From contig CAMDDJ010000008.1 of the NCBI GenBank assembly GCA_945891385.1, positions 1 through 64,000 on the forward strand: a DNA stretch of 64,000 bases, read 5' to 3'. This document shows positions 1 through 64,000 of this stretch, piece after piece. This stretch comes from Candidatus Kuenenia stuttgartensis (lineage in GTDB: Bacteria; Planctomycetota; Planctomycetia; Pirellulales; UBA1268). Position 1 is the stretch's first letter. Each line of letters opens with the position of its first letter. The notes beneath the pieces are model-generated. The model saw only the letters and a program-made list of their open reading frames with translations, had not been told where the DNA came from and did no database searches. A program made the position numbers and the translations under genes.

Positions 1-2078
1 GGCGGGGCGTCGGCCGGCAGGCTGCAATCCACCGGCTCGACCGCCCGGCCGATGGACTCCATGATCGGCGCCAGGTGCACGCAGTCGGGGGCCACCTCCA
101 GCGTGGGATCGCACGTGGCCTGCACGGCGGCGTTCACCGCGCCGCAGCGAGTGTGGCCGAGCACCACCACCAGCTTCGCGCCAGCCACGGCGCAGGCGAA
201 CTCCATGCTCCCGAGCACCTCGATCGTCGCCACGTTGCCGGCCACCCGCACGCTGAAAATATCGCCCAATCCCATGTCGAAGAGCAGTTCCGCGGGTGAG
301 CGGGAGTCGATGCAGGAGAGCACGACGGCGATCGGATGCTGTCCCACCGCAGTGGCCACAACCTGCCGCCCCAGGTCGCGCTTGATCTGCTTGCCGGTGC
401 GAAACCGCTCGTTGCCCGCCCGCAGGTACTCGAAGGCCCGCTCCGGAGTGAGATCCTGCTGGAGCTCCCGGCTCGAGAAATCGATGAACTTGATGTCGTC
501 CTCGATCTCATACTTGGGTCGGAAGCCCTTGGTGCTGATCTGGACACCTCGGGCAGGGCCGATCGAGTCGCGGTATTCTCGGACGGTCTCCAGGATGTCG
601 GGATCGATGTAGACCGAGTTCGTGGCGTCGAGCAGAACATGCCGGCCCCGGGGCATCCCGTCGAGCACCCGGCGAAGCTCGGAGCGGTTTAGGAAGCTCA
701 CCTGATTGGCCAGTTCCACCCGGGTGACGTCGCCGGCCAGGTGGTGCTCCACCACCAGCCGCATCGGCCGCCGCTGGTTGCTCCAGAGGATGAAGCCGAG
801 GCTCACGATCAGGCCGATGACGATCCCCTGGAGCGGGTCGGTGAACACGATCGCCACGAGCGTGATCAGATACGGAATGAACTGATAGCGGCCGGCCCGC
901 AGCATCTCGGAGAACACCGCCGGGCTGGCCAACCGCAGGCCGGTGGCGATCAGGATCGCCGCCAGGCAGGCGAGTGGAATCTGGTTGATCAGGCGGGGAA
1001 AGAGCACGAGGGCGGCCGCAAGCAGCAGGCCGTGCACGATCGCTGCCCGCTTGCTGCGGGCGCCGGCATCGATGTTCACGCTCGACCGCACGATCTCGCA
1101 GGTCAGTGGCAGCCCGCCCAGCAGCCCCGACACGATATTGCCCACGCCCTGGGCGATCAGCTCGCGGTTCGGCGGCGTGGTGCGGCGAAGGTGGTCGAGT
1201 CGATCGACCGCCTCGGCCGTCAACAGAGCCTGAAGGGAAGCCACCAGCGCGATCGTGACTGCCGCGGAGTAGATCGTGGGATTGCCGAACTGGGAAAAGT
1301 CGGGCGTATGGAGGAAGGCCAGGATGCCACGAAAGGTCTCGGCGACCGGCAGTTGCACGCGGTGCGACGGCTCGATCGCCCAGGGGGCTCCGAGCGACTG
1401 CAGCACCATCACGGCAGCCACGCCCAGCCCGACCACGGCCAACGGCGCCGGAATCCCCGAAGCCCGGGCGATCCGCAGGCGGCTCCATCCCCAGATCAAG
1501 GCCAGCGACATGAGCCCGACCACGATCGCCCCGGGATGCAGGTCGCCGAGCAGTTCGAGGAGTTCTGAGAAGGTGTTCTCCCGGTCGGGCTGGAAGAACG
1601 ACATCTCTCCTTCGTAGTCGGTATCGTGGCCGAAGAGGTGGGGAATCTGCTTGAGGATCAGGATCACGCCGATCGCCGAGAGCAGCCCGCGGACCACGCT
1701 GGTGGGCACGAACGACTTGACGAAGCCTCCTTGCGCGAGCCCCAGCACGATCTGGATCATGCCGGCGGCCACCACCGCAAGCAGCAGCGCCTCGAACGAG
1801 CCGAGGGCGGCGATCTCAATCGCGACGACGGCCGTCAGCCCAGCGGCCGGTCCCGAGATCATCACCTGAGCGCCGCTCAGCCAGCCCACGACCAGGCCGG
1901 CCACGATGCCGGCGATCACCCCTGCGATCGGCTGGGCGTTGGAGGCCAGCGCGATGCCGAGGCAGAGCGGCAGCGACACGAGAAACGTGACCAGCCCCGC
2001 CATCAGGTCGGCCGGAAGGTGGCGGGGGTCGAATGGGGAGCGGGCGGCGATGCCAGCGTCAGAGGCGATGGGTCTCAT
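1..2078 (-). CDS. SulP-family anion/bicarbonate transporter fused to a beta-carbonic anhydrase (3' end cut by window edge)
   Basis: The N-terminal ~430 residues are a multi-pass SulP permease, opening with LPLCLGIALASNAQP. A short cytoplasmic STAS-like stretch follows, then a beta-carbonic anhydrase domain. Its zinc/catalytic residues are all present: Cys589, Asp591 and Arg593 in C-I-D-S-R, and His642 and Cys645 in H-T-R-C. At least 692 residues are encoded and the C-terminus runs off the left edge. Start chosen at the ATG ending at 2078, which opens directly into the SulP N-terminus; no strong Shine-Dalgarno is seen. Fused SulP-CA proteins are known and are thought to couple bicarbonate (or other anion) transport to CO2/HCO3- interconversion at the inner membrane. 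The neighbouring free carbonic anhydrase and dabBA support an inorganic-carbon role. The substrate could instead be sulfate. Confidence 0.9.
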   Translation of the reverse strand, partial: MRPIASDAGIAARSPFDPRHLPADLMAGLVTFLVSLPLCLGIALASNAQPIAGVIAGIVAGLVVGWLSGAQVMISGPAAGLTAVVAIEIAALGSFEALLLAVVAAGMIQIVLGLAQGGFVKSFVPTSVVRGLLSAIGVILILKQIPHLFGHDTDYEGEMSFFQPDRENTFSELLELLGDLHPGAIVVGLMSLALIWGWSRLRIARASGIPAPLAVVGLGVAAVMVLQSLGAPWAIEPSHRVQLPVAETFRGILAFLHTPDFSQFGNPTIYSAAVTIALVASLQALLTAEAVDRLDHLRRTTPPNRELIAQGVGNIVSGLLGGLPLTCEIVRSSVNIDAGARSKRAAIVHGLLLAAALVLFPRLINQIPLACLAAILIATGLRLASPAVFSEMLRAGRYQFIPYLITLVAIVFTDPLQGIVIGLIVSLGFILWSNQRRPMRLVVEHHLAGDVTRVELANQVSFLNRSELRRVLDGMPRGRHVLLDATNSVYIDPDILETVREYRDSIGPARGVQISTKGFRPKYEIEDDIKFIDFSSRELQQDLTPERAFEYLRAGNERFRTGKQIKRDLGRQVVATAVGQHPIAVVLSCIDSRSPAELLFDMGLGDIFSVRVAGNVATIEVLGSMEFACAVAGAKLVVVLGHTRCGAVNAAVQATCDPTLEVAPDCVHLAPIMESIGRAVEPVDCSLPADAP

Positions 2079-2202
2079 AAAAATGGATCCGAAGCAGCCG
2101 CGGGATGGAACGATGGAGCCGGCCTGGGCGGAAAACCGAAGCCTGCGGAAACGAACCCTTCCACGAGACGGACCGCGAAGACAGCTCCGCTCCGGCAGCC
2201 CC

Positions 2203-2862
2203 TCACGTCCGCCGACGGGCCGCTTTCTTCCGAGGCGGAGCCTTTCGAGGCGTGGCCCGTCCCTGATCCCGGCCGTCCACCAGAACCTGGATCGAGCCGT
2301 CCTCTACGCGGTAGAGCCAGCCGTGAATCCGCGGGAGCGTTCCCTTGGCGTGCATGTTGCGAATCAAGGCGAGGTTTTTGAGGTGCTTGATCTGGAGTTT
2401 GACATTCTCCTCGGTCAGCACGGCGAGCTTCTGCTCGCGGTTGAGTTTTCGCTCCTTGGCGATCCGATTGGCGGCCTCCTTGGCTCCGGTGGCGATGCAG
2501 AGCCAGTCGGCGATGTAGTTTTCATGCACGCCGTCTTCGATGGCGGCGATCCCACCGCAGCGGGTGTGGCCACAGACGATGATGTCTTCGATCTTGAGGT
2601 GCACCACGCCGTATTCGAGGATCGCCGAGATGTTCACGTCGTTGAAGGCGACGATGTTGGCGACGTTCCGGTGCACGAACATCGTGCCCGGCTTGGAGCC
2701 GGTCATCTGATGCTCGCTCACGCGGGAGTCAGAGCATCCGATCCAGAGCACCTTCGGAGTCTGCTTGGCGGCAATCGTGTGGTAGTAGTGCTCGTTGGGG
2801 GCGAATTCGCCCGATACAAACTGCTCGTTCCCGGCAATCAACTCGTCGATCACGCTTGCCAT
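2203..2862 (-). CDS. beta-class carbonic anhydrase
   Basis: A 219-residue cytoplasmic beta-carbonic anhydrase that reversibly hydrates CO2 to bicarbonate. The zinc ligands and dyad are intact: Cys43, Asp45 and Arg47 (C-S-D-S-R) and His99 and Cys102 (C-G-H-T-R-C-G-G). The C-terminus carries a basic tail (PRKAPPRKKAARRRT) not needed for catalysis. The ATG at 2862 is preferred over a longer upstream reading because GGGAGA lies 8 bases before it and the family N-terminus (IDELIAGNEQF) begins there. It lies ~125 bp upstream of the SulP-CA gene on the same strand, so co-transcription is plausible. Confidence 0.93.
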   Translation of the reverse strand: MASVIDELIAGNEQFVSGEFAPNEHYYHTIAAKQTPKVLWIGCSDSRVSEHQMTGSKPGTMFVHRNVANIVAFNDVNISAILEYGVVHLKIEDIIVCGHTRCGGIAAIEDGVHENYIADWLCIATGAKEAANRIAKERKLNREQKLAVLTEENVKLQIKHLKNLALIRNMHAKGTLPRIHGWLYRVEDGSIQVLVDGRDQGRATPRKAPPRKKAARRRT

Positions 2863-2893
2863 CGAGCACGTCTCCCTAAGGATGTGAATTGCA

Positions 2894-3262
2894 TCAGATG
2901 ATACCCACAAGGTCACCGACCGTGCGATGAGCCTCGATCGGATGCCGCAGGGGCACATTCGTCTGCACGCGATAGTGGTTTTGCCGGCCGACCCGCTCCC
3001 GCTCGATCACCCCCGCCTCCTCGAGGTCGGCGATGATCCGTTGCACCGCCCGCTCCGTGATCCCAACCCGCGAGGCCACAGCCCGGAGCACGAGTGAGGG
3101 ATTCTGGGCCAGCACGATCAACACGTGGGAGTGGTTCGTGAGGAAGGTCCAGCGGGCCGCGGGGGCTGAGGGAAGGGTCGCTGGCAGCCGGCGGCGGGGC
3201 AGGCCGACGGCGGACCGAGGGGCGGAGCGAGCGGCCGAGGGACGGCGGAGCTTCTTGGCCAT
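2894..3262 (-). CDS. small winged-helix transcriptional regulator (MarR/ArsR-like)
   Basis: A 122-residue protein with a basic, low-complexity first ~35 residues and then a winged helix-turn-helix. The recognition region is [19 protein letters not shown], followed by a wing ([16 protein letters not shown]). It starts 247 bp from dabB, which is divergent, and ends 31 bp before the carbonic anhydrase gene. That placement makes it the obvious candidate regulator of the inorganic-carbon genes. No effector or metal-binding cluster is evident, so the signal cannot be read from sequence. The function is a family-level inference. Confidence 0.75.
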
Positions 3263-3426
3263 ACGGGGGAACTTCCTGACGGGCCGACCGGGCCCTCAGG
3301 CGCAGGCTTCGACCCGGAAAGAAAGCATAGCACAGCCCTGGGAAGCCGCCGGCAGGGCGGGAGGCCGCCGCCGCTGCGGCTCAAGACCGCAGGCCATACA
3401 GCCGACAACCTTTTCACGCTCTGCTA

Positions 3427-3455
3427 TTGACGAACTGCGTGTCGTGTTTTACGAT
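3427..3455 (+). promoter_or_regulatory. sigma70-like promoter for dabBA
   Basis: TTGACG at 3427-3432 and TACGAT at 3450-3455 are separated by exactly 17 bp. Transcription would begin near 3462, about 47 bases before the dabB start. The rest of the 247-bp divergent region (3263-3509) shows no other clear element. Confidence 0.6.
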
Positions 3456-3509
3456 TCGTGCTTAGATGGTCGGCCCAGTCCCCGTAGCCCACCCAGCCCG
3501 GAGTCCGCC

Positions 3510-5120
3510 ATGCTCGTCACCGCCCTCGTGCTCCTGGCCGCGGCCCCGCCGCTCGCCCTGCTGGCCGTTGCCGCCGTGCCCACCTCTTTCGCCAACCGTC
3601 ATCCGGTCGGCTTTCGTACCGCCGTCACGAGCCTCGCCGCGGCCACCCTGGGGGCGGCGATCGCCGCGGCAGCCCTGCTGCCGTTCACCGGCCCGGTCGA
3701 CCGGGCCATCCTGTCCGCCCCGGCCCCCCTGCCCTTCAACCTCGGGATCTACTTTGACCCCCTATCGGCGGTGATGAATCTGCTCATTGCCACGGTTGGG
3801 CTCGTGATCGCCCGATTCTCGATCCGGGGACTCGACGGGGAACCGGGCCAGGGCCGATTCTTCAAGTGGCTGGGCTTCACGATCGGCAGCGTGCTCGCGC
3901 TGGTCGTGGCCCGCAACCTCCTGATGCTCACCGCCGCCTGGATGCTGACGAGCCTGGGGTTGCACCAACTCCTGCTTCAATACTCCGACCGCCCCTGGGC
4001 CGTGTGGGCGGCCCGGAAGAAGTTTCTGATCAGTCGCATCGGCGATCTGTTTCTGATCGCGGCGGTCGGCCTCACCCTCTGGTGCTTCGGTACCGCCGAC
4101 TATTCGGCCATCTTCAGCCGGGCGGAGGCGCTGGCTGCCGACGGCAGCCTCGGCTGGTGGGGCACGGCCCTCGGCCTCTGTTTCGTGCTCGGGGCGATGA
4201 CAAAGTCGGCCCAGGTGCCCTTCCACAGCTGGCTGCCCGACACGATGGAGGCCCCGACGCCCGTCTCGGCCCTGATGCACGCGGGAATCATCAATGCCGG
4301 TGGCTTCCTTGTGATCCGGCTGAGCCCGCTGGTGTCGCTCTCCCACTTGTCTCTCGACATTCTTGCGGCGGTGGGAGCGGCCACGGCCCTGTTCGGCGGG
4401 CTCGTGATGCTCACCCAGACGAGCATCAAGCGGGCTTTGGCGTTTTCCACGATCGCGCAGATGGGCTTCATGATGCTCCAGTGTGGCCTCGGCGCGTTCT
4501 CAGCCGCCCTGCTCCACATCGTGGCCCATTCCGCCTACAAGGCCCACGCCTTCCTGGCGTCGGGCAGCGTGCTCGACGCAGCGGCCCGGCTGAAGACCGA
4601 CGCCCAGCCTGCAGTCCGGGGCGGACTGGCCCTGGCGTTGCTGCCGGTCGCGGGGCTCGTGGCCGCGGCGATCTGCCTCGTGGCCTTTGCCCTGGCGGGC
4701 ATCGACCCCGCCCGGAAGCCGGGCATGGTCGTGCTCGGTCCGGTGCTGACGATGGCCCTGGCCACGCTCCTGTGGCAGGGATTTGTCAGCGGGCGAATCC
4801 GGATTGCCGCGGGTAGTCTCGTCGCGGCGGCAGGCGTGGCGGTCGCCTATGTGCTCGGCGTGGCTGGCTTCGACTCGCTGCTGGCCGCGTCGAGCGTGGC
4901 CCGGTCGCTCCCCCCGGCGTCGACCATCGATCTGCTCGTGGCGGGGCTTGTGGTGGTGGGCTTCCTCGCGGTGTTCGCGATTCAGGCGGCGAGCCAGGTT
5001 GTGACGCGGCTGCCCGCCATCCGGGCGCTCCATGTCCATGCAGCCAACGGCTTCTACCTCGATGTCCCGGCCCGGCAGGTGACCGCCCGCGTCTGGGGGC
5101 TCACCACGCCAGTGCCCTGA
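3510..5120 (+). CDS. dabB: DabB-type NuoL-like membrane subunit of the DAC/DAB inorganic-carbon accumulation complex
   Basis: A 536-residue polytopic protein of the NuoL/Mrp antiporter superfamily. The core proton-channel region is clear (TKSAQVPFHSWLPDTMEAP, then PVSALMHAGIINAGG). The closest role is DabB, the cation-channel partner of DabA in the two-protein complex that drives CO2 hydration and bicarbonate accumulation using the ion gradient. An orphan complex I subunit L is the alternative, but no other nuo gene is present and dabA follows 59 bp downstream. The start at 3510 is preceded by CGGAG at 6-base spacing. An upstream in-frame extension to 3033 is antisense to the regulator and lacks membrane character, so it is excluded. 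Confidence 0.9.
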   Translation: MLVTALVLLAAAPPLALLAVAAVPTSFANRHPVGFRTAVTSLAAATLGAAIAAAALLPFTGPVDRAILSAPAPLPFNLGIYFDPLSAVMNLLIATVGLVIARFSIRGLDGEPGQGRFFKWLGFTIGSVLALVVARNLLMLTAAWMLTSLGLHQLLLQYSDRPWAVWAARKKFLISRIGDLFLIAAVGLTLWCFGTADYSAIFSRAEALAADGSLGWWGTALGLCFVLGAMTKSAQVPFHSWLPDTMEAPTPVSALMHAGIINAGGFLVIRLSPLVSLSHLSLDILAAVGAATALFGGLVMLTQTSIKRALAFSTIAQMGFMMLQCGLGAFSAALLHIVAHSAYKAHAFLASGSVLDAAARLKTDAQPAVRGGLALALLPVAGLVAAAICLVAFALAGIDPARKPGMVVLGPVLTMALATLLWQGFVSGRIRIAAGSLVAAAGVAVAYVLGVAGFDSLLAASSVARSLPPASTIDLLVAGLVVVGFLAVFAIQAASQVVTRLPAIRALHVHAANGFYLDVPARQVTARVWGLTTPVP

Positions 5121-5179
5121 CGTCGCAGCGTTCGCCACACCCAACCCTGATCATCCGCTCGGCCCGAGGAGTTCCTGCC

Positions 5180-7903
5180 ATGTCTTCCCACGCACCCGGT
5201 CCCGCGATCGCATCGCCCACGGCCCTGCGGCATCCCGTCGCCACGCCCGCCCAGCTGGAGCAGGTCACCGCCGCGATCAATTCCGTCACAGAATTGATTC
5301 CGCCGCTCTGGCCGCTCGAGGACTACGTGGCCGTGAATCCCTTCCTCGGGCTCGCACCGCGGCGGTTTCTCGACGCTCGCCAACTGCTGCGGGATGTTCG
5401 CGACTGCGAGCTTCTGCTTCCCGCTACCCACTACCACGACCTGTTCGACCGAGGCGAGATCACGGCGGCCGACGTGGAGCGGGCGCTGCGGCAGTGCGTC
5501 GAGGCCTATCCCGAACTCTACGCCGGGTCGCGGCCGCAGACGTTCGTGCACCGGCTCGTCGAGGCAGCGGTGGCCGAGCGGATGCGGGGACCGGCCGGAG
5601 CCGGCAAGGCATCCGAGCGGCGGTACCACACGGTCAGCGAGGCGGTGGACCGGCAGCTCGGCAGCAGCTGGTCGAGCCATGTGATCACCGACATCTCGCG
5701 GCACTGCGGCCTCCACTACGACCGGGGCCAGGCCGCCTGGGCCAGCCCCTGGAAGCATCTGCCGCTCTACGAGGCCTGGCGGGAGGCGTTTCGGATCAGC
5801 CGGCGGATGGACATGCTGGGCCTGAAGGGCTTTCGGCAGTTCGTGGCCGGGCTGCCCGCGGAGCCCGATCAGGCGGTGGCCTCGCTTTTGGGCCGGCTGG
5901 CCGTGCCGGCCGGCCATCAGCGGCCGTTCCTGTTCTGCGAACTCTCGTCGGTGGCCGGTTGGGCCTCGTTCCTGCGGTATCGGCTCTGGCATGCCACGCT
6001 CACCGACGGCTCCACGATCGACGAGCATCTCGTGGGGCTGATGGCAATCCGGCTGGCCTACGATGCGGCGCTCGCAGCCACCTACCCCGACGTGGTCGCC
6101 GCGAAGGGCAGTCTCTATCCGGCGGATGGTCCAGCGGCGGGCGAAGTCGAGCCTTCCGCGGCGGTGCTGGCTCGGTATCTGTTTCAGGTGGCGGCGGAGG
6201 TGGCCTACCGGCGCCGGCTCTGCCGCGGGCTCGTGGACGGTGGCAGTGCCGGGCCGGCGGATTCCGCCCATCAGACGATCTCAACCTCAACACCCGCGGC
6301 AGGTAGTGCCAGGGGGGCTCCGGCGGTGGCCGGCGAGCAGGATGCTGCCGGCCCCGCCCTCCCCCAACCCGCCGCCACGAAGACGCTCCAGATGGTGTTC
6401 TGCATCGACGTGCGGTCGGAGGTGTTTCGGCGGAAGCTCGAGGCGGTCAGTGACGAGATCGAGACCTTCGGCTTCGCCGGCTTCTTCGGGATGCCGCTGG
6501 AGTTCGTGCCGCTCGGCGCGGCCCACGGGCCGGCCCAGTGTCCGGTCTTGCTGGCCCCGGGGTTTCGGGTGGCCGAACAGGTGGGCAGCAACTCCGCCGC
6601 CACGGCCAAGGCGGCCGCAGCCCGCCGGGTCGAGCGGCTCGGCCGCAAGGTGTGGAAGAGTTTCCAGACATCGGCCACGAGCTGCTTCTCGTTCGTCGAG
6701 ACGCTCGGCCTGGCCTATCTGCCCAAGCTCATCACCGACTCGCTCGGCTGGACGCGGCCAGTGCGGTCAGCCGCTGCCGACGGCGTGCCGGCGCGGCTGC
6801 GAAGCGCCGTGGGGCCCGACGTGCATGCGGCGGGCCTCGATGGAGTGACCTTCGAAAAGCGGCTCGACCTCGCCACGGGGATGCTCCGTAACCTCGGCCT
6901 GGTCGAAGACTTCGCTCGGATCGTGGCGATCTGCGGCCATGCCTCGGCGATGGTCAACAACCCTTATCGCGCCGGTTACGACTGCGGTGCCTGCGGCGGC
7001 CACTCGGGGGAGCCGAATGCCAGGGTGGCTGCGGCAATCCTCAACGACAAGGCCGTGCGGCAGGGGCTGGCCGAGCGGGGCATCGTGATTCCGGCCGACA
7101 CCTGGTTCGTGCCGGCGGTGCATGTGACCACGACCGACGAGATCTGGTTCCTCGATGCGGCAGGGATGCCCGAGGCACACGCAGCGACCTTTCCGATCGT
7201 GGAGCGGTGGATGGCCGCCGCCGGCGCCGCAACCCGCCAGGAGCGAAGCCGCCGGCTGGGGCCCCAGGTGCCGGGCCTCGAGTCGATCGATTCGATGACG
7301 GCGGCGAACGTGACGGCGCTCGCCGAGGCCGACGTGCTGCGGCGGAGCCACGACTGGTCGGAGGTACGGCCCGAGTGGGGACTGGCGGGCAACGCCGCCT
7401 TCATCATCGCGCCGCGGTCCCGTTCGACCGGGCTCGATCTCGGCGGCCGCACCTTCATGCACAGCTACGACCACTCCCGCGACCCGGAGGGCTCCGTGCT
7501 CGAGCTGATCATGACCGCGCCGATGATCGTCACGAGCTGGATCAACCTGCAGTACTACGCCTCGGCGGTCGACAACCGGGCCTTTGGCAGCGGCAACAAG
7601 CTGATCCACAACGTGACGGGCCAGCTCGGCGTGCTGCTCGGCAACGGCGGCGACCTGATGACCGGCCTGCCCTGGCAGGCGGTCTCGAACGGCCGGGAGC
7701 TCGTGCATGAGCCGCTGCGGCTGACGGTGGTGATCGAGGCTGGCCGGCCGGCGGTCGAGCGAATCATCGCGAAGCACCGGATGGTGGCCGACCTGCTGGA
7801 GAACGGCTGGCTCACGCTGCTCGTGCGGGAGGGCGACGAGTTTCACCGCTGGACGGCCGACGGCCAGTGGCTCGGCGAGCCCCCCCGATCCCTGGCGGTG
7901 TGA
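5180..7903 (+). CDS. dabA: DabA (DUF2309), zinc-dependent carbonic-anhydrase-like subunit of the DAC/DAB complex
   Basis: A 907-residue soluble DUF2309 protein. The zinc ligands known from DabA line up: Cys408 and Asp410 in VFCIDVRSE, His587 in ICGHAS, and Cys602 in YDCGACGGHSG. The 15-residue His-to-Cys spacing matches the family. The conserved NNPYRAGYDCGACGGH block is complete. DabA is proposed to hydrate CO2 vectorially when coupled to DabB, trapping bicarbonate in the cytoplasm. A ~60-residue Ala/Pro-rich insert (about 350-400) precedes the first ligand. The gene ends 18 bp from a convergent transporter gene. Confidence 0.95.
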   Translation: MSSHAPGPAIASPTALRHPVATPAQLEQVTAAINSVTELIPPLWPLEDYVAVNPFLGLAPRRFLDARQLLRDVRDCELLLPATHYHDLFDRGEITAADVERALRQCVEAYPELYAGSRPQTFVHRLVEAAVAERMRGPAGAGKASERRYHTVSEAVDRQLGSSWSSHVITDISRHCGLHYDRGQAAWASPWKHLPLYEAWREAFRISRRMDMLGLKGFRQFVAGLPAEPDQAVASLLGRLAVPAGHQRPFLFCELSSVAGWASFLRYRLWHATLTDGSTIDEHLVGLMAIRLAYDAALAATYPDVVAAKGSLYPADGPAAGEVEPSAAVLARYLFQVAAEVAYRRRLCRGLVDGGSAGPADSAHQTISTSTPAAGSARGAPAVAGEQDAAGPALPQPAATKTLQMVFCIDVRSEVFRRKLEAVSDEIETFGFAGFFGMPLEFVPLGAAHGPAQCPVLLAPGFRVAEQVGSNSAATAKAAAARRVERLGRKVWKSFQTSATSCFSFVETLGLAYLPKLITDSLGWTRPVRSAAADGVPARLRSAVGPDVHAAGLDGVTFEKRLDLATGMLRNLGLVEDFARIVAICGHASAMVNNPYRAGYDCGACGGHSGEPNARVAAAILNDKAVRQGLAERGIVIPADTWFVPAVHVTTTDEIWFLDAAGMPEAHAATFPIVERWMAAAGAATRQERSRRLGPQVPGLESIDSMTAANVTALAEADVLRRSHDWSEVRPEWGLAGNAAFIIAPRSRSTGLDLGGRTFMHSYDHSRDPEGSVLELIMTAPMIVTSWINLQYYASAVDNRAFGSGNKLIHNVTGQLGVLLGNGGDLMTGLPWQAVSNGRELVHEPLRLTVVIEAGRPAVERIIAKHRMVADLLENGWLTLLVREGDEFHRWTADGQWLGEPPRSLAV

Positions 7904-7921
7904 GTCCTGCGGCCCTCGTCG

Positions 7922-9439
7922 TCAGCCGGCCAGGGCGGCGGCAAGCCGGTCGCAGGCGGTCCACAGGCCCACGACGAGGAAGCCCGCAGCGGAGAGCCAG
8001 AGCAGGAGGTCCCAGGCCCGGGAAGGCGCGAGCCGCGGATCGGCGTCGGCGTGCCGAAACCAGAGCACGGCCACGGCCAGGGCAGCGAGCATGATCGCCT
8101 GGGCCACGCCGCTGGCGAGCACCATCGCCACCGGGGCGTCGATCACGAGCGCGAGCAGGCCGGCCAGGAGCACCCAGGCCGCGGAGAGCCGCCGCGTGAA
8201 CCGGCCGCGGGCAGCGGCAGCGGGCGAGCCGGGCGGCCCGCCCTGCGGCGCGAGGCCCTGCATCGCCAGGCCGTCAGCCATCATCCGGGCATTGCCGGCG
8301 GCGGCCACGAAGAACGTGGAATAGAGCACCGCGAAGGCGCCCCAGCGGAAGACGGTGCTCGCCCAGTCGCCAAACACCGGGGCGTACATCGCCCCGAGGG
8401 TGCGGACCATCTCGCTGCCGGCGGGCACGAGGCCAAGCCGGCCGAGCGTGGCGGCGCCGAGCAGGTAGAAGGCCACGGTCACGAGCGTGTAGACGAGCAT
8501 CGAGCCCCAGGCGTCGAGCTGCATCACGGCCAGCCAGCCGCGGGCCCGGCGGGCCCAGGCAGGTGAGTCGTCCCGCGGGCCCACCGCCCGGCCGTAGCCC
8601 TTCTCCAGGCACCAGTAGGGATAGATCATCAGTTCGCTCGCCCCCACGCCGATGATCCCGAAGGCGGCCAGGCCCACGGCCAGAGGCGAGCGACCCTCGG
8701 AAGCCGGTGGAATCGAGGGCACGAGGCCGCTCGCGAGTTCGCTCGCCGAGATCGCCCAGGCGGCGTTTCGCTGGAGGAGCGCGAGGGCCAGGAGCGTGAC
8801 GGCCGTGAAGACCGCCACGAGCACCACCGAGATTCGCTCGATCGCGGCGTAGCGGCCCACGAGCAGGAGGCCGGCCGTGACCACCGCTGCGATCACGGTC
8901 CAGGCGGTGGCGTCGTACGGTCGAGGCAGCGCGGCCGCGGTGGCTTCGAGGCTGGCTACGGTGTTTGGAGCGGCCGCCGCGATCCGGGCCGCGGCGATCT
9001 CGTCGTGGGCTGAGTTCCACGCGCGGCCGGCCGTCGAGATGGGCACGGCCGCGGCCAGCGACTGGGCCACGCCTGCCACGATCCCGCCCTGCTGCAACAG
9101 GATCAGCACCGTCATCACGGCCCAGCCCCACCAGATCCAGTTGCGGCCGGCCAGCCGCGGGCCGGGCACGCGGTCGAAGGCCTCGAGCGGGGTGCGGCCC
9201 CAGGTAAGGGTGTTGCGGCCGATCTCGATCTGGGCAGCCACCTTCACCCCGCAGCCGATCAGGATCAGCCAGAGCAGGGCGAAGCCGGCCGTGGCTCCGA
9301 CGGCAGTGGTGGCGATCAACTCGCCCGAGCCGACGATCGAACTGGCGAGAATGATCCCCGGGCCCAGGTGGGCGAGTTGTGCCGCGAGTGACCGCGGCGG
9401 TTCCTGAGGCCTCGGGGCGGAGCCGGGGGACGTGACCAT
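7922..9439 (-). CDS. Nramp-related multi-pass transporter lacking the DPGN motif
   Basis: A 505-residue inner-membrane protein with about eleven hydrophobic segments. TM1 reads GPGIILASSIVGSGELIATT, in the position and context of the Nramp TM1 helix. The metal-binding Asp-Pro-Gly-Asn is replaced by Gly-Ser-Gly-Glu. Canonical Nramp proteins move Mn2+/Fe2+ with protons. Divergent members without DPGN have other or unknown substrates, so metal transport should not be assumed. The gene is convergent with dabA and separated from it by only 18 bp. A link to carbonic anhydrase metal supply is possible but speculative. Confidence 0.75.
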   Translation of the reverse strand: MVTSPGSAPRPQEPPRSLAAQLAHLGPGIILASSIVGSGELIATTAVGATAGFALLWLILIGCGVKVAAQIEIGRNTLTWGRTPLEAFDRVPGPRLAGRNWIWWGWAVMTVLILLQQGGIVAGVAQSLAAAVPISTAGRAWNSAHDEIAAARIAAAAPNTVASLEATAAALPRPYDATAWTVIAAVVTAGLLLVGRYAAIERISVVLVAVFTAVTLLALALLQRNAAWAISASELASGLVPSIPPASEGRSPLAVGLAAFGIIGVGASELMIYPYWCLEKGYGRAVGPRDDSPAWARRARGWLAVMQLDAWGSMLVYTLVTVAFYLLGAATLGRLGLVPAGSEMVRTLGAMYAPVFGDWASTVFRWGAFAVLYSTFFVAAAGNARMMADGLAMQGLAPQGGPPGSPAAAARGRFTRRLSAAWVLLAGLLALVIDAPVAMVLASGVAQAIMLAALAVAVLWFRHADADPRLAPSRAWDLLLWLSAAGFLVVGLWTACDRLAAALAG

Positions 9440-9575
9440 GCGGCGAGGCTACCCTGGAGCCCGCACAAAAACGACTTCCGCCACTCGATCAGCGTCTCGA
9501 ACGGCAAACAGGAAGCGGAGATTTCCGCTCTCAAACGCGGGAAGTCCTTCTCGGAGCGGATAGCCGGCCTCTTCG

Positions 9576-10262
9576 CTACATCCCGGGAGCGATGCGGGGG
9601 GCGGAGCGGCCGGGTACGCCGTAGACGAGCGAGTCGGCCGGCACCGGCGAGAGGGCGCAGGAGTTGGCGGAGATCACCACGCGGTCGCCCACGCTGATCC
9701 GCGGGCCGACGGTGGCGTGGAGGCCGAGGAACACATCCGCGCCCACACTGGCCGAGCCGCCGAGCGTGGCGTAGGGTGAGAGCACGGAGTAGTCGCTCAC
9801 GGAGGCGTCGTGGCCGAGGCTCGTGTGGTAGTTGAGCACGGCGTAGTCGCCAAGCCGGGTGTCGACGCTCACGACCGCGTGCGGGCAGATGACCACGCCC
9901 GTGCCGAGTCGGGCCGACGCGGCGACCACCGCGGTGGGATGCACGAGCGTGAGGAACCGGCCGCCACGGGCGACGAGCGATTCGGTCACCTGCCGTCGTA
10001 CCCGCGGGATGCCGATGCCGAGCAGGAGGGCGTCGCCGGCGGCAGGCTCGAAGTCGCTCGGCCGGCCCACGATCGCAAGCGGACAGCCGGTGCCGGCGAG
10101 GCAGTTCGGGTCTTCCGAGAGCATGCCGGCCACGAGGTGGGCGTGGTCAGGCCAGGTCTGCCGGGCCCATTCGGCCACCTCCCGGCCAAAGCCGCCGGCG
10201 CCCACGATCAGAATGCGCCTGCAGTCGGCAGGCGGCAGCGGGCGGTGAGACGAAATGGGCAT
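9576..10262 (-). CDS. NeuD/PglD-family sugar O- or N-acetyltransferase
   Basis: A 228-residue protein with a PglD-type N-terminal nucleotide-sugar domain (RILIVGAGGFGREVAEWA at ~16-33) and a C-terminal left-handed beta-helix of hexapeptide repeats (about 110-215). Members acetylate UDP-4-amino sugars or sialic acids using acetyl-CoA. It is the last gene of a four-gene minus-strand cassette, 70 bp after the reductase. Because a PglF-like dehydratase, a PglE-like aminotransferase and a PglC-like transferase lie in the same window, a PglD role on a UDP-4-amino sugar is a reasonable hypothesis. The acceptor cannot be proven from sequence. Confidence 0.85.
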   Translation of the reverse strand: MPISSHRPLPPADCRRILIVGAGGFGREVAEWARQTWPDHAHLVAGMLSEDPNCLAGTGCPLAIVGRPSDFEPAAGDALLLGIGIPRVRRQVTESLVARGGRFLTLVHPTAVVAASARLGTGVVICPHAVVSVDTRLGDYAVLNYHTSLGHDASVSDYSVLSPYATLGGSASVGADVFLGLHATVGPRISVGDRVVISANSCALSPVPADSLVYGVPGRSAPRIAPGM

Positions 10263-10332
10263 CGTGACTCAAGTGTGCCTTGCGACCGAGGACGGTGCCA
10301 TGGGCAATTCAGCGACCGTGCGGCAGCCGCCG

Positions 10333-11088
10333 TCAGCGGCCGCCGTCGACGCCGATCGTCTGGCCGGTCACGAAGGCCGCCTGGGGCCCAGTGAGAAACT
10401 CGATCGCCCCGACCACGTCGGCCGCCTGGCCGAGGCGGCGGAGGGCGGAGCGGCCGGCGATCCGGGCGCGGTTGGTGTCGGAGAGCGAAGCGGAGAGGTC
10501 GGTCTCGAGAAAGCCGGGGGCGAGCGAGTTGACGCGGATACCCCGGGGGCCGAGCTCGCGGGCGAGGCTGCGGGCGAAGCCGTCGAGCGCGGCCTTGGTG
10601 GCGGCGTAGACCGTGAGGCCGGGCGAGCCACTCTCGGCCACCACCGACGAGACGACCGTAATCGAGCGGGTCGCGGCGTTGCCGTCTCCGCCGCCGGTGG
10701 CGAGCATCTGCCGCACACACTCCCGGACGAAGATGATCCCGCCGCGGACGTTCACCGCCAGCATCGCGTCGATCTCGTCGTCGCGCATCATCGCGAGCAC
10801 GCCCTCGTGGGCGATCGCGGCGTTGGCGATGCAGTGGTCGATCCGGCCGAACCGGGCAGCCACCTCCGCCACAAATCCGCGGAGGGCGTCGCTATCGGCG
10901 GCGTCGAGCCGGGCCGTCAGCAGCCGATCGGGATGGGCCGCCGCGAGGGCGTCGAGTTCGGCGGAGCCCGAGCGGGAGAAGGTGGCCACGCGATCGCCGC
11001 GGCCGAGCAGGTGCTCCACGATCGCGAGCCCGAGCCCGCGGGAGCCTCCGGAGACGACGCTGACAGGCGGAAATGGCATCCCCGCCAT
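10333..11088 (-). CDS. FabG-like short-chain dehydrogenase/reductase
   Basis: A 251-residue classical SDR. The cofactor loop is VVSGGSRGLGLAI near the N-terminus, the structural motif is NAAIAHEG, the catalytic Ser is in VVSSVV, and Tyr/Lys are in YAATK. The C-terminal TGQTIGVDGG is typical of FabG-type enzymes. The ATG at 11088 is chosen; an in-frame ATG at 11079 is equally possible. A GTG further upstream that overlaps the ligase stop would add residues with no SDR similarity. With the ACP and ligase upstream it may reduce a beta-keto group on an ACP-bound acyl chain, but no ketosynthase is present. Confidence 0.88.
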   Translation of the reverse strand: MAGMPFPPVSVVSGGSRGLGLAIVEHLLGRGDRVATFSRSGSAELDALAAAHPDRLLTARLDAADSDALRGFVAEVAARFGRIDHCIANAAIAHEGVLAMMRDDEIDAMLAVNVRGGIIFVRECVRQMLATGGGDGNAATRSITVVSSVVAESGSPGLTVYAATKAALDGFARSLARELGPRGIRVNSLAPGFLETDLSASLSDTNRARIAGRSALRRLGQAADVVGAIEFLTGPQAAFVTGQTIGVDGGR

Positions 11089-11177
11089 GATAGCCGAACC
11101 GGTGGCCAGCACAGTTTTCACCGGGATAGAGCGAGGGTGATGCACGCGACCGCCCGCGGTCGCTCCGCCGGCGGTCC

Positions 11178-12545
11178 TCACCCGCGGCGCGGGGTCTTGC
11201 CGGCGGCGGTAGTGGCGATTCTCGTCACGATCTCGAGCACCCGCGGCACGCTGTGCGGTTCGAGCACTCCGCGGCAGTGAGCCAGCGCAGCGGCCTTGAG
11301 GTCGGCCCCGTCGCCCGCGGCGGCGGCGGCAGCCTCCGGGGTGAGTGTGATCTCGGCGGCGACGAGTTCGCCGGTCAGGCTGCTCGGCACGCCATACACC
11401 CGGGCCTCGGCCACGCCCGACACCTCACGGAGCACTTCCTCCACCCGCTTGGGAAACACCTTCGCCCCGCCGACGATGATCGCGTCGGTGCGGCGGCCGG
11501 CAAACACATAGCGATCGCCTTGGAGTTCCACGAGGTCGCCGGTGCCCACTTCGGCGGCGTCGCGGGAGGCCCTGACCAGCAGCTCGCCGTCGCGGCGGAC
11601 ATTCAGCGTCACGCCCCCGATGAGCGGCTTGCCGAGCCACTTGGCAGGAAAGCCCGGCTGGCCGTCGGCCACGCGAAACACCTCGCCGAGTTCGGTGGTG
11701 GCATACACCTGCGTGATGCCAGCCTTGGGAAAGGCCTCATGGGCCCGGGTGAGGAGGTCGGCGTCGGCCGCCTCACCGCCGAGCGTGATCCGCGAGAGCT
11801 TGTTGCCGGTGAGCACGGCCGGGTCGGCGGAGGTGAGCAGCCGCCGCAGGAGCGTGGGGGTGGCGGGGAGGATGGCCACAGCCTCATCCACGATGGCCTT
11901 GGACACCACATCCGGATCGCGGCTGGCGGGCACCACGAGCCGGCCGCCGGTGAGGATCGCCTGGGCCCACACCTGAATCCCGGCCCACCGCGTGGCGTCG
12001 TAGACGAGCAGCCAGGCGAGGTCGTGCCACTGGGCGGCGAGCCGGGCCGATGCGAGCACCGATTCCCACGAGTGCCGCACCAGCTTGGGCGGGCCAGCCG
12101 TGCCCGAGGTGGCCACGGTCACATGGGGCACTGCCGCCTCCATCCCGATCGGGCCGCGGGCTGCCGCGGCCACGGGCGGCAGCGTGAGCGAGTCGTCGAC
12201 CGTAACCCAGTCGTGGAGTTCGCCGAGCAAGTCACGGGAGTCGTCGGCGAGGAACGCCACGGGCGTGCCCTGTCGGCCGCAGGCTGCCGCGACCGCCACG
12301 AGCGCCTCGGGCCGCCGCACCCGGGCGATCACACCCCGCGGCTGGGCGGCGTTGAGCTGGTCTTCGAGGCCTGCGATCGCCTGAGCAAGTTCGCCGTAGG
12401 AGATTGTCCTGCGGGCGTCGCTGCCGGCTTCGGCCACGATGGCCGGCCGGTCTGGCGTGGCCGCGGCCACCTCTCGGATCACACAGGCGAGGCGTTCATC
12501 GGCGGGGGCATCGAGCGAGGCGGGCAGCGCTTCAGCGGAGGGCAT
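11178..12545 (-). CDS. AMP-forming acyl/aryl ligase (ANL superfamily)
   Basis: A 455-residue adenylate-forming enzyme. The ATP loop is TSGTAGPPKLVRH, the adenine motif is YATTELGE, the hinge motif is GRRTDAIIVGGAKVFP, and the C-terminal catalytic Lys sits in TAAGKTPR. All key motifs are present, so it is probably active. It is shorter than usual acyl-CoA synthetases because the N-terminal domain is compact. The start at 12545 is the first ATG upstream of the conserved region; longer readings overlap the ACP end. Gene order suggests that it loads a carboxylic acid onto the adjacent ACP. The acid is unknown. Confidence 0.85.
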   Translation of the reverse strand: MPSAEALPASLDAPADERLACVIREVAAATPDRPAIVAEAGSDARRTISYGELAQAIAGLEDQLNAAQPRGVIARVRRPEALVAVAAACGRQGTPVAFLADDSRDLLGELHDWVTVDDSLTLPPVAAAARGPIGMEAAVPHVTVATSGTAGPPKLVRHSWESVLASARLAAQWHDLAWLLVYDATRWAGIQVWAQAILTGGRLVVPASRDPDVVSKAIVDEAVAILPATPTLLRRLLTSADPAVLTGNKLSRITLGGEAADADLLTRAHEAFPKAGITQVYATTELGEVFRVADGQPGFPAKWLGKPLIGGVTLNVRRDGELLVRASRDAAEVGTGDLVELQGDRYVFAGRRTDAIIVGGAKVFPKRVEEVLREVSGVAEARVYGVPSSLTGELVAAEITLTPEAAAAAAGDGADLKAAALAHCRGVLEPHSVPRVLEIVTRIATTAAGKTPRRG

Positions 12546-12691
12546 GCTGGGATCCGTTGCGGGCGTCTCAACCACCGGCCGCTCCCCGTCGGGCAGCCCT
12601 CGATTGCGACCGCCCCATGATACGCCCGCGTGCCAAAAAAGCGCCGAAATTCGGCCGAGCCTCGGCCGCCGGCTCGGCGAAAGCCCCGGCC

Positions 12692-12949
12692 TCACGGCCC
12701 GGCGGCGTGGCGGTAGATCGCCACAAGGTCGCCCACGGTCCGCACGGTGCGGCCGCCGCCGGCGGTGCGAAAGGGATCCTGGCCGAGCGCCCGCTCGAGC
12801 AGCACGACGGTCTGGGCGAGGTCGAGGGAGTCGAGTCCGAGGTCAGCCGAGAGGAGCATCTGCTCCTCCACGCTCGTCACACCGCGGCCGGTATCCCGAA
12901 GCACGGTCTGGATCGCGCTGGCCACGGCGGCTTCGATGGTGTCAGTCAT
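12692..12949 (-). CDS. acyl carrier protein
   Basis: An 85-residue acidic four-helix carrier. The phosphopantetheine attachment serine is Ser41 in the motif L-G-L-D-S-L-D. The C-terminal half carries an unusual Gly/Arg-rich stretch (FRTAGGGRTVRTV). It is the first gene of the cassette, 146 bp before the ligase. It is unlikely to be the housekeeping AcpP, because no fab cluster surrounds it, and more likely serves the dedicated ligase and reductase next to it. Confidence 0.88.
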   Translation of the reverse strand: MTDTIEAAVASAIQTVLRDTGRGVTSVEEQMLLSADLGLDSLDLAQTVVLLERALGQDPFRTAGGGRTVRTVGDLVAIYRHAAGP

Positions 12950-13257
12950 GCAAGTGGCTCCATCCCGAATGCGTGCCGGAGTATCTGGTGTGTGGTGGTC
13001 GCCGCCCGGTCCGGTGCGACGACCCCCAATGTACGTTCGGGAGCCTACGCGAGCGCGGTAGTTGGCTGAAAGCGGGGGCCGCAGATGACGCGGCTGAGGA
13101 AAACACCGGCTGGTACCCAGGCTGGGATCCGCTGACGTCCGCCATTCCTGCGTGGGCTTGAGGTGCCAACCAGGATGGAAGGCTCGATTGCCCGTGGCCG
13201 CGGGCTTGTAGCCTGCGGAATCCGGGCTGAAACCCCGGCCCGGCACGGCCCGGCCCG
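12950..13257. other. intergenic region upstream of the ACP gene
   Basis: A 308-bp gap between the end of the kinase-pyrophosphorylase gene and the ACP start. No convincing gene is seen; the open frames have no family character. It should hold the promoter of the ACP cassette, though no clear -35/-10 pair was recognised. Two small hairpins lie at its right end. Confidence 0.5.
13198..13238. repeat. two adjacent hairpins
   Basis: The first hairpin (13198-13218) has 9-base arms around TGT with one mismatch. The second (13222-13238) has arms CCGGG/CCCGG around a 7-base loop. They sit 20-60 bases past the stop of the minus-strand gene that ends at 13258. They may end or stabilise that transcript, but there is no T-run. 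They could also be a dispersed intergenic repeat. Confidence 0.4.
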
Positions 13258-16200
13258 TCACTCCCAGTCGCAGAGCTGCTCGACGTGCGCCGCTGACCCG
13301 TCGCGGAGCCAGGCGTCGAGCTGCGACACGTCCTTGAGCTGCTGGCCGCGGAGGCGGGGCACCACCACGAAGCGGCTGGTCACTTCCGCCAGGGCCGACA
13401 TGTCGCCCCAGAGCTTTTCAAACTGGGTCACGGGAAACACGTCTTCCTGGCCGTGGCCCCAGCGTTTCTTCACATCCTTGAGCGTCACATACGTCGGCAC
13501 CTTCGCCGCCGCGGCTCGCACAGCCGCCGCCACGCGGGCTTGGTCGGCCAGATCGGCCCGCGAGAGACCGAAGAAGGCGAGCAGCTGGTCGATGTCGATC
13601 CAGGTGGAGAGGGTGTTGTAGAAGCGGAGTTTGAATTCGTCTGCTTCCCGCGGCATGGCCAGGCCTTCCACGAGCCGGGGGCGGCCGTTGACGCGGGCGA
13701 GGCCGCCGCCGCGGTCTTCGATCCGGCGGGGGATCACTTCAAACGTGAGGCAGGAGCCGCCGGCGATGTGGCGGCCGAGGAGGGCCGGGTCGAGGTCGGC
13801 GCCCACGGTGTCGATGTTGTGGAGGAAGAGCCACTTAAGCGCGGGTCGCTCGGCGAGGAGGCGGGCGAGCAGGCCGTTTCGCAGCAGGTTTGGCAGCTCA
13901 TACCAGTGGCCCACGGGGTGGAGGCACTGCTGCGGGAGGTTGTCGGTGTAGTCGCTGCCTTCGCCCGTGCGTTCGGCCCAGCCGATGATCGCCGCGTGGA
14001 GGCTGTCTCGCACCTTCTGCTTCTGTTCGTCGAGCACCTGGTGGGCCGTCTCCTCCCACGCAAACCGCAGGTCGCGGGCCATGGGCACGAGCCTGAGGCC
14101 GATCGCCCGGCCGGGCGAGAGCCTGAGATCCACATCCGGCCCCGCGGGCAGGCGGGCCACGGCCGCGGCGATCTGGTCGTGGGTGAGGTGGCTCGTGGTA
14201 ACGAGATGCGGGATCGCGAGGCCGGCCTGCCGGGCCCGGCGGCGGGTCTTGGAGAGGTGCACCTCCACAAACGACCGGTGCTGGCCGCCGAGCTTCGCGA
14301 AGGGGTTCAGCGCCTTGACCACACCCGCCCCTTGGGTCCAGCGGCTGCCCACGCCGGCGGCGAGCGTCACCACAGCCGCTTCGCCGGCCCGCAGGGCCAC
14401 GAGCCCCCGCGCATGGTGCTCGGCTGCCGTGGGATCGTCGTCGAGTGCGAAGGCCACGTCGTCGTCGGCTACGTCGTCGATCCGGGTCGAGGCGGGGAGC
14501 CGGTTTTGGGCGAGGCCGATTCGGCCGTGGCCGAGGTCGGTGCGGATCTGTTCGTGCTGCACGCGGTCGAAGCCGAGTTCGGCGAGCAGGCTCTCGAGCG
14601 AGCGGCCCCCGGCGCTCGTCACAGGCTTGGGGAAGAGCCGGTCGAAGAGGGCGTTGACCATGCCGGAGAGTTCAGGCTGGGTGCGGCAGGCGGCGGCGAA
14701 GGCGTCGAGCTCGGCCCGGCGGGCGGGCGTGAGCGACTGCCGATCGGCCTGGAGGAGCGCGGGCACGGCGAGCGTGTAGTAGCCCGGGGGCATGAGGGCT
14801 TCGGCGCCCGAGAGCAGGTCGGCCCAGGTGCCCCGGTCGTTGACGGCGAAGTCGTAGACCACCGGCTCCATGGCAAAGGGAAGCGCGTGTTCGAGCTCCC
14901 GCTTCGCCTCCCGCATGATCTCGCCCAGGGCTTCGAGCGCGGCCGGCTTTGCTTCGGGCGAAAAGATAAACCCCATGCCTCCGCCCGACATGCCGCCGAG
15001 CATCCAGAAGCCGCGGAAGCTGTCGCCAAACCGTGCCTTCACCCGGGCGATCAGGGTTTCGGTGTATTGGTTGGTGGCCCAGGGGATGATCGTTTGGATG
15101 GGGCCGAAGAAGTTGCGGGTGGTGGCGGCGGCGATCCGGTCGGCGTCGCCGGCCTCCACGGCTGCGATGATCTCGTCGAGCACGGCAGCCGCCTCCTGGC
15201 GGGCCTCCCATTCGGCCTCGCTTCGCAGCAGGTATTTCTCGGTCACCATCTCCAGGATCGGGCCCACGTTCTGGGCCATGCCGCCGTGTACGAGCACGAG
15301 CGAATCCTGAAGGCTGCCGCCGAGGGCCACGGCGTCGTGTCGGGGCAGGAGCCGGCCGCGGCTGATGCCGTGCTCCGGGTCGCCCGCTTCAGCCGCCACG
15401 CCGCGGATCAGCTTGGCCGCCGGCCACACGCCGCCTGAGTCCTGCCAGCCGCCGCCGCTGCCGCCGAGCCATTCGCCGAGGATCGCCCGGGCGGCCACGA
15501 GCCGGCGTTCGGGCTCGGTGAGCGCTCCGGTAAGCGAAGCCGCCTGGCCGGTGGCCCGCATGCAGACGGCGATCAGGGCGGCGAGCAGGTTCGTCGAGAC
15601 GGCGAGCCGCGAACCCTTGGGGATGTTGTTGACGCTGCTGACGAGCTCCAGGCCCAGGCCCGGCCCCACGAGCCGCTCGAGCAGGGTCTGGAGGCTCGCG
15701 CCCGAGCCTTCGATCCCGGGGGGCACGATCCCCGCCGCGATCACCGCCGCCTTCAGAAGCCCGAGGTAGTCGCGGGCAAAGTCAAACACCTCCGCCAGGT
15801 CGGTGATCTCGGCGGTGGCGGCAAGGTCAACGCTCGTGAGCCGGAGCACCGGCTCGTCGATCACCCGCAGAAACGCCTCCACCGGCGGCTTGGGCTGGGC
15901 GTCGCGGCCGTGCACGGCCAGGTCGATCGACACATTGAGCACCCGCGCCCCTTCGGGATAGTCCATCCCGAGGAAGAAGATGTCGCTCCAGCCGGAGTGG
16001 GAGAGGTCCATCCGCACAGGCGTGAGTTCGCGGAGCACGGGAAACGTGCCTTCGCCGGGGCCGCCCGCGGTGTCGGCCGACGTGCGGGCAAGCAACTCGG
16101 GCCGAATCCGCAGGGCGTGGTCGGCCGGGTGGCCCAGGCGAAACATCCACTGGTTGCCCCGCAGGCTCCGCACGCTCCGCCGCACCTGGTTGGCGAGCGT

Positions 16201-16593
16201 CTGGAGGGCGAGGCTGTGGTAGGCGGCGGCAAGTGCGCTTGAGATCGCGTCGGAGGGCCCGTGGGTTTCCTGATGGGCGGCGAAGGTGTCGATCGCCTCT
16301 TCGAAGCGGCGGTCGAGCAGGTGCTGGTAGCCGGCGAAGGGAATCCGCGCGGCCAAGTCGCCGAACCGGCCCGGTAGGTGGAAGCGGTGGATGGCGTAGA
16401 GAAAGAAGAGCGCCCGCACGCGTTCGTAGAGGTTGCCACTCTCGCGGCGAAAGGCCTCGAGCGCCTCGCACTCCGCGAGCAGCTCAGCCGCAGAGAGCCC
16501 GCGGCAAACGGCATCCACGCTCCCATCGCGAATCGCCGGATCGGCAGCCGTGATGATCTCGACGAGCCGGGAGGTAGCAGGGGCGCTGGTCAT
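13258..16593 (-). CDS. GHMP (L-fucokinase-like) kinase fused to a UDPGP-family sugar-1-phosphate nucleotidyltransferase
   Basis: An 1111-residue fusion. Residues ~190-560 carry a GHMP kinase of the fucokinase type: [11 protein letters not shown] at ~194-204, the ATP loop [17 protein letters not shown] at ~324-340, [17 protein letters not shown] at ~380-396, and the glycine-rich [10 protein letters not shown] at ~533-542. Residues ~735-1105 resemble UDPGP-type pyrophosphorylases: [19 protein letters not shown], and [14 protein letters not shown]. Together they would phosphorylate a free sugar at C1 and convert the sugar-1-phosphate to an NDP-sugar, a salvage route. In Bacteroides Fkp the domain order is the reverse. 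The gene starts 2 bp after the GalU-like gene, so it is tightly coupled. The sugar is not known. Confidence 0.82.
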
Positions 16594-16595
16594 GG

Positions 16596-17435
16596 TCAGC
16601 CGCCTTTCGGCTGCTTTGCCAACAGTTCCACCAGCTGTGCCAGGATCTCCGCCCGATCCTCTCCCGCCAGCCCGAGGGCCAGTTGGGCCACAAGCACTCC
16701 ATACGTCAGCCCGAGGTTGTATCGCCGCCCGGTCACCTCGAGTGCCAGATACCGCTCCCGCCTCGCTAGTGCCCCAAGCGCCGGCGAAAGCTGCTTCGCC
16801 CCCGCTTCGCCGAGCTCAGCCAGAAGCTCAAACACCGTCGGCGTGAGCGCGTGCATCCCGAAGAAGCAGAGATAATGGCCCGCCCGCAGGCCCGGCACGA
16901 TCAACTCCTGCTCGGCGAGCGTGGGCGTGGGCTTTTCGAGCACGGTCTCCACCTCGTAGAGCCCCAGATGTCCGGGCAGCCGCTTGCCGCCCACGGCCCC
17001 GAAGTAGGGCAGCATGTGTTCGCGGGTGGCCTGCACTGCCGACACACTGCATTCCTCCGCCTCGGCCACGGCCACAAGCTGCTGGGCGCAGCGTCGCGCC
17101 GCGTCGCTCACATAGAGGTGATCGCCCACGAAATGCAGAAACGGCTGATCGCCGACAAACTCGCGGGCCCGCGAGACGGCATCGCCGTAGCCGCGGGGCT
17201 CGGCCTGGGGGATGAGTTCGAGCCGGGAGGCCGCCGTGCCGGCCGCTTCGCGGAAGGCCACCTCGTCGCCGGGGCGAACCACGATCGCCACCTCGTGGGC
17301 TCCGGCCGCCACAGCCTCTTCGACGATGATCTGGAGCGCCGCCTTCTGCGTGCCGTCGCGATCCACGAGCCGCTGGAGCGGCAGGTGGCGGTCATCGCGG
17401 CTGGCGGCGGTGATGACGGCGCGGGTGATTTTCAT
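16596..17435 (-). CDS. GalU-like sugar nucleotidyltransferase with degenerate active-site signature
   Basis: A 279-residue Rossmann-type NTP-transferase fold. The segment [18 protein letters not shown] and the metal-region [13 protein letters not shown] align well with GalU/UTP-glucose-1-phosphate uridylyltransferases. The usual G-x-G-T-R loop is replaced by [13 protein letters not shown], and the P-K-E-M segment by GTQKAAL. Catalysis may be altered or lost. The ATG overlaps the preceding epimerase stop (ATGA), and the bifunctional kinase starts 2 bp downstream. It could be an enzyme with changed specificity or a partner of the kinase fusion. Confidence 0.75.
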
Positions 17436-18424
17436 GTGCTCATTCTAATTTGTCGGCTCCCGCCCGGGTGACTTTGAGCCCAGGCGACCATTTCGGCGAG
17501 TCCCTCTCGCGTCGTCTGCGGGTGGCGGAACCCGGCGGCCACGATCTTGTCGCAGGGAAACAAGGTCGTTTCACGAATCGCGTTGAGTCGCGAGGATGTG
17601 AGTGGAAAGGAACGCCTCGTGAGGTATTCGATGACATCGCCTATCTTTGCCACCGCCGCAGCCGCAACTGCCGGTATCCGCCGCGGCGGCACGACTCCCC
17701 CGAGGTCGGCGATCAGGCTTGCGAGTTCCGCGAGCGTTGGCGTGTTGGGATCCGCCACTGTGTATGCGGTGCAGCCCGGCTCAGCATTCGCGATTGCAAA
17801 CTCAATCGCCGCAACAAGATTCGTTCGCGATACGATCGACTTTCGCGTGTCTCCGGCCCCGATCAGACAGGGCCTTCCACCAAGAATCTGCTGTACGAAG
17901 GCGGCGAGGTTGGCCTCGTTACCGGGCCCATACACCGGCGTCGGCCTGAGGATCACCGCTTGGTGCGATACATCACTTCCGGCCCAGCGCCGCACCGCCG
18001 CCTCTGCCCGGGCTTTCGAACTGCCGTAGGGGCTTAGGGCCTCGGCTGGCGCGTCCTCATAGGTCGGCCCCTCCCCAGCCATCACGGCCTTGATCGTGCT
18101 GAGATGCACGAACGTCTCCACTCGGTACCGCTCCGCCCACTCGAGCCACTCGCAAGTACCCCCCACGTTCACGGTCTCGAATGCGTCGATATCCGCAGGC
18201 TTCGGTCGTGGCACATGCTGTTTCACTTCAAGGTGCACGATCGCGTCGATGGCCCCCGCTGGCTCGCGCGCGAGCACCTGAGGTCGCGTCGCAGCGGTCC
18301 AGCCCGCCGGGAGGTCGCGTGGCGGCTCGCGGCCTACCGCGACTCCGCCGTGGCCGCCGGCGGCGAGTCGCGGAAGCAGCCCGCGGCCGACGAATCCGCT
18401 GGCACCCGTGACCAGAACCTTCAT
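17432..18424 (-). CDS. NAD-dependent nucleotide-sugar epimerase/dehydratase (extended SDR)
   Basis: A 330-residue extended SDR with cofactor motif [12 protein letters not shown] at the N-terminus, catalytic Ser/Thr in HLSTIKAV and Tyr-x3-Lys in SPYGSSK. It resembles WbpP/GalE-type enzymes acting on NDP-sugars. It sits 10 bp after a glycosyltransferase, with GGAG before the ATG, and overlaps the GalU-like gene by 4 bp. It belongs to the precursor-supply end of the glycan locus. Epimerase versus dehydratase cannot be decided. Confidence 0.85.
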
Positions 18425-18434
18425 GGGAGGCTCC

Positions 18435-19745
18435 TCAGCCCGTCACCGTCTCGAGCCAGTCGGCAAACGCAGCGTAGGTCCGCTCGCGATCAAACTCCAT
18501 GGCCACGAGTTGTCTCGCCCCCTGCCGCAAAGCCGCCAGCCGCGGTCGGTTGGCGGCTAGATCAGCGATCACGCGTGCTAGAGCAGCGGCGTCGCCTGCT
18601 GCGTACGGCAGACCGGCGTCGTAGCGGTCGATGAGTTGCTGGAGCTCGCCAGGGAGGGAGTTCACCAACGCCAGCCCGGCGGCGGCGTAGTCACACGCCT
18701 TATAGGGCACGGCCACGAACGACTCGGGCTTCACGCACACGAGCCCTACGACGCAGCGAGCGAGGAGGCTCACGTATTCGTGCCGGGGCAGTAGGCCGTG
18801 CACCTCGAGCCGGCAGGAGCCGCTCGTCGCAGCGGCTGCCCGCCGAAGGACCGCTTCCTGACTTCCGGTTCCGGCCACGTGGATCGTGGCGACCGCTCCC
18901 ATGGCCGAGAGGTGTCGTACTGCCGCGACAAGTGTATCGAGATCCTGCCCCGCCTCGAGGGTGCCGGCATAAACGCACTCCAGCGGCCCGGGATCGCTCG
19001 TGCCTGACGTTGAACCGTCAGGCTTGGGCACCTCGTTCACCATGCGGCGCGGCGAGGGAAACTCCTGGGGATAGCCGCCCAGGTAGCAGACATGGCGAGG
19101 CAAAGCGGCCGGAGCGGCGCCTAGCACCGCGTCGGCATAGGTGTGCGTGGCGGATGACACGGCATCGGCAGCGGCCACAAGCTCCGCTCGCCGCCGGTAC
19201 ATCGATCGAAGGAAAAACGGCGTGAGCAGCCGGCGTACAAAGGCCGGCCCGGGTAGAAGACGGTCGAAGGTCTCCGGCCAGACGTCCATGACGTCGAGCA
19301 CGAACGTGGCGTCGAGGCGGCGTGCCAGCCGGGCAGCGGCCTCCGGCCCTTCAAATGGCGGGAGGCTCGCGAGGATGATGTCCGGCCTGCCGAGTTGACT
19401 GGACGACACAGACTCGCTGGCGAGCCGCTCGAACGTGCGACCGAAATCTCGATGGCTGCCGAGCCTCGCGAACGAGACATTCTTCTCGTAAGGTCGCACC
19501 GCAACGAGCCGCAACGCAAAACCTTCATCCTCTCGGATGCCTACGGGGGCGGTCCGAATCGCCTTGCGACGGTGGCTCCAGGTGGCAGTCCACCACGTCA
19601 CATCGTGGCCGCGGGCGGCCAGCACCCTCGCAAGCGACCAGTACCGCAATGGCGGCAACCCCTCGCCAGGGATGTCGTCGTACGGATTAACTAACCAAAC
19701 CGAAAGGGGTCTGGAGACAAGGGGCTCTGGGGCAGGACTCGGCAT
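18435..19745 (-). CDS. GT4-type glycosyltransferase
   Basis: A 436-residue GT-B fold enzyme. The N-terminal domain reads VWLVNPYDDIPGEG and contains LDVMDVWPETF. The C-terminal donor domain has YAGTLEAGQDL, LLPRHEYVSLLARC and a KACDYAAAG segment in place of the E-x7-E motif. It is similar to WbuB-like transferases. The ATG at 19745 is chosen because the GT-B N-terminus begins just after it; an upstream extension is cryptic. It is divergent from the AsnB-like gene across 178 bp, so its promoter probably lies in 19746-19923. Confidence 0.85.
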   Translation of the reverse strand: MPSPAPEPLVSRPLSVWLVNPYDDIPGEGLPPLRYWSLARVLAARGHDVTWWTATWSHRRKAIRTAPVGIREDEGFALRLVAVRPYEKNVSFARLGSHRDFGRTFERLASESVSSSQLGRPDIILASLPPFEGPEAAARLARRLDATFVLDVMDVWPETFDRLLPGPAFVRRLLTPFFLRSMYRRRAELVAAADAVSSATHTYADAVLGAAPAALPRHVCYLGGYPQEFPSPRRMVNEVPKPDGSTSGTSDPGPLECVYAGTLEAGQDLDTLVAAVRHLSAMGAVATIHVAGTGSQEAVLRRAAAATSGSCRLEVHGLLPRHEYVSLLARCVVGLVCVKPESFVAVPYKACDYAAAGLALVNSLPGELQQLIDRYDAGLPYAAGDAAALARVIADLAANRPRLAALRQGARQLVAMEFDRERTYAAFADWLETVTG

Positions 19746-19923
19746 GGCAGGAGCGTAGCAGACGCGATTCCATCCCTGGAGCGGGCCTCGCCAACCTCGG
19801 CAATCCTTGATTTGTCGTTGGTATCGGGAAGCGAACAATCGCCGGGTTCAACCGCACGCTAGGCTTATGGAGAGCATGGCCATTGTCCGGCGAAATCCCC
19901 TCTTATAGGCTATGGCCCCATCC

Positions 19924-21876
19924 ATGTGTGGCATCTGCGGCATTCTCGATGCAACTCCGGGACAGGCGAATGCCGCTGTTCATAGGATGATGCATGCCAT
20001 GCTCCATCGCGGTCCGGACGACCGGGGCTACGAAGAGATGTCGGGCGAGGCGGGCAACGGTCCGGCTGTGGCCTTCGGATTTCAGCGACTGGCGATCCTC
20101 GACCTGTCCCAGGCAGGACATCAGCCGATGATCCATCCGCAAACGGGCGACTGCCTGGTGTTCAACGGCGAGATCTACAACTACCGCTCACTTCGCTCGC
20201 AGTTGCAGGCCGTTGGCTCGCGTTTCCGGGGCACGAGCGACACAGAAGTGCTTCTTCATGCACTTGCAGCTTGGGGCGAGGATGCCGCCGGCCGGTTGGA
20301 GGGCATGTTTGCCTTCGCCTGGTACCGGGCTCGCGACAGACGCGTGCTTCTCGCTCGAGACCCGCTCGGAATCAAGCCGCTGTACGTCGCTGAGGCACCG
20401 CACCGCGTCGTGTTCGCCAGCGAGGTCCGTGCCGTGCTGGCGTCGGGACTCGTGAGCCGAGATCTTGACCCGGCCGGTATCGCTGGCTTGCTCGCATATG
20501 GTGCACCGCAGGACCCGCTGACTGTCCATCGCGCGGTGCGGTCATTTCCAGCGGGTGAAGCCCGGTGGTACGACCTGGCCGAAGGAGTGAGACCGCAACC
20601 AGGCCGACGGTTTTGGCGGTTCCCCGCTACGTCAGCCACTCCGGTCCCTCGGGATACGGCTGCCAGGCACCTGAAGCACCTCCTCAATGAGGCTGTCGCC
20701 CGTCACCTTGTATCCGACAGACCTATCGGCGTTTTTCTGTCGGCGGGCATCGATAGTTTTTTGATCGCTGCGCTGGCGAAGCAGCTACGCGGAGAAATAA
20801 AAACGTTTACCGTGGGCTTCGATGAAACAGGGCTTCTGGACGAGGCTGCCGAAGCAGCGGCAGCGGCTCAAACCCTCGGCACCGATCATCATGCGATCGT
20901 CATCGGAACGGATTCGGTCCAAGGCCTGTGGGAACGCTGGTTCGCGACGTCCGATCGCCCGAGCATAGACGGCTTCAATACCTTCGTCGTTAGTCAGGCC
21001 GTGGCTGCCGCCGGAAAAACCGTCGCCCTGTCCGGGCTCGGTGGCGATGAGCTCTTCGGCGGCTACCCGAACTTCGCGTCCGCGAGGCGTTACCAGAGAA
21101 TTCTCGCAGCACTGCATCCCTTGCCACGATTTGCGAAGAAAGCTGGCTTGCTGATCGCCACACAGGGGCGTCGGCCCATTTTTCGCGAAAGGGCGGCCGA
21201 GCTGCTGGATGGCGGCCCCGATTTGCGACGCATCACGCTGCGGCTCCGTCGCATTCTGACGGACCGCCAGATCAATCGCTTGGGGATCGAGCCTGGCCGC
21301 GTCGGCCTCGATGACGACTACCTGTCGCGGAGCTCCCTTGCTTCGACGGCGACCGACCGAGTTGCTGATGCGTTCAATGTGGTGTCCCATCTAGAGTCGG
21401 TGCTCTACATGGGAAACACCCTGCTCCGCGACACTGACGCGGTCTCAATGGCCAACTCGCTCGAGGTCCGAGTTCCGCTGCTCGACCAACCCATCGTTGA
21501 CTTTGTGTCTGCCCTGCCGGGCAAGTCCAAGATGCCGAGTGGTAGGCCGACCAAGTACTTGCTCCGCGAAGCCTGTCGTGACCTGATTCCCGAGCCTTTA
21601 GCCAGCCGGCCAAAGACGGGTTTCTGCCTTCCGATCGCCCGCTGGATGCACGGCCCGGTGAGGGAGTCGTGTGAAGCGTCAATCGACGCGGCAGCAGGAT
21701 CGGGAGTGCTGGACGCCCGGGAAGTTCGGCTGATCTGGCAGGATTTCCTGGCATCATCGAGCAACGTGCACTGGATTCGTCCAATGACGCTTGTCGCGCT
21801 CGGGGCATATCTCCGGAACAGTTCGACGACTTCGGAGGCCGGGGCCTATGGGCAGCCGACGCCAACCGACCGCTGA
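19924..21876 (+). CDS. asnB: AsnB-like glutamine-dependent amidotransferase
   Basis: A 650-residue protein with a class II glutaminase domain (1-~215) and a C-terminal ATP-PPi synthetase domain. The start is set at 19924 so that Cys2 becomes the N-terminal nucleophile (M-C-G-I-C-G). The glutaminase motifs are HRGPDDRGY and FNGEIYNY. The PP-loop reads S-A-G-I-D-S at 273-278, with Ala where Gly is usual, and SGLGGDELFGGYP follows. In glycan loci such enzymes often amidate uronic acids rather than make free asparagine. The UDP-HexNAc dehydrogenase of this locus would supply a uronic acid. TATAGG at 19904-19909 gives a possible -10, with a very short leader. Confidence 0.88.
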   Translation: MCGICGILDATPGQANAAVHRMMHAMLHRGPDDRGYEEMSGEAGNGPAVAFGFQRLAILDLSQAGHQPMIHPQTGDCLVFNGEIYNYRSLRSQLQAVGSRFRGTSDTEVLLHALAAWGEDAAGRLEGMFAFAWYRARDRRVLLARDPLGIKPLYVAEAPHRVVFASEVRAVLASGLVSRDLDPAGIAGLLAYGAPQDPLTVHRAVRSFPAGEARWYDLAEGVRPQPGRRFWRFPATSATPVPRDTAARHLKHLLNEAVARHLVSDRPIGVFLSAGIDSFLIAALAKQLRGEIKTFTVGFDETGLLDEAAEAAAAAQTLGTDHHAIVIGTDSVQGLWERWFATSDRPSIDGFNTFVVSQAVAAAGKTVALSGLGGDELFGGYPNFASARRYQRILAALHPLPRFAKKAGLLIATQGRRPIFRERAAELLDGGPDLRRITLRLRRILTDRQINRLGIEPGRVGLDDDYLSRSSLASTATDRVADAFNVVSHLESVLYMGNTLLRDTDAVSMANSLEVRVPLLDQPIVDFVSALPGKSKMPSGRPTKYLLREACRDLIPEPLASRPKTGFCLPIARWMHGPVRESCEASIDAAAGSGVLDAREVRLIWQDFLASSSNVHWIRPMTLVALGAYLRNSSTTSEAGAYGQPTPTDR

Positions 21877-21929
21877 GCGAATCGGCCAATTTTCCAGAGT
21901 TTGCATGTGAGGCACCCTGGCCTGTCGGG

Positions 21930-22148
21930 GCGGATCGAGAAGCCATTAGGCCAGCCATGCGTCGCCTGGTACAGGCGATGGTCTATTCCGGCCCTGATGA
22001 TCAAGGCTATTGGGAAACGCCTCGAAGCCTGCCATCTGTTCGAGGCCGGCTGCGTCTGTGCAGCCTGGAATGGGTAGCGTCGGGCCAGCCGCACGATGCC
22101 CTGGACGCAGCCCCTGGCGATTGGGGACTACTCGCGGCAGGTCGATGC
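21930..22148 (+). pseudogene. remnant of an AsnB-type glutaminase domain
   Basis: In one frame, ADREAIRPAMRRLVQAM is followed by VYSGPDDQGYWE and, after a short gap, RLRLCSLEWVASGQPHDAL. These segments match in order the class II glutaminase core, and the neighbour just upstream has HRGPDDRGY and FQRLAILDLSQAGHQP at the same spacing. The N-terminal M-C-G-I segment and everything beyond ~75 residues are missing. It lies in a different frame from the intact gene, starting ~54 bp after its stop. A decayed second amidotransferase copy is the likely explanation. Confidence 0.6.
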
Positions 22149-22183
22149 GACCCGGACGCGGACCGCAGCCGCGTGAGCCCGGG

Positions 22184-25100
22184 TCACTCGATTTCTACGG
22201 CGACGGCGTCACCGGCCGGGACGACGACGTCGATTGTCTCGGCCCCACCCCATGCGTCCGTCTCAAACACGCGGGCCCGCTGCCCAGGTACGAGTTCAAG
22301 GTTTCGCAACGTCACCGTTCGCTCGGCGTCACTCTCGTTGAAGAGAAGCACGAGCCGCCGTTGCCCCTTCTTGAGCACAAGGAGGTCCGGGTAGGCGATC
22401 TGCTCCGATGATGTGAGCTGGTCGGCTCGCTCGCCCTCGAAAAAGAGGTCCTCGTGGGCGGCGATGATCCGGGTGGCCTCGCCAATCCAGTATTGCATGC
22501 CGGCGACGCACTCACCGGCGTTCTGCAGGTCGACGCCGCCCCCGAGGGCGGCGACGATTCGGAGGATCTGGCTCTTCCATGACTTCGGCTGCACGAATCC
22601 GTCGTCGGATAGGACCACCACTTCCTTCCAGCCATCCTTCGCCTCGCTCACGCCGAGAAACGAGAACCGCTGACCGATCACTTGCGGCACTCGCTGGTCG
22701 ACCCGCAACGCCCGCGCCTCGTCGTCGAGCATCTTCTGGCTGATCCCGTTCGCCACGCCATTTCCGGGAAGCCCCACAAACGCGATGTCGGCTTTCCCGG
22801 CGATCTGCGACCAGAAGGGGGCGAATCCGGCCCAGGAGTAGATCATCGAACGCAGGCCGATCCCGTTCACTGCGTCCTTCACCTGGCCTTGGATCTCCGT
22901 GACCTGCCAGTGGTGGAACTCGGCCCATGCTCGATGGTGTTGATCGTGGATCGTGACGTTCGAGAGGTCGGCATCCCGGGCGAGGCCGGCACGTTCGCGA
23001 AACCGCTCCTTGCAGCGGCTGCAGAAACAGAAGCTCGTCCCGCGGTCGGCTCCTCCTTCGTCCCGCCAGGCATGGGCCTCGTAGTCGAGAAACAGGATGC
23101 TGGCAGCCGGCGTCCGGGTCACCTTCTCCGCATAGTTCCTCGCGACGAGCGCTCGAAACTGCTCTCGCCCGGCCGCCAGCATGTACGTGGGGCAGTACAT
23201 GTTGTCCCGGTCGGCATTCCAGCGGCGGGCATCGAAATAGCTCGCCTGTGCGTCGGGCGTGGCGGCCACCCAGCGGAGAAACGCATCCGACTGGTGGCCC
23301 GGCACATGCGACCCATGCAAGGGGAAGTTGTCCGGGCTACCGATGATGGTGCCGAAGCCGTTCGCCCGGAGTTCATCGTAGAACGACCGGAGAAAATCGC
23401 TCCACTGCGGCCCCCAGCCGGGCTGCGTGATCGTGACGGATGCGTAGTTGAAGCCGGCCTCGGCGGCCTGGCCAACCAGGGCCTTCATGTGCTGCGGCGA
23501 GAGCGTGGCGAACAGGATCGGACAGTATTGGCTCAGCAGCACACGCTTCGGCTGCCGGCCGTTGACAGACGGCAGGATCCGCACCGGAATCCGCTGCTCG
23601 CACTCGGTGAAGTTGCCACGTCCGCGGCGATGGAAGTAGAAGGCCGTCGTGGCCCCCACCTCGCCGCCGGCGAGGTGGATCGGCAGCCATGTGTAGCGGG
23701 TTCCGTCGGCGGGAACCTGCTCGGCGGCGTAGGCGATCCGGTATCGCGTGAACGCCTGCCCGTCGCGGCTGATCGGCTCCTCGGTCACGCTTCGGGGCAC
23801 CTCGTTCGTCAGGTGTCGCTGGTAGTACGGCTTGTCGATCCCGAACAGCCGAAACTCCCGTGGCAGGTCGAGCACGAATTCGTAGCCGTCCAGGTCGAAC
23901 GCCAGCGGTGAGTAGAGGGCCAACAGCATGTTGTCGACTCCGTCACGCGAGACGCCCCACTCGCTAACTCGCGGCAGAATGCAGCGGTTCGGCCCGTAGG
24001 GCGCCTCGTTCCAGAGGAGCACCTGCCGAAACACGGCCACCCTCGCCCGTGTGGCCTGGGCCCACATGAATCCCGCCGGATCAGGCCGCGCGACCGCCCA
24101 TGCACCGTCGTCGAACTCTACGTCTTGCCACCCAGGCGTCTCGCGATCAGATACCCGCCAACGGCCGTCGGCCTCGGGTTGGCCGATAATCCGCATTCGA
24201 ACCCGCGGTCGGGCTCCGGCCGCCGTCGCCCTAACGGTCACTCCCACCAGCCCTTCCCCGATCGGGGCCGTGCCCACGCCATCGGCGATCTTCACGGGTC
24301 TGCCGCCGACGAACAGTTCCGCTTCGGCCTGGACCGCCTGCACCGCGATCCGCAGGTCGCGGCGGGGGGCGACTTCGTCGAGAACGATCCCCGGGTTCTC
24401 GGCCTGGGCGAACGTGAACGACGCGTCGTCGATCACCGCTTCGGCGTCGGTTCCGTAAAGCACTACGGCCATCACGGCGCACTTCAACCGCTTGTCGGCG
24501 GGGCTATACACGCAGCGCAACTGCTGCCACTCGTCGGTCAACTCGAGCGTCGGCTGGTCACGGAGAAAATCCGTGCCGATCGGGTTCATCGCGTCGTACT
24601 CATAGACGTTGAGGGCCAGTTTCCCGGTGCCCCGCGCCCAGATGGAGAGGCGGTACGTACCGGCCGGTTTCACTGTGTGCTTTGCGGCGCTGAACACCCG
24701 GGCCTCGTCGTTACCCGCAGCCACCCGCAGCCGCAACGCCCGCGCTCCGGCGCGTGCCCGATCGCTCGACATGACGTGGCCGCTCTGTCGCTCCCAGCCG
24801 GTGACGTTGGCCGCATCAGTGATGCGTTCGAAGCCACCATCGCTGACGAGCTGTCGCACCTCGGGAGGCGAGGCAGGCTGCTGATCGTTCCACGAGATCA
24901 CCACGCTCACCACGGCATCGGCCGTCTTGTCAAACACCACGTCAGCCACGACGCCGCTGATGATCTCGGCCAACGCCGCCTCCCGCCCATCGACGGTGAT
25001 CCTCACATTCGGCGAGACCGGCAGCGTCCAGAGTTTCTCGGCCCGGCGGACCACAATCTGCGACTTCGCCGCGTCGACGGCTTCTACGACGACGCGCGTT

Positions 25101-25198
25101 GCCGCCTGCCCATAGGCGAGCCCATGAAAAGCCGCCGCCGCGACGGTCGCCAGCACGAGCACGAATCGACTTCGATCCACGAACCATACTCCTGGCAT
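22184..25198 (-). CDS. large secreted protein with CBM-like and TIM-barrel-like regions
   Basis: A 1004-residue protein with a signal peptide (hydrophobic core FVLVLATVAAAAF, likely cut after AYGQA near residue 32). Residues ~115-265 (DGGFERITDAANVTGWE onward) look like a galactose-binding/CBM4-9-type beta-sandwich. A second beta-rich region follows. From ~560 to ~900 the pattern (GFNYASVTIT, LFLDYEAHAW, CFCSRCKERF) resembles the glycosidase-like TIM barrels of GH42-related families. The C-terminus is a small beta domain. It is exported and may act on polysaccharide. No catalytic pair could be assigned, so enzyme activity is uncertain. It lies in the glycan locus, 130 bp after the acyltransferase. 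Confidence 0.7.
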   Translation of the reverse strand: MPGVWFVDRSRFVLVLATVAAAAFHGLAYGQAATRVVVEAVDAAKSQIVVRRAEKLWTLPVSPNVRITVDGREAALAEIISGVVADVVFDKTADAVVSVVISWNDQQPASPPEVRQLVSDGGFERITDAANVTGWERQSGHVMSSDRARAGARALRLRVAAGNDEARVFSAAKHTVKPAGTYRLSIWARGTGKLALNVYEYDAMNPIGTDFLRDQPTLELTDEWQQLRCVYSPADKRLKCAVMAVVLYGTDAEAVIDDASFTFAQAENPGIVLDEVAPRRDLRIAVQAVQAEAELFVGGRPVKIADGVGTAPIGEGLVGVTVRATAAGARPRVRMRIIGQPEADGRWRVSDRETPGWQDVEFDDGAWAVARPDPAGFMWAQATRARVAVFRQVLLWNEAPYGPNRCILPRVSEWGVSRDGVDNMLLALYSPLAFDLDGYEFVLDLPREFRLFGIDKPYYQRHLTNEVPRSVTEEPISRDGQAFTRYRIAYAAEQVPADGTRYTWLPIHLAGGEVGATTAFYFHRRGRGNFTECEQRIPVRILPSVNGRQPKRVLLSQYCPILFATLSPQHMKALVGQAAEAGFNYASVTITQPGWGPQWSDFLRSFYDELRANGFGTIIGSPDNFPLHGSHVPGHQSDAFLRWVAATPDAQASYFDARRWNADRDNMYCPTYMLAAGREQFRALVARNYAEKVTRTPAASILFLDYEAHAWRDEGGADRGTSFCFCSRCKERFRERAGLARDADLSNVTIHDQHHRAWAEFHHWQVTEIQGQVKDAVNGIGLRSMIYSWAGFAPFWSQIAGKADIAFVGLPGNGVANGISQKMLDDEARALRVDQRVPQVIGQRFSFLGVSEAKDGWKEVVVLSDDGFVQPKSWKSQILRIVAALGGGVDLQNAGECVAGMQYWIGEATRIIAAHEDLFFEGERADQLTSSEQIAYPDLLVLKKGQRRLVLLFNESDAERTVTLRNLELVPGQRARVFETDAWGGAETIDVVVPAGDAVAVEIE

Positions 25199-25328
25199 GA
25201 AGCCGCGTCGCGTCCCGCTGAGAATGCCCGGCGAATGCGAGGGCCCCGGGAATGCCAGCGTCAGCGACTGATCACGGTCGACCTGTAACTGCCCAGCCGG
25301 CGCCTCATCATATCGCGCGGCGGCTCGC

Positions 25329-26585
25329 TCATCCCGAACGAAGGGCCTCGTACGCAGCGGTAACCTTCGCCCCGACCGTACGACTCGTGCGCACGGCCCA
25401 GTCGTCGAAAACGTCGCTGTAGACCTGACCTCCTACAAGCGCGACGATCACCACCGCCAGTGCGATCCAGGCTTTGGTGGGCTCGTTTGGCGGCGCACCG
25501 CCCGACGAGGCCCAGAGCACCAAGGAACTACCGACCACGGCGATAATCGGCAAGTGGATCAGGTAGAGCCCTACGGAAATCCGGCCGAGATAACGCGGGA
25601 GCCTCGTCGACAATGCTCCGGCAAGCGGGGGCACGACCACGGTCGCCACGAACGCCATGACCCCCAGCACGGCCGAAGGCCCGCCGACGAAAACGCCGTC
25701 GAGTGCCCTCACCATCTCCGCCGGGACGATCGACTCCTTGCGGAGCAACGAATGGTGCGGCACCGAAGCCATAGCGAGAAACAGGCACACGAAGGGGGCC
25801 CAGAGAAGGAGTCGGCCGCCGCGGCTTCGCCTGCCCCAGAGCACGGCGCGCATTTGATCCTCGTTGTCGGCACAAGCGATGCCGCAAATGAAAAACACCA
25901 CGTAACCGACCGCCGCATTCTCGTTGGCTCTGGATGCCAACACGAACAGCCCTGCGATAACTGCCAAAACTAGTGTTCGTTGCCGACGTGAAAAGGCTCC
26001 CGTGGCGACCACGATGCAATATGTCGCGTAGGAGGCCCATAACTCGATGAAAAGCGTCCAGCCCACTTCGTTGAACTTGGCGGTAAGGCCAACGAGCGGA
26101 TCAAATGCGGCCTTCACCAACTCCTTTGCCGAACATTCGCTTCGCATAGTGGCCAAGGTCGGCGAATCGAGGATCTCGCCCGCTTTTCGGCTCTGATAGA
26201 GACCGCCGAACATGAGCATCGCCGCCAGGACCGCGCTTGGGTGCGCCGCCAGGATGAGCCGAAACGGCCGCTTCGCGAGATCCCCTGCGATGGCGGAAAG
26301 GCGGGGCGCGGGCCGCAGATGTCGCTTCGAGAGAACAAACCCGCTCAGAACGAAGAAACAGACCACCGCGGCATGTCCATTGAGCAACAGGGCAAGCGGT
26401 GTCTTCTGAACGGCGAATCCGAAGGCCGACTTCACGGAGCCGACGCCGTGGCATTCGGCATGCCAGAAATACCCGAGGGTGTGATACACCAACACGAGCG
26501 CGGCTGCGATGCCTCGCAGACCGTCGAGGTGGGCATATCGCTCCACTGCAACCGCTTTCTCACTAGGCGATTCGCCGGCCATCAC
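25329..26585 (-). CDS. acyltransferase 3 family (OafA/YrhL-like) membrane O-acyltransferase
   Basis: A 418-residue integral membrane protein with ~10 helices. The N-terminal signature YAHLDGLRGIAAALVLVYH contains the conserved Arg and the proposed catalytic His. FFVLSGFVLSKR and YLIHLPI near the end are typical. It is predicted to acetylate (or otherwise acylate) glycan hydroxyls at the inner membrane. An ATG codon at 26582 is an alternative start. It is the last clear enzyme of the leftward glycan run before the secreted protein. Confidence 0.88.
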   Translation of the reverse strand: MMAGESPSEKAVAVERYAHLDGLRGIAAALVLVYHTLGYFWHAECHGVGSVKSAFGFAVQKTPLALLLNGHAAVVCFFVLSGFVLSKRHLRPAPRLSAIAGDLAKRPFRLILAAHPSAVLAAMLMFGGLYQSRKAGEILDSPTLATMRSECSAKELVKAAFDPLVGLTAKFNEVGWTLFIELWASYATYCIVVATGAFSRRQRTLVLAVIAGLFVLASRANENAAVGYVVFFICGIACADNEDQMRAVLWGRRSRGGRLLLWAPFVCLFLAMASVPHHSLLRKESIVPAEMVRALDGVFVGGPSAVLGVMAFVATVVVPPLAGALSTRLPRYLGRISVGLYLIHLPIIAVVGSSLVLWASSGGAPPNEPTKAWIALAVVIVALVGGQVYSDVFDDWAVRTSRTVGAKVTAAYEALRSG

Positions 26586-26757
26586 AACTCAGCAAGGGTG
26601 TCGGACCAGCCCGGCTGAAGAAGCCCGGAGCGTGCTTTCGAATGACCTGACGTCGCGAAGCGGACGAGCCACGCCACGAGTCTACATATCCGGCACCACT
26701 CCAGCATGGCCTTGGCTGCCGCAAGGCCGGGAAGGCCGCGTGGCCGTTCCGCGGGCG

Positions 26758-26940
26758 TCATGGCCGGATGCCTGATCGCAACCGGGCGAGATGGGTGGTA
26801 ATCGTCGACTCGTACGCTGCCATCATCCGCGCGTAGACGACACCGGCACTCCCGTGCAAGAGGCCGCGATTGACGATCAGTAGGTGAAGTCGCCGCAGCG
26901 TCGGCCGAAACGGCAGCGAGTGTGTCAGCATCTTGATCGC
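26758..26940 (-). pseudogene. C-terminal remnant of a GT2 glycosyltransferase, inside a 482-bp gap
   Basis: The translation KMLTHSLPFRPTLRRLHLL, then IVNRGLLHGSAGVVYARMMA and AYESTITTHLARLR, follows the usual C-terminal pattern of WcaA-type GT2 enzymes (..RGGFLDG..GLIYA...YEF...). The GT-A catalytic domain is absent; the upstream sequence runs straight into the preceding methyltransferase. The frame extends upstream to 27030 without family character. The rest of 26586-27067 shows nothing recognisable. It is probably the tail of a deleted gene. Confidence 0.5.
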
Positions 26941-27067
26941 TCGGCAGCGTCGCACACGATCAACGCTGAACAGCGGGAGCGGGCCCGGCCGCTCCTGGCA
27001 GAGAAGTTCCGCCTCGAGGCGACAACGCACAAACCAGGTCTACTCGGGCGTATCGTTGCGTGTATTG

Positions 27068-27928
27068 CTAGAAGCGGACGCCTAACACCTCGTATCGCCG
27101 ACTCTCCCGACAACGTGACTGAACCCAATCACGGTCCCTGACCCACAAGTGATTCCCTGACGACCGCCTGCCTTGGATGCGATCACCATTCAGCACTTGT
27201 CGAGTCCATGGGTCATAGATCATCTCAGCGAACCCCGCACTTCGCATGTTCGCCACGATGCGATCGTCATGCCCCTCAAGCATAACGGCTTTCACGCCCG
27301 TCGCCTGCAACGATTTCTCAGCTCCTCTTAAGACCTCTCCCTCATACCCCTCTACATCGATCTTCCAGATCGCTGCGACCATGCCGTGAAGCACGTCGTC
27401 GAGTCTTCGAACCTGCACCCTCTCCTTCTGAACGGCGGCATGCTCCTCGACCACCCGATTCATTGTGTCGAGATCGGTACGAAACCAGACTTCTCCCGAG
27501 TCGGCGCCCGCCGCGCAATGACGCAAGTCGACCAGGGCCTCGATCCCGTTGATTCGCACATTAGCCTGTAACTTCCGGTAGGTGCTCGGAACGGGCTCAA
27601 GGCTGATGGTCCGACAACCGACCACCGCCGAAGCCAATACCGTATAGCTTCCGACATTGGCGCCTACATCGACAAAGGTATCCTGTTCGCGCAGGCAATG
27701 TAGGACGAATGCCATGTCCTCGAACTCATGCAGGCCGCAGTAAATGTTTCCGGTCGCACCCGTCATCGACCGCTCCACCACGAGCCGGCTCCCCTCGACA
27801 AACGGCATCACGACCGGTTGCCCGACGAGCCGAGTGCCGAACTGCCACCGCAACCAGCGTCCGTACGCCGCCATCCTTCGATGCTTCCCAAGTGGATGAT
27901 TCCAAATCCACGTCCACGTCTTAATCAT
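27068..27928 (-). CDS. FkbM-family methyltransferase
   Basis: A 286-residue SAM-dependent methyltransferase. Motif I is TFVDVGANVGSYTVLASA, the acidic post-I residue is in ISLEPVPSTYRKL, and the FkbM signature AIWKIDVEGYEGEVLRGA is present. The C-terminal ~40 residues are Arg-rich. The ATG is preceded by AAAGGA at 9-base spacing. FkbM enzymes O-methylate sugars of surface glycans or secondary metabolites. It is one of three FkbM genes in this locus. Confidence 0.88.
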   Translation of the reverse strand: MIKTWTWIWNHPLGKHRRMAAYGRWLRWQFGTRLVGQPVVMPFVEGSRLVVERSMTGATGNIYCGLHEFEDMAFVLHCLREQDTFVDVGANVGSYTVLASAVVGCRTISLEPVPSTYRKLQANVRINGIEALVDLRHCAAGADSGEVWFRTDLDTMNRVVEEHAAVQKERVQVRRLDDVLHGMVAAIWKIDVEGYEGEVLRGAEKSLQATGVKAVMLEGHDDRIVANMRSAGFAEMIYDPWTRQVLNGDRIQGRRSSGNHLWVRDRDWVQSRCRESRRYEVLGVRF

Positions 27929-28224
27929 CGTGTTTTGATCCTTTGCGCTGCGTCGCTCACGAGCCGCGTCGAGACGACAACCTACAAGTGTTGTCGTCTA
28001 GCGTCTTCGAAATCTGGACTCCCGACGGAATCTTCGGAGTCGAATAGCCCCAGGGAGGTGCCTCATCGGCATTGATCCCCGACCAGACCAAACCAACGCA
28101 AGGGCTTGCTCCAGCCGGTGGGCGGCCCACATGCCAGAGAGACTTGATCCGGGGAGGTAGCTCGCCTGGGTGTGCATCAAGAAGGTGACGGTGCGCGGGA
28201 GCAGAGGGTGACCAGGGTGCACGC
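27929..28224. other. unassigned gap between a GT4 and an FkbM gene
   Basis: About 296 bp without a recognisable gene. The short open frames on either strand show no family pattern. The only supported element is the ribosome-binding site of the FkbM gene at its left end. Confidence 0.4.
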
Positions 28225-29487
28225 TCAGAGCCCCCGGTACGACCGCAAGGGATTCGTCGCCCCCATGTCCGTCTGCAGACCAGCCTGTTCGATCAGGTCA
28301 CAGAAGCTGCCGCGGAGCGCCCGGGCTGTGAACTTTTCCTCAACGATCGCCTTGGCCTCGCCGCCCAGTGCTCGACGCTCCTCGACGGCCATGCTCATCA
28401 CCTCGCTGATCGCTCGTTCGGCTCCATCCACGTCGCCATGAAGAACGTGCCAGCCGATCGTTCGGCCGGCGAGGATGTCGCCAGCGTGGCAGTCTACAGG
28501 CCCGAATAGCAGGATCGGGCGTCCCACGGCCATCGCCCCGTAGATCTTGCACGGATGCACGATGCCCACCATGTCTTCGCCCACCGACACCACGTGCAGG
28601 TCGGCCGCCGACAGGCTTACGCCGAGGGTCTCGACCGGCTGGTACGGCAGCGAGACGACGTTGCCGGCCCCCGAGGCGACAAGTCGCTCGACATCTGCCT
28701 TGCCCGTGCCGCCACCGACGAACACGAATCGCACCCGCGGGTTGGAGGTGAATCGCTTGGTCGCCTCGAGGAGCGTGTCGAGCGGGTTCTGGTGACTGTG
28801 ATTGCCGGAGTACATGACTACGAAACAGTCGGCGAGCCCGTGTTGCGTGCGAAATGCATTCGGACCCGACGGCGGCGCGAGGTATTCTTCGTGTGGCCAC
28901 GGCGGAATGATGTGCACCTTCTCCGCAACGGGAAGCTTGGCAAGCACGCGCTCACGCATGAACCGATCGAGAACCACGACCCTGCTGGCCTGCCGCAGCG
29001 TCCACCGATTGAGAAGATCGAAGAACCGCACAGCGAGTGCTCGCGGGTGAATCCTGCCCGAGGCGACCAACTGATCCGGGTTGAGGTCCATGACCCACCA
29101 GATCAGGGGCACACGCCGCACCAGCGAGATCAGCGATCCACCCGCGCCTGCAAACGGCGGGCTGGTGCTGACCACCACGCGGGCGAGCCCCCGTGTGAAA
29201 AGGCCACGCACGGTGGCCTGAATCATGAACAAGGCCTGCGCCAGAAGCCGGACGGCGAGGGATGACTTGCCGAAGCTCGACAACGGTAGCCGACGCACGT
29301 CGACGCCGTTCCTGAACTCGTGTCGCGGATAGGAAATCCCTGGGTCGTCGTAGCCCCGAGCCGAGGTGTAGACGACAGCCCGCCACCCGCGTGCCGCAAG
29401 CTCTTCGGCCGCGTCGGCTACATGTTGGCCTACCGCCGCGGGATCGGGCGTGTAGACCTGGCTGATGATGAGGATCGTCGGCCGCAT
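28225..29487 (-). CDS. GT4-type glycosyltransferase (WbuB-like)
   Basis: A 420-residue GT-B enzyme. The N-terminus is ILIISQVYTPDPAAVGQHV, followed by VVSTSPPFAGAGG and WWVMDLNPDQ, typical of the WbuB subgroup. The donor domain carries VMYSGNHSHQNPLDTLL, VFVGGGTGKADVE and KIYGAMAVGRPIL. WbuB-like enzymes transfer amino sugars such as FucNAc. It lies 132 bp downstream of a methyltransferase on the same strand. Confidence 0.88.
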   Translation of the reverse strand: MRPTILIISQVYTPDPAAVGQHVADAAEELAARGWRAVVYTSARGYDDPGISYPRHEFRNGVDVRRLPLSSFGKSSLAVRLLAQALFMIQATVRGLFTRGLARVVVSTSPPFAGAGGSLISLVRRVPLIWWVMDLNPDQLVASGRIHPRALAVRFFDLLNRWTLRQASRVVVLDRFMRERVLAKLPVAEKVHIIPPWPHEEYLAPPSGPNAFRTQHGLADCFVVMYSGNHSHQNPLDTLLEATKRFTSNPRVRFVFVGGGTGKADVERLVASGAGNVVSLPYQPVETLGVSLSAADLHVVSVGEDMVGIVHPCKIYGAMAVGRPILLFGPVDCHAGDILAGRTIGWHVLHGDVDGAERAISEVMSMAVEERRALGGEAKAIVEEKFTARALRGSFCDLIEQAGLQTDMGATNPLRSYRGL

Positions 29488-29619
29488 CCAGGCACGGTCA
29501 GGGGGAACGGGCTCTACAGTCGGTCAAGAGATCGTCGGCGATCGGCCGTGGCGCTGGCTCCGGCGGCGAGTCGAGCCGGGCTCCGGTAGTATTCATCGCC
29601 GAAGGGGGCGTCCAAGGGC

Positions 29620-30369
29620 TCAGCCCAGGCGGTAGGCCACCGTCGTGATGCGAGATCCCTCGAAGTCGATGTCGCAGATCACCTGCGAATCGACCGGCCG
29701 CAGGCCGAAGGGGGGCTCCGTGACGACGACCCCGCTACCGACGGAGAGCCGAACGTCCGGGCCGAGGGGCTTGTTCACGTTGGGTGAAAACTTTCCAGCG
29801 GGCACGTGCTCCGTGATGACGGCCCATCGACACCTGCCTTCGATGCCCCGGAGCACCTTCCCGACCAGCTCATTGGAGAGGTGCTGAAGGACTTGGCGGA
29901 TGAAGACGACCTCCGCTTCAGGCGCCGGCGTGGTGGTGGCATCATGCACGCGGAAGTCGACGTCGAGATGAGCCCACCGGCTCCGGTTGTGCTCGATCAA
30001 CGCCGGAACGCAGTCGCACGCGACGTAACGGCCGCAGGCACCCCTGACCTGTGACCCGACGTGGAAGTCACCGCAGCCAAGATCCACAACCGTCGGGGGG
30101 GCCGGGAATCGGCCGAGCCAACGCCGAACCTCCACCACGTACGGCTCGACGATGGCCGGGTCGCGTGAGCCGATCCCTGAACAGTAACGCTCGTCGGAAC
30201 CCATCGACGAGCCCCACATGCCCTCCCGGTAGATGGTACCAAAGGCGTCGGCGGGACTGCGTGCCGCAAGCGAGGCGGCAGGTGTGCCCCGGGGTAGTAA
30301 GGCCCTCAATCGCCTGCGAACCGACGCGGGCAACCAACGACGCAGCGACTCGAGCAATGGTGTCCGCAC
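29620..30369 (-). CDS. class I SAM-dependent methyltransferase
   Basis: About 249 residues from the chosen GTG. Motif I is VVDLGCGDFHVG, and RYVACDCVPALIEHN and VVFIRQVLQHLSN follow. The fold is class I, with target unknown. The GTG at 30369 is favoured because AGGA lies 7 bases upstream and because starts further up (ATG at 30510) would overlap the divergent methyltransferase. A GTG at 30438 is the other choice. It is divergent from the next gene by ~120 bp. Confidence 0.72.
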   Translation of the reverse strand: MRTPLLESLRRWLPASVRRRLRALLPRGTPAASLAARSPADAFGTIYREGMWGSSMGSDERYCSGIGSRDPAIVEPYVVEVRRWLGRFPAPPTVVDLGCGDFHVGSQVRGACGRYVACDCVPALIEHNRSRWAHLDVDFRVHDATTTPAPEAEVVFIRQVLQHLSNELVGKVLRGIEGRCRWAVITEHVPAGKFSPNVNKPLGPDVRLSVGSGVVVTEPPFGLRPVDSQVICDIDFEGSRITTVAYRLG

Positions 30370-30489
30370 AGCTGGTTCCTGAAAAAATTCCCTTCGCGGC
30401 CTTTTTTTGCGCACGCCGTCCGGCTTGTGATTCGCCACGGTTATAACCAGAGACTCAGGGTTCCGTTCACGTCCCGGTTTTCTGCATCC

Positions 30490-31182
30490 ATGAACAGTCC
30501 CAGCGGTCACTCGCGCGGCGGCAGCCGGCGGGACGGTCTGTCGCTCTTCTCCTCCGGGCTAAACCCCCGAAAAATCGAACTCATTGACCGCCACGGCACT
30601 GGGGATTCGCTGCTGGACATAGGCTGCGGGAACGGCCTGTATCCACTGGCCACACTACATAGATTCGCACGGGTCTTGCAGATCGACCTCGTCGACCGCC
30701 GGTCACCGAAGGCCCGTGACATCCCGTTCCAGGCGATGAACGCTGTAGCCGTTGGCTCAGTCGGGCAGAGGTTCGACACGGTCCTCTGCTTCGACATTAT
30801 CGAGCATCTCGATGACGACGAGTCGTTTGTTCGGACCGTGCGCGGCATCTGCGATGGCTGCCTGATCGGATCCGTCCCCGCCGACGATGATGCCGTGTTG
30901 CGGGCGATCGGCCTCACGCATGTCCATCACGTGGACAAGACGCACCGGCGCGAATACTCGCGGGAAACCCTGGCGGCTCTGCTCGGCAAGGCGGGTTTCA
31001 TCAACGTGACGGTGATGCCCCAACTGGGCGAGGGCCTCGTGTACGCACCCCATGCCCTGGCGAGCGGGTCTCTCGTGAGCAAGGTCATCGCAAGGATCCT
31101 TATCGCCCTGAACATGCTCCTGTGTCGAATGGGCGTCTTTCGCAACGCGTCGGTAGCGGACTGGCTGTTCGTGGCCCGCTGA
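30490..31182 (+). CDS. class I SAM-dependent methyltransferase, plus strand
   Basis: A 230-residue methyltransferase with motif I LLDIGCGNGLYPLATL and TVLCFDIIEHLDDDESFV, where the latter replaces the usual motif II. The C-terminal half has hydrophobic helices (VIARILIALNMLLC). It stands against the direction of the glycan operon, between a divergent methyltransferase and the convergent flippase, so it needs its own promoter in 30370-30489. The ATG at 30490 is chosen; an upstream ATG at 30427 would extend into the divergent leader. Confidence 0.78.
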   Translation: MNSPSGHSRGGSRRDGLSLFSSGLNPRKIELIDRHGTGDSLLDIGCGNGLYPLATLHRFARVLQIDLVDRRSPKARDIPFQAMNAVAVGSVGQRFDTVLCFDIIEHLDDDESFVRTVRGICDGCLIGSVPADDDAVLRAIGLTHVHHVDKTHRREYSRETLAALLGKAGFINVTVMPQLGEGLVYAPHALASGSLVSKVIARILIALNMLLCRMGVFRNASVADWLFVAR

Positions 31183-31286
31183 GACCTCATGGCTCACCGT
31201 TGCCATCGTCCTTTGCATCCGTGCACGGCGGGTAGGCCCCTGCATGTGGCAGGCTTTCCGGCATGGAAAGATGGCTTGACGTCGTG

Positions 31287-32630
31287 TCACGGCTTGCGGA
31301 GCCGACGCATCATCGCGGGCATGCCCGCAAGTACCATGCCGCGGGTGAGTATGTCGGCGAGCGGCCGGGTCGCCGGGAACAACGCGTTGACAGGAATCGT
31401 CGCGAGAAAGGTGGCGGCGACGGTCGTCGCTGCCGCGCCCAGTGCGCCATGCTGGGGGATGAAGATGACATTCAGCGCGACGTTGAAGACCGCACCGATC
31501 ACCGTGTTGCGAAAACCAGCCCACAACATGCCGCGTCCGATCAGCCACGTCGACTGGGCGACGCCCAGAATCGCGAACATGTTCGAAAAGACATGCACCC
31601 GCAGCACCGGCGCCGCTTCGCGGTAGCCGTCGCCGAGCAGAACCTGAATAGCTTCACCCGGCCAGATCGCCAAGGGCACTATGAACAGGTAGCTGCACAC
31701 CATGACGATCGATACGGTTTGAATCAGGGCGGCCCGATAGGAGGTGTCGTCGCGTTGCTGCGCGCGGTAGAGAAACGGGGCTGCCGACGCGAGGATGGCG
31801 AACGGCACGAATCGCCACATGGACGACAGCCGGACCGCCGCCGCGTAGAGCCCGATCTGGTGATCGGCCACCTCGCGACTCGCAGCGAGCACTCCAAGCA
31901 GCAGCACGTCTGACTGGTCATAGATGAAGACGGCGAATCCTGTGAGGATGCTCGGGATCGCCTCTCGCATCAGTCCGCGGGCCGTCGTCAGGTCGAAGCG
32001 CCAGCGTTCGCCTCCCGTCGTCAGCACGTAGACCGCCAGCAGCCCCGCCCCGAGGAGGATCGCGTCAAGGGCGTTGGCGAACAGGAAGTAGCGGATCGGG
32101 GCGTCAATCAACACACCGATGATCTTTACGCCGGCTGCCACCAAACCGGCCGTGAGCCCGCACGCGGTCACGACCCGCGAGCGGCTTAGGGACTGGAAAT
32201 AGGGGTCGAGAACGAGAAGCGGTGCCGACCAGAGCGCGAGACCGGCCACGGCCGCGTCGCCCAGCGTCGCGGTGGTTTGGTTGGGAACGAGCAGGAAGGC
32301 CGCCACGCCGAATCCGTAGGCCGCAAGTGTGCCCGCCGCCCGCATCGCGAAGGCAGTGCCCAGCATGACCCCGTTCGACCGTCCACCTACCAAATGGCGA
32401 ACGAGGTTCTCCCCGAGTCCGCACGTGGACAGCGGCACGAAGAGCGACGCCGCGGTCAGCGCGTAGTTGAACGCGCCGAGGCGATCCACGCCGAGCTTGC
32501 GGAACACGAGGATACCGACTACGAGCGCGATCAACAGGCGGCCGATTCGCTCTCCGATGATCCAGCCCGCATTGGCAATCGCGGGATGGTCGACGAAGGC
32601 TAGGAGGAGCCGGCGGCGGCCACTGATCAC
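31287..32630 (-). CDS. Wzx-like polysaccharide flippase
   Basis: A 447-residue membrane protein with ~12 helices in the pattern of the MOP/Wzx superfamily. The N-terminus NAGWIIGERIGRLLIALVVG, VFIYDQSDVLLLG and WLIGRGMLWAGFRNTVIG are typical. It would flip undecaprenyl-linked repeat units across the inner membrane. Its ATG overlaps the upstream glycosyltransferase stop by 4 bp. Together with the O-antigen ligase/polymerase of this locus it points to a Wzx/Wzy-type assembly route. Confidence 0.87.
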   Translation of the reverse strand: MISGRRRLLLAFVDHPAIANAGWIIGERIGRLLIALVVGILVFRKLGVDRLGAFNYALTAASLFVPLSTCGLGENLVRHLVGGRSNGVMLGTAFAMRAAGTLAAYGFGVAAFLLVPNQTTATLGDAAVAGLALWSAPLLVLDPYFQSLSRSRVVTACGLTAGLVAAGVKIIGVLIDAPIRYFLFANALDAILLGAGLLAVYVLTTGGERWRFDLTTARGLMREAIPSILTGFAVFIYDQSDVLLLGVLAASREVADHQIGLYAAAVRLSSMWRFVPFAILASAAPFLYRAQQRDDTSYRAALIQTVSIVMVCSYLFIVPLAIWPGEAIQVLLGDGYREAAPVLRVHVFSNMFAILGVAQSTWLIGRGMLWAGFRNTVIGAVFNVALNVIFIPQHGALGAAATTVAATFLATIPVNALFPATRPLADILTRGMVLAGMPAMMRRLRKP

Positions 32631-33541
32631 GATCGACCACCCAGAATGCCCCCGAGCCTGCGCAGGATTCGTCGGGCAATGGGCTGCGGAGCGTGGCGGG
32701 CCACCAGGGCCCTGTCGAAATCAGGGCTTGGCACGATGAATCCGGGATGCTGCATAGGCCCGGGCAGTGCACCGGCCAAGGGCGTCGCCGTCGGGCAGCC
32801 TCGGCGGCCCTGGTAGTGCGTTCCCTCTCCAAGGCCGATGTTCTGGATCAGACTCAGCCGTGGAACCGCGGACAAGCCCCACCTCGAGGCCATCGCATAG
32901 GCCCATTGGTAGTCCCACGTGTCGACCTCTCCGTGGAACGTCTTGTCGAGAATCGCAACCCGGGCGGACCAGAAGTTGGAGCCCCGGTCGAGACCCGCTT
33001 TCTTGAACTCCGGCCACGACGCCATCGCGAGATCGAAGTGCCGCCACGCACGTCGCCACGAGGCCCATCCCCACTGCCAGCCATACTGAGAGAAGACGTA
33101 GTCGGAGGCCCAGGCCTGTGGCTTGTCAAGCGGATTGAAGCCCGCGATCTGCATCACGTTGGTGTCGTCGCGATACCGTTCGAGCAACTCCGCGCAGAAG
33201 GAGAAAAAGGTCGGGTCGGGCAGGCAATCGTCCTCGAGGATGATGCCCTCGGGCTCGTGCTCGAAGAACCAGTTGATCGCCGAGCTGACGCCCCGGCCGC
33301 ATCCGAGGTTCGTCGGCTGGTAAAGCCTGCGGACGTCGAGCCCCGCGGAGTCGCGGTCGATGAGGTCGCGTACCTGCTGGACCTGATCGGCCTCGCCTTG
33401 CTTGGCGGGGCGGGGCCCGTCGCACGCCACGTACACCCGCACGGGGCTCGCCGCGTGGATCGCCTCCCACACGGCCCGCGTGACATCGGGCCGTCGGAAG
33501 ACGATGAACAGTACCGGCGGGCAGGACGAAGGCATGCTCAC
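32627..33541 (-). CDS. GT-A type glycosyltransferase (GNT-I/HlpA-like)
   Basis: A 304-residue nucleotide-diphospho-sugar transferase. The N-terminus PPVLFIVFRRPDVT, the acidic metal motif IILEDDCLPDP and QWGWASWRRAW are characteristic of this bacterial family, often annotated HlpA-like or GNT-I-like. It would add one sugar to the glycan. It ends in a 4-bp overlap with the flippase and starts 3 bp after the stop of the truncated methyltransferase, so these three are co-transcribed. Confidence 0.85.
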   Translation of the reverse strand: MSMPSSCPPVLFIVFRRPDVTRAVWEAIHAASPVRVYVACDGPRPAKQGEADQVQQVRDLIDRDSAGLDVRRLYQPTNLGCGRGVSSAINWFFEHEPEGIILEDDCLPDPTFFSFCAELLERYRDDTNVMQIAGFNPLDKPQAWASDYVFSQYGWQWGWASWRRAWRHFDLAMASWPEFKKAGLDRGSNFWSARVAILDKTFHGEVDTWDYQWAYAMASRWGLSAVPRLSLIQNIGLGEGTHYQGRRGCPTATPLAGALPGPMQHPGFIVPSPDFDRALVARHAPQPIARRILRRLGGILGGRS

Positions 33542-33544
33542 CGT

Positions 33545-34012
33545 TTAGCCCGCGGGCCTGTCGCCGGCGACGGCCATCGACATCCAGAGCCCCGGCACCC
33601 GGCCGACTCCGGCGAACTGCAGATTGCGAAACCCCGTCTCAGTCAGCAGCCGACTCACGCTGCGCCGGCTCCAGAGCTTGCTGTGGCCACCGTCCCATAA
33701 CGGGTTGGTATGGGAGTCCCACTTGCCACAGACCGAAATCGCCAGGTTCTTGAGGTAGCCGTGACAGGGGGTCGTGCAGACGAACCGACCGCCCGGCTGG
33801 ACGGCTTCAAAACAGCCGCGGCCGTACGGCCGCGGCGCGTAGAGATGCTCAACGACCTCGGTGCGCACAACGGCGTCGAGCACCCGCGGCCGCCGGTTCG
33901 AAGCCTTGCTCAGTGCCCGCTGTAGGAACCGCAGGATCGCTGGCAGAATCCGCCAGCGCACATGGCACGAGATTGCGGTGCGATAACCGTGGGCAACGTA
34001 GCCGTCAGCCAT
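33545..34012 (-). pseudogene. class I methyltransferase lacking its SAM-binding core (in-frame internal deletion)
   Basis: A 155-residue open frame that is intact but internally shortened. The C-terminal ~105 residues match a common glycan-locus methyltransferase (VVRTEVVEHLYAPRPYGRG, PGGRFVCTTPCHGYLKN, WDGGHSKLWSRRS). In such proteins R-V-L-D is followed by a G-C-G-x-G loop and ~50-60 more residues. Here R-V-L-D joins directly to A-V-V-R-T-E. The SAM-binding motif is therefore gone and no methyltransferase activity is expected. It is kept in the operon between the carbamoyltransferase and a glycosyltransferase. Confidence 0.65.
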
Positions 34013-34111
34013 GAGGATTGCGATCCGGCTCCACCCGCCCCGATCGGTACCGCCACGGTCCCGACGATGACTCTCGTGATCGTACCACGGCGCGTAAACC
34101 GGCCGTAACGC

Positions 34112-35920
34112 CTACCCCGTCGGCTGGAGCGGTTCTCCGGCCCGGGAAATCGCCTCTTCGAGCGCCGGAGCGCACTCCGGCTTCACAAGAATCTCACGGC
34201 CGATGCACAGGACGTCGAGGCCGGTCCTGAGAAAGCAGGCCAGCGCCTGCTGCGGAGTGTCCACGATCGGCTCATTTTCGTTGAAGCTCGTGTTCAACAG
34301 GATGGCGACGCCCGACAACTTCGCAAAAGCCTCGATGAGATCGTGGTAGAGCGGGTTCGTCTCCCGCTCGATGCTCTGCAGGCGACCGGTTCCATCCACG
34401 TGCGTGACGGCCGGAAGGCGTTCCCTCCACTCCGGACGGATCTTCACCACGTGCATCATGAACGGGCTGAAGACGTCCTGCTCGAAGTAGGTGCTCACAG
34501 CGGATCGCAGGACGGTCGGCGCGAAGGGACGAAACATCTCCCGCCGCTTGATCTTGGCGTTGATGATGTCCTTCATCTCGGGGCGGGTCGGGTCGGCGAG
34601 GATCGAGCGGTTTCCGAGGGCTCTCGGCCCCCACTCGCTCCTGCCCTGATACCAGCCAACGACGAGGCCAGCTCGCAGCAGCCGGGCCACCACGGGAACG
34701 ACCTGCCCCGGATCAAGGGTTCGCCAGGGCGTGCCAGCGGACCGGGCGGCCTCAGCCATGGCGGCCTCCGAATGCATGGGGCCCCAGTAGGCGTGGCTCA
34801 TGAGGAACCGCTCCCGCCCGCCGGCCACGTTGTGCCACGCCCAGAGGGCCGCCCCCAGCGAGCACCCCTCGTCGCTCGACGCCGACTGGAGGTAGGGTTC
34901 GGTGAATGGCGTGTCACGGAGCAGCCTGGCATTCGCGACGCCATTGAGGGCGCACCCGCCCGCGTAGGCGATCTGCGAAGAGGGCACTAACCTGTGCAAA
35001 CGCCGGGCGCAGTGCATGAAGGCCGCCTCGAACCGCACCTGACACGAACGCGCGAGGTTCCGCTCGCGGTCGGTGGTCTCGGTATCCCGGGCCCGCTTCG
35101 GGCCGAGGAGCGCCGCGAGGCGATCGGTGAAGAGTCGTTCCATGACGATGCGGCCCGCCGCATCGCAGGCGTCGGCCGCTCCGCCCTGGTGCATCCCAAA
35201 AAAGCCGCGTGCAAGGCGAAACCAGCCGTCGGAAGGCAATGCGACGAGTTGCTCCATCTCGGCGGCATAGGCATCCTCGCCATACGCCGCCAGGCCCATC
35301 ACCTTGTACTCCTCTCCGAAGCGATCGAAGCCCATCAACTGGCAGATGGCCGTGTAGAAAAAGCCCAGGCTGTCAGGGAGCAGCACCCTGTCGAGAATCG
35401 TAATTCGCGTGCCCTCGCAGCGGGCCGCCATCAGGCTGGCGAAGTCACCGGATCCGTCGTACGAGAACCCCGCGGTCTGGCCATCGAACGGCGAGCAGTA
35501 GTAGGCGCTCGCAACGTGTGCCAAGTGGTGTTCGACGGGCACGAGCCGAAACCGCAGCGTCGTGGAATCGACATCGCAGGCCGCGGCGAGCCTCGCATGA
35601 AGCGTTGTTGCGGCAGTCCGTTCGCGACGGAAGTGCTCACGCGCCGCGGCGAAGCCGGTCGCGGGATGCGTGAGCACATACCGCACCTTGGCCGCCATGT
35701 TGGCCCGGCCATCCCGGGGGACGGCGACGATGTCGACGTCGGAGGGCCGCACACCGGCATCGTCGAGAACCGCGCGGATGGCCAGCGAAGGAAATGCAGG
35801 GTCATGCTTGATGCGCCGTCCGAGCCGCTCCTCGGCCACCGCCATGGTGAGCCGCCCGTCGACGAGCAGGCAGGCCGACGAGTCGGGATGCCCGAAGTTG
35901 AGTCCGAGAATGACGCTCAT
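34112..35920 (-). CDS. NodU/CmcH-family O-carbamoyltransferase
   Basis: A 602-residue carbamoyltransferase. The N-terminal Kae1-like domain has ILGLNFGHPDSSACLL and the metal-binding His residues in VEHHLAHVASAYY. YDGSGDFASL and the C-terminal YQGRSEWGPRALGNRSIL are diagnostic. The family uses carbamoyl phosphate and ATP to carbamoylate hydroxyls of sugars, as in Nod factors. Here the target is probably a sugar of the surface glycan. Its ATG overlaps the stop of the preceding FkbM gene by 4 bp. Confidence 0.92.
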   Translation of the reverse strand: MSVILGLNFGHPDSSACLLVDGRLTMAVAEERLGRRIKHDPAFPSLAIRAVLDDAGVRPSDVDIVAVPRDGRANMAAKVRYVLTHPATGFAAAREHFRRERTAATTLHARLAAACDVDSTTLRFRLVPVEHHLAHVASAYYCSPFDGQTAGFSYDGSGDFASLMAARCEGTRITILDRVLLPDSLGFFYTAICQLMGFDRFGEEYKVMGLAAYGEDAYAAEMEQLVALPSDGWFRLARGFFGMHQGGAADACDAAGRIVMERLFTDRLAALLGPKRARDTETTDRERNLARSCQVRFEAAFMHCARRLHRLVPSSQIAYAGGCALNGVANARLLRDTPFTEPYLQSASSDEGCSLGAALWAWHNVAGGRERFLMSHAYWGPMHSEAAMAEAARSAGTPWRTLDPGQVVPVVARLLRAGLVVGWYQGRSEWGPRALGNRSILADPTRPEMKDIINAKIKRREMFRPFAPTVLRSAVSTYFEQDVFSPFMMHVVKIRPEWRERLPAVTHVDGTGRLQSIERETNPLYHDLIEAFAKLSGVAILLNTSFNENEPIVDTPQQALACFLRTGLDVLCIGREILVKPECAPALEEAISRAGEPLQPTG

Positions 35921-36924
35921 GAAATCCGGTCACCTGGGGAAGGGGCGAATGCCGCCGGCACGATCCGTCCCGAGCGAGTCCAGTGCCGGATGCTGTCGGA
36001 CGCGGCGGCGATCGCCGGCTCCGGCAGCGTGGTTGCAAGGATATCCGCCGGATCTGCCGAGGCATCGGAATCGGGCGACAGGGCCGAAAAACCAGTTCCA
36101 TCTGGGTTGATGTTCAGGAATCGATATGGTGCGACGCCGGCGAGGTATCCGCACAGGTCGCGACGCGTGTAGCCGAAACGTGCCGTGTTCTCGTCGGATT
36201 CGAAGATGATCTGCGGCTGGTAACGCCGCAGAGTCGCTTCCGCCCCCCGGAACGCGGCGAACTCGCCCCCTTCGACGTCGATCTTGATGACATGCGGCGG
36301 GGGGATCTCACCACTCTCAACGAGATCGTCCACCCGCACCGTGGGCAGCCGCAGCGTCCGCGAGCCCTCCTCGCGGGCGCGGGTGGAGGCATGAATGGAA
36401 TGCGAGCCGAGAAAGAGGTCCATCGTGCCGGTAGAATCGGAGACAATTTCCTCCCGCACGTCGATTGTCGCACCAGGGTTGATCGGCACCGACTCGCGGA
36501 TGGCGGCGACGAGGGGAGGCAGCGGCTCAAATGCGACCACGCGGATGCCAGGAACGCCTGGTTGCGAGCTAAAGACTCGGGCGAGTTCGAGCGACATGAA
36601 CCCGATGTTGGCGCCGATGTCGAGGAACGTGTCGCCGGGGCGGAGGAAGGCGGCGCACGCCGTGAGGACGTGCCAGTTCCAGGTGCGGCCAGAGTTCACG
36701 ATGCAGGCGTAGACGTCGAGGCTCGACGGTTCGACCACCAGTTTGGCGCCGTGGCGGGTGACGATGGAATGGCCGGCCTCACGGCGGAGCCAGCCGCCGA
36801 TCCAGCGAGGCACCGCTCCTTTGCCGCGGGGCAGGTATCGATTCAGGAACACAGCCGCTCTCATGGCCGCCGAGAGGCTGTCGCCGGAAGCGTTGCGGTG
36901 ATCGGGGCCCGGTGGCATCGTCAT
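35917..36924 (-). CDS. FkbM-family methyltransferase
   Basis: A 335-residue SAM-dependent enzyme with motif I TFLDIGANIGFMSLELA and the FkbM signature HVIKIDVEGGEFAAFRGA. The ATG at 36924 overlaps the upstream glycosyltransferase stop (ATGA) and is preferred over a further upstream frame that is antisense-like. It is flanked on both sides by 4-bp overlaps, so it lies in the middle of a tightly coupled run. It is the second of the three FkbM genes. Confidence 0.87.
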   Translation of the reverse strand: MTMPPGPDHRNASGDSLSAAMRAAVFLNRYLPRGKGAVPRWIGGWLRREAGHSIVTRHGAKLVVEPSSLDVYACIVNSGRTWNWHVLTACAAFLRPGDTFLDIGANIGFMSLELARVFSSQPGVPGIRVVAFEPLPPLVAAIRESVPINPGATIDVREEIVSDSTGTMDLFLGSHSIHASTRAREEGSRTLRLPTVRVDDLVESGEIPPPHVIKIDVEGGEFAAFRGAEATLRRYQPQIIFESDENTARFGYTRRDLCGYLAGVAPYRFLNINPDGTGFSALSPDSDASADPADILATTLPEPAIAAASDSIRHWTRSGRIVPAAFAPSPGDRIS

Positions 36925-38111
36925 GAGCCTTCCTCCTCGCCAACAAGGCAGATGCTCACGGGCCGTGGGCCCCGAGAGCATGACCAGCGGTACACCTCCG
37001 CCAGCCTCGCCGAGCATGTCTCCCAGGTAAACTGACCTCGCATCATCCGCCAGCCCCGACGTCCCATCTCCAGCAGGCCTTTGCGATCGAGCCCGCACGC
37101 CTGCCTGAGGCCGGCCTCCAGGCCTCGTTCACCGACCGGCACCCACCAGCCGCACCCGGCTTCCGCGATGCATCGCCATGGCGCGCCGTGGGTGGTGAGC
37201 ACCGGCACGCCCTGGGCGAGCGCCTCCGCGACCGCAAGTCCGAAGTTCTCGGAATGGGACGGGAGCACGAACAGGTCGGCGGCAGCCACGCATTCCTCCC
37301 GGTCGCGCCCCCACCTCGGGCCCTCGATCGCCACGACGTCGCCGAGGCCCTGCTCGGCGATCGCGCGGGCGACGTCTTCCCGGTGCCCGCACTCGTCCGG
37401 ACCGCTGATCACGAGCCGCCAGTCCGCCGGGCGAACGCGAGCCCACGCCTGGACCAGGTCGAGGATGCCCTTGATGGGATGAATTCGCGAAAGGAACAGG
37501 GCAATCATCGGTCCGGTCGGGCCGCGATCAGGGCAGTGCGCTGGCACATCGACTCCGAAGGGTACCACCGCCACCGGCTGCCGCAACCCGGCGCGGCGGA
37601 CGTCGATGCGTTCCGCCTCCGACGTGACGTGGATCAGGTCGACTCGCGAAAGCGCGGTTCGCTGATAGGCAAGCCAGGCGAGATGCTTCTTCGGTGAGTG
37701 ATGCGCCAGGGCCCGTGCTGACAGCATTCCATGGGGACTGAGCACGACGACCGATCCGGGTGGTCGCGCGGGCCCCGTCGTGGCGACCCCAGGATACTGC
37801 CAGATTCCATGAATGTGGACGATCGCAGGCCGTTCCGCGGCGATGGCTTCCCGGAGCCCCGGCGTGTAACTGAACAAGCGGGGCCCGACCGACCGCAGCT
37901 GCACCCGCCGGACGCGGTCCGACACCCCGAGTTCCCAGTTCTCGCCCTCGGGAACAACGCCCATCTGGACGATGTGCATGTCGCAGACCCGGCTGAGGCC
38001 GTCGACCATGCCGTCGACCGCCGCCCGGACGCCTGCCGCATCCCGGTTGGTCGCCGTGGTGACGTGGATCACCCGCATGCCGTCGCCGGCGTATCCATCC
38101 TCGGACATCAC
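36921..38111 (-). CDS. GT4-type glycosyltransferase
   Basis: A 396-residue GT-B enzyme. The acceptor domain has IVHIHGIWQYPG and SPHGMLSARALAH. The donor domain has FLSRIHPIKGILDLV, the E-x7-E motif in SENFGLAVAEALAQG, and TTHGAPW. It is close to WcaC/WbaZ-like family members. It overlaps both neighbours by 4 bp. Confidence 0.9.
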   Translation of the reverse strand: MMSEDGYAGDGMRVIHVTTATNRDAAGVRAAVDGMVDGLSRVCDMHIVQMGVVPEGENWELGVSDRVRRVQLRSVGPRLFSYTPGLREAIAAERPAIVHIHGIWQYPGVATTGPARPPGSVVVLSPHGMLSARALAHHSPKKHLAWLAYQRTALSRVDLIHVTSEAERIDVRRAGLRQPVAVVPFGVDVPAHCPDRGPTGPMIALFLSRIHPIKGILDLVQAWARVRPADWRLVISGPDECGHREDVARAIAEQGLGDVVAIEGPRWGRDREECVAAADLFVLPSHSENFGLAVAEALAQGVPVLTTHGAPWRCIAEAGCGWWVPVGERGLEAGLRQACGLDRKGLLEMGRRGWRMMRGQFTWETCSARLAEVYRWSCSRGPRPVSICLVGEEEGS

Positions 38112-39379
38112 GCGGCGGGCCTGCAGCCAGATGAGGCACGGCGCCGCGAGATGACATCCGAATAGATCCTCATCACACGATCGACCTGGGCGTCGGCGTC
38201 GAACCGTGTTCGAGCCAGCTCCGCTGCGGCAAGCCCCATGGCAGCGGCCCGCGCAGGATTGTCGAGGAGCAGCCGCATCGCGTCCGCAAGAGCTTTTGGG
38301 TCATCAGGGCGGACCAGCAGGCCCGTTCTGCCATCCTCGATCAGATCCGAGACGCCGCCCAGCCTCGATCCGACCGCCGCTCGGCCGACGGTGGCTGCTT
38401 CGACGACGGGGCGGGCAAAGTGGGGCCTCGTCGAGGGGAAGACGAGGAACTCCGCCGCCGCCAGCACCGGCAGCACGTCCTGAACGAAGGGCCGTCGCAG
38501 GAATGCGTGCGATGCGCCCTCTGCCTCGACGATCGTTGCGGCCCGCTCGTAGTCGCGGGCGAGGCCGATCGCAGGCATGACGCGCCGCGCCAGACGGGCC
38601 TTCCAGGATGTCGGGCGCGACAGGGTCATGCCGGGAGCCAGGATCCGCAGTCGCGGATGGTCCGGCAGCAGGCTGCGAACCGCGGCGACGAGCGGGAAGA
38701 TCCCCTTGATCTCCTGGTAGCCTCCGACATAGGCGACGAGCCGGTCACCGTCGCCCGCCCCGAACTCCGCGCGGGTCGCGCGAATCGCCTCCGCGGATGG
38801 GGCTGTCCGGGCGGGTACCACGTTTGGCACGACGATGCCTCGCCGCCCGTCCACCCAGGCAGTTCGATCCGATTCGGACAGGAAAATCACCTCGTCGGCG
38901 TACGTCTCCAGCCATCGCCGGAGCATGCGGCGGCGGATACCGAGGTACCCGACCACTGGCGACTCCCGCACGTGCCAGACCACCGGTGTCGGGGCGGCCG
39001 AAAGCGCCCGAGCCATGATCGCTAGCGTCACGCTGTTGAGATGCACGATGTCGGGCTGCAGTTCTCCGACAAGCGCCTCCAGCACCCGCAGGCCGCGGGA
39101 GGCCTTCGCGTGGGCGTTGATTTGGTAGAGGCAGGCCCGCGGATCCCCGAGGTGCGCCCAGCCCGCGGTGGTGTGCCGGTAGAGTGGAATCTCGGGTGTG
39201 TCGAAGACCCGCGCCCCGTCGCCCTCGTACATCGCCCGCACCATGACGTTCGGCTCGACCATGGCCACCGCCACGTCCACTCCGCGGGCGACAAGCCCCT
39301 GAACGAGATACCGGAGGCTCATGACCGAGCCGCCGGGGCTGCCCGCATGCTGCACGAAAAGAGCGCGGCGGGGATTCAC
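38108..39379 (-). CDS. GT4-type glycosyltransferase
   Basis: A 423-residue GT-B enzyme with a glycine-rich acceptor loop HAGSPGGSVMSLRYL, IVHLNSVTLAIM, and donor-domain motifs YVGGYQEIKGIFPLV and FARPVVEAATVGRAAVG (the E-x7-E region with the first Glu changed). The substitution may affect donor phosphate contacts. It overlaps an FkbM gene upstream and a second GT4 gene downstream, each by 4 bp. Confidence 0.88.
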   Translation of the reverse strand: MNPRRALFVQHAGSPGGSVMSLRYLVQGLVARGVDVAVAMVEPNVMVRAMYEGDGARVFDTPEIPLYRHTTAGWAHLGDPRACLYQINAHAKASRGLRVLEALVGELQPDIVHLNSVTLAIMARALSAAPTPVVWHVRESPVVGYLGIRRRMLRRWLETYADEVIFLSESDRTAWVDGRRGIVVPNVVPARTAPSAEAIRATRAEFGAGDGDRLVAYVGGYQEIKGIFPLVAAVRSLLPDHPRLRILAPGMTLSRPTSWKARLARRVMPAIGLARDYERAATIVEAEGASHAFLRRPFVQDVLPVLAAAEFLVFPSTRPHFARPVVEAATVGRAAVGSRLGGVSDLIEDGRTGLLVRPDDPKALADAMRLLLDNPARAAAMGLAAAELARTRFDADAQVDRVMRIYSDVISRRRASSGCRPAA

Positions 39380-40110
39380 TGCGCGGAAAACCCGGATTCG
39401 CCCTGGCGTGGTAGGTCAGTCAGGCGTTCAAAAATGGCAGAGTGGTACAGAAAACTTCGTAGCTGGTACCCCCTCTCAAACAGGAATAGCGCAACCTCGG
39501 CTCGCGGCGCCGTTTGCGCGACTTCCCCCAGCATCTCAGCCACCACGAACCGCGGCCGGAACCGGGACCAGTCGTTTGAACGAAGGACTTCGATGTCGTG
39601 CGCTTCGGCGTCCACTTTCAGCAGTTCCGCCCGGCGAAATACATCGGCATGGGCGTCAAGCAACTCCCGCAGCGGGCGCACGGGAGTGACAATCTCGTGG
39701 AGAGCCGGCATTCCTTGTTCGTCCTGCAGCCGCGCGGCATGCTCGGCTGAGAGCGTGCTGTAACATGGATTCTCGTAGACATAGAACGTCGCCGTGCCAG
39801 ACAAATCCGATACCGCGCACTGCTCGACGATGTCTCTGCGCCGGCCGCGCCGTAGCTCCCGAGCAAGCGAGGGATTTGGCTCGACGAGTAGCCCTGTCCA
39901 GCCCAGCCGATACAGTAAGAACGTGGTCGAGTACCGACGCGGATGATGAGCGCCAATGTCGACATAGCACCGACTCGTAGGGAACTCGCCCGCTTTCAGC
40001 AACAGGGATATCAGGACGTCTTCGGCTTCGAGTGCCCAGTAGGGCTGCCAGGTCGTGTCAAACCACGGCATTCGCAGCAATCGCTTGATGAATCTGAGGA
40101 AATGAATCAT
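39376..40110 (-). CDS. FkbM-family methyltransferase
   Basis: A 244-residue compact FkbM enzyme. Motif I is CYVDIGAHHPRRYSTTFLL, a form common in glycan loci, and LLVEPNPSLARELRR and ELLKVDAEAHDIEVLRS carry the acidic residues. It is shorter than the other two FkbM proteins here and only distantly similar, so they are not recent duplicates. It starts 19 bp after the upstream GT4 stop and overlaps the downstream GT4 gene by 4 bp. Confidence 0.86.
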   Translation of the reverse strand: MIHFLRFIKRLLRMPWFDTTWQPYWALEAEDVLISLLLKAGEFPTSRCYVDIGAHHPRRYSTTFLLYRLGWTGLLVEPNPSLARELRRGRRRDIVEQCAVSDLSGTATFYVYENPCYSTLSAEHAARLQDEQGMPALHEIVTPVRPLRELLDAHADVFRRAELLKVDAEAHDIEVLRSNDWSRFRPRFVVAEMLGEVAQTAPRAEVALFLFERGYQLRSFLYHSAIFERLTDLPRQGESGFSAQ

Positions 40111-40129
40111 TAGTCGACTCCGCGGCCTA

Positions 40130-41278
40130 CTAGGGGCTCACCAGACCGGAAATCCAGCATGCAAAGCCCCGAGCCGCGGCGATCGGAGAAAACCGCTCGG
40201 CGAAGTCTTGGCAGCGTTCCGCGAAAAGTGTCTGTTCGGTGGGCGACCAGCCGAGCACGCCATCGATCGCTTCGGCCAGCTGCCGAGGCTCGTCCCCTTC
40301 ACTGAACACCAGCAGGTCGTCGAACGCGGGCCCCAGGCCCGGGGCGCGGGTGCTCACGATCGGCCGCCCATATGACAGGTAATCCAGCACCTTCGACGGA
40401 AAGTTCATGCAACTGTCGTCGGTTCGGACGGGACGGGGATTCACGAGCACGTCCGCGGAGAGCGCGAGCCGCTTGAGTTCGCCTTGCGGCACCATGCCGA
40501 GGTCCTCGACCCGGTCGGACTCGGCCGTCATTCTCGCGATATCCCGATCATAGCCTTTTCCTTGGCCGGTCATCACCAACCGGACGCCGGGCGTGCGGAG
40601 GAGCGGCATGGCAGCGATCAGGCGATCGACGCCCCCGGCCCGCGAACGGGCGCCGGCGTACAGGATCGTGCGCTGGGCAGCGGCCGGTATCGCGGTTGCG
40701 GGGCAACACGGCACGAGGGCCGGCGGGAGGAGAAACCGGCGGGGCGAGGGCGCATGCTCGAACGCCCAGTGCGACACGAATGCCACGCCAGCTGCGCCCG
40801 TCGTTGCCGCACGGAATGACGCCCAGCTGTCACGGGCAGGGTCGTCGAAGTCGAGCACGATCGGAATCCAGGGCACACCGTGCCTGGCCGCCGCGGCGGC
40901 CGCCGCGGCGATCCAAGGCCCCAGGTTGTAGGTGACCAACGCCGTAGCATCGATCGACCTGACGGCTTCGACAAACCGCCGCGCATACCCGAGGCTCAGC
41001 GATCGTGTGCGCACCAGCGGGGCGTTGACATAGGGCACGACCGACGCATCGACGTCGATCGCGGCCTGCCCGCCGGCGGCGTAGAGCGGCCCCCACGGCC
41101 AGGTTCGGTGGGGATCGTGGCCGATCCAGTGCGTCCGCAGGCCGGCGTCCCGGAGCCCACCGATGTACGTCCGCTGCCACCGCATCGTCGCCGGATGCGG
41201 GGCCGTGCCGTGGAGGAGCGACTGCTCACCCTGCAGCGGGCCCGCCCAGACGATTCGCAGGTCGTCGCCGTCACGCAT
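40130..41278 (-). CDS. GT4-like glycosyltransferase
   Basis: A 382-residue GT-B enzyme. The donor domain is clear: ILYAGARSRAGGVDRLI, LVMTGQGKGYDRDIA, VNPRPVRTDDSCMNFPSK and KVLDYLSYGRPIVST. The N-terminal domain has NLGPWIAAAAAAAARHG and IVLDFDDPARD. It overlaps the upstream GT4 by 8 bp. The donor and acceptor are unknown. Confidence 0.85.
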   Translation of the reverse strand: MRDGDDLRIVWAGPLQGEQSLLHGTAPHPATMRWQRTYIGGLRDAGLRTHWIGHDPHRTWPWGPLYAAGGQAAIDVDASVVPYVNAPLVRTRSLSLGYARRFVEAVRSIDATALVTYNLGPWIAAAAAAAARHGVPWIPIVLDFDDPARDSWASFRAATTGAAGVAFVSHWAFEHAPSPRRFLLPPALVPCCPATAIPAAAQRTILYAGARSRAGGVDRLIAAMPLLRTPGVRLVMTGQGKGYDRDIARMTAESDRVEDLGMVPQGELKRLALSADVLVNPRPVRTDDSCMNFPSKVLDYLSYGRPIVSTRAPGLGPAFDDLLVFSEGDEPRQLAEAIDGVLGWSPTEQTLFAERCQDFAERFSPIAAARGFACWISGLVSP

Positions 41279-42404
41279 GACTCAGTACCATGCCCGCACG
41301 CCAGGGAGCCGCCGGAGGCTCGCGGGATTGCATGGCCGAGGTGACAACGTCCAAGAAGTAGCGGGCGACGCTCTCCGCCGAGAAGGAGCGGGCGCGCGCG
41401 ATGATGCGTCGCCGACGATCGCCTCCAACCGGCCCCTCAGCGACGATCCTTCGAAGCGACGCGGCCAACGCGGATACGTCGCCCGAACGGAACGTTTCGC
41501 CGGAGTCCGGGTCGGCAAGCAGGTCTGCCGCCCCACAGGTGGTCGAGCACAGCACGGGGGTGCCCGCCGCCAAGGCCTCGTTCACAACGGCGCCCCAGCC
41601 ATCGAACCGACTCGGCAGGACGAGAAGGTCGTGGCACGCCATCACGGCAGAGATCGACTCGTTGGAAACGACACCCCGCCACGACACCGCCTGCGCAAGC
41701 CCCAAACGGCTGGCACGGGCCCGGAGCTCGGCATCGGCATGGCCGGTACCGACGATCGTGAGCGGAATCGCCGGCGGCGGCAGGCGCGCCAGCGCGTCGA
41801 GGAGAAGGTCCACACCCTTGCGGCGAATGAGTTGCCCGACATAGATCGCTCGAAAGCCGCCGTCGTCGTGCGACGGCAACTCGAGGTGCGCGGGAGTGAC
41901 GTAGGCGAAGGGGTGGACACGATCGGCTGGAAAACCGGCCGCGCGGAACCACGACACCCCGAGCCGGCCCATGGCCAGGATGAACGACGTCCGGCGGCCA
42001 TACGCAACGGCGTCGCAGGCGGACCGCACCCGTCGCACGACGCCCCTCACCCCCTGCCCGTCGTGCGCCTCCGAGATCACGCCGAACGCCGCCCGGCCGG
42101 CGGCAACCCGCCCGAGTGCCGACCGCACCGCCGGATGACATCGAAACCCCGAGAACACGTGCAGGGTCGTCGGCGCGTCATCCGCGACGAGCCGTTCCCG
42201 TGCCGGATCGTCGTGGAACACCTCGCGAACCGCGGACGAACTGGCCGATCGCCAGCCCTGCGCGGCGCGTTCCGCGACGAGACGATCTGCATACACGGCG
42301 ATGACCTCGGCCCTGGAGGCCGTCGCCAGCGCCTCGAGAAAGGGCACCTGGTGCATCGACGGCATGGGCTGCCAGAACACGAAACGCGTCGGTGAGACGA
42401 ACAT
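41271..42404 (-). CDS. GT4-type glycosyltransferase
   Basis: A 377-residue GT-B enzyme starting at the ATG at 42404, which overlaps the upstream stop (TGATG). The start FVFWQPMPSMHQVPFLEAL is typical. The donor domain carries YVGQLIRRKGVDLLLDAL, IVGTGHADAEL, and FDGWGAVVNEALAAGTPVL with the E-x7-E motif partly kept. It forms a coupled pair with the next GT4 gene. Confidence 0.88.
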   Translation of the reverse strand: MFVSPTRFVFWQPMPSMHQVPFLEALATASRAEVIAVYADRLVAERAAQGWRSASSSAVREVFHDDPARERLVADDAPTTLHVFSGFRCHPAVRSALGRVAAGRAAFGVISEAHDGQGVRGVVRRVRSACDAVAYGRRTSFILAMGRLGVSWFRAAGFPADRVHPFAYVTPAHLELPSHDDGGFRAIYVGQLIRRKGVDLLLDALARLPPPAIPLTIVGTGHADAELRARASRLGLAQAVSWRGVVSNESISAVMACHDLLVLPSRFDGWGAVVNEALAAGTPVLCSTTCGAADLLADPDSGETFRSGDVSALAASLRRIVAEGPVGGDRRRRIIARARSFSAESVARYFLDVVTSAMQSREPPAAPWRAGMVLSHA

Positions 42405-44578
42405 CACCGGCGGGCACTCTCGTCGCCCGCGTGCGCCCCTGGCGGCAGATACCGTACGAGTTGCGCGGAGAAGGCGGCGTCGGGTGTCATGAACGGGCGG
42501 TCCCACTGCCGATCCGCGTCGGCCCAGACCTCGAACGTGAAGCCCGCGTCAATGCAGGGAACGGCCAACGGCTCCAACTGCCGCAGCACCCGCGTCTTGC
42601 CGATCCCCGCGCCCACGAGGCACAGGTCGGGCTTCATCGACAGGTCTTGGAGATCAAGGCGATCCGCGAAGGCGCGGGTCGGACTGATGCCGAGCCAGTC
42701 GACGTGCGCCGCACCAAGGTCCAGGAGACTCCGTCGAATCCCGGCTTGTTTCTCGCCTTCCGCGGAATGCACCACGAGCAGCCGCCTGCCACCGAGGAGA
42801 CCTGCCGACCGGGGGCCCCTCAGAAGGGCGTACACGAAGTAAAACGGCACGTAGCTCGCATGATTCAGGGCCAGCCCGCTCCGCCGCACCCAGTCGCGAA
42901 GGGCGGGGAAATACGCCTCGTGGAACGGTTCGCGACCGTACGTCAGGTGCATCGCAAGAATGCCGTGGCGGGCGAGATGCTCGAGATCGTCCTGCATCAC
43001 CGGCCTGAGAGCCTGGCACTCCGCAACTGTCAGTTCGCCAGAAGAGATTCCCGGAGCGGTCTCCGCATGGAAGCCCGGCGACCCGTGCCGCCAACGCCAT
43101 GCCGTGACTCGAGCCGCCGCCGCGGCTCGCCGCACATACGGCAGGCGCGGGTTCCACGACCTCGAACCGAAGAGAAACTCATACTCCCCATCGGCGAGCC
43201 TACAGACGGGGAGATATCGCCGACCGACTGCGGCTTCGACGCGGGCCGCAAATCCCGCGAACCAGGCCCTCGAGTCAATCGTCGCCGGCGCCAGCGCGAA
43301 ATCGTCGGACCGATGCTGCCGCTCAAAGCCCGGAACTACGAACGGCACGGCCGTAGGGAAGACCCTGCACGATATCGGCAGCGCCTCGGGCCCCTGAGCG
43401 ATGAGCCCTCCGACTACGCCCATGAAGGGCCGCTCAAACAGCAGATAGAGTGGAATGCTGATCGCAACGATGACCGTGCCGAAGGCCGCCATCAGAGCAA
43501 GAAATGCCCACAGACCTCCTCCGAGCGGTGCCAAACCCCCACACAGCCAAGGCCCCGCTGCTGCCATCAAATATGCGTGATACAGGTAGATCGTGTAACA
43601 CATGCCGCCAAGCACCACGAGCGGCGGCCAAGAAAGGATGCGAGAGTGCCAGCGGCCTGCAATGCCGGAATAGCAGAAACCGACCAGCGACACGGCGAGC
43701 CCACAGGTTGCGGCCAGCCCCGCCTGCCGGCCGAACCATGCAACGCCAGCGACGCACGGCAGTGCTAGCAGGTCACCTGCTGTCGAGCAGCCGAGGCTGG
43801 CAGAGCGCACGTGGACATCAGCCAAGAGAAATCCACCGAGGAAGAATGGCAGAAACGGTAAAAGTGTGAGCCGTGCCCGGCCATCCCCGAATCCAGTGGC
43901 CATCATCCAATCGGCGAGAAGCAGCGACGCCACTCCGACTCCCGATGCGACGCACACACGGGTGGCCCGATTCGGAAGCTTGTAGATCACAGCGAGCAGT
44001 GGCGCGAGAAGATAAAACTGAATCTCAATCTCAAGCGTCCACGCGACGAAGTTAATCGTGCTGAAGGTCCCGTACACTAAGCCATGGCAGTAGAGGAGGC
44101 TCGCCACCAGATGGGGGCCAATGTCGGCGAACTGCTCCCCTCGCTGAATCACGTACGCGGCCGCCAAAATCAGCAGATTGATCACATAGGGCGGTTCGAT
44201 TCTGACAACGCGGCGGAGCAGGTACGACCTGTACCCTATATGAGGGCTTCCGTGCTCGGCCGCGCGGGCGAAGGGGAGCCCGAGAACAAAGCCGCTGATC
44301 ACGAAGAAGAGGTTGACGCCCAACGCTCCGTAAAGCGTGAACCCCTCGATCTCAAGCCGCCGAAAGGACTGAGCCTGGGGCGAGGCCGGCGCCTGGATCG
44401 CATAGCCCGCGCAGTGGTGCAGCAACACCGCTGCAATCGCATACCAGCGAAGGCCGTCTACCTGCGGGAGGAATTCACGGGAGGACGTCCGTCTCCGCAA
44501 CAGCAAGTAAAGCCATCGGCCTATCCGTCCTCCAGCAGCAGTATCAACGTCGACCGCTCCGCTATGCCGCTCGCCCAT
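42404..44578 (-). CDS. acyltransferase 3 domain fused to a putative GT-D-fold (DUF1792-like) glycosyltransferase domain
   Basis: A 724-residue protein. Residues ~36-390 are an AT3 acyltransferase: FLPQVDGLRWYAIAAVLLHH with the catalytic His, NLFFVISGFVLGL, and YTIYLYHAYL. Residues ~430-724 form a soluble domain with CRLADGEYEFLFG (DGE at ~463-465) and PDLCLVGAGIGKTRVL followed by CIDAG. These resemble the D-x-E motif and C-terminal strand of GT-D enzymes of the DUF1792 type. That assignment is inference from motifs. The ATG at 44578 has GGAG 4 bases upstream and is preferred to a GTG at 44590. The soluble part likely faces the cytoplasm. Confidence 0.78.
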   Translation of the reverse strand: MGERHSGAVDVDTAAGGRIGRWLYLLLRRRTSSREFLPQVDGLRWYAIAAVLLHHCAGYAIQAPASPQAQSFRRLEIEGFTLYGALGVNLFFVISGFVLGLPFARAAEHGSPHIGYRSYLLRRVVRIEPPYVINLLILAAAYVIQRGEQFADIGPHLVASLLYCHGLVYGTFSTINFVAWTLEIEIQFYLLAPLLAVIYKLPNRATRVCVASGVGVASLLLADWMMATGFGDGRARLTLLPFLPFFLGGFLLADVHVRSASLGCSTAGDLLALPCVAGVAWFGRQAGLAATCGLAVSLVGFCYSGIAGRWHSRILSWPPLVVLGGMCYTIYLYHAYLMAAAGPWLCGGLAPLGGGLWAFLALMAAFGTVIVAISIPLYLLFERPFMGVVGGLIAQGPEALPISCRVFPTAVPFVVPGFERQHRSDDFALAPATIDSRAWFAGFAARVEAAVGRRYLPVCRLADGEYEFLFGSRSWNPRLPYVRRAAAAARVTAWRWRHGSPGFHAETAPGISSGELTVAECQALRPVMQDDLEHLARHGILAMHLTYGREPFHEAYFPALRDWVRRSGLALNHASYVPFYFVYALLRGPRSAGLLGGRRLLVVHSAEGEKQAGIRRSLLDLGAAHVDWLGISPTRAFADRLDLQDLSMKPDLCLVGAGIGKTRVLRQLEPLAVPCIDAGFTFEVWADADRQWDRPFMTPDAAFSAQLVRYLPPGAHAGDESARR

Positions 44579-44590
44579 CGCGCTCCGCAC

Positions 44591-45976
44591 CTATTTCACG
44601 GCCGGCAAAGGTGCCGCTACGGTCTCCGTATCGGCTAGTGCCATACCGAGAAATAGGAACAGGAAGTATGACAGGCTGAGCATTTCCAGTAGGTATGGAT
44701 TGATGATGAGCCCGAGAATCAGCGTCCACACAAAAATCGTCGAGGCCGCAAGTGGCCACGATTCCGGAGCCCGTTTTCTCGCCGCCCGCAACCCGAGGAT
44801 GATCAAGCCAAAGAAGACCACTGCCGGGACGAGGCCGATAACTCCGAACGACGCAGCCGTGTCGAAGAAAAAGCTGTGGCCGCCCACCTCTGTCATGTCT
44901 TCCTGGAATCCAAACCCAACAATCGGATGCTGCAGAAACGTCTCGAATGACCGCCACAGCAACACCGAACGACTACTCGAGCCGAGGCTCATCTGTTCGA
45001 TAAGGTCTACGCCCTCTTGGCGGTAAAAGATGGCGGTGACGATCGACACAGCCTTGCCAAAAGCCTGTGAAGCGGCGCTCTCGGACGCTGACAGGCTCTG
45101 CCTGAGGACTTCAAGGACGCCGATGCTCACAGCGCTTACCGCCAGCCATTGCAGGCGGTATGCGAGCGACCTCACCGGGGCAAACAACCCCAACAGCACG
45201 GACGCCACGCCCGTCATGAGCACCACTGCCCCGAACCCCGAAAGCACGGCTGTGATGACGAACGTCGCCTGCACGACGAGGACCAGCAGCCGCATCTGCC
45301 GGGAAATCATCGGATAGATCCGGAAAAGTTCGATGGCGAAGAAGAGTAAGAGGGGAGAAAAGTAGATGAAGCAACTGATGTAGGCTTTTGCCCATTGACT
45401 CGCATTCACGTCGGTGTCGATCCCTTGCGTCGCAATCTGCTGCTGCGCCCGGTCGAGGCCGCCTTGCGCACCGGAAATGAACCCGAAGAAGTCGGGAATG
45501 CACATCAGCCAGTACGCCGCAGCGATGAAGAGTAGGAACGTGCGCTCGCGGGCGGGATGTTTGGCGAGGGTGTAGCCGCAGAGCACCATCGGAATGCATC
45601 TCAGAAGGACGATCGGCGGGCTCGACGTAGTGAACAATGCCGAGATGTCGTAGAACCGGCCAGCGATCATGTTCACGACCATCACCAGTTCGAATGCCAG
45701 CAGCCAGAGCATCGCCGGTCGGGTCAGCAAGCGGGTCAAGCCTGCAGAGACCAGCATCATGGCCACGACAACGGCGCCCAAGCCCTTGTAGGCAAGGTCC
45801 ATCCGCCCCCACAACTGGTAATGTGCCACCACGAGCGTGAGCCCACAGATGATCCAGAACGGGGGAAGTGACGACGGAACCGCCCGCGCCCGTGCCGCCC
45901 AGTCGATTGCCGCCGCCGATGATCGGGGCAGCGGGCCATCGAGCGACACAGGCTGAGTGAGTCCTACAGATGCCAT
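44591..45976 (-). CDS. O-antigen ligase/polymerase (Wzy/WaaL-like) membrane protein
   Basis: A 461-residue protein with about twelve hydrophobic segments and a long periplasmic loop (about 290-360) ending in HPIVGFGFQEDMTEVGGHSF. The G-x-G-F and H-S motif is the hallmark of the O-antigen ligase/polymerase family. It would polymerise flipped repeat units or join the glycan to an acceptor. The two roles cannot be told apart by sequence, and no lipid A core genes are nearby. It is immediately upstream of the acyltransferase fusion. Confidence 0.85.
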   Translation of the reverse strand: MASVGLTQPVSLDGPLPRSSAAAIDWAARARAVPSSLPPFWIICGLTLVVAHYQLWGRMDLAYKGLGAVVVAMMLVSAGLTRLLTRPAMLWLLAFELVMVVNMIAGRFYDISALFTTSSPPIVLLRCIPMVLCGYTLAKHPARERTFLLFIAAAYWLMCIPDFFGFISGAQGGLDRAQQQIATQGIDTDVNASQWAKAYISCFIYFSPLLLFFAIELFRIYPMISRQMRLLVLVVQATFVITAVLSGFGAVVLMTGVASVLLGLFAPVRSLAYRLQWLAVSAVSIGVLEVLRQSLSASESAASQAFGKAVSIVTAIFYRQEGVDLIEQMSLGSSSRSVLLWRSFETFLQHPIVGFGFQEDMTEVGGHSFFFDTAASFGVIGLVPAVVFFGLIILGLRAARKRAPESWPLAASTIFVWTLILGLIINPYLLEMLSLSYFLFLFLGMALADTETVAAPLPAVK

Positions 45977-46009
45977 GGCACGGGATCCTTGCGTGTGGGA
46001 ACTGAGCGA

Positions 46010-47305
46010 CTATGCCCGATAATAACCCGAGGGCCGGCGCGAGATCGCATTTCGGGTATCGATGACCGCCGCACGGAAACTCGAGAAGTCTTGCTCGCGA
46101 TATTCGTCGTGATCGGTACACACGACGATCGCGTCGAACCGGTCCTCGACTGGAACCGACCGCGTGCCGGCGAATCGGGCGTGGGTACGGCCCGGCCGGA
46201 CCTCCGGCACGTGGGGATCGTGGTACGAGACGATCGCCCCCGAGGCGTTCAGAAGATCCCAAATGGCGTACGTCGGTGACTCCCTGTCGTCGTCGACGTT
46301 CTTTTTGTATGCGAGCCCAAGCAGCAGGATCTCCGATCCGCGTAGCGGCCGGCCGCGGTCGTTGAGGGCTGCAGCGATACGACTCACCACGTGCCGAGGC
46401 ATGGCGGTGTTGATCTCGCCGGCAAGTTCGATGAACCGGGCCGTCTGGCCAAACTCCTTCGCCTTCCAACTCAGATAGAACGGGTCGATCGGGATGCAAT
46501 GGCCACCCAGCCCGGGCCCCGGAAAGAAGGGCATGAAGCCAAACGGCTTGGTGCTTGCCGCTGCGATGACCTCCCAGATGTCGATGCCCATCGCGGCATA
46601 GATGACCTTGAGCTCGTTGACCAACGCGATGTTGACGGAACGGAAAATGTTCTCGAGAAGCTTGGTCGCCTCGGCGGCGTCGCAGCTCGATACCTCGACC
46701 ACCTTCGGCACCACCGCGGCATACAAGGCGGTGGCCCTTCGCAAACACTCCGGCGTCAGGCCGCCCACCACCTTTGGGATCCGCTCCAGCGACGTGACGT
46801 TTCCCGGATCTTCGCGCTCCGGCGAAAAAGCAAGGTGGAAGTCGCGGCCCGCCGCCATGCCCGAGCCGGCCTCGAGGCACTGTCGCAGGTCCACCGCCGT
46901 CGTGCCGGGATACGTCGTCGACTCAAGGACGACGAGCATCCCCTTGCACAAGACCGGCGCCAAAGCCGCGCCAGTGGCGAGCACGTACGACAGGTCTGGT
47001 GCGTGCTGCGCTGTCAGCGGCGTTGGCACGCAGATGATGACGGCATCCACAGACCCGGCCTGGCCGATGTCGGTCGTGGCCGTGAATCGCCCAGTCGCTA
47101 CCGCGTCGCGCACGCTCGACGATGGAATGTGCCGCAGATACGACTCACATCTCCCTATGATTCGCGACTTCTCCGGGTCAGTGTCGATACCGATCACCGT
47201 GCCGCCACTCCGGGTAAAGGCAAGCGCCAGCGGAAGCCCCACATAGCCCAAGCCTATGATGGCGACCCGGGTCGGAGCAGCAGGCGTTGAAGGGTTGGGA
47301 ATCAT
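46010..47305 (-). CDS. UDP-N-acetylhexosamine dehydrogenase (WbpA/WbpO-like)
   Basis: A 431-residue NAD-dependent nucleotide-sugar dehydrogenase that oxidises C6 to a uronic acid. The N-terminal dinucleotide motif is VAIIGLGYVGLPLALAF. The catalytic Cys is in GPGLGGHCIPIDPFYLSW, a form typical of the UDP-GlcNAc/GalNAc subgroup rather than UDP-glucose dehydrogenases. The ATG at 47305 overlaps the stop of the upstream GT4 gene (ATGA) and is chosen for that reason; another ATG lies at 47335. It supplies a HexNAc uronic acid, a natural substrate for the AsnB-like amidotransferase. Confidence 0.92.
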   Translation of the reverse strand: MIPNPSTPAAPTRVAIIGLGYVGLPLALAFTRSGGTVIGIDTDPEKSRIIGRCESYLRHIPSSSVRDAVATGRFTATTDIGQAGSVDAVIICVPTPLTAQHAPDLSYVLATGAALAPVLCKGMLVVLESTTYPGTTAVDLRQCLEAGSGMAAGRDFHLAFSPEREDPGNVTSLERIPKVVGGLTPECLRRATALYAAVVPKVVEVSSCDAAEATKLLENIFRSVNIALVNELKVIYAAMGIDIWEVIAAASTKPFGFMPFFPGPGLGGHCIPIDPFYLSWKAKEFGQTARFIELAGEINTAMPRHVVSRIAAALNDRGRPLRGSEILLLGLAYKKNVDDDRESPTYAIWDLLNASGAIVSYHDPHVPEVRPGRTHARFAGTRSVPVEDRFDAIVVCTDHDEYREQDFSSFRAAVIDTRNAISRRPSGYYRA

Positions 47306-48462
47306 AAGGCCGAGAGGGTTGGGGGGCTGGGGCATACCGTGGCAAGCATCTGATTCACCCGGTTCTGAAAGGTCGGCACCGAAAAGCGTTCAACGGCCAT
47401 CTGGCGGCCACGCCGGCCCATCGCGTCGCGATCGTTCACCGTCATGTCGAAGAGGCTCTCGATCGCCGCCGCGACAGGAAGGGCCGACGTGGGATCGACG
47501 GCGAGCCCTGTCACCCCGTCGACCACTGTCTCCGGGCAGCCGCCATGAGTGGACGTGATCACGGGGCGTCCCGATGCCGCAGCTTCGGCGTTCACGACGC
47601 CGAACCCTTCGCCGTATTCATCACCGTCGACCTCGACGAGTCGGCTCGGGAACGCGAAGACGTCGGCTTGCCGGTAGAGCTGAATCAGTTCGAAGCGGGA
47701 CACCCGGCCGGCGAGTAGCACTCGATCTTGGACGGCTAACCGCTCGATCTGTCGGTAGTGGTGGTCGAGAAGTTCACCTGTGCCTGTAATTGTAAGCTGC
47801 AGAGGGAGGTCCGGGCGACGGTCGCGGAGCAGAGCCATCGCCTCGATCAGCATGTCGTAGCCCTTATGAAACGAATCGGCGTCGTGCCGGCCAACCGTAA
47901 GGATGGTGTGTCGCCGCACGACTTCGCCACGCCCGGGGTCGGCCGGCCGAAACAGGTCAGTGTCGACAGGATTGTGAATCACCTCGGCCTGCGGGGAGTC
48001 CGGCAGCATGGCGGCCACGACGTTGGCGGTGTAGTGACTGACCGAAACCAGCTTAGCGCAGCGGGAGAGGAATGGCACATAGGCCCGCCCGAGGCGGCCC
48101 CACACCTCCCGGCCGTGGAGCCAGCCGACCACGGGGGCGGCCGACGCGGTGGTTTCGAGGGCGGGCAGCACGGCTCGAAGCGTATGAGGATGGGCCACGA
48201 CAACCACGTCGGCGCCGGCGAGATATCGGCCGAGATCCGCAGGCGGAAAGATCGCCGGAAACCGAACGCTAAGGCTTTTCATCACACGTGATGCCGGCGA
48301 CACACCTACGATCTCGTAGCCAGCCTCCTGGACTCGCCCCGACTCGTGGAGTGCGAGACATCGCACGGAGTGGCGAGATGCGGCAGCGGCTGCGATGGCC
48401 TTGGAGACGATCTCCAAGCCGCCGATCGCGTTGAACCCAAAGCCAACAACAACGACATTCAT
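47302..48462 (-). CDS. GT4-type glycosyltransferase
   Basis: A 386-residue GT-B enzyme. The start NVVVVGFGFNAIGGLEIV is unusual for the acceptor domain. VGWLHGREVWGRL and VSHYTANVVAAML follow. The donor domain has TVGRHDADSFHKGYDMLI and EGFGVVNAEAAASGRPVI with an intact E-x7-E motif. The ATG at 48462 is chosen because the conserved N-terminus begins there. About 198 bp of unassigned sequence separates it from the upstream sugar transferase. Confidence 0.88.
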   Translation of the reverse strand: MNVVVVGFGFNAIGGLEIVSKAIAAAAASRHSVRCLALHESGRVQEAGYEIVGVSPASRVMKSLSVRFPAIFPPADLGRYLAGADVVVVAHPHTLRAVLPALETTASAAPVVGWLHGREVWGRLGRAYVPFLSRCAKLVSVSHYTANVVAAMLPDSPQAEVIHNPVDTDLFRPADPGRGEVVRRHTILTVGRHDADSFHKGYDMLIEAMALLRDRRPDLPLQLTITGTGELLDHHYRQIERLAVQDRVLLAGRVSRFELIQLYRQADVFAFPSRLVEVDGDEYGEGFGVVNAEAAASGRPVITSTHGGCPETVVDGVTGLAVDPTSALPVAAAIESLFDMTVNDRDAMGRRGRQMAVERFSVPTFQNRVNQMLATVCPSPPTLSAL

Positions 48463-48660
48463 GGCGGTGCCGTTCGTCTCTCGGGTGCCGGCAGCGGTGT
48501 ACAAACAACCGGGGCAAGGACCGTCATGCGGCCTCGCGCGCGGATGGCGGGACATGCAAGGAGGGTCGCGGGGCGCAAGCCCAACCTAGGCACAGGCACC
48601 TCGCCCGGTGTCCTCGAGTACGGAGACCGCCTCCCGTGACCACAACTGGCAAAGCAACCG

Positions 48661-49308
48661 TCACGGGGCGAACTCTTGCATGGTGGCACTGCCAGGGCTG
48701 GCAATGCCGCGGCCAGTGATCGCCTGGGACACGAGCTGCAGCATGGTGAGCCCAACGATCCAGCAATCTGTGAACAGGGCCCCCGGCCGCCCGAGCATCT
48801 CGACATAACGTGCGTCGAGTTCAAGCCGCTCGGGCCAGGCCACCGCGTTGCGACCGTTGACCTGGGCCCAGCCCGTGAGTCCCGGCCGCACGAGAAGCCG
48901 GGCCGCCTGGCGCGGACTGTAGCGGGCGATGTAGCGGATCGGAAGCGGTCGCGGACCGATCAAGCTCATACTCCCGCCGATAATGCTAAAGAGCTGGGGG
49001 AGCTCGTCGAGGCTTGTCCTCCGAAGAAACCGGCCGAAGAAACCGAGTCTTGCCTCGTCTGGAAGATGTTTCCCGGCCGCGTCCTTGCTGTTCGACATCG
49101 AACGGAACTTGACGACTTGGATTGGGCAGCCGTTGAGACCCGCCCGCTCATCGCAGAAAAAAACAGGCGGACCGAGAACGCACAGAACGGCCAGAGCCAC
49201 CAGCCCCATAAGCGGCAGCAGGATGACTACTGCGACTGCAGCAAGCGAAACGTCTATCAGCCGCTTCATCCGTGAAGCGTAAAGATTCCTGGGAGCGGAA
49301 GGGATCAT
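48661..49308 (-). CDS. PglC/WcaJ-type phosphoglycosyl transferase (initiating sugar-1-phosphate transferase)
   Basis: A 215-residue monotopic bacterial sugar transferase. One N-terminal membrane helix (VSLAAVAVVILLPLMGLVAL) is followed by the catalytic core VVKFRSM, RTSLDELPQLFSIIGGS, SLIGPRPL and RPGLTGWAQVNGRN. It lacks the multi-helix N-terminal half of WbaP, so it is the short PglC-like form. It would transfer a sugar-1-phosphate to undecaprenyl phosphate and begin the repeat unit. The ATG at 49308 is preferred; one at 49269 is just upstream of the conserved K-R-L-I-D. Confidence 0.9.
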   Translation of the reverse strand: MIPSAPRNLYASRMKRLIDVSLAAVAVVILLPLMGLVALAVLCVLGPPVFFCDERAGLNGCPIQVVKFRSMSNSKDAAGKHLPDEARLGFFGRFLRRTSLDELPQLFSIIGGSMSLIGPRPLPIRYIARYSPRQAARLLVRPGLTGWAQVNGRNAVAWPERLELDARYVEMLGRPGALFTDCWIVGLTMLQLVSQAITGRGIASPGSATMQEFAP

Positions 49309-49371
49309 CAGAGCCACGTTCTTTGACACACCAACCAAAGTCGCCACTCCCAATTTAGGAAATTGCCTTGC

Positions 49372-50442
49372 TCACGACCGGGAACCTCCCATTTGGCTGA
49401 GCACGGTGTCGCACTCCGCGCGGCGGACAAGGGCGACCAAGAAGCCCGCGCTGCCGGGGAGAAAGGCCAGGGCGACTTGAGTGAGTTCCGGCGTGGTGGA
49501 CTCGTCGGCAAAAGGTACGAGGCTTATTGCTGAAGAGATCGCCGCGAGGAAGCCATAAAGGCTTGAAGTCGCTTGATGACTCCATCCCGCGATCACCAAT
49601 CGCTGATAAAGATGACTTCGGTGGGCTTTGAAAACGTTTTCCCGCCTGACTACCCGTCGAATGATCGTGTAAAGCGTGTCGAAAACAAACGGCCACATCG
49701 CGAAGAGAGCCACTGTGACGAGCCGCGACGTCGGCCCAGGCCCTGGTATGGCGGGAAGGGCTGCGATGACGAACCCACAATAGGCGCTGCCAACGTCACC
49801 CATAAAAACCTTCGCCGGCGGCCAATTGCAGGTCAAAAACCCTAAAGCTGATGCCGCAAAGGCAAGCGAAACCGCGGACACAGCGGGACACCCAAGACAG
49901 GCGGCAGCAACGGCCATGGCGAACCCGGCAGTTGCCGCCGTTACGCCGGCAATGCCGTCAATCCCATCCATGAAGTTGAAGGCATTTGTCATGCCCACAA
50001 TCCAGAGTATGGTGAGCGGCCACGCTGCATATCCGAGGGAGAGCGTTCCCAGGCCGCCCAGGTCCACCACTTGAATCGGATTCGCCAGGGCCGTCGCCAC
50101 AAGTGCGGCAAGCACATGCACGCTGAATCGGATCCGATTCGGAAGAGGCCTCAGGTCGTCGAGCCAACTGACATACGCGATCCCCAAGGACGTAACAACG
50201 AGGCCTACCAGGGCGAGACGGCTCTCTGTCCACAGCGCAGCCGATACGACAGCGGCGATCGACGTGACCACGACGATGGAAAGCCCGCCGCCCCTGGGCG
50301 TGACCTTCGTGTGGCTTGACCGGGCGTTGGGCCGGTCAAGAACGCCCGCGCGACTCGCCCACCCGATCAGAAAACGCGTGAGCAGCGACGACCCGACGAA
50401 GGCCGGGATCACCCATGCAAGCCAAAGGAGGCTCCGGTCCAT
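49372..50442 (-). CDS. WecA/MraY-like polyprenyl-phosphate HexNAc-1-phosphate transferase
   Basis: A 356-residue polytopic PNPT-superfamily enzyme. The motif order is DRPNARSSHTKVTPRGGG, WLDDLRPL, the catalytic NAFNFMDGIDGIAG, and KVFMGDVGSAYCGF, then HRSHLYQRL. It transfers GlcNAc-1-P or a related amino sugar to undecaprenyl phosphate. It begins 5 bp after the DegT stop. It is the second initiating enzyme of the locus next to the PglC-like gene. The two may start different glycans, or one may be used for another acceptor. Confidence 0.9.
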   Translation of the reverse strand: MDRSLLWLAWVIPAFVGSSLLTRFLIGWASRAGVLDRPNARSSHTKVTPRGGGLSIVVVTSIAAVVSAALWTESRLALVGLVVTSLGIAYVSWLDDLRPLPNRIRFSVHVLAALVATALANPIQVVDLGGLGTLSLGYAAWPLTILWIVGMTNAFNFMDGIDGIAGVTAATAGFAMAVAAACLGCPAVSAVSLAFAASALGFLTCNWPPAKVFMGDVGSAYCGFVIAALPAIPGPGPTSRLVTVALFAMWPFVFDTLYTIIRRVVRRENVFKAHRSHLYQRLVIAGWSHQATSSLYGFLAAISSAISLVPFADESTTPELTQVALAFLPGSAGFLVALVRRAECDTVLSQMGGSRS

Positions 50443-50447
50443 CCGGC

Positions 50448-51737
50448 TTAGACTGCCTGCTTCGCGGTAGCGATCACATCGCAGACTTCACGAACGATGC
50501 TCTCGTCGACATGCGCGCCGATCGGCAGGGCAAGGCTTCGCGCCGCGAGCAGATCGGTGGCCGGGAGCGGCCGCATCCGGTCGTAGAAATGCTCGTACGC
50601 GGTCTGGCGATGGCAGGGCGGATCGTAGTAGGCGCGGGTTTCGATGCCCCTCGCGGCAAGCACCCGCCGCAGTGCATCGCGCGTCATCCCAAACTTCGTC
50701 GGGTCGATCGTGATCGAAAAATCCTTGTAGCTCGATCGGGCGCCCGGCATCAGTTCGACAAACCCAATGCCTGGGAGTTCCCCGAGGTCGCGCCGATACA
50801 TGTCGGCAAGTTGATTCCGGCGGTCAGAGACGTCGTCGAGGATCTCGAGCGACGCGAGCGCGGTCGCCGCACTCAATTCGGGCATTCTGCCGTTTACGCC
50901 GGGAAACAGCGCGTCGTATGAACCGTCGTTCCCATACTCCCGGCCCATACGAACGAAGTGGGCGAGACAATCGCAGTTGGTGGCCACAATGCCGCCTTCC
51001 CCCGCCACGAGCAGTTTCGTGGGCGAGAGGCTGAACACCTGGGCCGTGGCACCGGCGCCAACGGGCCGCCCGTGCATGCTGGCGCCAAACCCGTGGGCTG
51101 CATCGATGATGAGAGGAAGCCCGTGCTCGGCCGCCACTGACTCGAGCCCAGGAAGATCGCAGGGATTGCCGAAGTTGTGACAGGCAGCGATCGCAACCGT
51201 GCGCGGGGTGATGGCGGCGCGGATCGCCTGCGGGGTGACGTTTGTCGTGTTTGGATCAACATCGACGAACACCGGCCGGAGATTATTCCAAACGATGGCA
51301 GCAGCCGCGGCAAGGAACGTGAAACTTGGGATCACGACTTCGCCGAGCGGCTCGTTGCGAGTGCCGGAGCGTGCGATTCCAAACCGCGACAGCGGCTCCA
51401 TACCCGCAACCGCACACTTGTCGCCATTCTTCCGGCGACTCAAACAACTCCCAGCCGACAGGTCGAGGCCCCGATAGACGAGCATCAGCCCGATCGTGCA
51501 ACTACTGACCGCAACGGCGTATCGAACCCCAAGCCTCTTCGCGATCGCCTGCTCAAACTCCTCGCAGTAAGGGCCCTTCGTGAGTCGCCCACTCGCGATG
51601 ATGTCGGCGAACGGACCAGCCAGTGTTTCCGGTCGCGGCAGGGCGGGCCGCACGAATGGCACGCGGATGCCATGCCGAGCAGGGTCACCGGCGTCGTGTT
51701 GCTCGGGAATCAAGGGTAGGAGTTGATCTGGCTTCAA
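50448..51737 (-). CDS. DegT/DnrJ/EryC1-family sugar aminotransferase with ~38-residue insertion
   Basis: A 429-residue PLP-dependent aminotransferase. The fold is clear: RLTKGPYCEEFEQAIAKRL, IPSFTFLAAAAAIVW, IIDAAHGFGA with Asp212, and SLSPTKLLVAGEGG with the PLP-binding Lys241. It would aminate a 4-keto sugar made by the adjacent dehydratase. Residues ~94-131 are an extra basic stretch, rich in Arg, Ser and Gly, inserted just before the G-E-V-V-I-P-S-F strand. This stretch is absent from the usual family pattern. It starts 26 bp after the dehydratase stop. Confidence 0.88.
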   Translation of the reverse strand: MKPDQLLPLIPEQHDAGDPARHGIRVPFVRPALPRPETLAGPFADIIASGRLTKGPYCEEFEQAIAKRLGVRYAVAVSSCTIGLMLVYRGLDLSAGSCLSRRKNGDKCAVAGMEPLSRFGIARSGTRNEPLGEVVIPSFTFLAAAAAIVWNNLRPVFVDVDPNTTNVTPQAIRAAITPRTVAIAACHNFGNPCDLPGLESVAAEHGLPLIIDAAHGFGASMHGRPVGAGATAQVFSLSPTKLLVAGEGGIVATNCDCLAHFVRMGREYGNDGSYDALFPGVNGRMPELSAATALASLEILDDVSDRRNQLADMYRRDLGELPGIGFVELMPGARSSYKDFSITIDPTKFGMTRDALRRVLAARGIETRAYYDPPCHRQTAYEHFYDRMRPLPATDLLAARSLALPIGAHVDESIVREVCDVIATAKQAV

Positions 51738-51763
51738 GGCCTCGGGGCTCCCATGGGGCCGGC

Positions 51764-53692
51764 TTACTTAGGAAGCAACTTCTTCTCCCTGACCACAGCG
51801 GGACCAGATTCGGGTCCTGCGTATTCAGGAAGCAACTCTTTGAGCTTGATCCGCACAGCGTCGGGAGACTCGTCGAGCACTGAGTCTAACTCCTCGTGGA
51901 CGAAATCAATCGCGGCGGAGTCGATCGGACGGTGCCGGGCCGAAAACACCTTGGGGTGCCCGGTGGGAAGCCGCTCTTCGTCGTGGAAGTAAAGCTCCTC
52001 GAAAAGCTTTTCACCCGGCCGAAGGCCCGTGAACACGATCTCGATGTCGTCTTGCTCCAGCCCGGAAAGGGCGATGAGATCACGGGCAAGATCGATGATT
52101 TTGACGCTCTCACCCATATCAAGCACGAAAACTTCCCCGCCATTTCCCATCGAAGCAGCCTGAAGCACGAGTTGGGAGGCTTCCGGGATCGTCATAAAGA
52201 AACGTTCGATTCCTGGGTGGGTGACCGTGATCGGCCCCCCACGGCGGATCTGCTCTTGGAAAATCGGCACCACGCTGCCGTTGCTCGCTAAGACGTTGCC
52301 GAACCGCACGACGATGAACTTTGTCTGAGACTCGTGCGAGAGCGCCTGCACAAACCGCTCCGCCAAGAGCTTGGAGCACCCCATCACGCTCGTGGGATTC
52401 ACTGCCTTGTCGGTAGAGATACTCACGAACTCCTTGACGCTGTATTTGTCCGCCAATCGCGCCAGGCCGCGAGTGCCAAATACGTTGTTTTTGATCGCCT
52501 CGGCGGGGTTCCACTCCATCATCGGCACATGCTTGTGGGCCGCGGCGTGGAAGATCACATCGGGAGCGTGAGCCGCCATGATCTGCTCCATGCGGCTCTC
52601 GTCGGTGATGTCGGCAATCAGTGGCAGAAAGGCCGGCGGCGGCTGAAGTCGGGAGAGCTCCTGCTCGATGAGAAAGAGGGAGTTTTCTGCCCGTTCGACC
52701 AGCAACAGTTTTTGCGGCGAGAAGCGGATGACCTGGCGGCAGATTTCCGAGCCGATCGAGCCGCCCGCCCCCGTCACCATCACCACTCGCCCGGTGATCA
52801 GTTCGCGAATCGCAGAGTCATCAAGCTGCACCGGATCCCGCCGCAACAGGTCTTTGATCTCCACCGGCCGCAGTTGCACGTGCGAGAGATGCCTTTGGCC
52901 TGAGAGCAGCTCGTCGATTCCGGGGATGACCTTCACCTCGACGCCGGCATGAGTGCAGTCTTCGAGAAGTTTGCGAAACTGTTTTCCTGCGAGATAACCG
53001 GATTGCACGATGACTTCGTCGACCCCCCGTTTCACCACTTCCGCACTTGCGTCGGCAAAATCCCCGAGCACGGGGATTCCTGCGACTCGCGTGTGTACCA
53101 GCGAGGGATCGTCGTCGAGGAAACCGACCACGGTGTAGGGCTTCGAACTCGTGGCTTGGAGCCCGCGAGCAATCATCTCGCCAGCGTGGTCGGCTCCCAC
53201 AACGATTGCCGTTCTCGCTGATGAACGCGAGAACAACGGACGAAGTTCCTCGCGGATGCTGCGCCAAAGAGTGCGCAGCCCGCCCAGAATTAGGATCGTC
53301 GCGCCCCAGTCCAGCAGGAGAACGCTGCGGCGGACGCGTGGAAAGGCGGGAAACCAGCCGGTGGAGAGAAACAGGCCGTCGATCGCTCCAAAGAACAGGA
53401 GCGAGAGCGTCGACGCCCAGAGCAGGCTTGTAAGGTCGCCAAACGCAACACGACCCCACGACACGTGGCACAGGCCCATCGAATAGAAGATGCCGAGTTT
53501 CACAAGCACCACGCCAACGACCGTGGCGAGGTATTTCTCGAGCCATCCACCTTCAAATGAGAAGTCGCTCCGAGTAAAGAACGCCAGAAAATAGGCCGTA
53601 GCGAAGACCGCGGCATGAACCGCGATCAGCGAGATCGCCCGGCGACTGAAGCGATGAAGGCCCGTTCGGTTCTTCGGAAGGAGCAAATTCAT
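51764..53692 (-). CDS. PglF/WbpM/CapD-like UDP-HexNAc 4,6-dehydratase
   Basis: A 642-residue membrane-anchored enzyme. Four N-terminal helices (to ~140) are followed by a nucleoside-binding domain (TAIVVGADHAGEMIA) and the extended SDR dehydratase domain from ~300: VTGAGGSIGSEICRQ at ~306-320 and STDKAVNPTSVMGCSK, where Met replaces the usual catalytic Tyr, as in WbpM. The product would be a UDP-4-keto-6-deoxy-HexNAc. The ATG at 53692 is preceded by CAGGA at 8 bases. It is the first gene of the long leftward glycan run. Confidence 0.92.
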   Translation of the reverse strand: MNLLLPKNRTGLHRFSRRAISLIAVHAAVFATAYFLAFFTRSDFSFEGGWLEKYLATVVGVVLVKLGIFYSMGLCHVSWGRVAFGDLTSLLWASTLSLLFFGAIDGLFLSTGWFPAFPRVRRSVLLLDWGATILILGGLRTLWRSIREELRPLFSRSSARTAIVVGADHAGEMIARGLQATSSKPYTVVGFLDDDPSLVHTRVAGIPVLGDFADASAEVVKRGVDEVIVQSGYLAGKQFRKLLEDCTHAGVEVKVIPGIDELLSGQRHLSHVQLRPVEIKDLLRRDPVQLDDSAIRELITGRVVMVTGAGGSIGSEICRQVIRFSPQKLLLVERAENSLFLIEQELSRLQPPPAFLPLIADITDESRMEQIMAAHAPDVIFHAAAHKHVPMMEWNPAEAIKNNVFGTRGLARLADKYSVKEFVSISTDKAVNPTSVMGCSKLLAERFVQALSHESQTKFIVVRFGNVLASNGSVVPIFQEQIRRGGPITVTHPGIERFFMTIPEASQLVLQAASMGNGGEVFVLDMGESVKIIDLARDLIALSGLEQDDIEIVFTGLRPGEKLFEELYFHDEERLPTGHPKVFSARHRPIDSAAIDFVHEELDSVLDESPDAVRIKLKELLPEYAGPESGPAVVREKKLLPK

Positions 53693-54067
53693 GCGGGGCT
53701 TCCTGCAGGGAATCTCAATGACCGCGACGCCTTGCCGGGATTCGCGCACAAACGTGGCAACTTGGGCCGCATGCGAAAGACGGGGGTAATTTTAGGATCT
53801 CTTGCAAGGGTTTGATCACAAGCCCTCACGACGGCACCGCGCAGACTCCGTTCCCTTCGGTGGCAGGCCTACGAACCCCCGACCGCCGCGAGACTGAGAC
53901 GTCCCTAAGTTTACCCCTGCTGATATCCAAAATCTCGCGGCCGCGCAAAGCCTCGCCAGTTTCTCCCCGCCGCCCCGCTTCCCGACCGGAAATCCGGGCA
54001 AAGTCTGCCGTCGGATTCTGCCGATGACACCGATCGCAGCGACTGTACCGGTTGCAAGGAGCAGGCC
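53693..54067. other. divergent promoter region between the dehydratase and the Wza-like exporter
   Basis: A 375-bp region between two divergent glycan genes. No gene was recognised. It must hold promoters in both directions, but no convincing consensus pair was found. It contains a 20-bp palindrome. AAGGAG six bases before the exporter ATG is a clear ribosome-binding site. Confidence 0.55.
53807..53826. promoter_or_regulatory. 20-bp palindrome, possible operator
   Basis: AGGGTTTGATCACAAGCCCT is an inverted repeat with one mismatched position pair, centred on TGATCA. It lies 115 bp upstream of the dehydratase start and ~240 bp upstream of the exporter, where a dimeric regulator of both directions could bind. 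No cognate regulator is visible nearby. Confidence 0.35.
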
Positions 54068-55432
54068 ATGACCAGCGGAAACCGTGTGAAAACCATGAGC
54101 AAGACGACCACCTCCCCCCGACTAGGCGGCGGCCGCCAGATCGCCCTGCTCCTCGCCCTGGCCGGTTCGATCGCGGCTGCAACCGGCTGTCAGACATTTG
54201 GCAGGCCACAAAACAACACCAAGACCCAGGTGATGCTCGACGCCCAGTGCCCTCCGACCGACCCGGCCAACATGCCGGCCAAGGAACTCGCCAAGGTTAC
54301 CCTGCCCCCCTATGTGATCGAGCCGCCAGACATTCTCCTGGTTGACGCATTGCGGGTGGTGCCCAAGCCGCCCTTCCGGATCCAGTCGTTTGACGTGCTC
54401 CAGGTGATCGTGGAGGGCACGCTCCTCGAGCAGCCGATCAACGGGCTCTATGTGGTGGAGCCGGGCGGCATGCTCGACCTTGGGCCTTCCTATGGGAAGG
54501 TGATGGTGGGTGGGCAGTCGCTCGAAGAGGCGCAAGACTCCGTCTTTCGGCACTTGAAGCGGACGCTTCGCGATCCGCAGGTGTCGCTCACGCTTGCCCA
54601 GGCCGCCGGCCAGCAGCAGATTGCCGGAGAGCATCTTGTGGCCCCTGACGGCACGATCAATCTGGGTACCTATGGCAGCGTGTACGTAACCGGCCTCACG
54701 CTCGAACAAGCCAAGAAAGCGATCGAGGATCACCTCGGAAAGTTTCTCGATGCCCCGCTCGTGAGCGTGGACGTGTTTTCCTACAACTCCAAGGTCTACT
54801 ATGTGATCACGGAGGGAGCAGGCTTCGGCGACAATGTCGTCCGCTTCCCTGTGACCGGCAACGAGACCGTGCTCGACGCGATCTCGCAGATCAACGGGCT
54901 CTCCCGGCTTTCGAGCAAAGACATCTGGATTGCCCGGCCGGCGCCGTCAGGCGTGGGCTGCGATCAGATCCTGCCTGTCGATATCGAAGCCATCATGAAG
55001 GGTGCGTCTACGGCCACGAACTACCAGGTGCTCCCTGGCGACCGGGTGTTTATCGCTCAGGATCAGTGGATCGCCTTCGATAGCATCATTGGCAAGATCA
55101 CCGCTCCCTGGGAACGAGTGTTTGGCTTTGCCCTGCTCGGATCCAGTACGATCCAGCAGTTCAACCGGTTCCCCTACGGCTTCAACCCGAATTTCGGAGG
55201 CGTCTGCTGGGTTGCTCGTGAGGTCTACGGGCCCGAGAATCCTCAGTGGCTGCTCTTCCGGGCCTGGTTGCTCACCGATGCTCCCATCTGGTTGCGAGAT
55301 GCGTACACCGCCCACGGTGAAGGCTTCGCCGCCTGGATCAGCGACAAGCCCGTCGTGAAGACGATCGTGAAGGCGGCGATGGACCAGGTGATTGGCCGGT
55401 ATGAGGCAGAAATGCCCCGGATTGGTCGGTGA
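54068..55432 (+). CDS. Wza-like polysaccharide export lipoprotein
   Basis: A 454-residue outer-membrane export protein. The signal ends at a lipobox (I-A-A-A-T-G-C, Cys41). A poly-export domain is duplicated: VIEPPDILLVDALRVV at ~92-107 and FRIQSFDVLQVIVEG at ~114-128. SLBB-like beta-grasp segments follow (VFSYNSKVYYVITEGAGFG). The C-terminal ~90 residues are hydrophobic-aromatic, possibly the outer membrane helix. No Wzc-type tyrosine kinase or chain-length protein is seen in the window. The ATG has AAGGAG at 6-base spacing. Confidence 0.9.
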   Translation: MTSGNRVKTMSKTTTSPRLGGGRQIALLLALAGSIAAATGCQTFGRPQNNTKTQVMLDAQCPPTDPANMPAKELAKVTLPPYVIEPPDILLVDALRVVPKPPFRIQSFDVLQVIVEGTLLEQPINGLYVVEPGGMLDLGPSYGKVMVGGQSLEEAQDSVFRHLKRTLRDPQVSLTLAQAAGQQQIAGEHLVAPDGTINLGTYGSVYVTGLTLEQAKKAIEDHLGKFLDAPLVSVDVFSYNSKVYYVITEGAGFGDNVVRFPVTGNETVLDAISQINGLSRLSSKDIWIARPAPSGVGCDQILPVDIEAIMKGASTATNYQVLPGDRVFIAQDQWIAFDSIIGKITAPWERVFGFALLGSSTIQQFNRFPYGFNPNFGGVCWVAREVYGPENPQWLLFRAWLLTDAPIWLRDAYTAHGEGFAAWISDKPVVKTIVKAAMDQVIGRYEAEMPRIGR

Positions 55433-55446
55433 AAAAAACTCGGCAA

Positions 55447-55474
55447 GCCACGGTTCGCCATCGCGGACCGTGGC
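55447..55474 (+). terminator. hairpin after the exporter gene
   Basis: Arms GCCACGGT/ACCGTGGC (55447-55454 and 55467-55474) with an inner CGC/GCG pair. It begins 14 bases after the exporter stop. No T-run follows, so it may be a stability element rather than an intrinsic terminator. Confidence 0.4.
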
Positions 55475-55494
55475 GACTGACTTGATGCCAGCGG

Positions 55495-55500
55495 TATACT
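55495..55500 (+). promoter_or_regulatory. possible -10 element of the small secreted protein gene
   Basis: TATACT, 38 bases before the ATG at 55533. No clear -35 at the expected distance. The mRNA would then start near 55507, just ahead of the strong AAAGGAGG ribosome-binding site that ends at 55520. Confidence 0.35.
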
Positions 55501-55532
55501 TCTGAATGGTTTAAAGGAGGTTGAGTTCAGCA

Positions 55533-55928
55533 ATGAAGCGAAATCCACAACGCTGTTTGGCGGCTGTCGCAGTCTTGATGGGCGGGCTCGTAGGGGCCAA
55601 CCAGTGCTCGGCCCAGAGGCCAAGCAACCGGCCATTTGAAAATACCTACCGCCGGCCCAACGTGAGTCCTTACATGCAACTCCAGCAGCAGGGGCTAAAT
55701 CCCCTCCAAAACCAGAATATCTACCAGACCATGGTTCAGCCGCAGGTTCAACAGCAGCAGCAGCAGATTGAGCAACTGCAGCAGCGCAGGCAGCTACAGC
55801 AGGTGCAATCACAAGTTGCTAACATGAATTCACCCCGCTCACGTCAACTCGACGAAAGCATCCGCCCGACGGGCCACGCCTCAACCTACATGAACTATTC
55901 CCACTTCTATCCGATGCCACGGCGTTGA
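55533..55928 (+). CDS. small secreted Gln-rich protein of unknown function
   Basis: A 131-residue protein with a signal peptide (CLAAVAVLMGGLVGANQCSA, cleavage before QRPSN). The mature part is ~105 residues: a Pro/Asn/Gln-rich segment (QQQGLNPLQNQNIYQ), then a coiled-coil-like Gln run (VQQQQQQIEQLQQRRQLQQV) and a Tyr-rich end (YMNYSHFYPMPRR). A near-perfect AGGAGG precedes the ATG by 12 bases, implying strong translation. It follows the exporter by 100 bp. No family recognised; a structural or adhesive envelope role is possible. Confidence 0.7.
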   Translation: MKRNPQRCLAAVAVLMGGLVGANQCSAQRPSNRPFENTYRRPNVSPYMQLQQQGLNPLQNQNIYQTMVQPQVQQQQQQIEQLQQRRQLQQVQSQVANMNSPRSRQLDESIRPTGHASTYMNYSHFYPMPRR

Positions 55929-55961
55929 TGCGGTGCGGGCTGACGAACGAGGCAGCCAGCC

Positions 55962-56636
<675 letters not shown>

Positions 56637-56782
56637 AAACGAGATTTTAGCGGGGGCAGCGAGGCGATGGCGATGAATCGGCGGGCCGGGGAGATGAGCG
56701 GCCTCTTGGGCGGGGGCGGGAAGCCCTATGGCTGGGGCGGCGAGGCATGCGCTCAAAGCCCACCAGCCACCCCGAAAAACAC

Positions 56783-56810
56783 TTGACCAAAAACTATACG
56801 CCTGTACACT
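56783..56810 (+). promoter_or_regulatory. sigma70-like promoter
   Basis: TTGACC at 56783-56788 and TACACT at 56805-56810 with 16-bp spacing. The start of the downstream gene is 21 bases after the -10 element. GGAGG lies 7 bases before its ATG. Confidence 0.5.
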
Positions 56811-56831
56811 CTTCGGATTGGAGGCACCCCC

Positions 56832-57593
56832 ATGACCATGCACAACTCCGTTCGCGCCCAACTGGCCGAAGTCTTCGAAGCGAAACAGGCTGATGTTCTC
56901 GCCAACGTCGTCACCGAGGCCTACGACAAGCTCGTCACGAAGAGCGACCTGTACGAGCTCCGCGTCGTTGTGCGGGAAATTGCCGACAACCAGAAGATTA
57001 CAGACGAGCGGCTCGCCAAACTCGCCGAAAACACCGACCGGCGGTTTGTCCAAACCGATGCCCGAATCGACCGCATGGCCGATTCCATCGATCGGCTCGC
57101 CTGCAGGATGGATCAGCTCGCCGTCAGCCAGGAGAAGCTCACCAACCAGGTTCGAAAATTGGCCATCGGCCAGGACGAACTGGTGGGCCCTGTCTACGAA
57201 GGCAAGGTGGCCACCCACCTGTATGCCTACGTTGGCGACCTCGTGGATCACTGCGTGGTGCTCGACTCCAGGGGCAAGGCCAAGTTCTTTGCCAACCTTG
57301 ACCCAAATGGCACGCTCGAGCCGAGCGAGCTCTCTGACCTCCGCCGGGCCGACATCTTCGCCACAGGCCGCATCGACGGAGAGGCGGTGGTGCTTCTTGT
57401 CGACGTGTCGCGGACCAGCGACCAGTACGACATCGCCCGCACCTCACGGCGGGCAGCCATCCTCGCCAAGACGGGCACACGGGCTATCCCAGTTGTGGCC
57501 TGCCTCCGCATCGACTCCGCGACGCAGGCCCTGGCCCATGAAAAGGGCTTGTGGGTGATCCGCAAGGGTCGACTCCTCACCGAGGCTGGCTGA
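56832..57593 (+). CDS. coiled-coil protein with C-terminal PD-(D/E)XK-like domain
   Basis: A 253-residue protein. Residues ~35-125 are a heptad coiled coil (ITDERLAKLAENTDRRF; IDRMADSIDRLACRMDQL). Residues ~130-245 look like a restriction-endonuclease-like fold in the DUF3782 style: EGKVATHLYAYVGD, RRADIFATGRIDGEAVVLLV and DVSRTSDQYDIARTSR. The usual D...(D/E)-x-K triad reads Asp...D-V-S, so the Lys is missing and activity is doubtful. It stands alone with its own promoter and is convergent with the NusG paralogue gene 26 bp away. Function unknown. Confidence 0.65.
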   Translation: MTMHNSVRAQLAEVFEAKQADVLANVVTEAYDKLVTKSDLYELRVVVREIADNQKITDERLAKLAENTDRRFVQTDARIDRMADSIDRLACRMDQLAVSQEKLTNQVRKLAIGQDELVGPVYEGKVATHLYAYVGDLVDHCVVLDSRGKAKFFANLDPNGTLEPSELSDLRRADIFATGRIDGEAVVLLVDVSRTSDQYDIARTSRRAAILAKTGTRAIPVVACLRIDSATQALAHEKGLWVIRKGRLLTEAG

Positions 57594-57619
57594 GCCCGAG
57601 CTTGAGCGGAAGGCCCGGC

Positions 57620-58180
57620 TCAGATCCGCAACAGGTCGACGTCTTCAAGCTCGACCGACGCCCCCTGGTTCAGGAATTTCACGGCCACGATCAGCCGCTG
57701 CTCGCCCTTGCGGGTGATTACGGTGCCTTCGATCCCCTTCATCGGTCCTGAACAGACCCGCACCAGATGGCCAGCCTCCAGCCGGGCCTCGGGGGTGAGG
57801 GGCATGTCGATCGCGATCAGCTTCTGGATCCGCCGCAGGTCGGCCACAAGCTCCGGTCCGTCGACGACCGGCAGGCAGCGGGAAATCGTGTTGGTGGCCA
57901 AGGCCGCACGCCGCTGCTCGTCGTCGACGAGCCCGAACACGTAGTTGGAAAAGAGCGGCACGAAACTCGACCGCACCCGGCCCCCCGGCGACCGCAGCCG
58001 CCGGCGAACCGTTGGGCAATAGAAGGGAATCCCAGCCGCCTCCAGCTTCCGCGAGAGGTCCTTTTCCCGCTTCGACATCGTGTAGAAGGCAAACCACGAG
58101 GCATGCTCGGCCCCGTGCACGGCTGGGTCGTCGAGCAGACCGGCGGGGAAAAGGGTGATTTCAGCAGGGAGGAGCGGCAT
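57620..58180 (-). CDS. NusG paralogue (RfaH/UpxY/LoaP-type transcription elongation factor)
   Basis: A 186-residue protein with an NGN domain (ASWFAFYTMSKREKDLSRKL at ~27-46; SFVPLFSNYVFGLV at ~71-84) and a C-terminal KOW domain (CSGPMKGIEGTVITRKGEQ at ~142-160). Housekeeping NusG is normally near secE and rplK, which are absent. Specialised paralogues of this type promote antitermination in long capsule and polysaccharide operons. The long glycan operon ~4 kb away on the same strand is the natural candidate target. The leader upstream has a 16-bp hairpin. Confidence 0.88.
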   Translation of the reverse strand: MPLLPAEITLFPAGLLDDPAVHGAEHASWFAFYTMSKREKDLSRKLEAAGIPFYCPTVRRRLRSPGGRVRSSFVPLFSNYVFGLVDDEQRRAALATNTISRCLPVVDGPELVADLRRIQKLIAIDMPLTPEARLEAGHLVRVCSGPMKGIEGTVITRKGEQRLIVAVKFLNQGASVELEDVDLLRI

Positions 58181-58508
58181 GATGGTCGTCGATCAATTCT
58201 TGCGAATCGGAAATGCCCTGCGGCGGTGGATACCCGCCTCGATTATACCCGCGAGCAGTCGGCGCGGGCCCGGTGCACGGTGCACGGTGGCCCACTTGTA
58301 ATGCGACCAGCACGGGGGGCTCCAAAGCCCGCCGCATGACAACGGTCCGGTCACTCGGACCTGGCCGGCCAATCGCCCGTTATCCCAACCCGAGGCACAG
58401 CATTCGCCGTCGGCCAGGGGAATACCCTGGCCGACGGCGAGCCAGTTCGACACGTGCCCTGGACACTGGTCCGCAGATCCCGGTGCCGGGCCCGCCCCTA
58501 GCAAAGCC
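58181..58508. other. intergenic leader between EF-G and the NusG paralogue
   Basis: A 328-bp region with no gene seen. It holds a strong hairpin (58404-58440) and a short direct repeat, with GTGCACG repeated in tandem near 58272-58285. It should carry the NusG paralogue promoter; no clear consensus was recognised. Confidence 0.55.
58404..58440 (-). terminator. 16-bp perfect hairpin between EF-G and the NusG paralogue
   Basis: The arms TCGCCGTCGGCCAGGG and CCCTGGCCGACGGCGA pair without mismatch around the loop GAATA. It lies 69 bases past the EF-G stop and ~220 bases before the NusG paralogue start. There is no T-run on either side. It could be a terminator, an RNA-stability stem or an attenuator of the downstream gene. 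The structure is certain; the role is inferred. Confidence 0.6.
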
Positions 58509-60599
58509 TTACTTCGCTGCCGCGAGATCCGCCTTCTTCCGCTCCTCGACGATCTCCTTCTGGATGTTCCCCGGCGTGGGCCGATACTTCGAGAACTCCA
58601 TCGTGAAGACTCCCTGACCCTGCGTCATGCTCCGCAGGTCGGTCGAGTAGCCGAAGGTTTCTGCGAGCGGCACCTCCGCGATGATCGTGGAGGTGTTGCC
58701 TACCGTCTCCGTGGAGATGATCAGGCCCCGCCGCTTGTTGAGCTCGCCCGTCACCGGGCCCTGGAAGTCGGCCGGAACCTCCACCTCCATCTTCATGATC
58801 GGCTCGAGCAGCACGGGCTTCGTATTGAGGAAGGCCTCACGGAAGCCGGCCCGGGCACAGATCTGGAAGGCCATGTCGGAGGAGTCGACGTCGTGGTAGG
58901 AGCCGTCTTCGAGCGTGGCCTTCACGCCCACGATCGGGAAGCCGGCGATCGGCCCCTTGTCGAGCACCGCTCGGAAGCCCTTCTCAACCGACGGGATGTA
59001 TTCCCGGGGCACGCGACCACCCACCACCTTGTCTTCGAAGATGAAGTTCTCGGTGGCATCGTCGGGCAGCGGCTCGAGATGGCCGATGATGTGGCCATAC
59101 TGACCCGAACCACCCGACTGCTTCTTGTGCTTGTAGTCGTAGGGCGTGCCCTTGGTGGGCGCTTCGCGATAGCTCACCTTCGGAGCCCCCACCTCCACGT
59201 CGACCTTGAACTCGCGGCGGATCCGCTCGACGTAGATGTCGAGATGCAATTCGCCCATGCCGGCGATCACCGTCTCGCCCGTCTCGTCGTCGGTGGCCAC
59301 GCGGAAGGTGGGATCCTCGCGGGTGAACCGCTGCAGGGCCTTGCCCAGCTTGTCGAGGCCTTCACGCTTCTGCGGCGTGATCGCCATCTTGATCACCGGC
59401 TCCGGCACGAACATGTTTTCCAGCGAGCAATACTTCGACTCGGAGGCATACGTGTCGCCGGAGGCAGCGTCGACGCCCATCACGGCCACGATGTCGCCGG
59501 CGCCGGCCGAATCGATCTCCTCACGCTTGTCGGCGTGCATCCGCACGATCCGGCTAAACCGCTGCTTCTGGCTCGTCCGCTGGTTGATGTAGGTCTCGCC
59601 CTTGGCCATCGTGCCCTGGTAGATCCGCATGAACGTGAGCTGACCGTAGGGATCGTCGACGATCTTGAAGGCCATGCCCACAAACGGCTTGGCCGGGTCG
59701 GCCGCGAGGCTGAACGTCTCTTCGGGGTTGTCCCACTTTTTGGCGACCACCTTCCGCTCGAGCGGATTGGGGAGGTAACGCACGACCGCGTCCAGGAGGG
59801 GCTGCACGCCCTTGTTCTTGTAGGCGCTGCCACAGAAGACGGGCGTGATGCTCTGCGAATGCACCGCCGCCTTCACGACAGCGTGAATCTCGTCTTCGGT
59901 CGGGACCTCCTCCGAGAGGAGCTTCTCCATCAGCGAGTCGGAGTACATCGCGAGATCTTCGAGCATCGCGTGGCGGGCCTCGTCGGCCGCGGCCTTGAGG
60001 TCGCCCGGGATCTCTTCCTCGCGAACCGTCTCGCCGTTGTCGCCGTCGAAGTAGAGCGCCTTCATCTTGACCAGGTCGATCACGCCCTGGAGCTTGTCTT
60101 CCTTGCCGATCGGAATCTGCATCCGGATCGCATGGCAGCCGAGCTTGTCCTTGAGCTGGCCCACCACGCGGTCGAAATTGGCCCCGGTGCGGTCCATCTT
60201 GTTGACGAACGCCAGCCGCGGCACCTTGTACCGCTGCATCTGCCGGTCGACCGTCATCGACTGGCTCTGCACGCCACCCACGCTGCAGAGCACCAGAATC
60301 GCACCGTCGAGCACGCGGAGGCTCCGCTCCACCTCCACGGTGAAGTCGACGTGGCCGGGGGTGTCGATCAGGTTGATGTCGCAATCACCCCACTGCACGC
60401 TCGTGGCCGCCGAGGTGATCGTGATCCCGCGCTCACGCTCGAGATCCATGTAGTCCATGGTCGCGCCGTCCCCGTCGCCCTTGACCTCTTGAATCCGGTG
60501 GATGCGGCCCGCGTAATAGAGGATGCGCTCGGAGAGGGTGGTCTTGCCGGAGTCGATGTGGGCCGAAATGCCCATGTTGCGAAGCTTCGTGAGATCCAT
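58509..60599 (-). CDS. fusA: elongation factor G
   Basis: A 696-residue translational GTPase that drives ribosomal translocation. The G motifs are all present: [27 protein letters not shown] and GSAYKNKG. Domains II-V follow, with the family's GMGELHLDI in domain III and the C-terminal [14 protein letters not shown]. The GTPase loop reads HIDSGKTT where the common form is HIDAGKTT. The ATG at 60599 opens the conserved M-D-L-T-K-L; longer readings are not supported. It is not in a str operon (no rpsG/rpsL/tuf next to it), so it may be one of several EF-G copies. Confidence 0.95.
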
Positions 60600-60840
60600 T
60601 GAATACACGTTGACCTGGGAGGAAACGATCGGGAGCCCCGCCGGGGCGCAGCTGCCCGGTGGGAGGACGACTGTCCGGCAGCCCTGAAGAAATATACTCG
60701 CGCCCGGGGGAACGGCATAGGCGGGGGGTTGGCCGAAAAACCGGCGAAATCGGCCCGGCCGCGGTTTCAGGGGCCCCGGCTTGGGCAGGCACGCGTTCTC
60801 GGGCACAATCCTCGGTCTCGTCTTCTCCCGGGCTGCTTCG

Positions 60841-61614
60841 ATGACCGCCGAACCCACGCCTGCAACATCCCAGCCCGTCCCGCCCACCGCGGCGGCACCG
60901 GAGATTGATTACGGACCGGCCGAGCCCTGGCTGACCTGCGTGTTCCCGTTCTTCGCCTTCCTCTTCATCGGCTCGGTGGAACCGACCGCCACCGACGGCG
61001 GCTCCCTCGGCCTGCTCGGCATTCAGTACGAGCACTATCCCGTCATCTACGCGATCCGCCTGGCGATCGTGCTGGCCCTCGTGGCCCGCGTGTCGCCCAA
61101 TCTCTACCGCTGGGTGGGCCGCCCCACCTGGTGGCCGCCGCTCGTGGGGCTGGCCCTCGTCGTGCCCTGGGTGGGGCTCACCATGCTCCAGCGGTCGTTC
61201 GGCTGGGCCGAGTGGGGCGGCACCCGCGCCGGCTACAACCCCTTCGCCCCGGAACACCTCGGCGACTCCACCTGGGCCTGGGTCTTTCTGGCCGTGCGGT
61301 TCGTGGGGCTCGTGATCGTGGTGCCGATCGTCGAGGAGCTGTTCGTCCGCGGCATGCTGATGCGGTATGTGATCCGAGAAAACTTCTGGCTCATCCCGTT
61401 CGCCACGCTCTCGGCCGCCTCGCTGCTCGGCTGCACGCTCTACGCCGTGCTCAGCCACCCTGGCGAGGCGATCGCCGCCGTCGGCTGGTTCGGCGTGGTA
61501 AGCCTGATCGCGGCCACGACGAAAAAGCCGATCGACTGCATCCTGTGCCACGCGGCCACGAACCTCGCCCTCGGGCTCTACGTGCTCGCCACCGGTGAAT
61601 GGTGGCTGATGTGA
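60841..61614 (+). CDS. CPBP-family (CAAX-like) intramembrane protease
   Basis: A 257-residue membrane protein with about seven helices. The Abi/CPBP motifs are present: [14 protein letters not shown] with Glu-Glu-x3-Arg, and [10 protein letters not shown] with the His near the end. Such enzymes are glutamic intramembrane endopeptidases; in bacteria the substrate is usually unknown. The start at 60841 is the ATG nearest the first helix. It diverges from EF-G by 241 bp and overlaps the GluQ-RS start by 16 bp, so those two are co-expressed. Confidence 0.8.
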
Positions 61615-62465
61615 CCGGCCGCCGCGGCCGCCTCGCACCGACACCTACCGGCTACCTGCATGTGGGCCACGCACGGACGTTTGCCGTGGCCGCCCACCGG
61701 GCCGGTCAGGCCGGGCTCGCGCTCCGAATCGAAGACCTCGACGGCCCGCGATGCCGGCCCGAGTTCACCGCAGCGGCGATCGAGGACCTACGCTGGCTCG
61801 GGCTCGACTGGACCGAAGGCCCCGACTGCGGCGGGCCACATGCGCCCTACGTGCAAAGCGAACGAGCCACCTGGTATCTCGAGATCTGGCGGCGGCTCGC
61901 GGCGGCAGGGGCGATCTACCCCAGCCCCCACTCTCGACGCGACGTGGAACAGGCCGCTTCGGCGCCCCACGATGAGACGTGTGACCCCCGTCGCTCAGCC
62001 GAGTCTGTCTTCCCGCCGGCGCTGCGGCCCTGTCAGTGGGACCGGGCCGCCGCACCAGGCGGCACCCCATGGCGGTTTCGCGTTCCCGATGGCCGCGTGA
62101 TCGAGTTTCACGACGGCATCTGCGGCCCGATCCGCCTCACCGCCGGCGTGGACTTCGGCGACTTCGTCGTCTGGCGGCGGGACGACCTCGCCGCCTACGA
62201 ACTCGCCGTGGTGGCCGACGACCACGCGATGCAGATCGAGGAAGTCGTCCGCGGCGCCGATCTGCTCGTGAGCACCGCCCGCCAACTGCTTCTCTACGAG
62301 GCCCTCGGCTGGCAGCCTCCCTGCTTCGCCCACGCCCCGCTCGTCTGCGATGCGAGCGGCCGCCGCCTCGCCAAGAGGACCGGCGGCCTCGCCATCCGGG
62401 ATCTTCGCGCCGCCGGCTGGTCCGCCGCCGCTGTGCTCGAACGTCACGGCGTTCCTCGCCACTGA
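61599..62465 (+). CDS. gluQ: glutamyl-Q tRNA(Asp) synthetase
   Basis: A 288-residue truncated GluRS paralogue lacking an anticodon-binding domain. It glutamylates queuosine in the anticodon of tRNA(Asp). The class I signatures are RLAPTPTGYLHVGHAR (HIGH-type) and RRLAKRTGGLAI (KMSKS-type). LRIEDLDGPRCRP and IEEVVRGADLLVSTARQ are conserved. The Cys-x-Cys zinc site found in the E. coli enzyme is replaced by Ser-Pro-His here, so it is probably zinc-free. The ATG at 61599 overlaps the protease gene by 16 bp. Confidence 0.88.
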   Translation: MVADVTGRRGRLAPTPTGYLHVGHARTFAVAAHRAGQAGLALRIEDLDGPRCRPEFTAAAIEDLRWLGLDWTEGPDCGGPHAPYVQSERATWYLEIWRRLAAAGAIYPSPHSRRDVEQAASAPHDETCDPRRSAESVFPPALRPCQWDRAAAPGGTPWRFRVPDGRVIEFHDGICGPIRLTAGVDFGDFVVWRRDDLAAYELAVVADDHAMQIEEVVRGADLLVSTARQLLLYEALGWQPPCFAHAPLVCDASGRRLAKRTGGLAIRDLRAAGWSAAAVLERHGVPRH

Positions 62466-62518
62466 GCCGCTGCGACGCCCGAGCCCGAGCCTCACGCAGC
62501 CCCCAAGCGATCTCCGCC

Positions 62519-62941
62519 TCAACCGAGTTCGGCCCCTGCGACCAACTCGGCCTCGACGCAGACCGGCTGCGGCGACTGCTGCCTCGACCGTGCCGAGGCG
62601 ACGATGTCGCGCATGCTGCGGGTCGGCAGGACGGCCGGCGGACACGACCCGTTGGACACGGTCGCCGCACCATTCGGCCGGCTGCCATTCGATTCGACCA
62701 TATGGCTGGCCGCCGCCCCATTGCCGTTGGCCTGGCCATTCACCCGCGGCCGATTCACGACCCCCATCCACATCTCACCCCGATGAATCGGAACGGTGCC
62801 GTTGTCGACGGCGCTCGTCGTGAAGCCGATCTGCACCCGACCACGGGTCACTTCGAGCACGGTGATCAGGAGCAACGCACCCCCGTTTCCCGGATCGCCG
62901 ATCACGATCGTCTGTCGCTTCTTCCGTGTGAGCACGAGCAT
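62519..62941 (-). CDS. csrA: CsrA-family RNA-binding regulator with long C-terminal extension
   Basis: A 140-residue protein. The first ~60 residues are CsrA: MLVLTRKKRQTIVIGD, ITVLEVTRGRVQIGF and VPIHRGEM, with the RNA-contacting Arg retained. Residues ~62-140 are a Gly/Asn/Ser-rich tail (VNGQANGNGAAAS) ending in an acidic stretch. Typical CsrA proteins are about 60-70 residues. CsrA dimers bind GGA motifs in mRNA leaders and control translation. The start at 62941 is fixed by the invariant M-L-V-L-T-R, with AAAGG nine bases upstream. It lies convergent to GluQ-RS. Confidence 0.88.
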   Translation of the reverse strand: MLVLTRKKRQTIVIGDPGNGGALLLITVLEVTRGRVQIGFTTSAVDNGTVPIHRGEMWMGVVNRPRVNGQANGNGAAASHMVESNGSRPNGAATVSNGSCPPAVLPTRSMRDIVASARSRQQSPQPVCVEAELVAGAELG

Positions 62942-62981
62942 GTGAGGCTGCCTTTCTCGAGGCCATGTGGACTGCAAAAAC

Positions 62982-63035
62982 AAAAAAGCCGGCTCGCGAA
63001 CGAGCCCCCGAAAGGGCCTGTTCCCGAGCCGGCTT
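62982..63035 (-). terminator. intrinsic terminator between the DUF2294 gene and csrA
   Basis: On the minus strand the 11-bp arms AAGCCGGCTCG/CGAGCCGGCTT (63025-63035 and 62986-62996) are followed by a T-run (62982-62987 region). A smaller GGCCC/GGGCT stem lies in the loop. It is ~235 bases past the DUF2294 stop and ~40 bases before the csrA start. It ends the upstream transcript or attenuates csrA. The rest of 62942-63269 holds no gene. Confidence 0.72.
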
Positions 63036-63269
63036 ACGCTGCGACGAACTTTTCGGCCAAGACCGAACCGCTCGTCAACTCGTCTTCCGACACTATCCGT
63101 CCGGCAGAGCCGGCGGGTTTGAGGTCGGGTTTCGGCCACCAGCGGCGGACGACACCCGACCTCTCAACCACCTTAGGCGGGCGAACGACGAAAAGCAAAA
63201 CGAAATCGACCCAGCCGCCGCAAGGCGTCACGACGGGCATTCACAGCCGTCGCCGTTCGGGCCCCCGGC

Positions 63270-63650
63270 TCACTTCCGCTTCGGCTCTCGCAGATCCATC
63301 TCGCTCGACAGCGTGAACACAAACACCTCCTCGCCGGTGATCGTGCTGATGTCGTGGTGCATGCTGATACAGCGAAGGCCCGTTGACTCCTGCACCAAGG
63401 CGTCAATCCGCGACCTCGAGGTTTCGAGCAGGTAGGTCCGCACGCTCTTGAGCATGTCGCGGCCTTTCTCCGGCGGTTGGACGGCCGCCAGGCTCGTTTC
63501 CGCCGGAGTGAGAATCCCCTGCAGCCGCACGAGGAGAAGATTACCGATGAGGTGGGTGCGGATCTCCTTAGGGCCGCGGCCCATGAATTCCTGCATGAAA
63601 TGGGCGACGCCTTCGCAGATCCTCGCCTCGACTTCACCCCGGGTATTCAT
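63270..63650 (-). CDS. DUF2294-family protein
   Basis: A 126-residue soluble protein matching the DUF2294 pattern: GRGPKEIRTHLIGNLLLVRLQ, then GILTPAETSLA, LVQESTGLRCISMHHDIST and GEEVFVFTLS. The family's biochemical role is unknown. It starts ~230 bp from a divergent gene that appears to be a second member of the same family, and it is followed by an intrinsic terminator and csrA. AGGG lies 10 bases before the ATG. Confidence 0.88.
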   Translation of the reverse strand: MNTRGEVEARICEGVAHFMQEFMGRGPKEIRTHLIGNLLLVRLQGILTPAETSLAAVQPPEKGRDMLKSVRTYLLETSRSRIDALVQESTGLRCISMHHDISTITGEEVFVFTLSSEMDLREPKRK

Positions 63651-63883
63651 TGAATCTCTACCCTTTTCGGATCGGCATGCGGTCGCAACTCATGTCGTAC
63701 AAGGCTATCAGAAGGGGTGCGGCTCGGCCCCGACCGACGCGGTGCCGTCGACTCGGTCTGGTTTTGACCCCCTCCAAACACGTGATTGAAGGGCCGGGCG
63801 GAGTTTTCCCGCCAGTGCTGTGGTACAACGCTTTTAGGCTGCAATCGCTGCAGCACCGCCATCACTGACCAGGAGCACGCTTC

Positions 63884-64000
63884 ATGTCCGGGACGAACAA
63901 GGAATTCTCCCGGGAGCTCGCCGCAATCGCGCTTTCGATGCAGGCAGAGCGGACGGGGCACTCTCCGAAGGCCGTCACCGTGGTGGCCAGCGATGACACG
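63884..64000 (+). CDS. probable DUF2294-like protein, 5' end only (cut by window edge)
   Basis: The first 39 codons only. The helix ELAAIALSMQAERTG followed by H-S-P-K-A-V-T-V-V matches the N-terminal DUF2294 layout seen in the divergent neighbour (GPKEIRTHLIG), with moderate similarity. AGGAG lies 8 bases before the ATG. The assignment rests on a short stretch, and the rest of the gene is outside the window. The 63651-63883 gap holds the divergent promoters. Confidence 0.5.
   Translation, partial: MSGTNKEFSRELAAIALSMQAERTGHSPKAVTVVASDDT

Follow-up and report, generated by a model that had tools for sequence, protein, structure and literature searches.

The window, a stretch of 64,000 nucleotides from Candidatus Kuenenia stuttgartensis, encodes a protein that joins an acyltransferase 3 (AT3) domain to a C-terminal domain of predicted GT-D fold, a combination of which neither the literature nor any other genome searched gave an example. 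Reviews of AT3 architecture name fusions with SGNH, with alanine racemase and with the eukaryotic NRF, and no glycosyltransferase (PMC9558356, PMC9833829, PMC12423673). Our own searches of open-licence papers returned no AT3-glycosyltransferase fusion, in agreement with the original prediction, which knew of no described AT3-GT-D protein. We consider it probable that the product works in a Wzx/Wzy-type pathway as a membrane-tethered, cytoplasmic glycosyltransferase of GT-D fold linked to an AT3 acyltransferase, where the activities, the substrates, the side of the membrane and the shared glycan are what we infer. A natural fusion of this kind would name the activity that partners an AT3 domain and would offer a single protein for tests of topology and acceptor choice; for AT3 domains that lack an SGNH tail, the AT3 literature leaves open how the acceptor is selected and reached (PMC9558356).

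The fused gene

The gene is one open frame in which an in-frame ATG follows four codons past the GTG start. The open reading frame upstream ends at 44591 and abuts it, while the ATG of the downstream glycosyltransferase gene overlaps its stop codon (TGATG). The original prediction of an AT3 protein with an extra C-terminal domain at 42404-44578 is upheld by this frame, by a Pfam match to the AT3 family and by homologues of the C-terminal domain that stand alone in other genomes. The features discussed below are the following.

42404..44590, minus strand: whole fused gene, one open frame of 728 codons from GTG (the alternative ATG start at 44578 gives 724 aa)
43448..44464, minus strand: AT3/TmAT domain, aa 43-381 (PF01757, ten-helix model and HGSNAT-like fold)
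44414..44449, minus strand: R48-X10-H59 motif in TMH1, with DxxR at 45-48 (invariant in alignment A5; literature)
44201..44212, minus strand: R127xxR130 motif on the cytoplasmic side of TMH3 (invariant in A5; literature)
43391..43447, minus strand: junction, where the AT3 'FERPF' end of TMH10 meets the GT-D part (model)
42407..43390, minus strand: C-terminal domain of predicted GT-D fold, aa 401-728 (stand-alone homologues, model and DUF1792 fold match)
43184..43192, minus strand: D467-G468-E469 (R464-x-x-D-G-E), candidate Asp-X-Glu metal site (conservation among homologues)
42830..42853, minus strand: Y580-x-PFY-x-VY587, signature of the C-terminal family (invariant in alignment A2)
42542..42607, minus strand: G662-x-G664 ... 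D681-x-G683, C-terminal strand region (invariant in A2; hhalign match with PF22882-type proteins)

The N-terminal half

The N-terminal half is unambiguously a standard AT3 domain with the ten-helix TmAT fold, and from this we infer acyl transfer. PF01757 (Acyl_transf_3) is the sole Pfam domain in the fused protein, matching aa 43-381 over positions 3-324 of the 326 in the profile (E 8.7e-28); the only NCBIfam match is a weak one in the same region. Conserved with other AT3 domains (alignment A5) are R48-X10-H59, R127xxR130, F95xxxxG100, G253 and Y335, with the pairs R48/H59 and R127/R130 invariant. Such AT3/TmAT residues, R-X10-H and RxxR among them, have been named conserved or essential (PMC7448272, PMC9833829, PMC12423673).

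Each half was folded separately, and mixed full-length alignments of AT3-only and GT-D-only proteins were discarded for folding because they misaligned the domains. The model of aa 1-440 contains ten membrane-length helices at moderate confidence (pLDDT 69.3). Foldseek alone gave no significant match for it; a second look with VIA placed human HGSNAT first (Z 18.5, rmsd 4.8 over 300 residues) and GWT1 behind it (Z 10.1), the first unrelated chain after them scoring 4.9. HGSNAT and GWT1 are relatives of solved structure, grouped with AT3 by PMC12423673.

The protein is built up to a point like the AT3-SGNH enzymes (OafA/OafB, OatA, PglI), with an N-terminal ten-helix AT3 domain carrying R-X10-H and RxxR, a soluble C-terminus of catalytic type and a surface glycan context. 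It differs from them in its tail, which has a predicted GT-D rather than SGNH fold, follows without an 11th helix or periplasmic linker and is predicted to be cytoplasmic, whereas in AT3-SGNH proteins an extra 11th helix puts the tail outside (PMC9558356, PMC9833829). An AT3-SGNH identity was rejected for the fused protein, as no SGNH match was found in it at E up to 10, the predicted fold of the tail is the other one and no further transmembrane helix lies between the one at 359-398 and the soluble domain. The VanT-type fusions of AT3 and alanine racemase offer another parallel, in that AT3 is joined to an unrelated soluble enzyme domain, which there is a racemase in place of the GT-D fold (PMC9558356).

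The C-terminal half

On its predicted structure, we place the C-terminal half in the GT-D fold class as a putative glycosyltransferase, belonging to an unclassified family rather than to PF08759. The AlphaFold model of aa 401-728, built from a ten-sequence alignment, is of high quality (pLDDT 86.5, pTM 0.87), and its sole significant Foldseek matches in the PDB are both DUF1792 (4phr, 3.1e-5; 4pfx, 1.0e-4; the next at 0.037). VIA gives the same ranking, with 4phr (Z 13.6), 4pfx (13.5) and 5v4a (12.7) ahead of TagA/TarA (10.2-10.8) and of unrelated chains (4.0). The superposition with 4phr has an rmsd of 3.5 over 215 residues at an identity to DUF1792 of 15-16%. A resemblance to DUF1792/GT-D enzymes had been predicted, together with the proposal to settle it by structure prediction and a search against the GT-D fold; that search returned DUF1792 as the best match, and neither another fold class nor a match to another transferase was found. 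The nearest competitor is TagA/TarA (GT-E, WecB/TagA/CpsF), whose Rossmann-like core is similar (Z up to 10.8), but TagA lacks Asp-X-Glu and belongs to a fold class distinct from GT-D (PMC6493773).

Sequence searches take one less far. The ~330 C-terminal residues (~401-728) have no match in Pfam or PHROGs, and PF08759 is absent at E up to 10 from the window protein and its homologues, so that a placement in PF08759 by sequence was not borne out; the PF08759 profile was silent in every genome of the class and in every control, which makes its absence there uninformative. No GT-D chain came up when PDB sequences were searched, whether the query was the C-terminal protein or its profile or a PF22882-type protein or profile. 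PF22882, the 'GT-D-like' family, is weakly matched by four relatives, the best being L015 (E 2.2e-4, 21.1 bits against a gathering score of 27), and the window protein itself has no PF22882 match in the Pfam search. Aligned by hhalign with PF22882-type proteins, the C-terminal profile scores E 2.5e-5 at a probability of 75%, where an AT3 alignment used as control gives an E of 0.86. These matches suggest a weak but consistent tie to PF22882, which would make its members remote sequence kin, although the similarity stays below the curated cutoff and the aligned PF22882-type proteins lack the NYxPFYFVY signature. Among the PF22882 matches, a 610-aa protein of L019 (1480-3312, minus strand; G459) has a C-terminal part above the cutoff and an N-terminal part that looks glycosyltransferase-like by eye; it is possibly another fusion of a glycosyltransferase with a GT-D-like domain.

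The motifs singled out by the original prediction, a D-G-E and a conserved C-terminal strand, hold up in the family. D-G-E, preceded by R464, is present in eight of the nine homologues that cover it, the other one having HGE, and Y580-x-PFY-x-VY, G662-x-G and D681-x-G are invariant (alignment A2). The Asp-X-Glu motif of DUF1792 binds Mn2+ (PMC6493773), and D467-G-E469 is, by its motif, a candidate for the same role. The closest known counterpart by fold is the DUF1792/GT-D domain of dGT1 (4pfx, 4phr, 5v4a; PF08759), which shares the fold and the candidate motif but differs in its ~16% identity, in the lack of any Pfam-level match and in its partner, a GT-A domain rather than AT3; dGT1 itself is a two-domain fusion (PMC5063993).

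A GT-D fold need not mean a glycosyltransferase, and the domain could be a transferase of another kind or serve in binding or regulation. We think this quite improbable: the sequence is indeed far from characterised enzymes and without a PF08759 match, and one homologue lacks the Asp of DGE, but in the clusters read the genes around the family serve glycosyl transfer or glycan export, and its R..DGE, GxG and DxG motifs are nearly invariant.

Distribution of the C-terminal family and of the fusion

Stand-alone homologues of the C-terminal domain, all at 27-54% identity, occur in two further genomes from the same family (Planctomycetia records) as well as in metagenome-assembled genomes (MAGs) labelled Bacteroidota, Victivallaceae, Myxococcota, Puniceicoccaceae and Acidobacteria. 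Because they exist in other genomes, the C-terminal ~328 aa are a real domain and not a chance extension or low complexity. The family is sparse: three of 99 near relatives have it, and among 392 genomes of the phylum it was found only in the window's own. Two other phyla (241 and 199 genomes) yielded the seed genome only, a further one (193 genomes) the seed and two matches unsupported by reading frames, and another (178 genomes) the seed and one weak match (E 6.9e-4), seen as a match only. When 84,980 species genomes were scanned by pattern, nine loci came up; viral contigs, phages and plasmids held no relative of the domain.

Every other member that was read stands alone, so the genome survey that had been proposed places the AT3 fusion in the window's own genome only, a MAG. 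Those long AT3 frames of the family that were taken to Pfam proved to be AT3-SGNH. Two Myxococcota loci (L056, L057), whose open frames measure 460 and 722 aa, were considered as second fusions and rejected, the frames being unrelated genes or shadow frames. We regard the C-terminal family, an unclassified GT-D-fold group with R..DGE and NYxPFYFVY scattered over several phyla, as a candidate new CAZy/Pfam family.

Gene surroundings

The fused gene lies inside a long minus-strand polysaccharide cluster. Its neighbours encode GT4 glycosyltransferases, FkbM methyltransferases, a carbamoyltransferase, a UDP-sugar dehydrogenase, sugar-phosphate transferases (a bacterial sugar transferase and Glycos_transf_4), a DegT aminotransferase, a Polysacc_synt_2 dehydratase and a Wzx-like flippase (31287-32630). 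Directly upstream of the fusion, 44591-45976 (minus strand) encodes a 461-aa hydrophobic protein without a Pfam match; that it might be a Wzy-like polymerase is a guess from its hydrophobic sequence.

Homologues elsewhere have similar company. In G044 (L045, G044:C19) the stand-alone C-terminal gene is accompanied by six further genes in the order of the window, at 45-73% identity; a pair of ABC-2 permease and ATPase genes stands in front of it where the window has AT3, and an AT3-only gene lies further along the cluster. The two clusters thus have similar glycan assembly genes and another export route, an ABC exporter pair there and a Wzx-like flippase here. In G037 (L046, 9843-9859) the start of the homologue overlaps by 17 bases the end of an AT3-SGNH gene, whose protein matches PF19040, and this overlap suggests translational coupling of the AT3-SGNH and GT-D-like genes. 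In L010 and L011 the homologue is found directly behind a MatE-like flippase. The C-terminal domain therefore travels with genes for the assembly and export of lipid-linked glycans, repeatedly near AT3.

The junction

The 'FERPF' end of TMH10 leads directly into the GT-D part through a modelled helix at aa 359-398, with no 11th transmembrane helix and no linker domain. Just past FERPF lies an in-frame ATG overlapped by an out-of-frame TAG (ATGGGCGTAG). Here it must be considered that an indel from assembly or base calling joined two overlapping genes, an AT3 gene stopping at the TAG and a GT-D gene starting at the ATG. With one base wrong, ATGGGCGTAG would be a typical start/stop overlap, of the manner seen in G037, and all other homologues of the domain are stand-alone; moreover, the source genome is a draft MAG of 150 contigs. 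Yet codon usage on either side of the junction points to one and the same frame, frame 0 scoring highest across it (codons 376-405: 5.7 versus -3.2 and -5.6 in the other frames), and an AT3 protein ending at the TAG would stop 2-3 residues past ERPF, where AT3-only relatives run roughly 10-25 residues longer. There is no independent sign of a sequence error, and the other frames of the operon are intact. We therefore hold an artificial join to be unlikely, and should the fusion turn out to be an artefact of assembly, neither the new GT-D-fold family nor its proximity to AT3 genes would be affected.

Proposed mode of action

In the reading that we prefer, a membrane-tethered glycosyltransferase joined to AT3, the AT3 domain would take an acyl group from cytoplasmic acyl-CoA and pass it to a sugar hydroxyl on the extracytoplasmic face, following the general AT3 model. 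As the last helix (aa 359-398) continues directly into the soluble domain, with no eleventh, the tail should be cytoplasmic, which is the site of nucleotide sugars. There the GT-D-fold domain, probably metal-dependent, would extend an undecaprenyl-linked oligosaccharide by one sugar taken from a nucleotide-sugar. By fusion, a glycosyltransferase of a normally soluble kind would be held at the membrane next to the acyltransferase that modifies its glycan, and glycosylation and then acylation would proceed in sequence on opposite faces of the membrane. This reading is limited by the single MAG that carries the fusion, the missing PF08759 match, the one HGE homologue, the pLDDT of the AT3 model and the Z score of TagA.

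Possible, although with a smaller chance, is that the fusion serves as a tether only and the AT3 and GT-D domains act in separate glycan steps without a shared substrate. Our estimates for this and for the preferred reading overlap, because a mere tether accepts both domains and denies their shared target only. Each domain occurs alone in relatives, the closest stand-alone relative of the AT3 domain (G025, 37%) lies outside any polysaccharide cluster seen, and the active sites of the two domains would lie on different faces of the membrane. A common pathway, on the other hand, is suggested by AT3 and GT-D-like genes that share one cluster in G044 and overlap in G037.

The original prediction went further in proposing that one protein could both glycosylate and acylate the same lipid-linked sugar. 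Such action of both domains would be sequential and is speculation, because AT3 models put acylation across the membrane from the cytoplasmic GT-D domain. Its strongest form, a bifunctional membrane-spanning enzyme whose GT-D domain would glycosylate an undecaprenyl-linked unit inside and whose AT3 pore would acylate that unit in a coupled step, seems to us rather doubtful.

Three other genes of the region, all on the minus strand, deserve mention. A second AT3 gene at 25329-26585 is AT3-only (PF01757, E 8.5e-24), and the cluster may thus carry two acyltransferases. The sole match of a 1004-aa protein (22184-25198) is a weak one to CBM_4_9 (E 0.0017), and a 1111-aa protein (13258-16593) has nothing assigned but a weak similarity to UDPGP near aa 888-1005 (E 8.6e-8).

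Follow-up and report, generated by a model that had tools for sequence, protein, structure and literature searches.

RfaH of Escherichia coli is a specialised NusG that acts in trans on polysaccharide operons, at the ops element in their leaders. UpxY is the product of the first gene of the capsule operons that it regulates in Bacteroides, and LoaP is described as a specialised NusG that acts at the leaders of antibiotic operons in the Bacillota (PMC12691694). A study from 2020 stated that it was unknown how NusG paralogues are recruited when their genes lie within the operons that they regulate (PMC7593976); later work reported an RNA hairpin in the case of LoaP (PMC12691694). Short upstream elements are also on record. 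The JUMPstart RNA motif (RF01707) lies in the 5′ UTRs of polysaccharide genes and is described from the γ-Proteobacteria with a stem-loop (PMC2864571). The 'Rhodopirellula-1' motif is listed in the same source for Proteobacteria and Planctomycetes. A PEP-CTERM upstream motif is described from Proteobacteria, together with a sigma-54 site (PMC1569441).

The present analysis concerns nusGp (57620-58180, minus strand), which encodes a specialised NusG paralogue of 186 aa in the window, i.e. the whole 64-kb stretch of planctomycete DNA that was analysed. The data are best read as an RfaH/ops-like system, a reading to which a probability of about 0.68 is assigned. The nusGp protein would be loaded onto RNA polymerase at a leader element (approximately G[TC]CACCCANGRGNACGGAGTNNGCGCNGA) of long glycan operons and would then keep the polymerase going; in the window it would do so in trans. 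The features shared with RfaH/ops are a specialised NusG, an element in the leaders of polysaccharide operons, a predicted action in trans and the nearest solved structure by sequence. The element associated with nusGp differs from ops in its letters.

It is apparent that nusGp encodes a divergent NusG-family protein. Its NGN domain (residues approximately 28-123) was matched by Pfam PF02357 at 32.3 bits (cut-off 22.2). The KOW-type end (approximately 139-185) had no match in Pfam and was modelled as β strands, with pLDDT values of approximately 45-64. The AlphaFold model as a whole had a mean pLDDT of 74, with a confident NGN domain and a C-terminal domain of β type at low confidence, where RfaH has an autoinhibited helical hairpin. 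Foldseek matches of the model were mainly to NusG, RfaH and Spt5, and RfaH was the top solved structure for the nusGp profile (E value 7e–9). That profile was built from an alignment of 28 sequences, those of the window and 27 relatives; one relative with nusGp in two frames (L026, genome G015) and one partial sequence (L034) were excluded. Among NCBIfam models, UpxY ranked first at 79.7 bits, followed by two RfaH models (41.5 and 34), LoaP (24.1) and NusG (19.2). All of these scores are below the models' own cut-offs (100 for UpxY, 144.5 for the RfaH equivalog scoring 41.5, 125 for LoaP and 135.7 for the housekeeping NusG equivalog), so that on score nusGp falls outside the UpxY subfamily and the RfaH equivalog.

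The low equivalog score and the absence of a secE-rplK context indicate that nusGp is not the housekeeping NusG. The source assembly (G000; 3.77 Mb, 150 contigs, 93.9% complete) contains only two NusG-domain matches, nusGp and a gene on contig C4 (83.1 bits) that sits in a secE-nusG-rplK-rplA ORF order, as read by eye. As far as this assembly shows, nusGp is therefore a true paralogue. The original prediction of a NusG paralogue outside the secE-rpl context is thus confirmed, and the circumstance that it had named as fatal, that this might be the only NusG in the genome, is ruled out.

The glycan genes that the same prediction had placed nearby, in a run of about 26 kb, are indeed present (27068-53749, minus strand). 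Pfam families, almost exclusively polysaccharide-related, were matched by 19 of the 21 ORFs scanned in this run, and the run is the presumed target of nusGp. Its first gene encodes a CapD-type nucleotide-sugar dehydratase (51764-53749, minus strand; PF02719, 393 bits), the true start of which is likely the ATG at 53692, judging by eye from the starts in relatives. Divergent from the operon is a wza-like polysaccharide export gene (54068-55432, plus strand; PF02563, 78 bits), which adjoins nusGp in relatives.

A search of 60 near genomes detected relatives of nusGp in 33. Besides the window's genome, 29 members of its family carry the gene, and in 27 of these nusGp opens a CapD-DegT-GT4-sugar transferase run and diverges from the wza-like gene (the exceptions are G022 and G169, and some contigs end inside the run). 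Thus, the relatives' nusGp heads a capsule-type operon, as UpxY does. The window departs from this arrangement: its nusGp lies approximately 4 kb from the operon leader, beyond the wza-like gene, between an ORF at 56832-57593 (plus strand) and fusA. This ORF, of 253 aa, had no match in Pfam or NCBIfam and none in the loci of 20 relatives; a joint arrival with nusGp is possible.

Phylogenetic trees were compared for the two proteins, with G015 excluded. The window's wza-like protein clusters with those of G003 and G006 (support 99/92 and 95/93), and the window's nusGp falls outside the family clade of 27 rows (support 96/86). In an AU test, from which G022, G047 and G052 were also excluded, a tree uniting the nusGp proteins of the window, G003 and G006 was not rejected (p 0.06), nor was that for a wider set (p 0.12). 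These values are compatible both with relocation accompanied by fast change and with replacement by a divergent copy, and either event may account for the displaced nusGp.

The leader of the window's glycan operon (53750-54067, minus strand) proved informative in this regard. It aligns with the nusGp leaders of relatives at 76% identity over 235 columns (G006) and 69% over 253 columns (G003); the leader now upstream of the window's nusGp gave short, weak matches only. By this alignment, the window's operon retains the ancestral leader, orthologous to the relatives' nusGp leaders, together with its element. Since nusGp lies 4 kb away beside fusA, recruitment in the window would have to occur in trans.

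The element, CACCGAAGGGAACGGAGTCTGCGC, occupies 53836-53864 on the minus strand (core 53839-53862) with no mismatch to the pattern derived for the order. Within it, a 12-mer, GGAGTCTGCGCG (53838-53849, minus strand), was read from the sequence; it resembles the E. coli ops element. An initial consensus reached 18-24 of 25 in 14 leaders from a set of 29 relatives that extends beyond the family. Shuffled copies of the leaders (200 shuffles) never scored above 18, so that 13 of these 29 stand clear (L012 ties), among them four genomes of other families. In the window, the CapD leader scored 23 of 25 and the nusGp leader 15. A sharp form of the element, CACCCANGRGAACGGAGTNNGCGC, is present in 16 of 27 family leaders of operon-heading nusGp genes; a recognisable element is absent from the other 11, which counts against the recruitment reading. 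The 18-nt core has a single exact match in the window's assembly, where seven further sites have 3 mismatches, as compared with 3 for a reversed control. At ≤2 mismatches, the search gave no further copy of the element there.

In the window, a TAAACT box, a candidate –10 sequence, precedes the element by 51 nt (53908-53913, minus strand), and the spacing is 51 nt in G006 and 52 nt in G003. Across the family, 10 of the 16 element-bearing leaders have TAAACT at 51-84 nt ahead of the element. In 4 of the 11 element-less leaders, it lies 27-40 nt before the start codon, two of these having a second box further up. The element is thus placed as if in a spacer between promoter and gene, and the likely RNA polymerase signal, from the sequence, is 53838-53864, outside the 58181-58508 region upstream of nusGp. 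In two relatives the operonic nusGp is decaying. One (G012), which is counted in favour of the recruitment reading, has a remnant resembling the start of nusGp and keeps the wza-like and CapD genes and the TAAACT box, without the element. The other (G015, loci L026/L207) has nusGp split across two frames and keeps the element.

The distribution of the element was determined for the order as a whole. At ≤2 mismatches, CACCNANGRGAACGGAGTNNGCGC was found in 127 of 296 genomes, and a reversed control in 9 of 296 (counted from rows). In a sample of the phylum searched at ≤1 mismatch, the element was found in 4 of 294 genomes (control, one match). They comprise the window's genome, a further member of the order and two genomes from another family of the same class. 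The nusGp profile matched 163 of the 296 genomes of the order. Element and nusGp occur together in 118 genomes, the element alone in 9, nusGp alone in 45 and neither in 124 (Fisher p 4e–33). The association persists on stratification by family (CMH p 1.6e–25, OR 27), which covers 278 of the 296 genomes, the other 18 being from small families outside the strata. Within one family (f17), nusGp was matched in 24 of 25 genomes with the element versus 3 of 41 without it. Stratified by genus, the window's own family gave p 0.003 and OR 5.7 (CMH), and in the window's genus the proportions were 9 of 9 versus 2 of 11. It is apparent that the element tracks the presence of nusGp across the order. These tests, stratified by family or genus, retain some relatedness, and a full-length wza-like gene is also absent from 8 of 9 members of the genus that lack nusGp, which weakens the argument from co-occurrence; the ninth is G012. 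The 45 of 163 nusGp genomes that have no element at ≤2 mismatches and the 9 of 127 element genomes that have no nusGp match both count against the recruitment reading.

Genes following the element were surveyed at 80 loci, of which 76 were counted, with up to two co-directional ORFs each; three loci of genome G265 (L156-L158) and L190, which has no element at ≤2 mismatches, were left out of these and of the motif counts. Among the 139 ORFs obtained, all of them from element loci, the leading families were AAA_31 (16), Polysacc_synt_2 (15), Exosortase_EpsH (12), Wzz (11), DegT (8) and Glycos_transf_1 (8); at least 7 encode NusG. The polysaccharide and exosortase families among them suggest that the element marks exopolysaccharide and exosortase operons in the sample. 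In the sampled loci, the element usually lies away from nusGp, and some genomes with a single nusGp carry several elements (three in G275), which fits action in trans.

Conservation over 77 elements spans positions –2 to +26. Within the 24-position core, conservation was to some extent built in by the search pattern; the positions free of such selection are –2 (G, 87%), 4 (C, 79%), 19 (C, 81%), 25 (G, 73%) and 26 (A, 77%). No dyad was found in the consensus. The consensus for RNA polymerase pausing is G–11 G–10 ... Y–1 G+1, which the window's GGAGTCTGCGCG resembles. Order-wide, the pause consensus is matched in part only: C follows GCGC in 55% of the elements, and a consensus pause is therefore not claimed.

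These features bear on a different explanation of the association, in which a different exopolysaccharide regulator uses the element, either as an operator in double-stranded DNA or as an alternative-sigma promoter, and nusGp is simply carried along with the same loci. An order-wide –10 box upstream of the element was rejected as a candidate, as no enrichment of TATAAT was found upstream of 115 elements, and this is as the operator or sigma-factor model would have it. GGAAC in the element also resembles the –35 boxes of ECF sigma factors. Against this, the element is a single undivided block with neither a dyad nor a second conserved box downstream, its distance to the next gene varies from <10 nt to >200 nt, which would be odd for a promoter, and the association with nusGp is strong within families. 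An operator or alternative promoter is accordingly considered unlikely.

The level at which the element would be read was considered as well, as nusGp might recognise it single-stranded in the nascent transcript, comparable to LoaP, which is described as requiring a hairpin in the leader RNA (PMC12691694). The same genomic data would fit recognition in RNA, but no conserved RNA fold was found over the 77 elements, in which no base pair rose above expectation to a degree worth naming, and Rfam gave no match, to JUMPstart or any other family, at 9 element loci. In this the element also differs from JUMPstart, with which it shares its small size and its presumed location in the 5′ UTRs of polysaccharide genes, and from LoaP. 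A conserved RNA structure was thus discarded as a candidate, and reading at the RNA level is regarded as improbable, more so than the operator model.

In the preferred reading, that of an RfaH/ops-like system, transcription would start near the TAAACT box and the polymerase would then reach the element. By analogy with RfaH, whose mechanism serves as the model from loading onward (described in PMC7593976 and PMC7819879), nusGp would load on the exposed strand or on a paused complex, would then compete with NusG, and would help the polymerase through the 26-kb glycan run. Transcription of the element, binding of nusGp to it and antitermination are all inferred. The original prediction had assigned nusGp a likely role in antitermination of the glycan operon; the role in the operon is supported by the synteny in 27 of 29 relatives, the common leader element and the order-wide co-occurrence, and the antitermination would follow from the analogy.

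A candidate recruitment element can be named, one that occurs across a planctomycete order and tracks nusGp. On the preferred reading, the window provides a natural case of a change from cis to trans, and a loading site for nusGp is predicted. Both the element and the lineage are, on the best reading, new for a recruitment system of the RfaH/ops type. Literature searches found no paper that joins planctomycetes, NusG and RfaH, or Rhodopirellula and NusG, or that gives the motif in any of three spellings, subscription papers being mostly outside their scope. Papers on planctomycetes, NusG and antitermination, judged by their titles, included none on the nusGp-element system.

A different kind of control had been proposed at the outset, by which a perfect 16-bp hairpin in the nusGp leader would act as an attenuator of nusGp synthesis. 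The hairpin itself is real. An inverted-repeat search found fully complementary arms at 58404-58419 and 58425-58440, with a 5-nt loop (58404-58440, minus strand). Among perfect stems with loops of 3-10, it has the greatest length in the window, as compared with 12 bp for the longest in ten first-order Markov copies, and it exceeds chance. It is also on the same strand as nusGp, between that gene and fusA, and transcriptional read-through out of fusA is possible. Its membership of the nusGp leader is not supported. The fusA gene, encoding EF-G (58509-60887, minus strand; TIGR00484, 990 bits), is given as called, and its true start probably lies further inside the ORF; the hairpin lies 68 nt downstream of its stop codon (58509). 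The sole exact TATAAT (58242-58247, minus strand; 0.006 expected from composition), a candidate –10 sequence of nusGp, is situated approximately 157 nt downstream of the hairpin and so separates it from nusGp; a two-hexamer scan found no promoter.

Comparisons with relatives point in the same direction. In 33 relatives, the 328 nt preceding nusGp contain perfect stems of at most 11 bp (one relative) or 8 bp (the other 32), so that the hairpin does not accompany nusGp there. The 3′ ends of fusA were compared in six relatives that all have nusGp at another place. Four of these have a stem of 10-14 pairs, G-U pairs included, ≤320 nt after fusA, and the other two have stems of 8-9. On these comparisons, the hairpin more likely belongs to the 3′ end of fusA than to the leader of nusGp, and its control of nusGp synthesis is very improbable, the least credible of the alternatives considered. 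An intrinsic terminator was rejected as an identity for the hairpin, which has no T-run and is not listed by the terminator scan, and a repeat element was rejected because the only match in the genome is to itself. An Rfam search of 53500-59000 gave two sub-threshold chance matches only, one of them (mir-2320) on the hairpin.

Two further observations were made outside the leader region. In several relatives, a gene for an AMP-binding enzyme follows the sugar transferase gene by 0.2-0.5 kb. In the window, approximately 36 kb, mostly glycan genes, separate the sugar transferase gene from the AMP-binding-enzyme gene at 11178-12695 (compare 27068-48661).

The second observation concerns G265, in which a relaxed element pattern had 60 matches at ≤1 mismatch (control, 0). 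Seven of its contigs (C30, C48, C70, C75, C118, C138 and C142; loci L224-L228, L230 and L231) contain integron-like cassette arrays. On these, 34 of 38 elements lie 55-59 nt upstream of the left arm of an attC-like site, and an element is present at 34 of 94 attC-like arms. For cassettes with the element, the arm-to-arm distance is 422-430 bp in 20 of 29 cases, about 424 bp. The 22 cassette copies aligned have a median identity of 0.84 and no common ORF, and the repeat consensus folds as an imperfect hairpin. As the whole repeat is similar among copies, conservation of the element in this genome is not independent evidence. Integron cassettes that are promoter-active and lack an ORF have reportedly been described already; a NusG-type element inside such cassettes would be new. 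It is conceivable, if doubtful, that the element is a portable antitermination signal that entered these cassettes, whose dozens of copies each combine the element with a promoter-like stretch and an attC-like site, and that one nusGp carries the polymerase across attC hairpins into the next cassettes. Exopolysaccharide operons and integron arrays would in that case depend on one and the same specialised NusG. G265 encodes an integron integrase (427.8 bits), and the window's genome encodes one on contig C1 (229079-230023; TIGR02249, 424 bits), outside the window.
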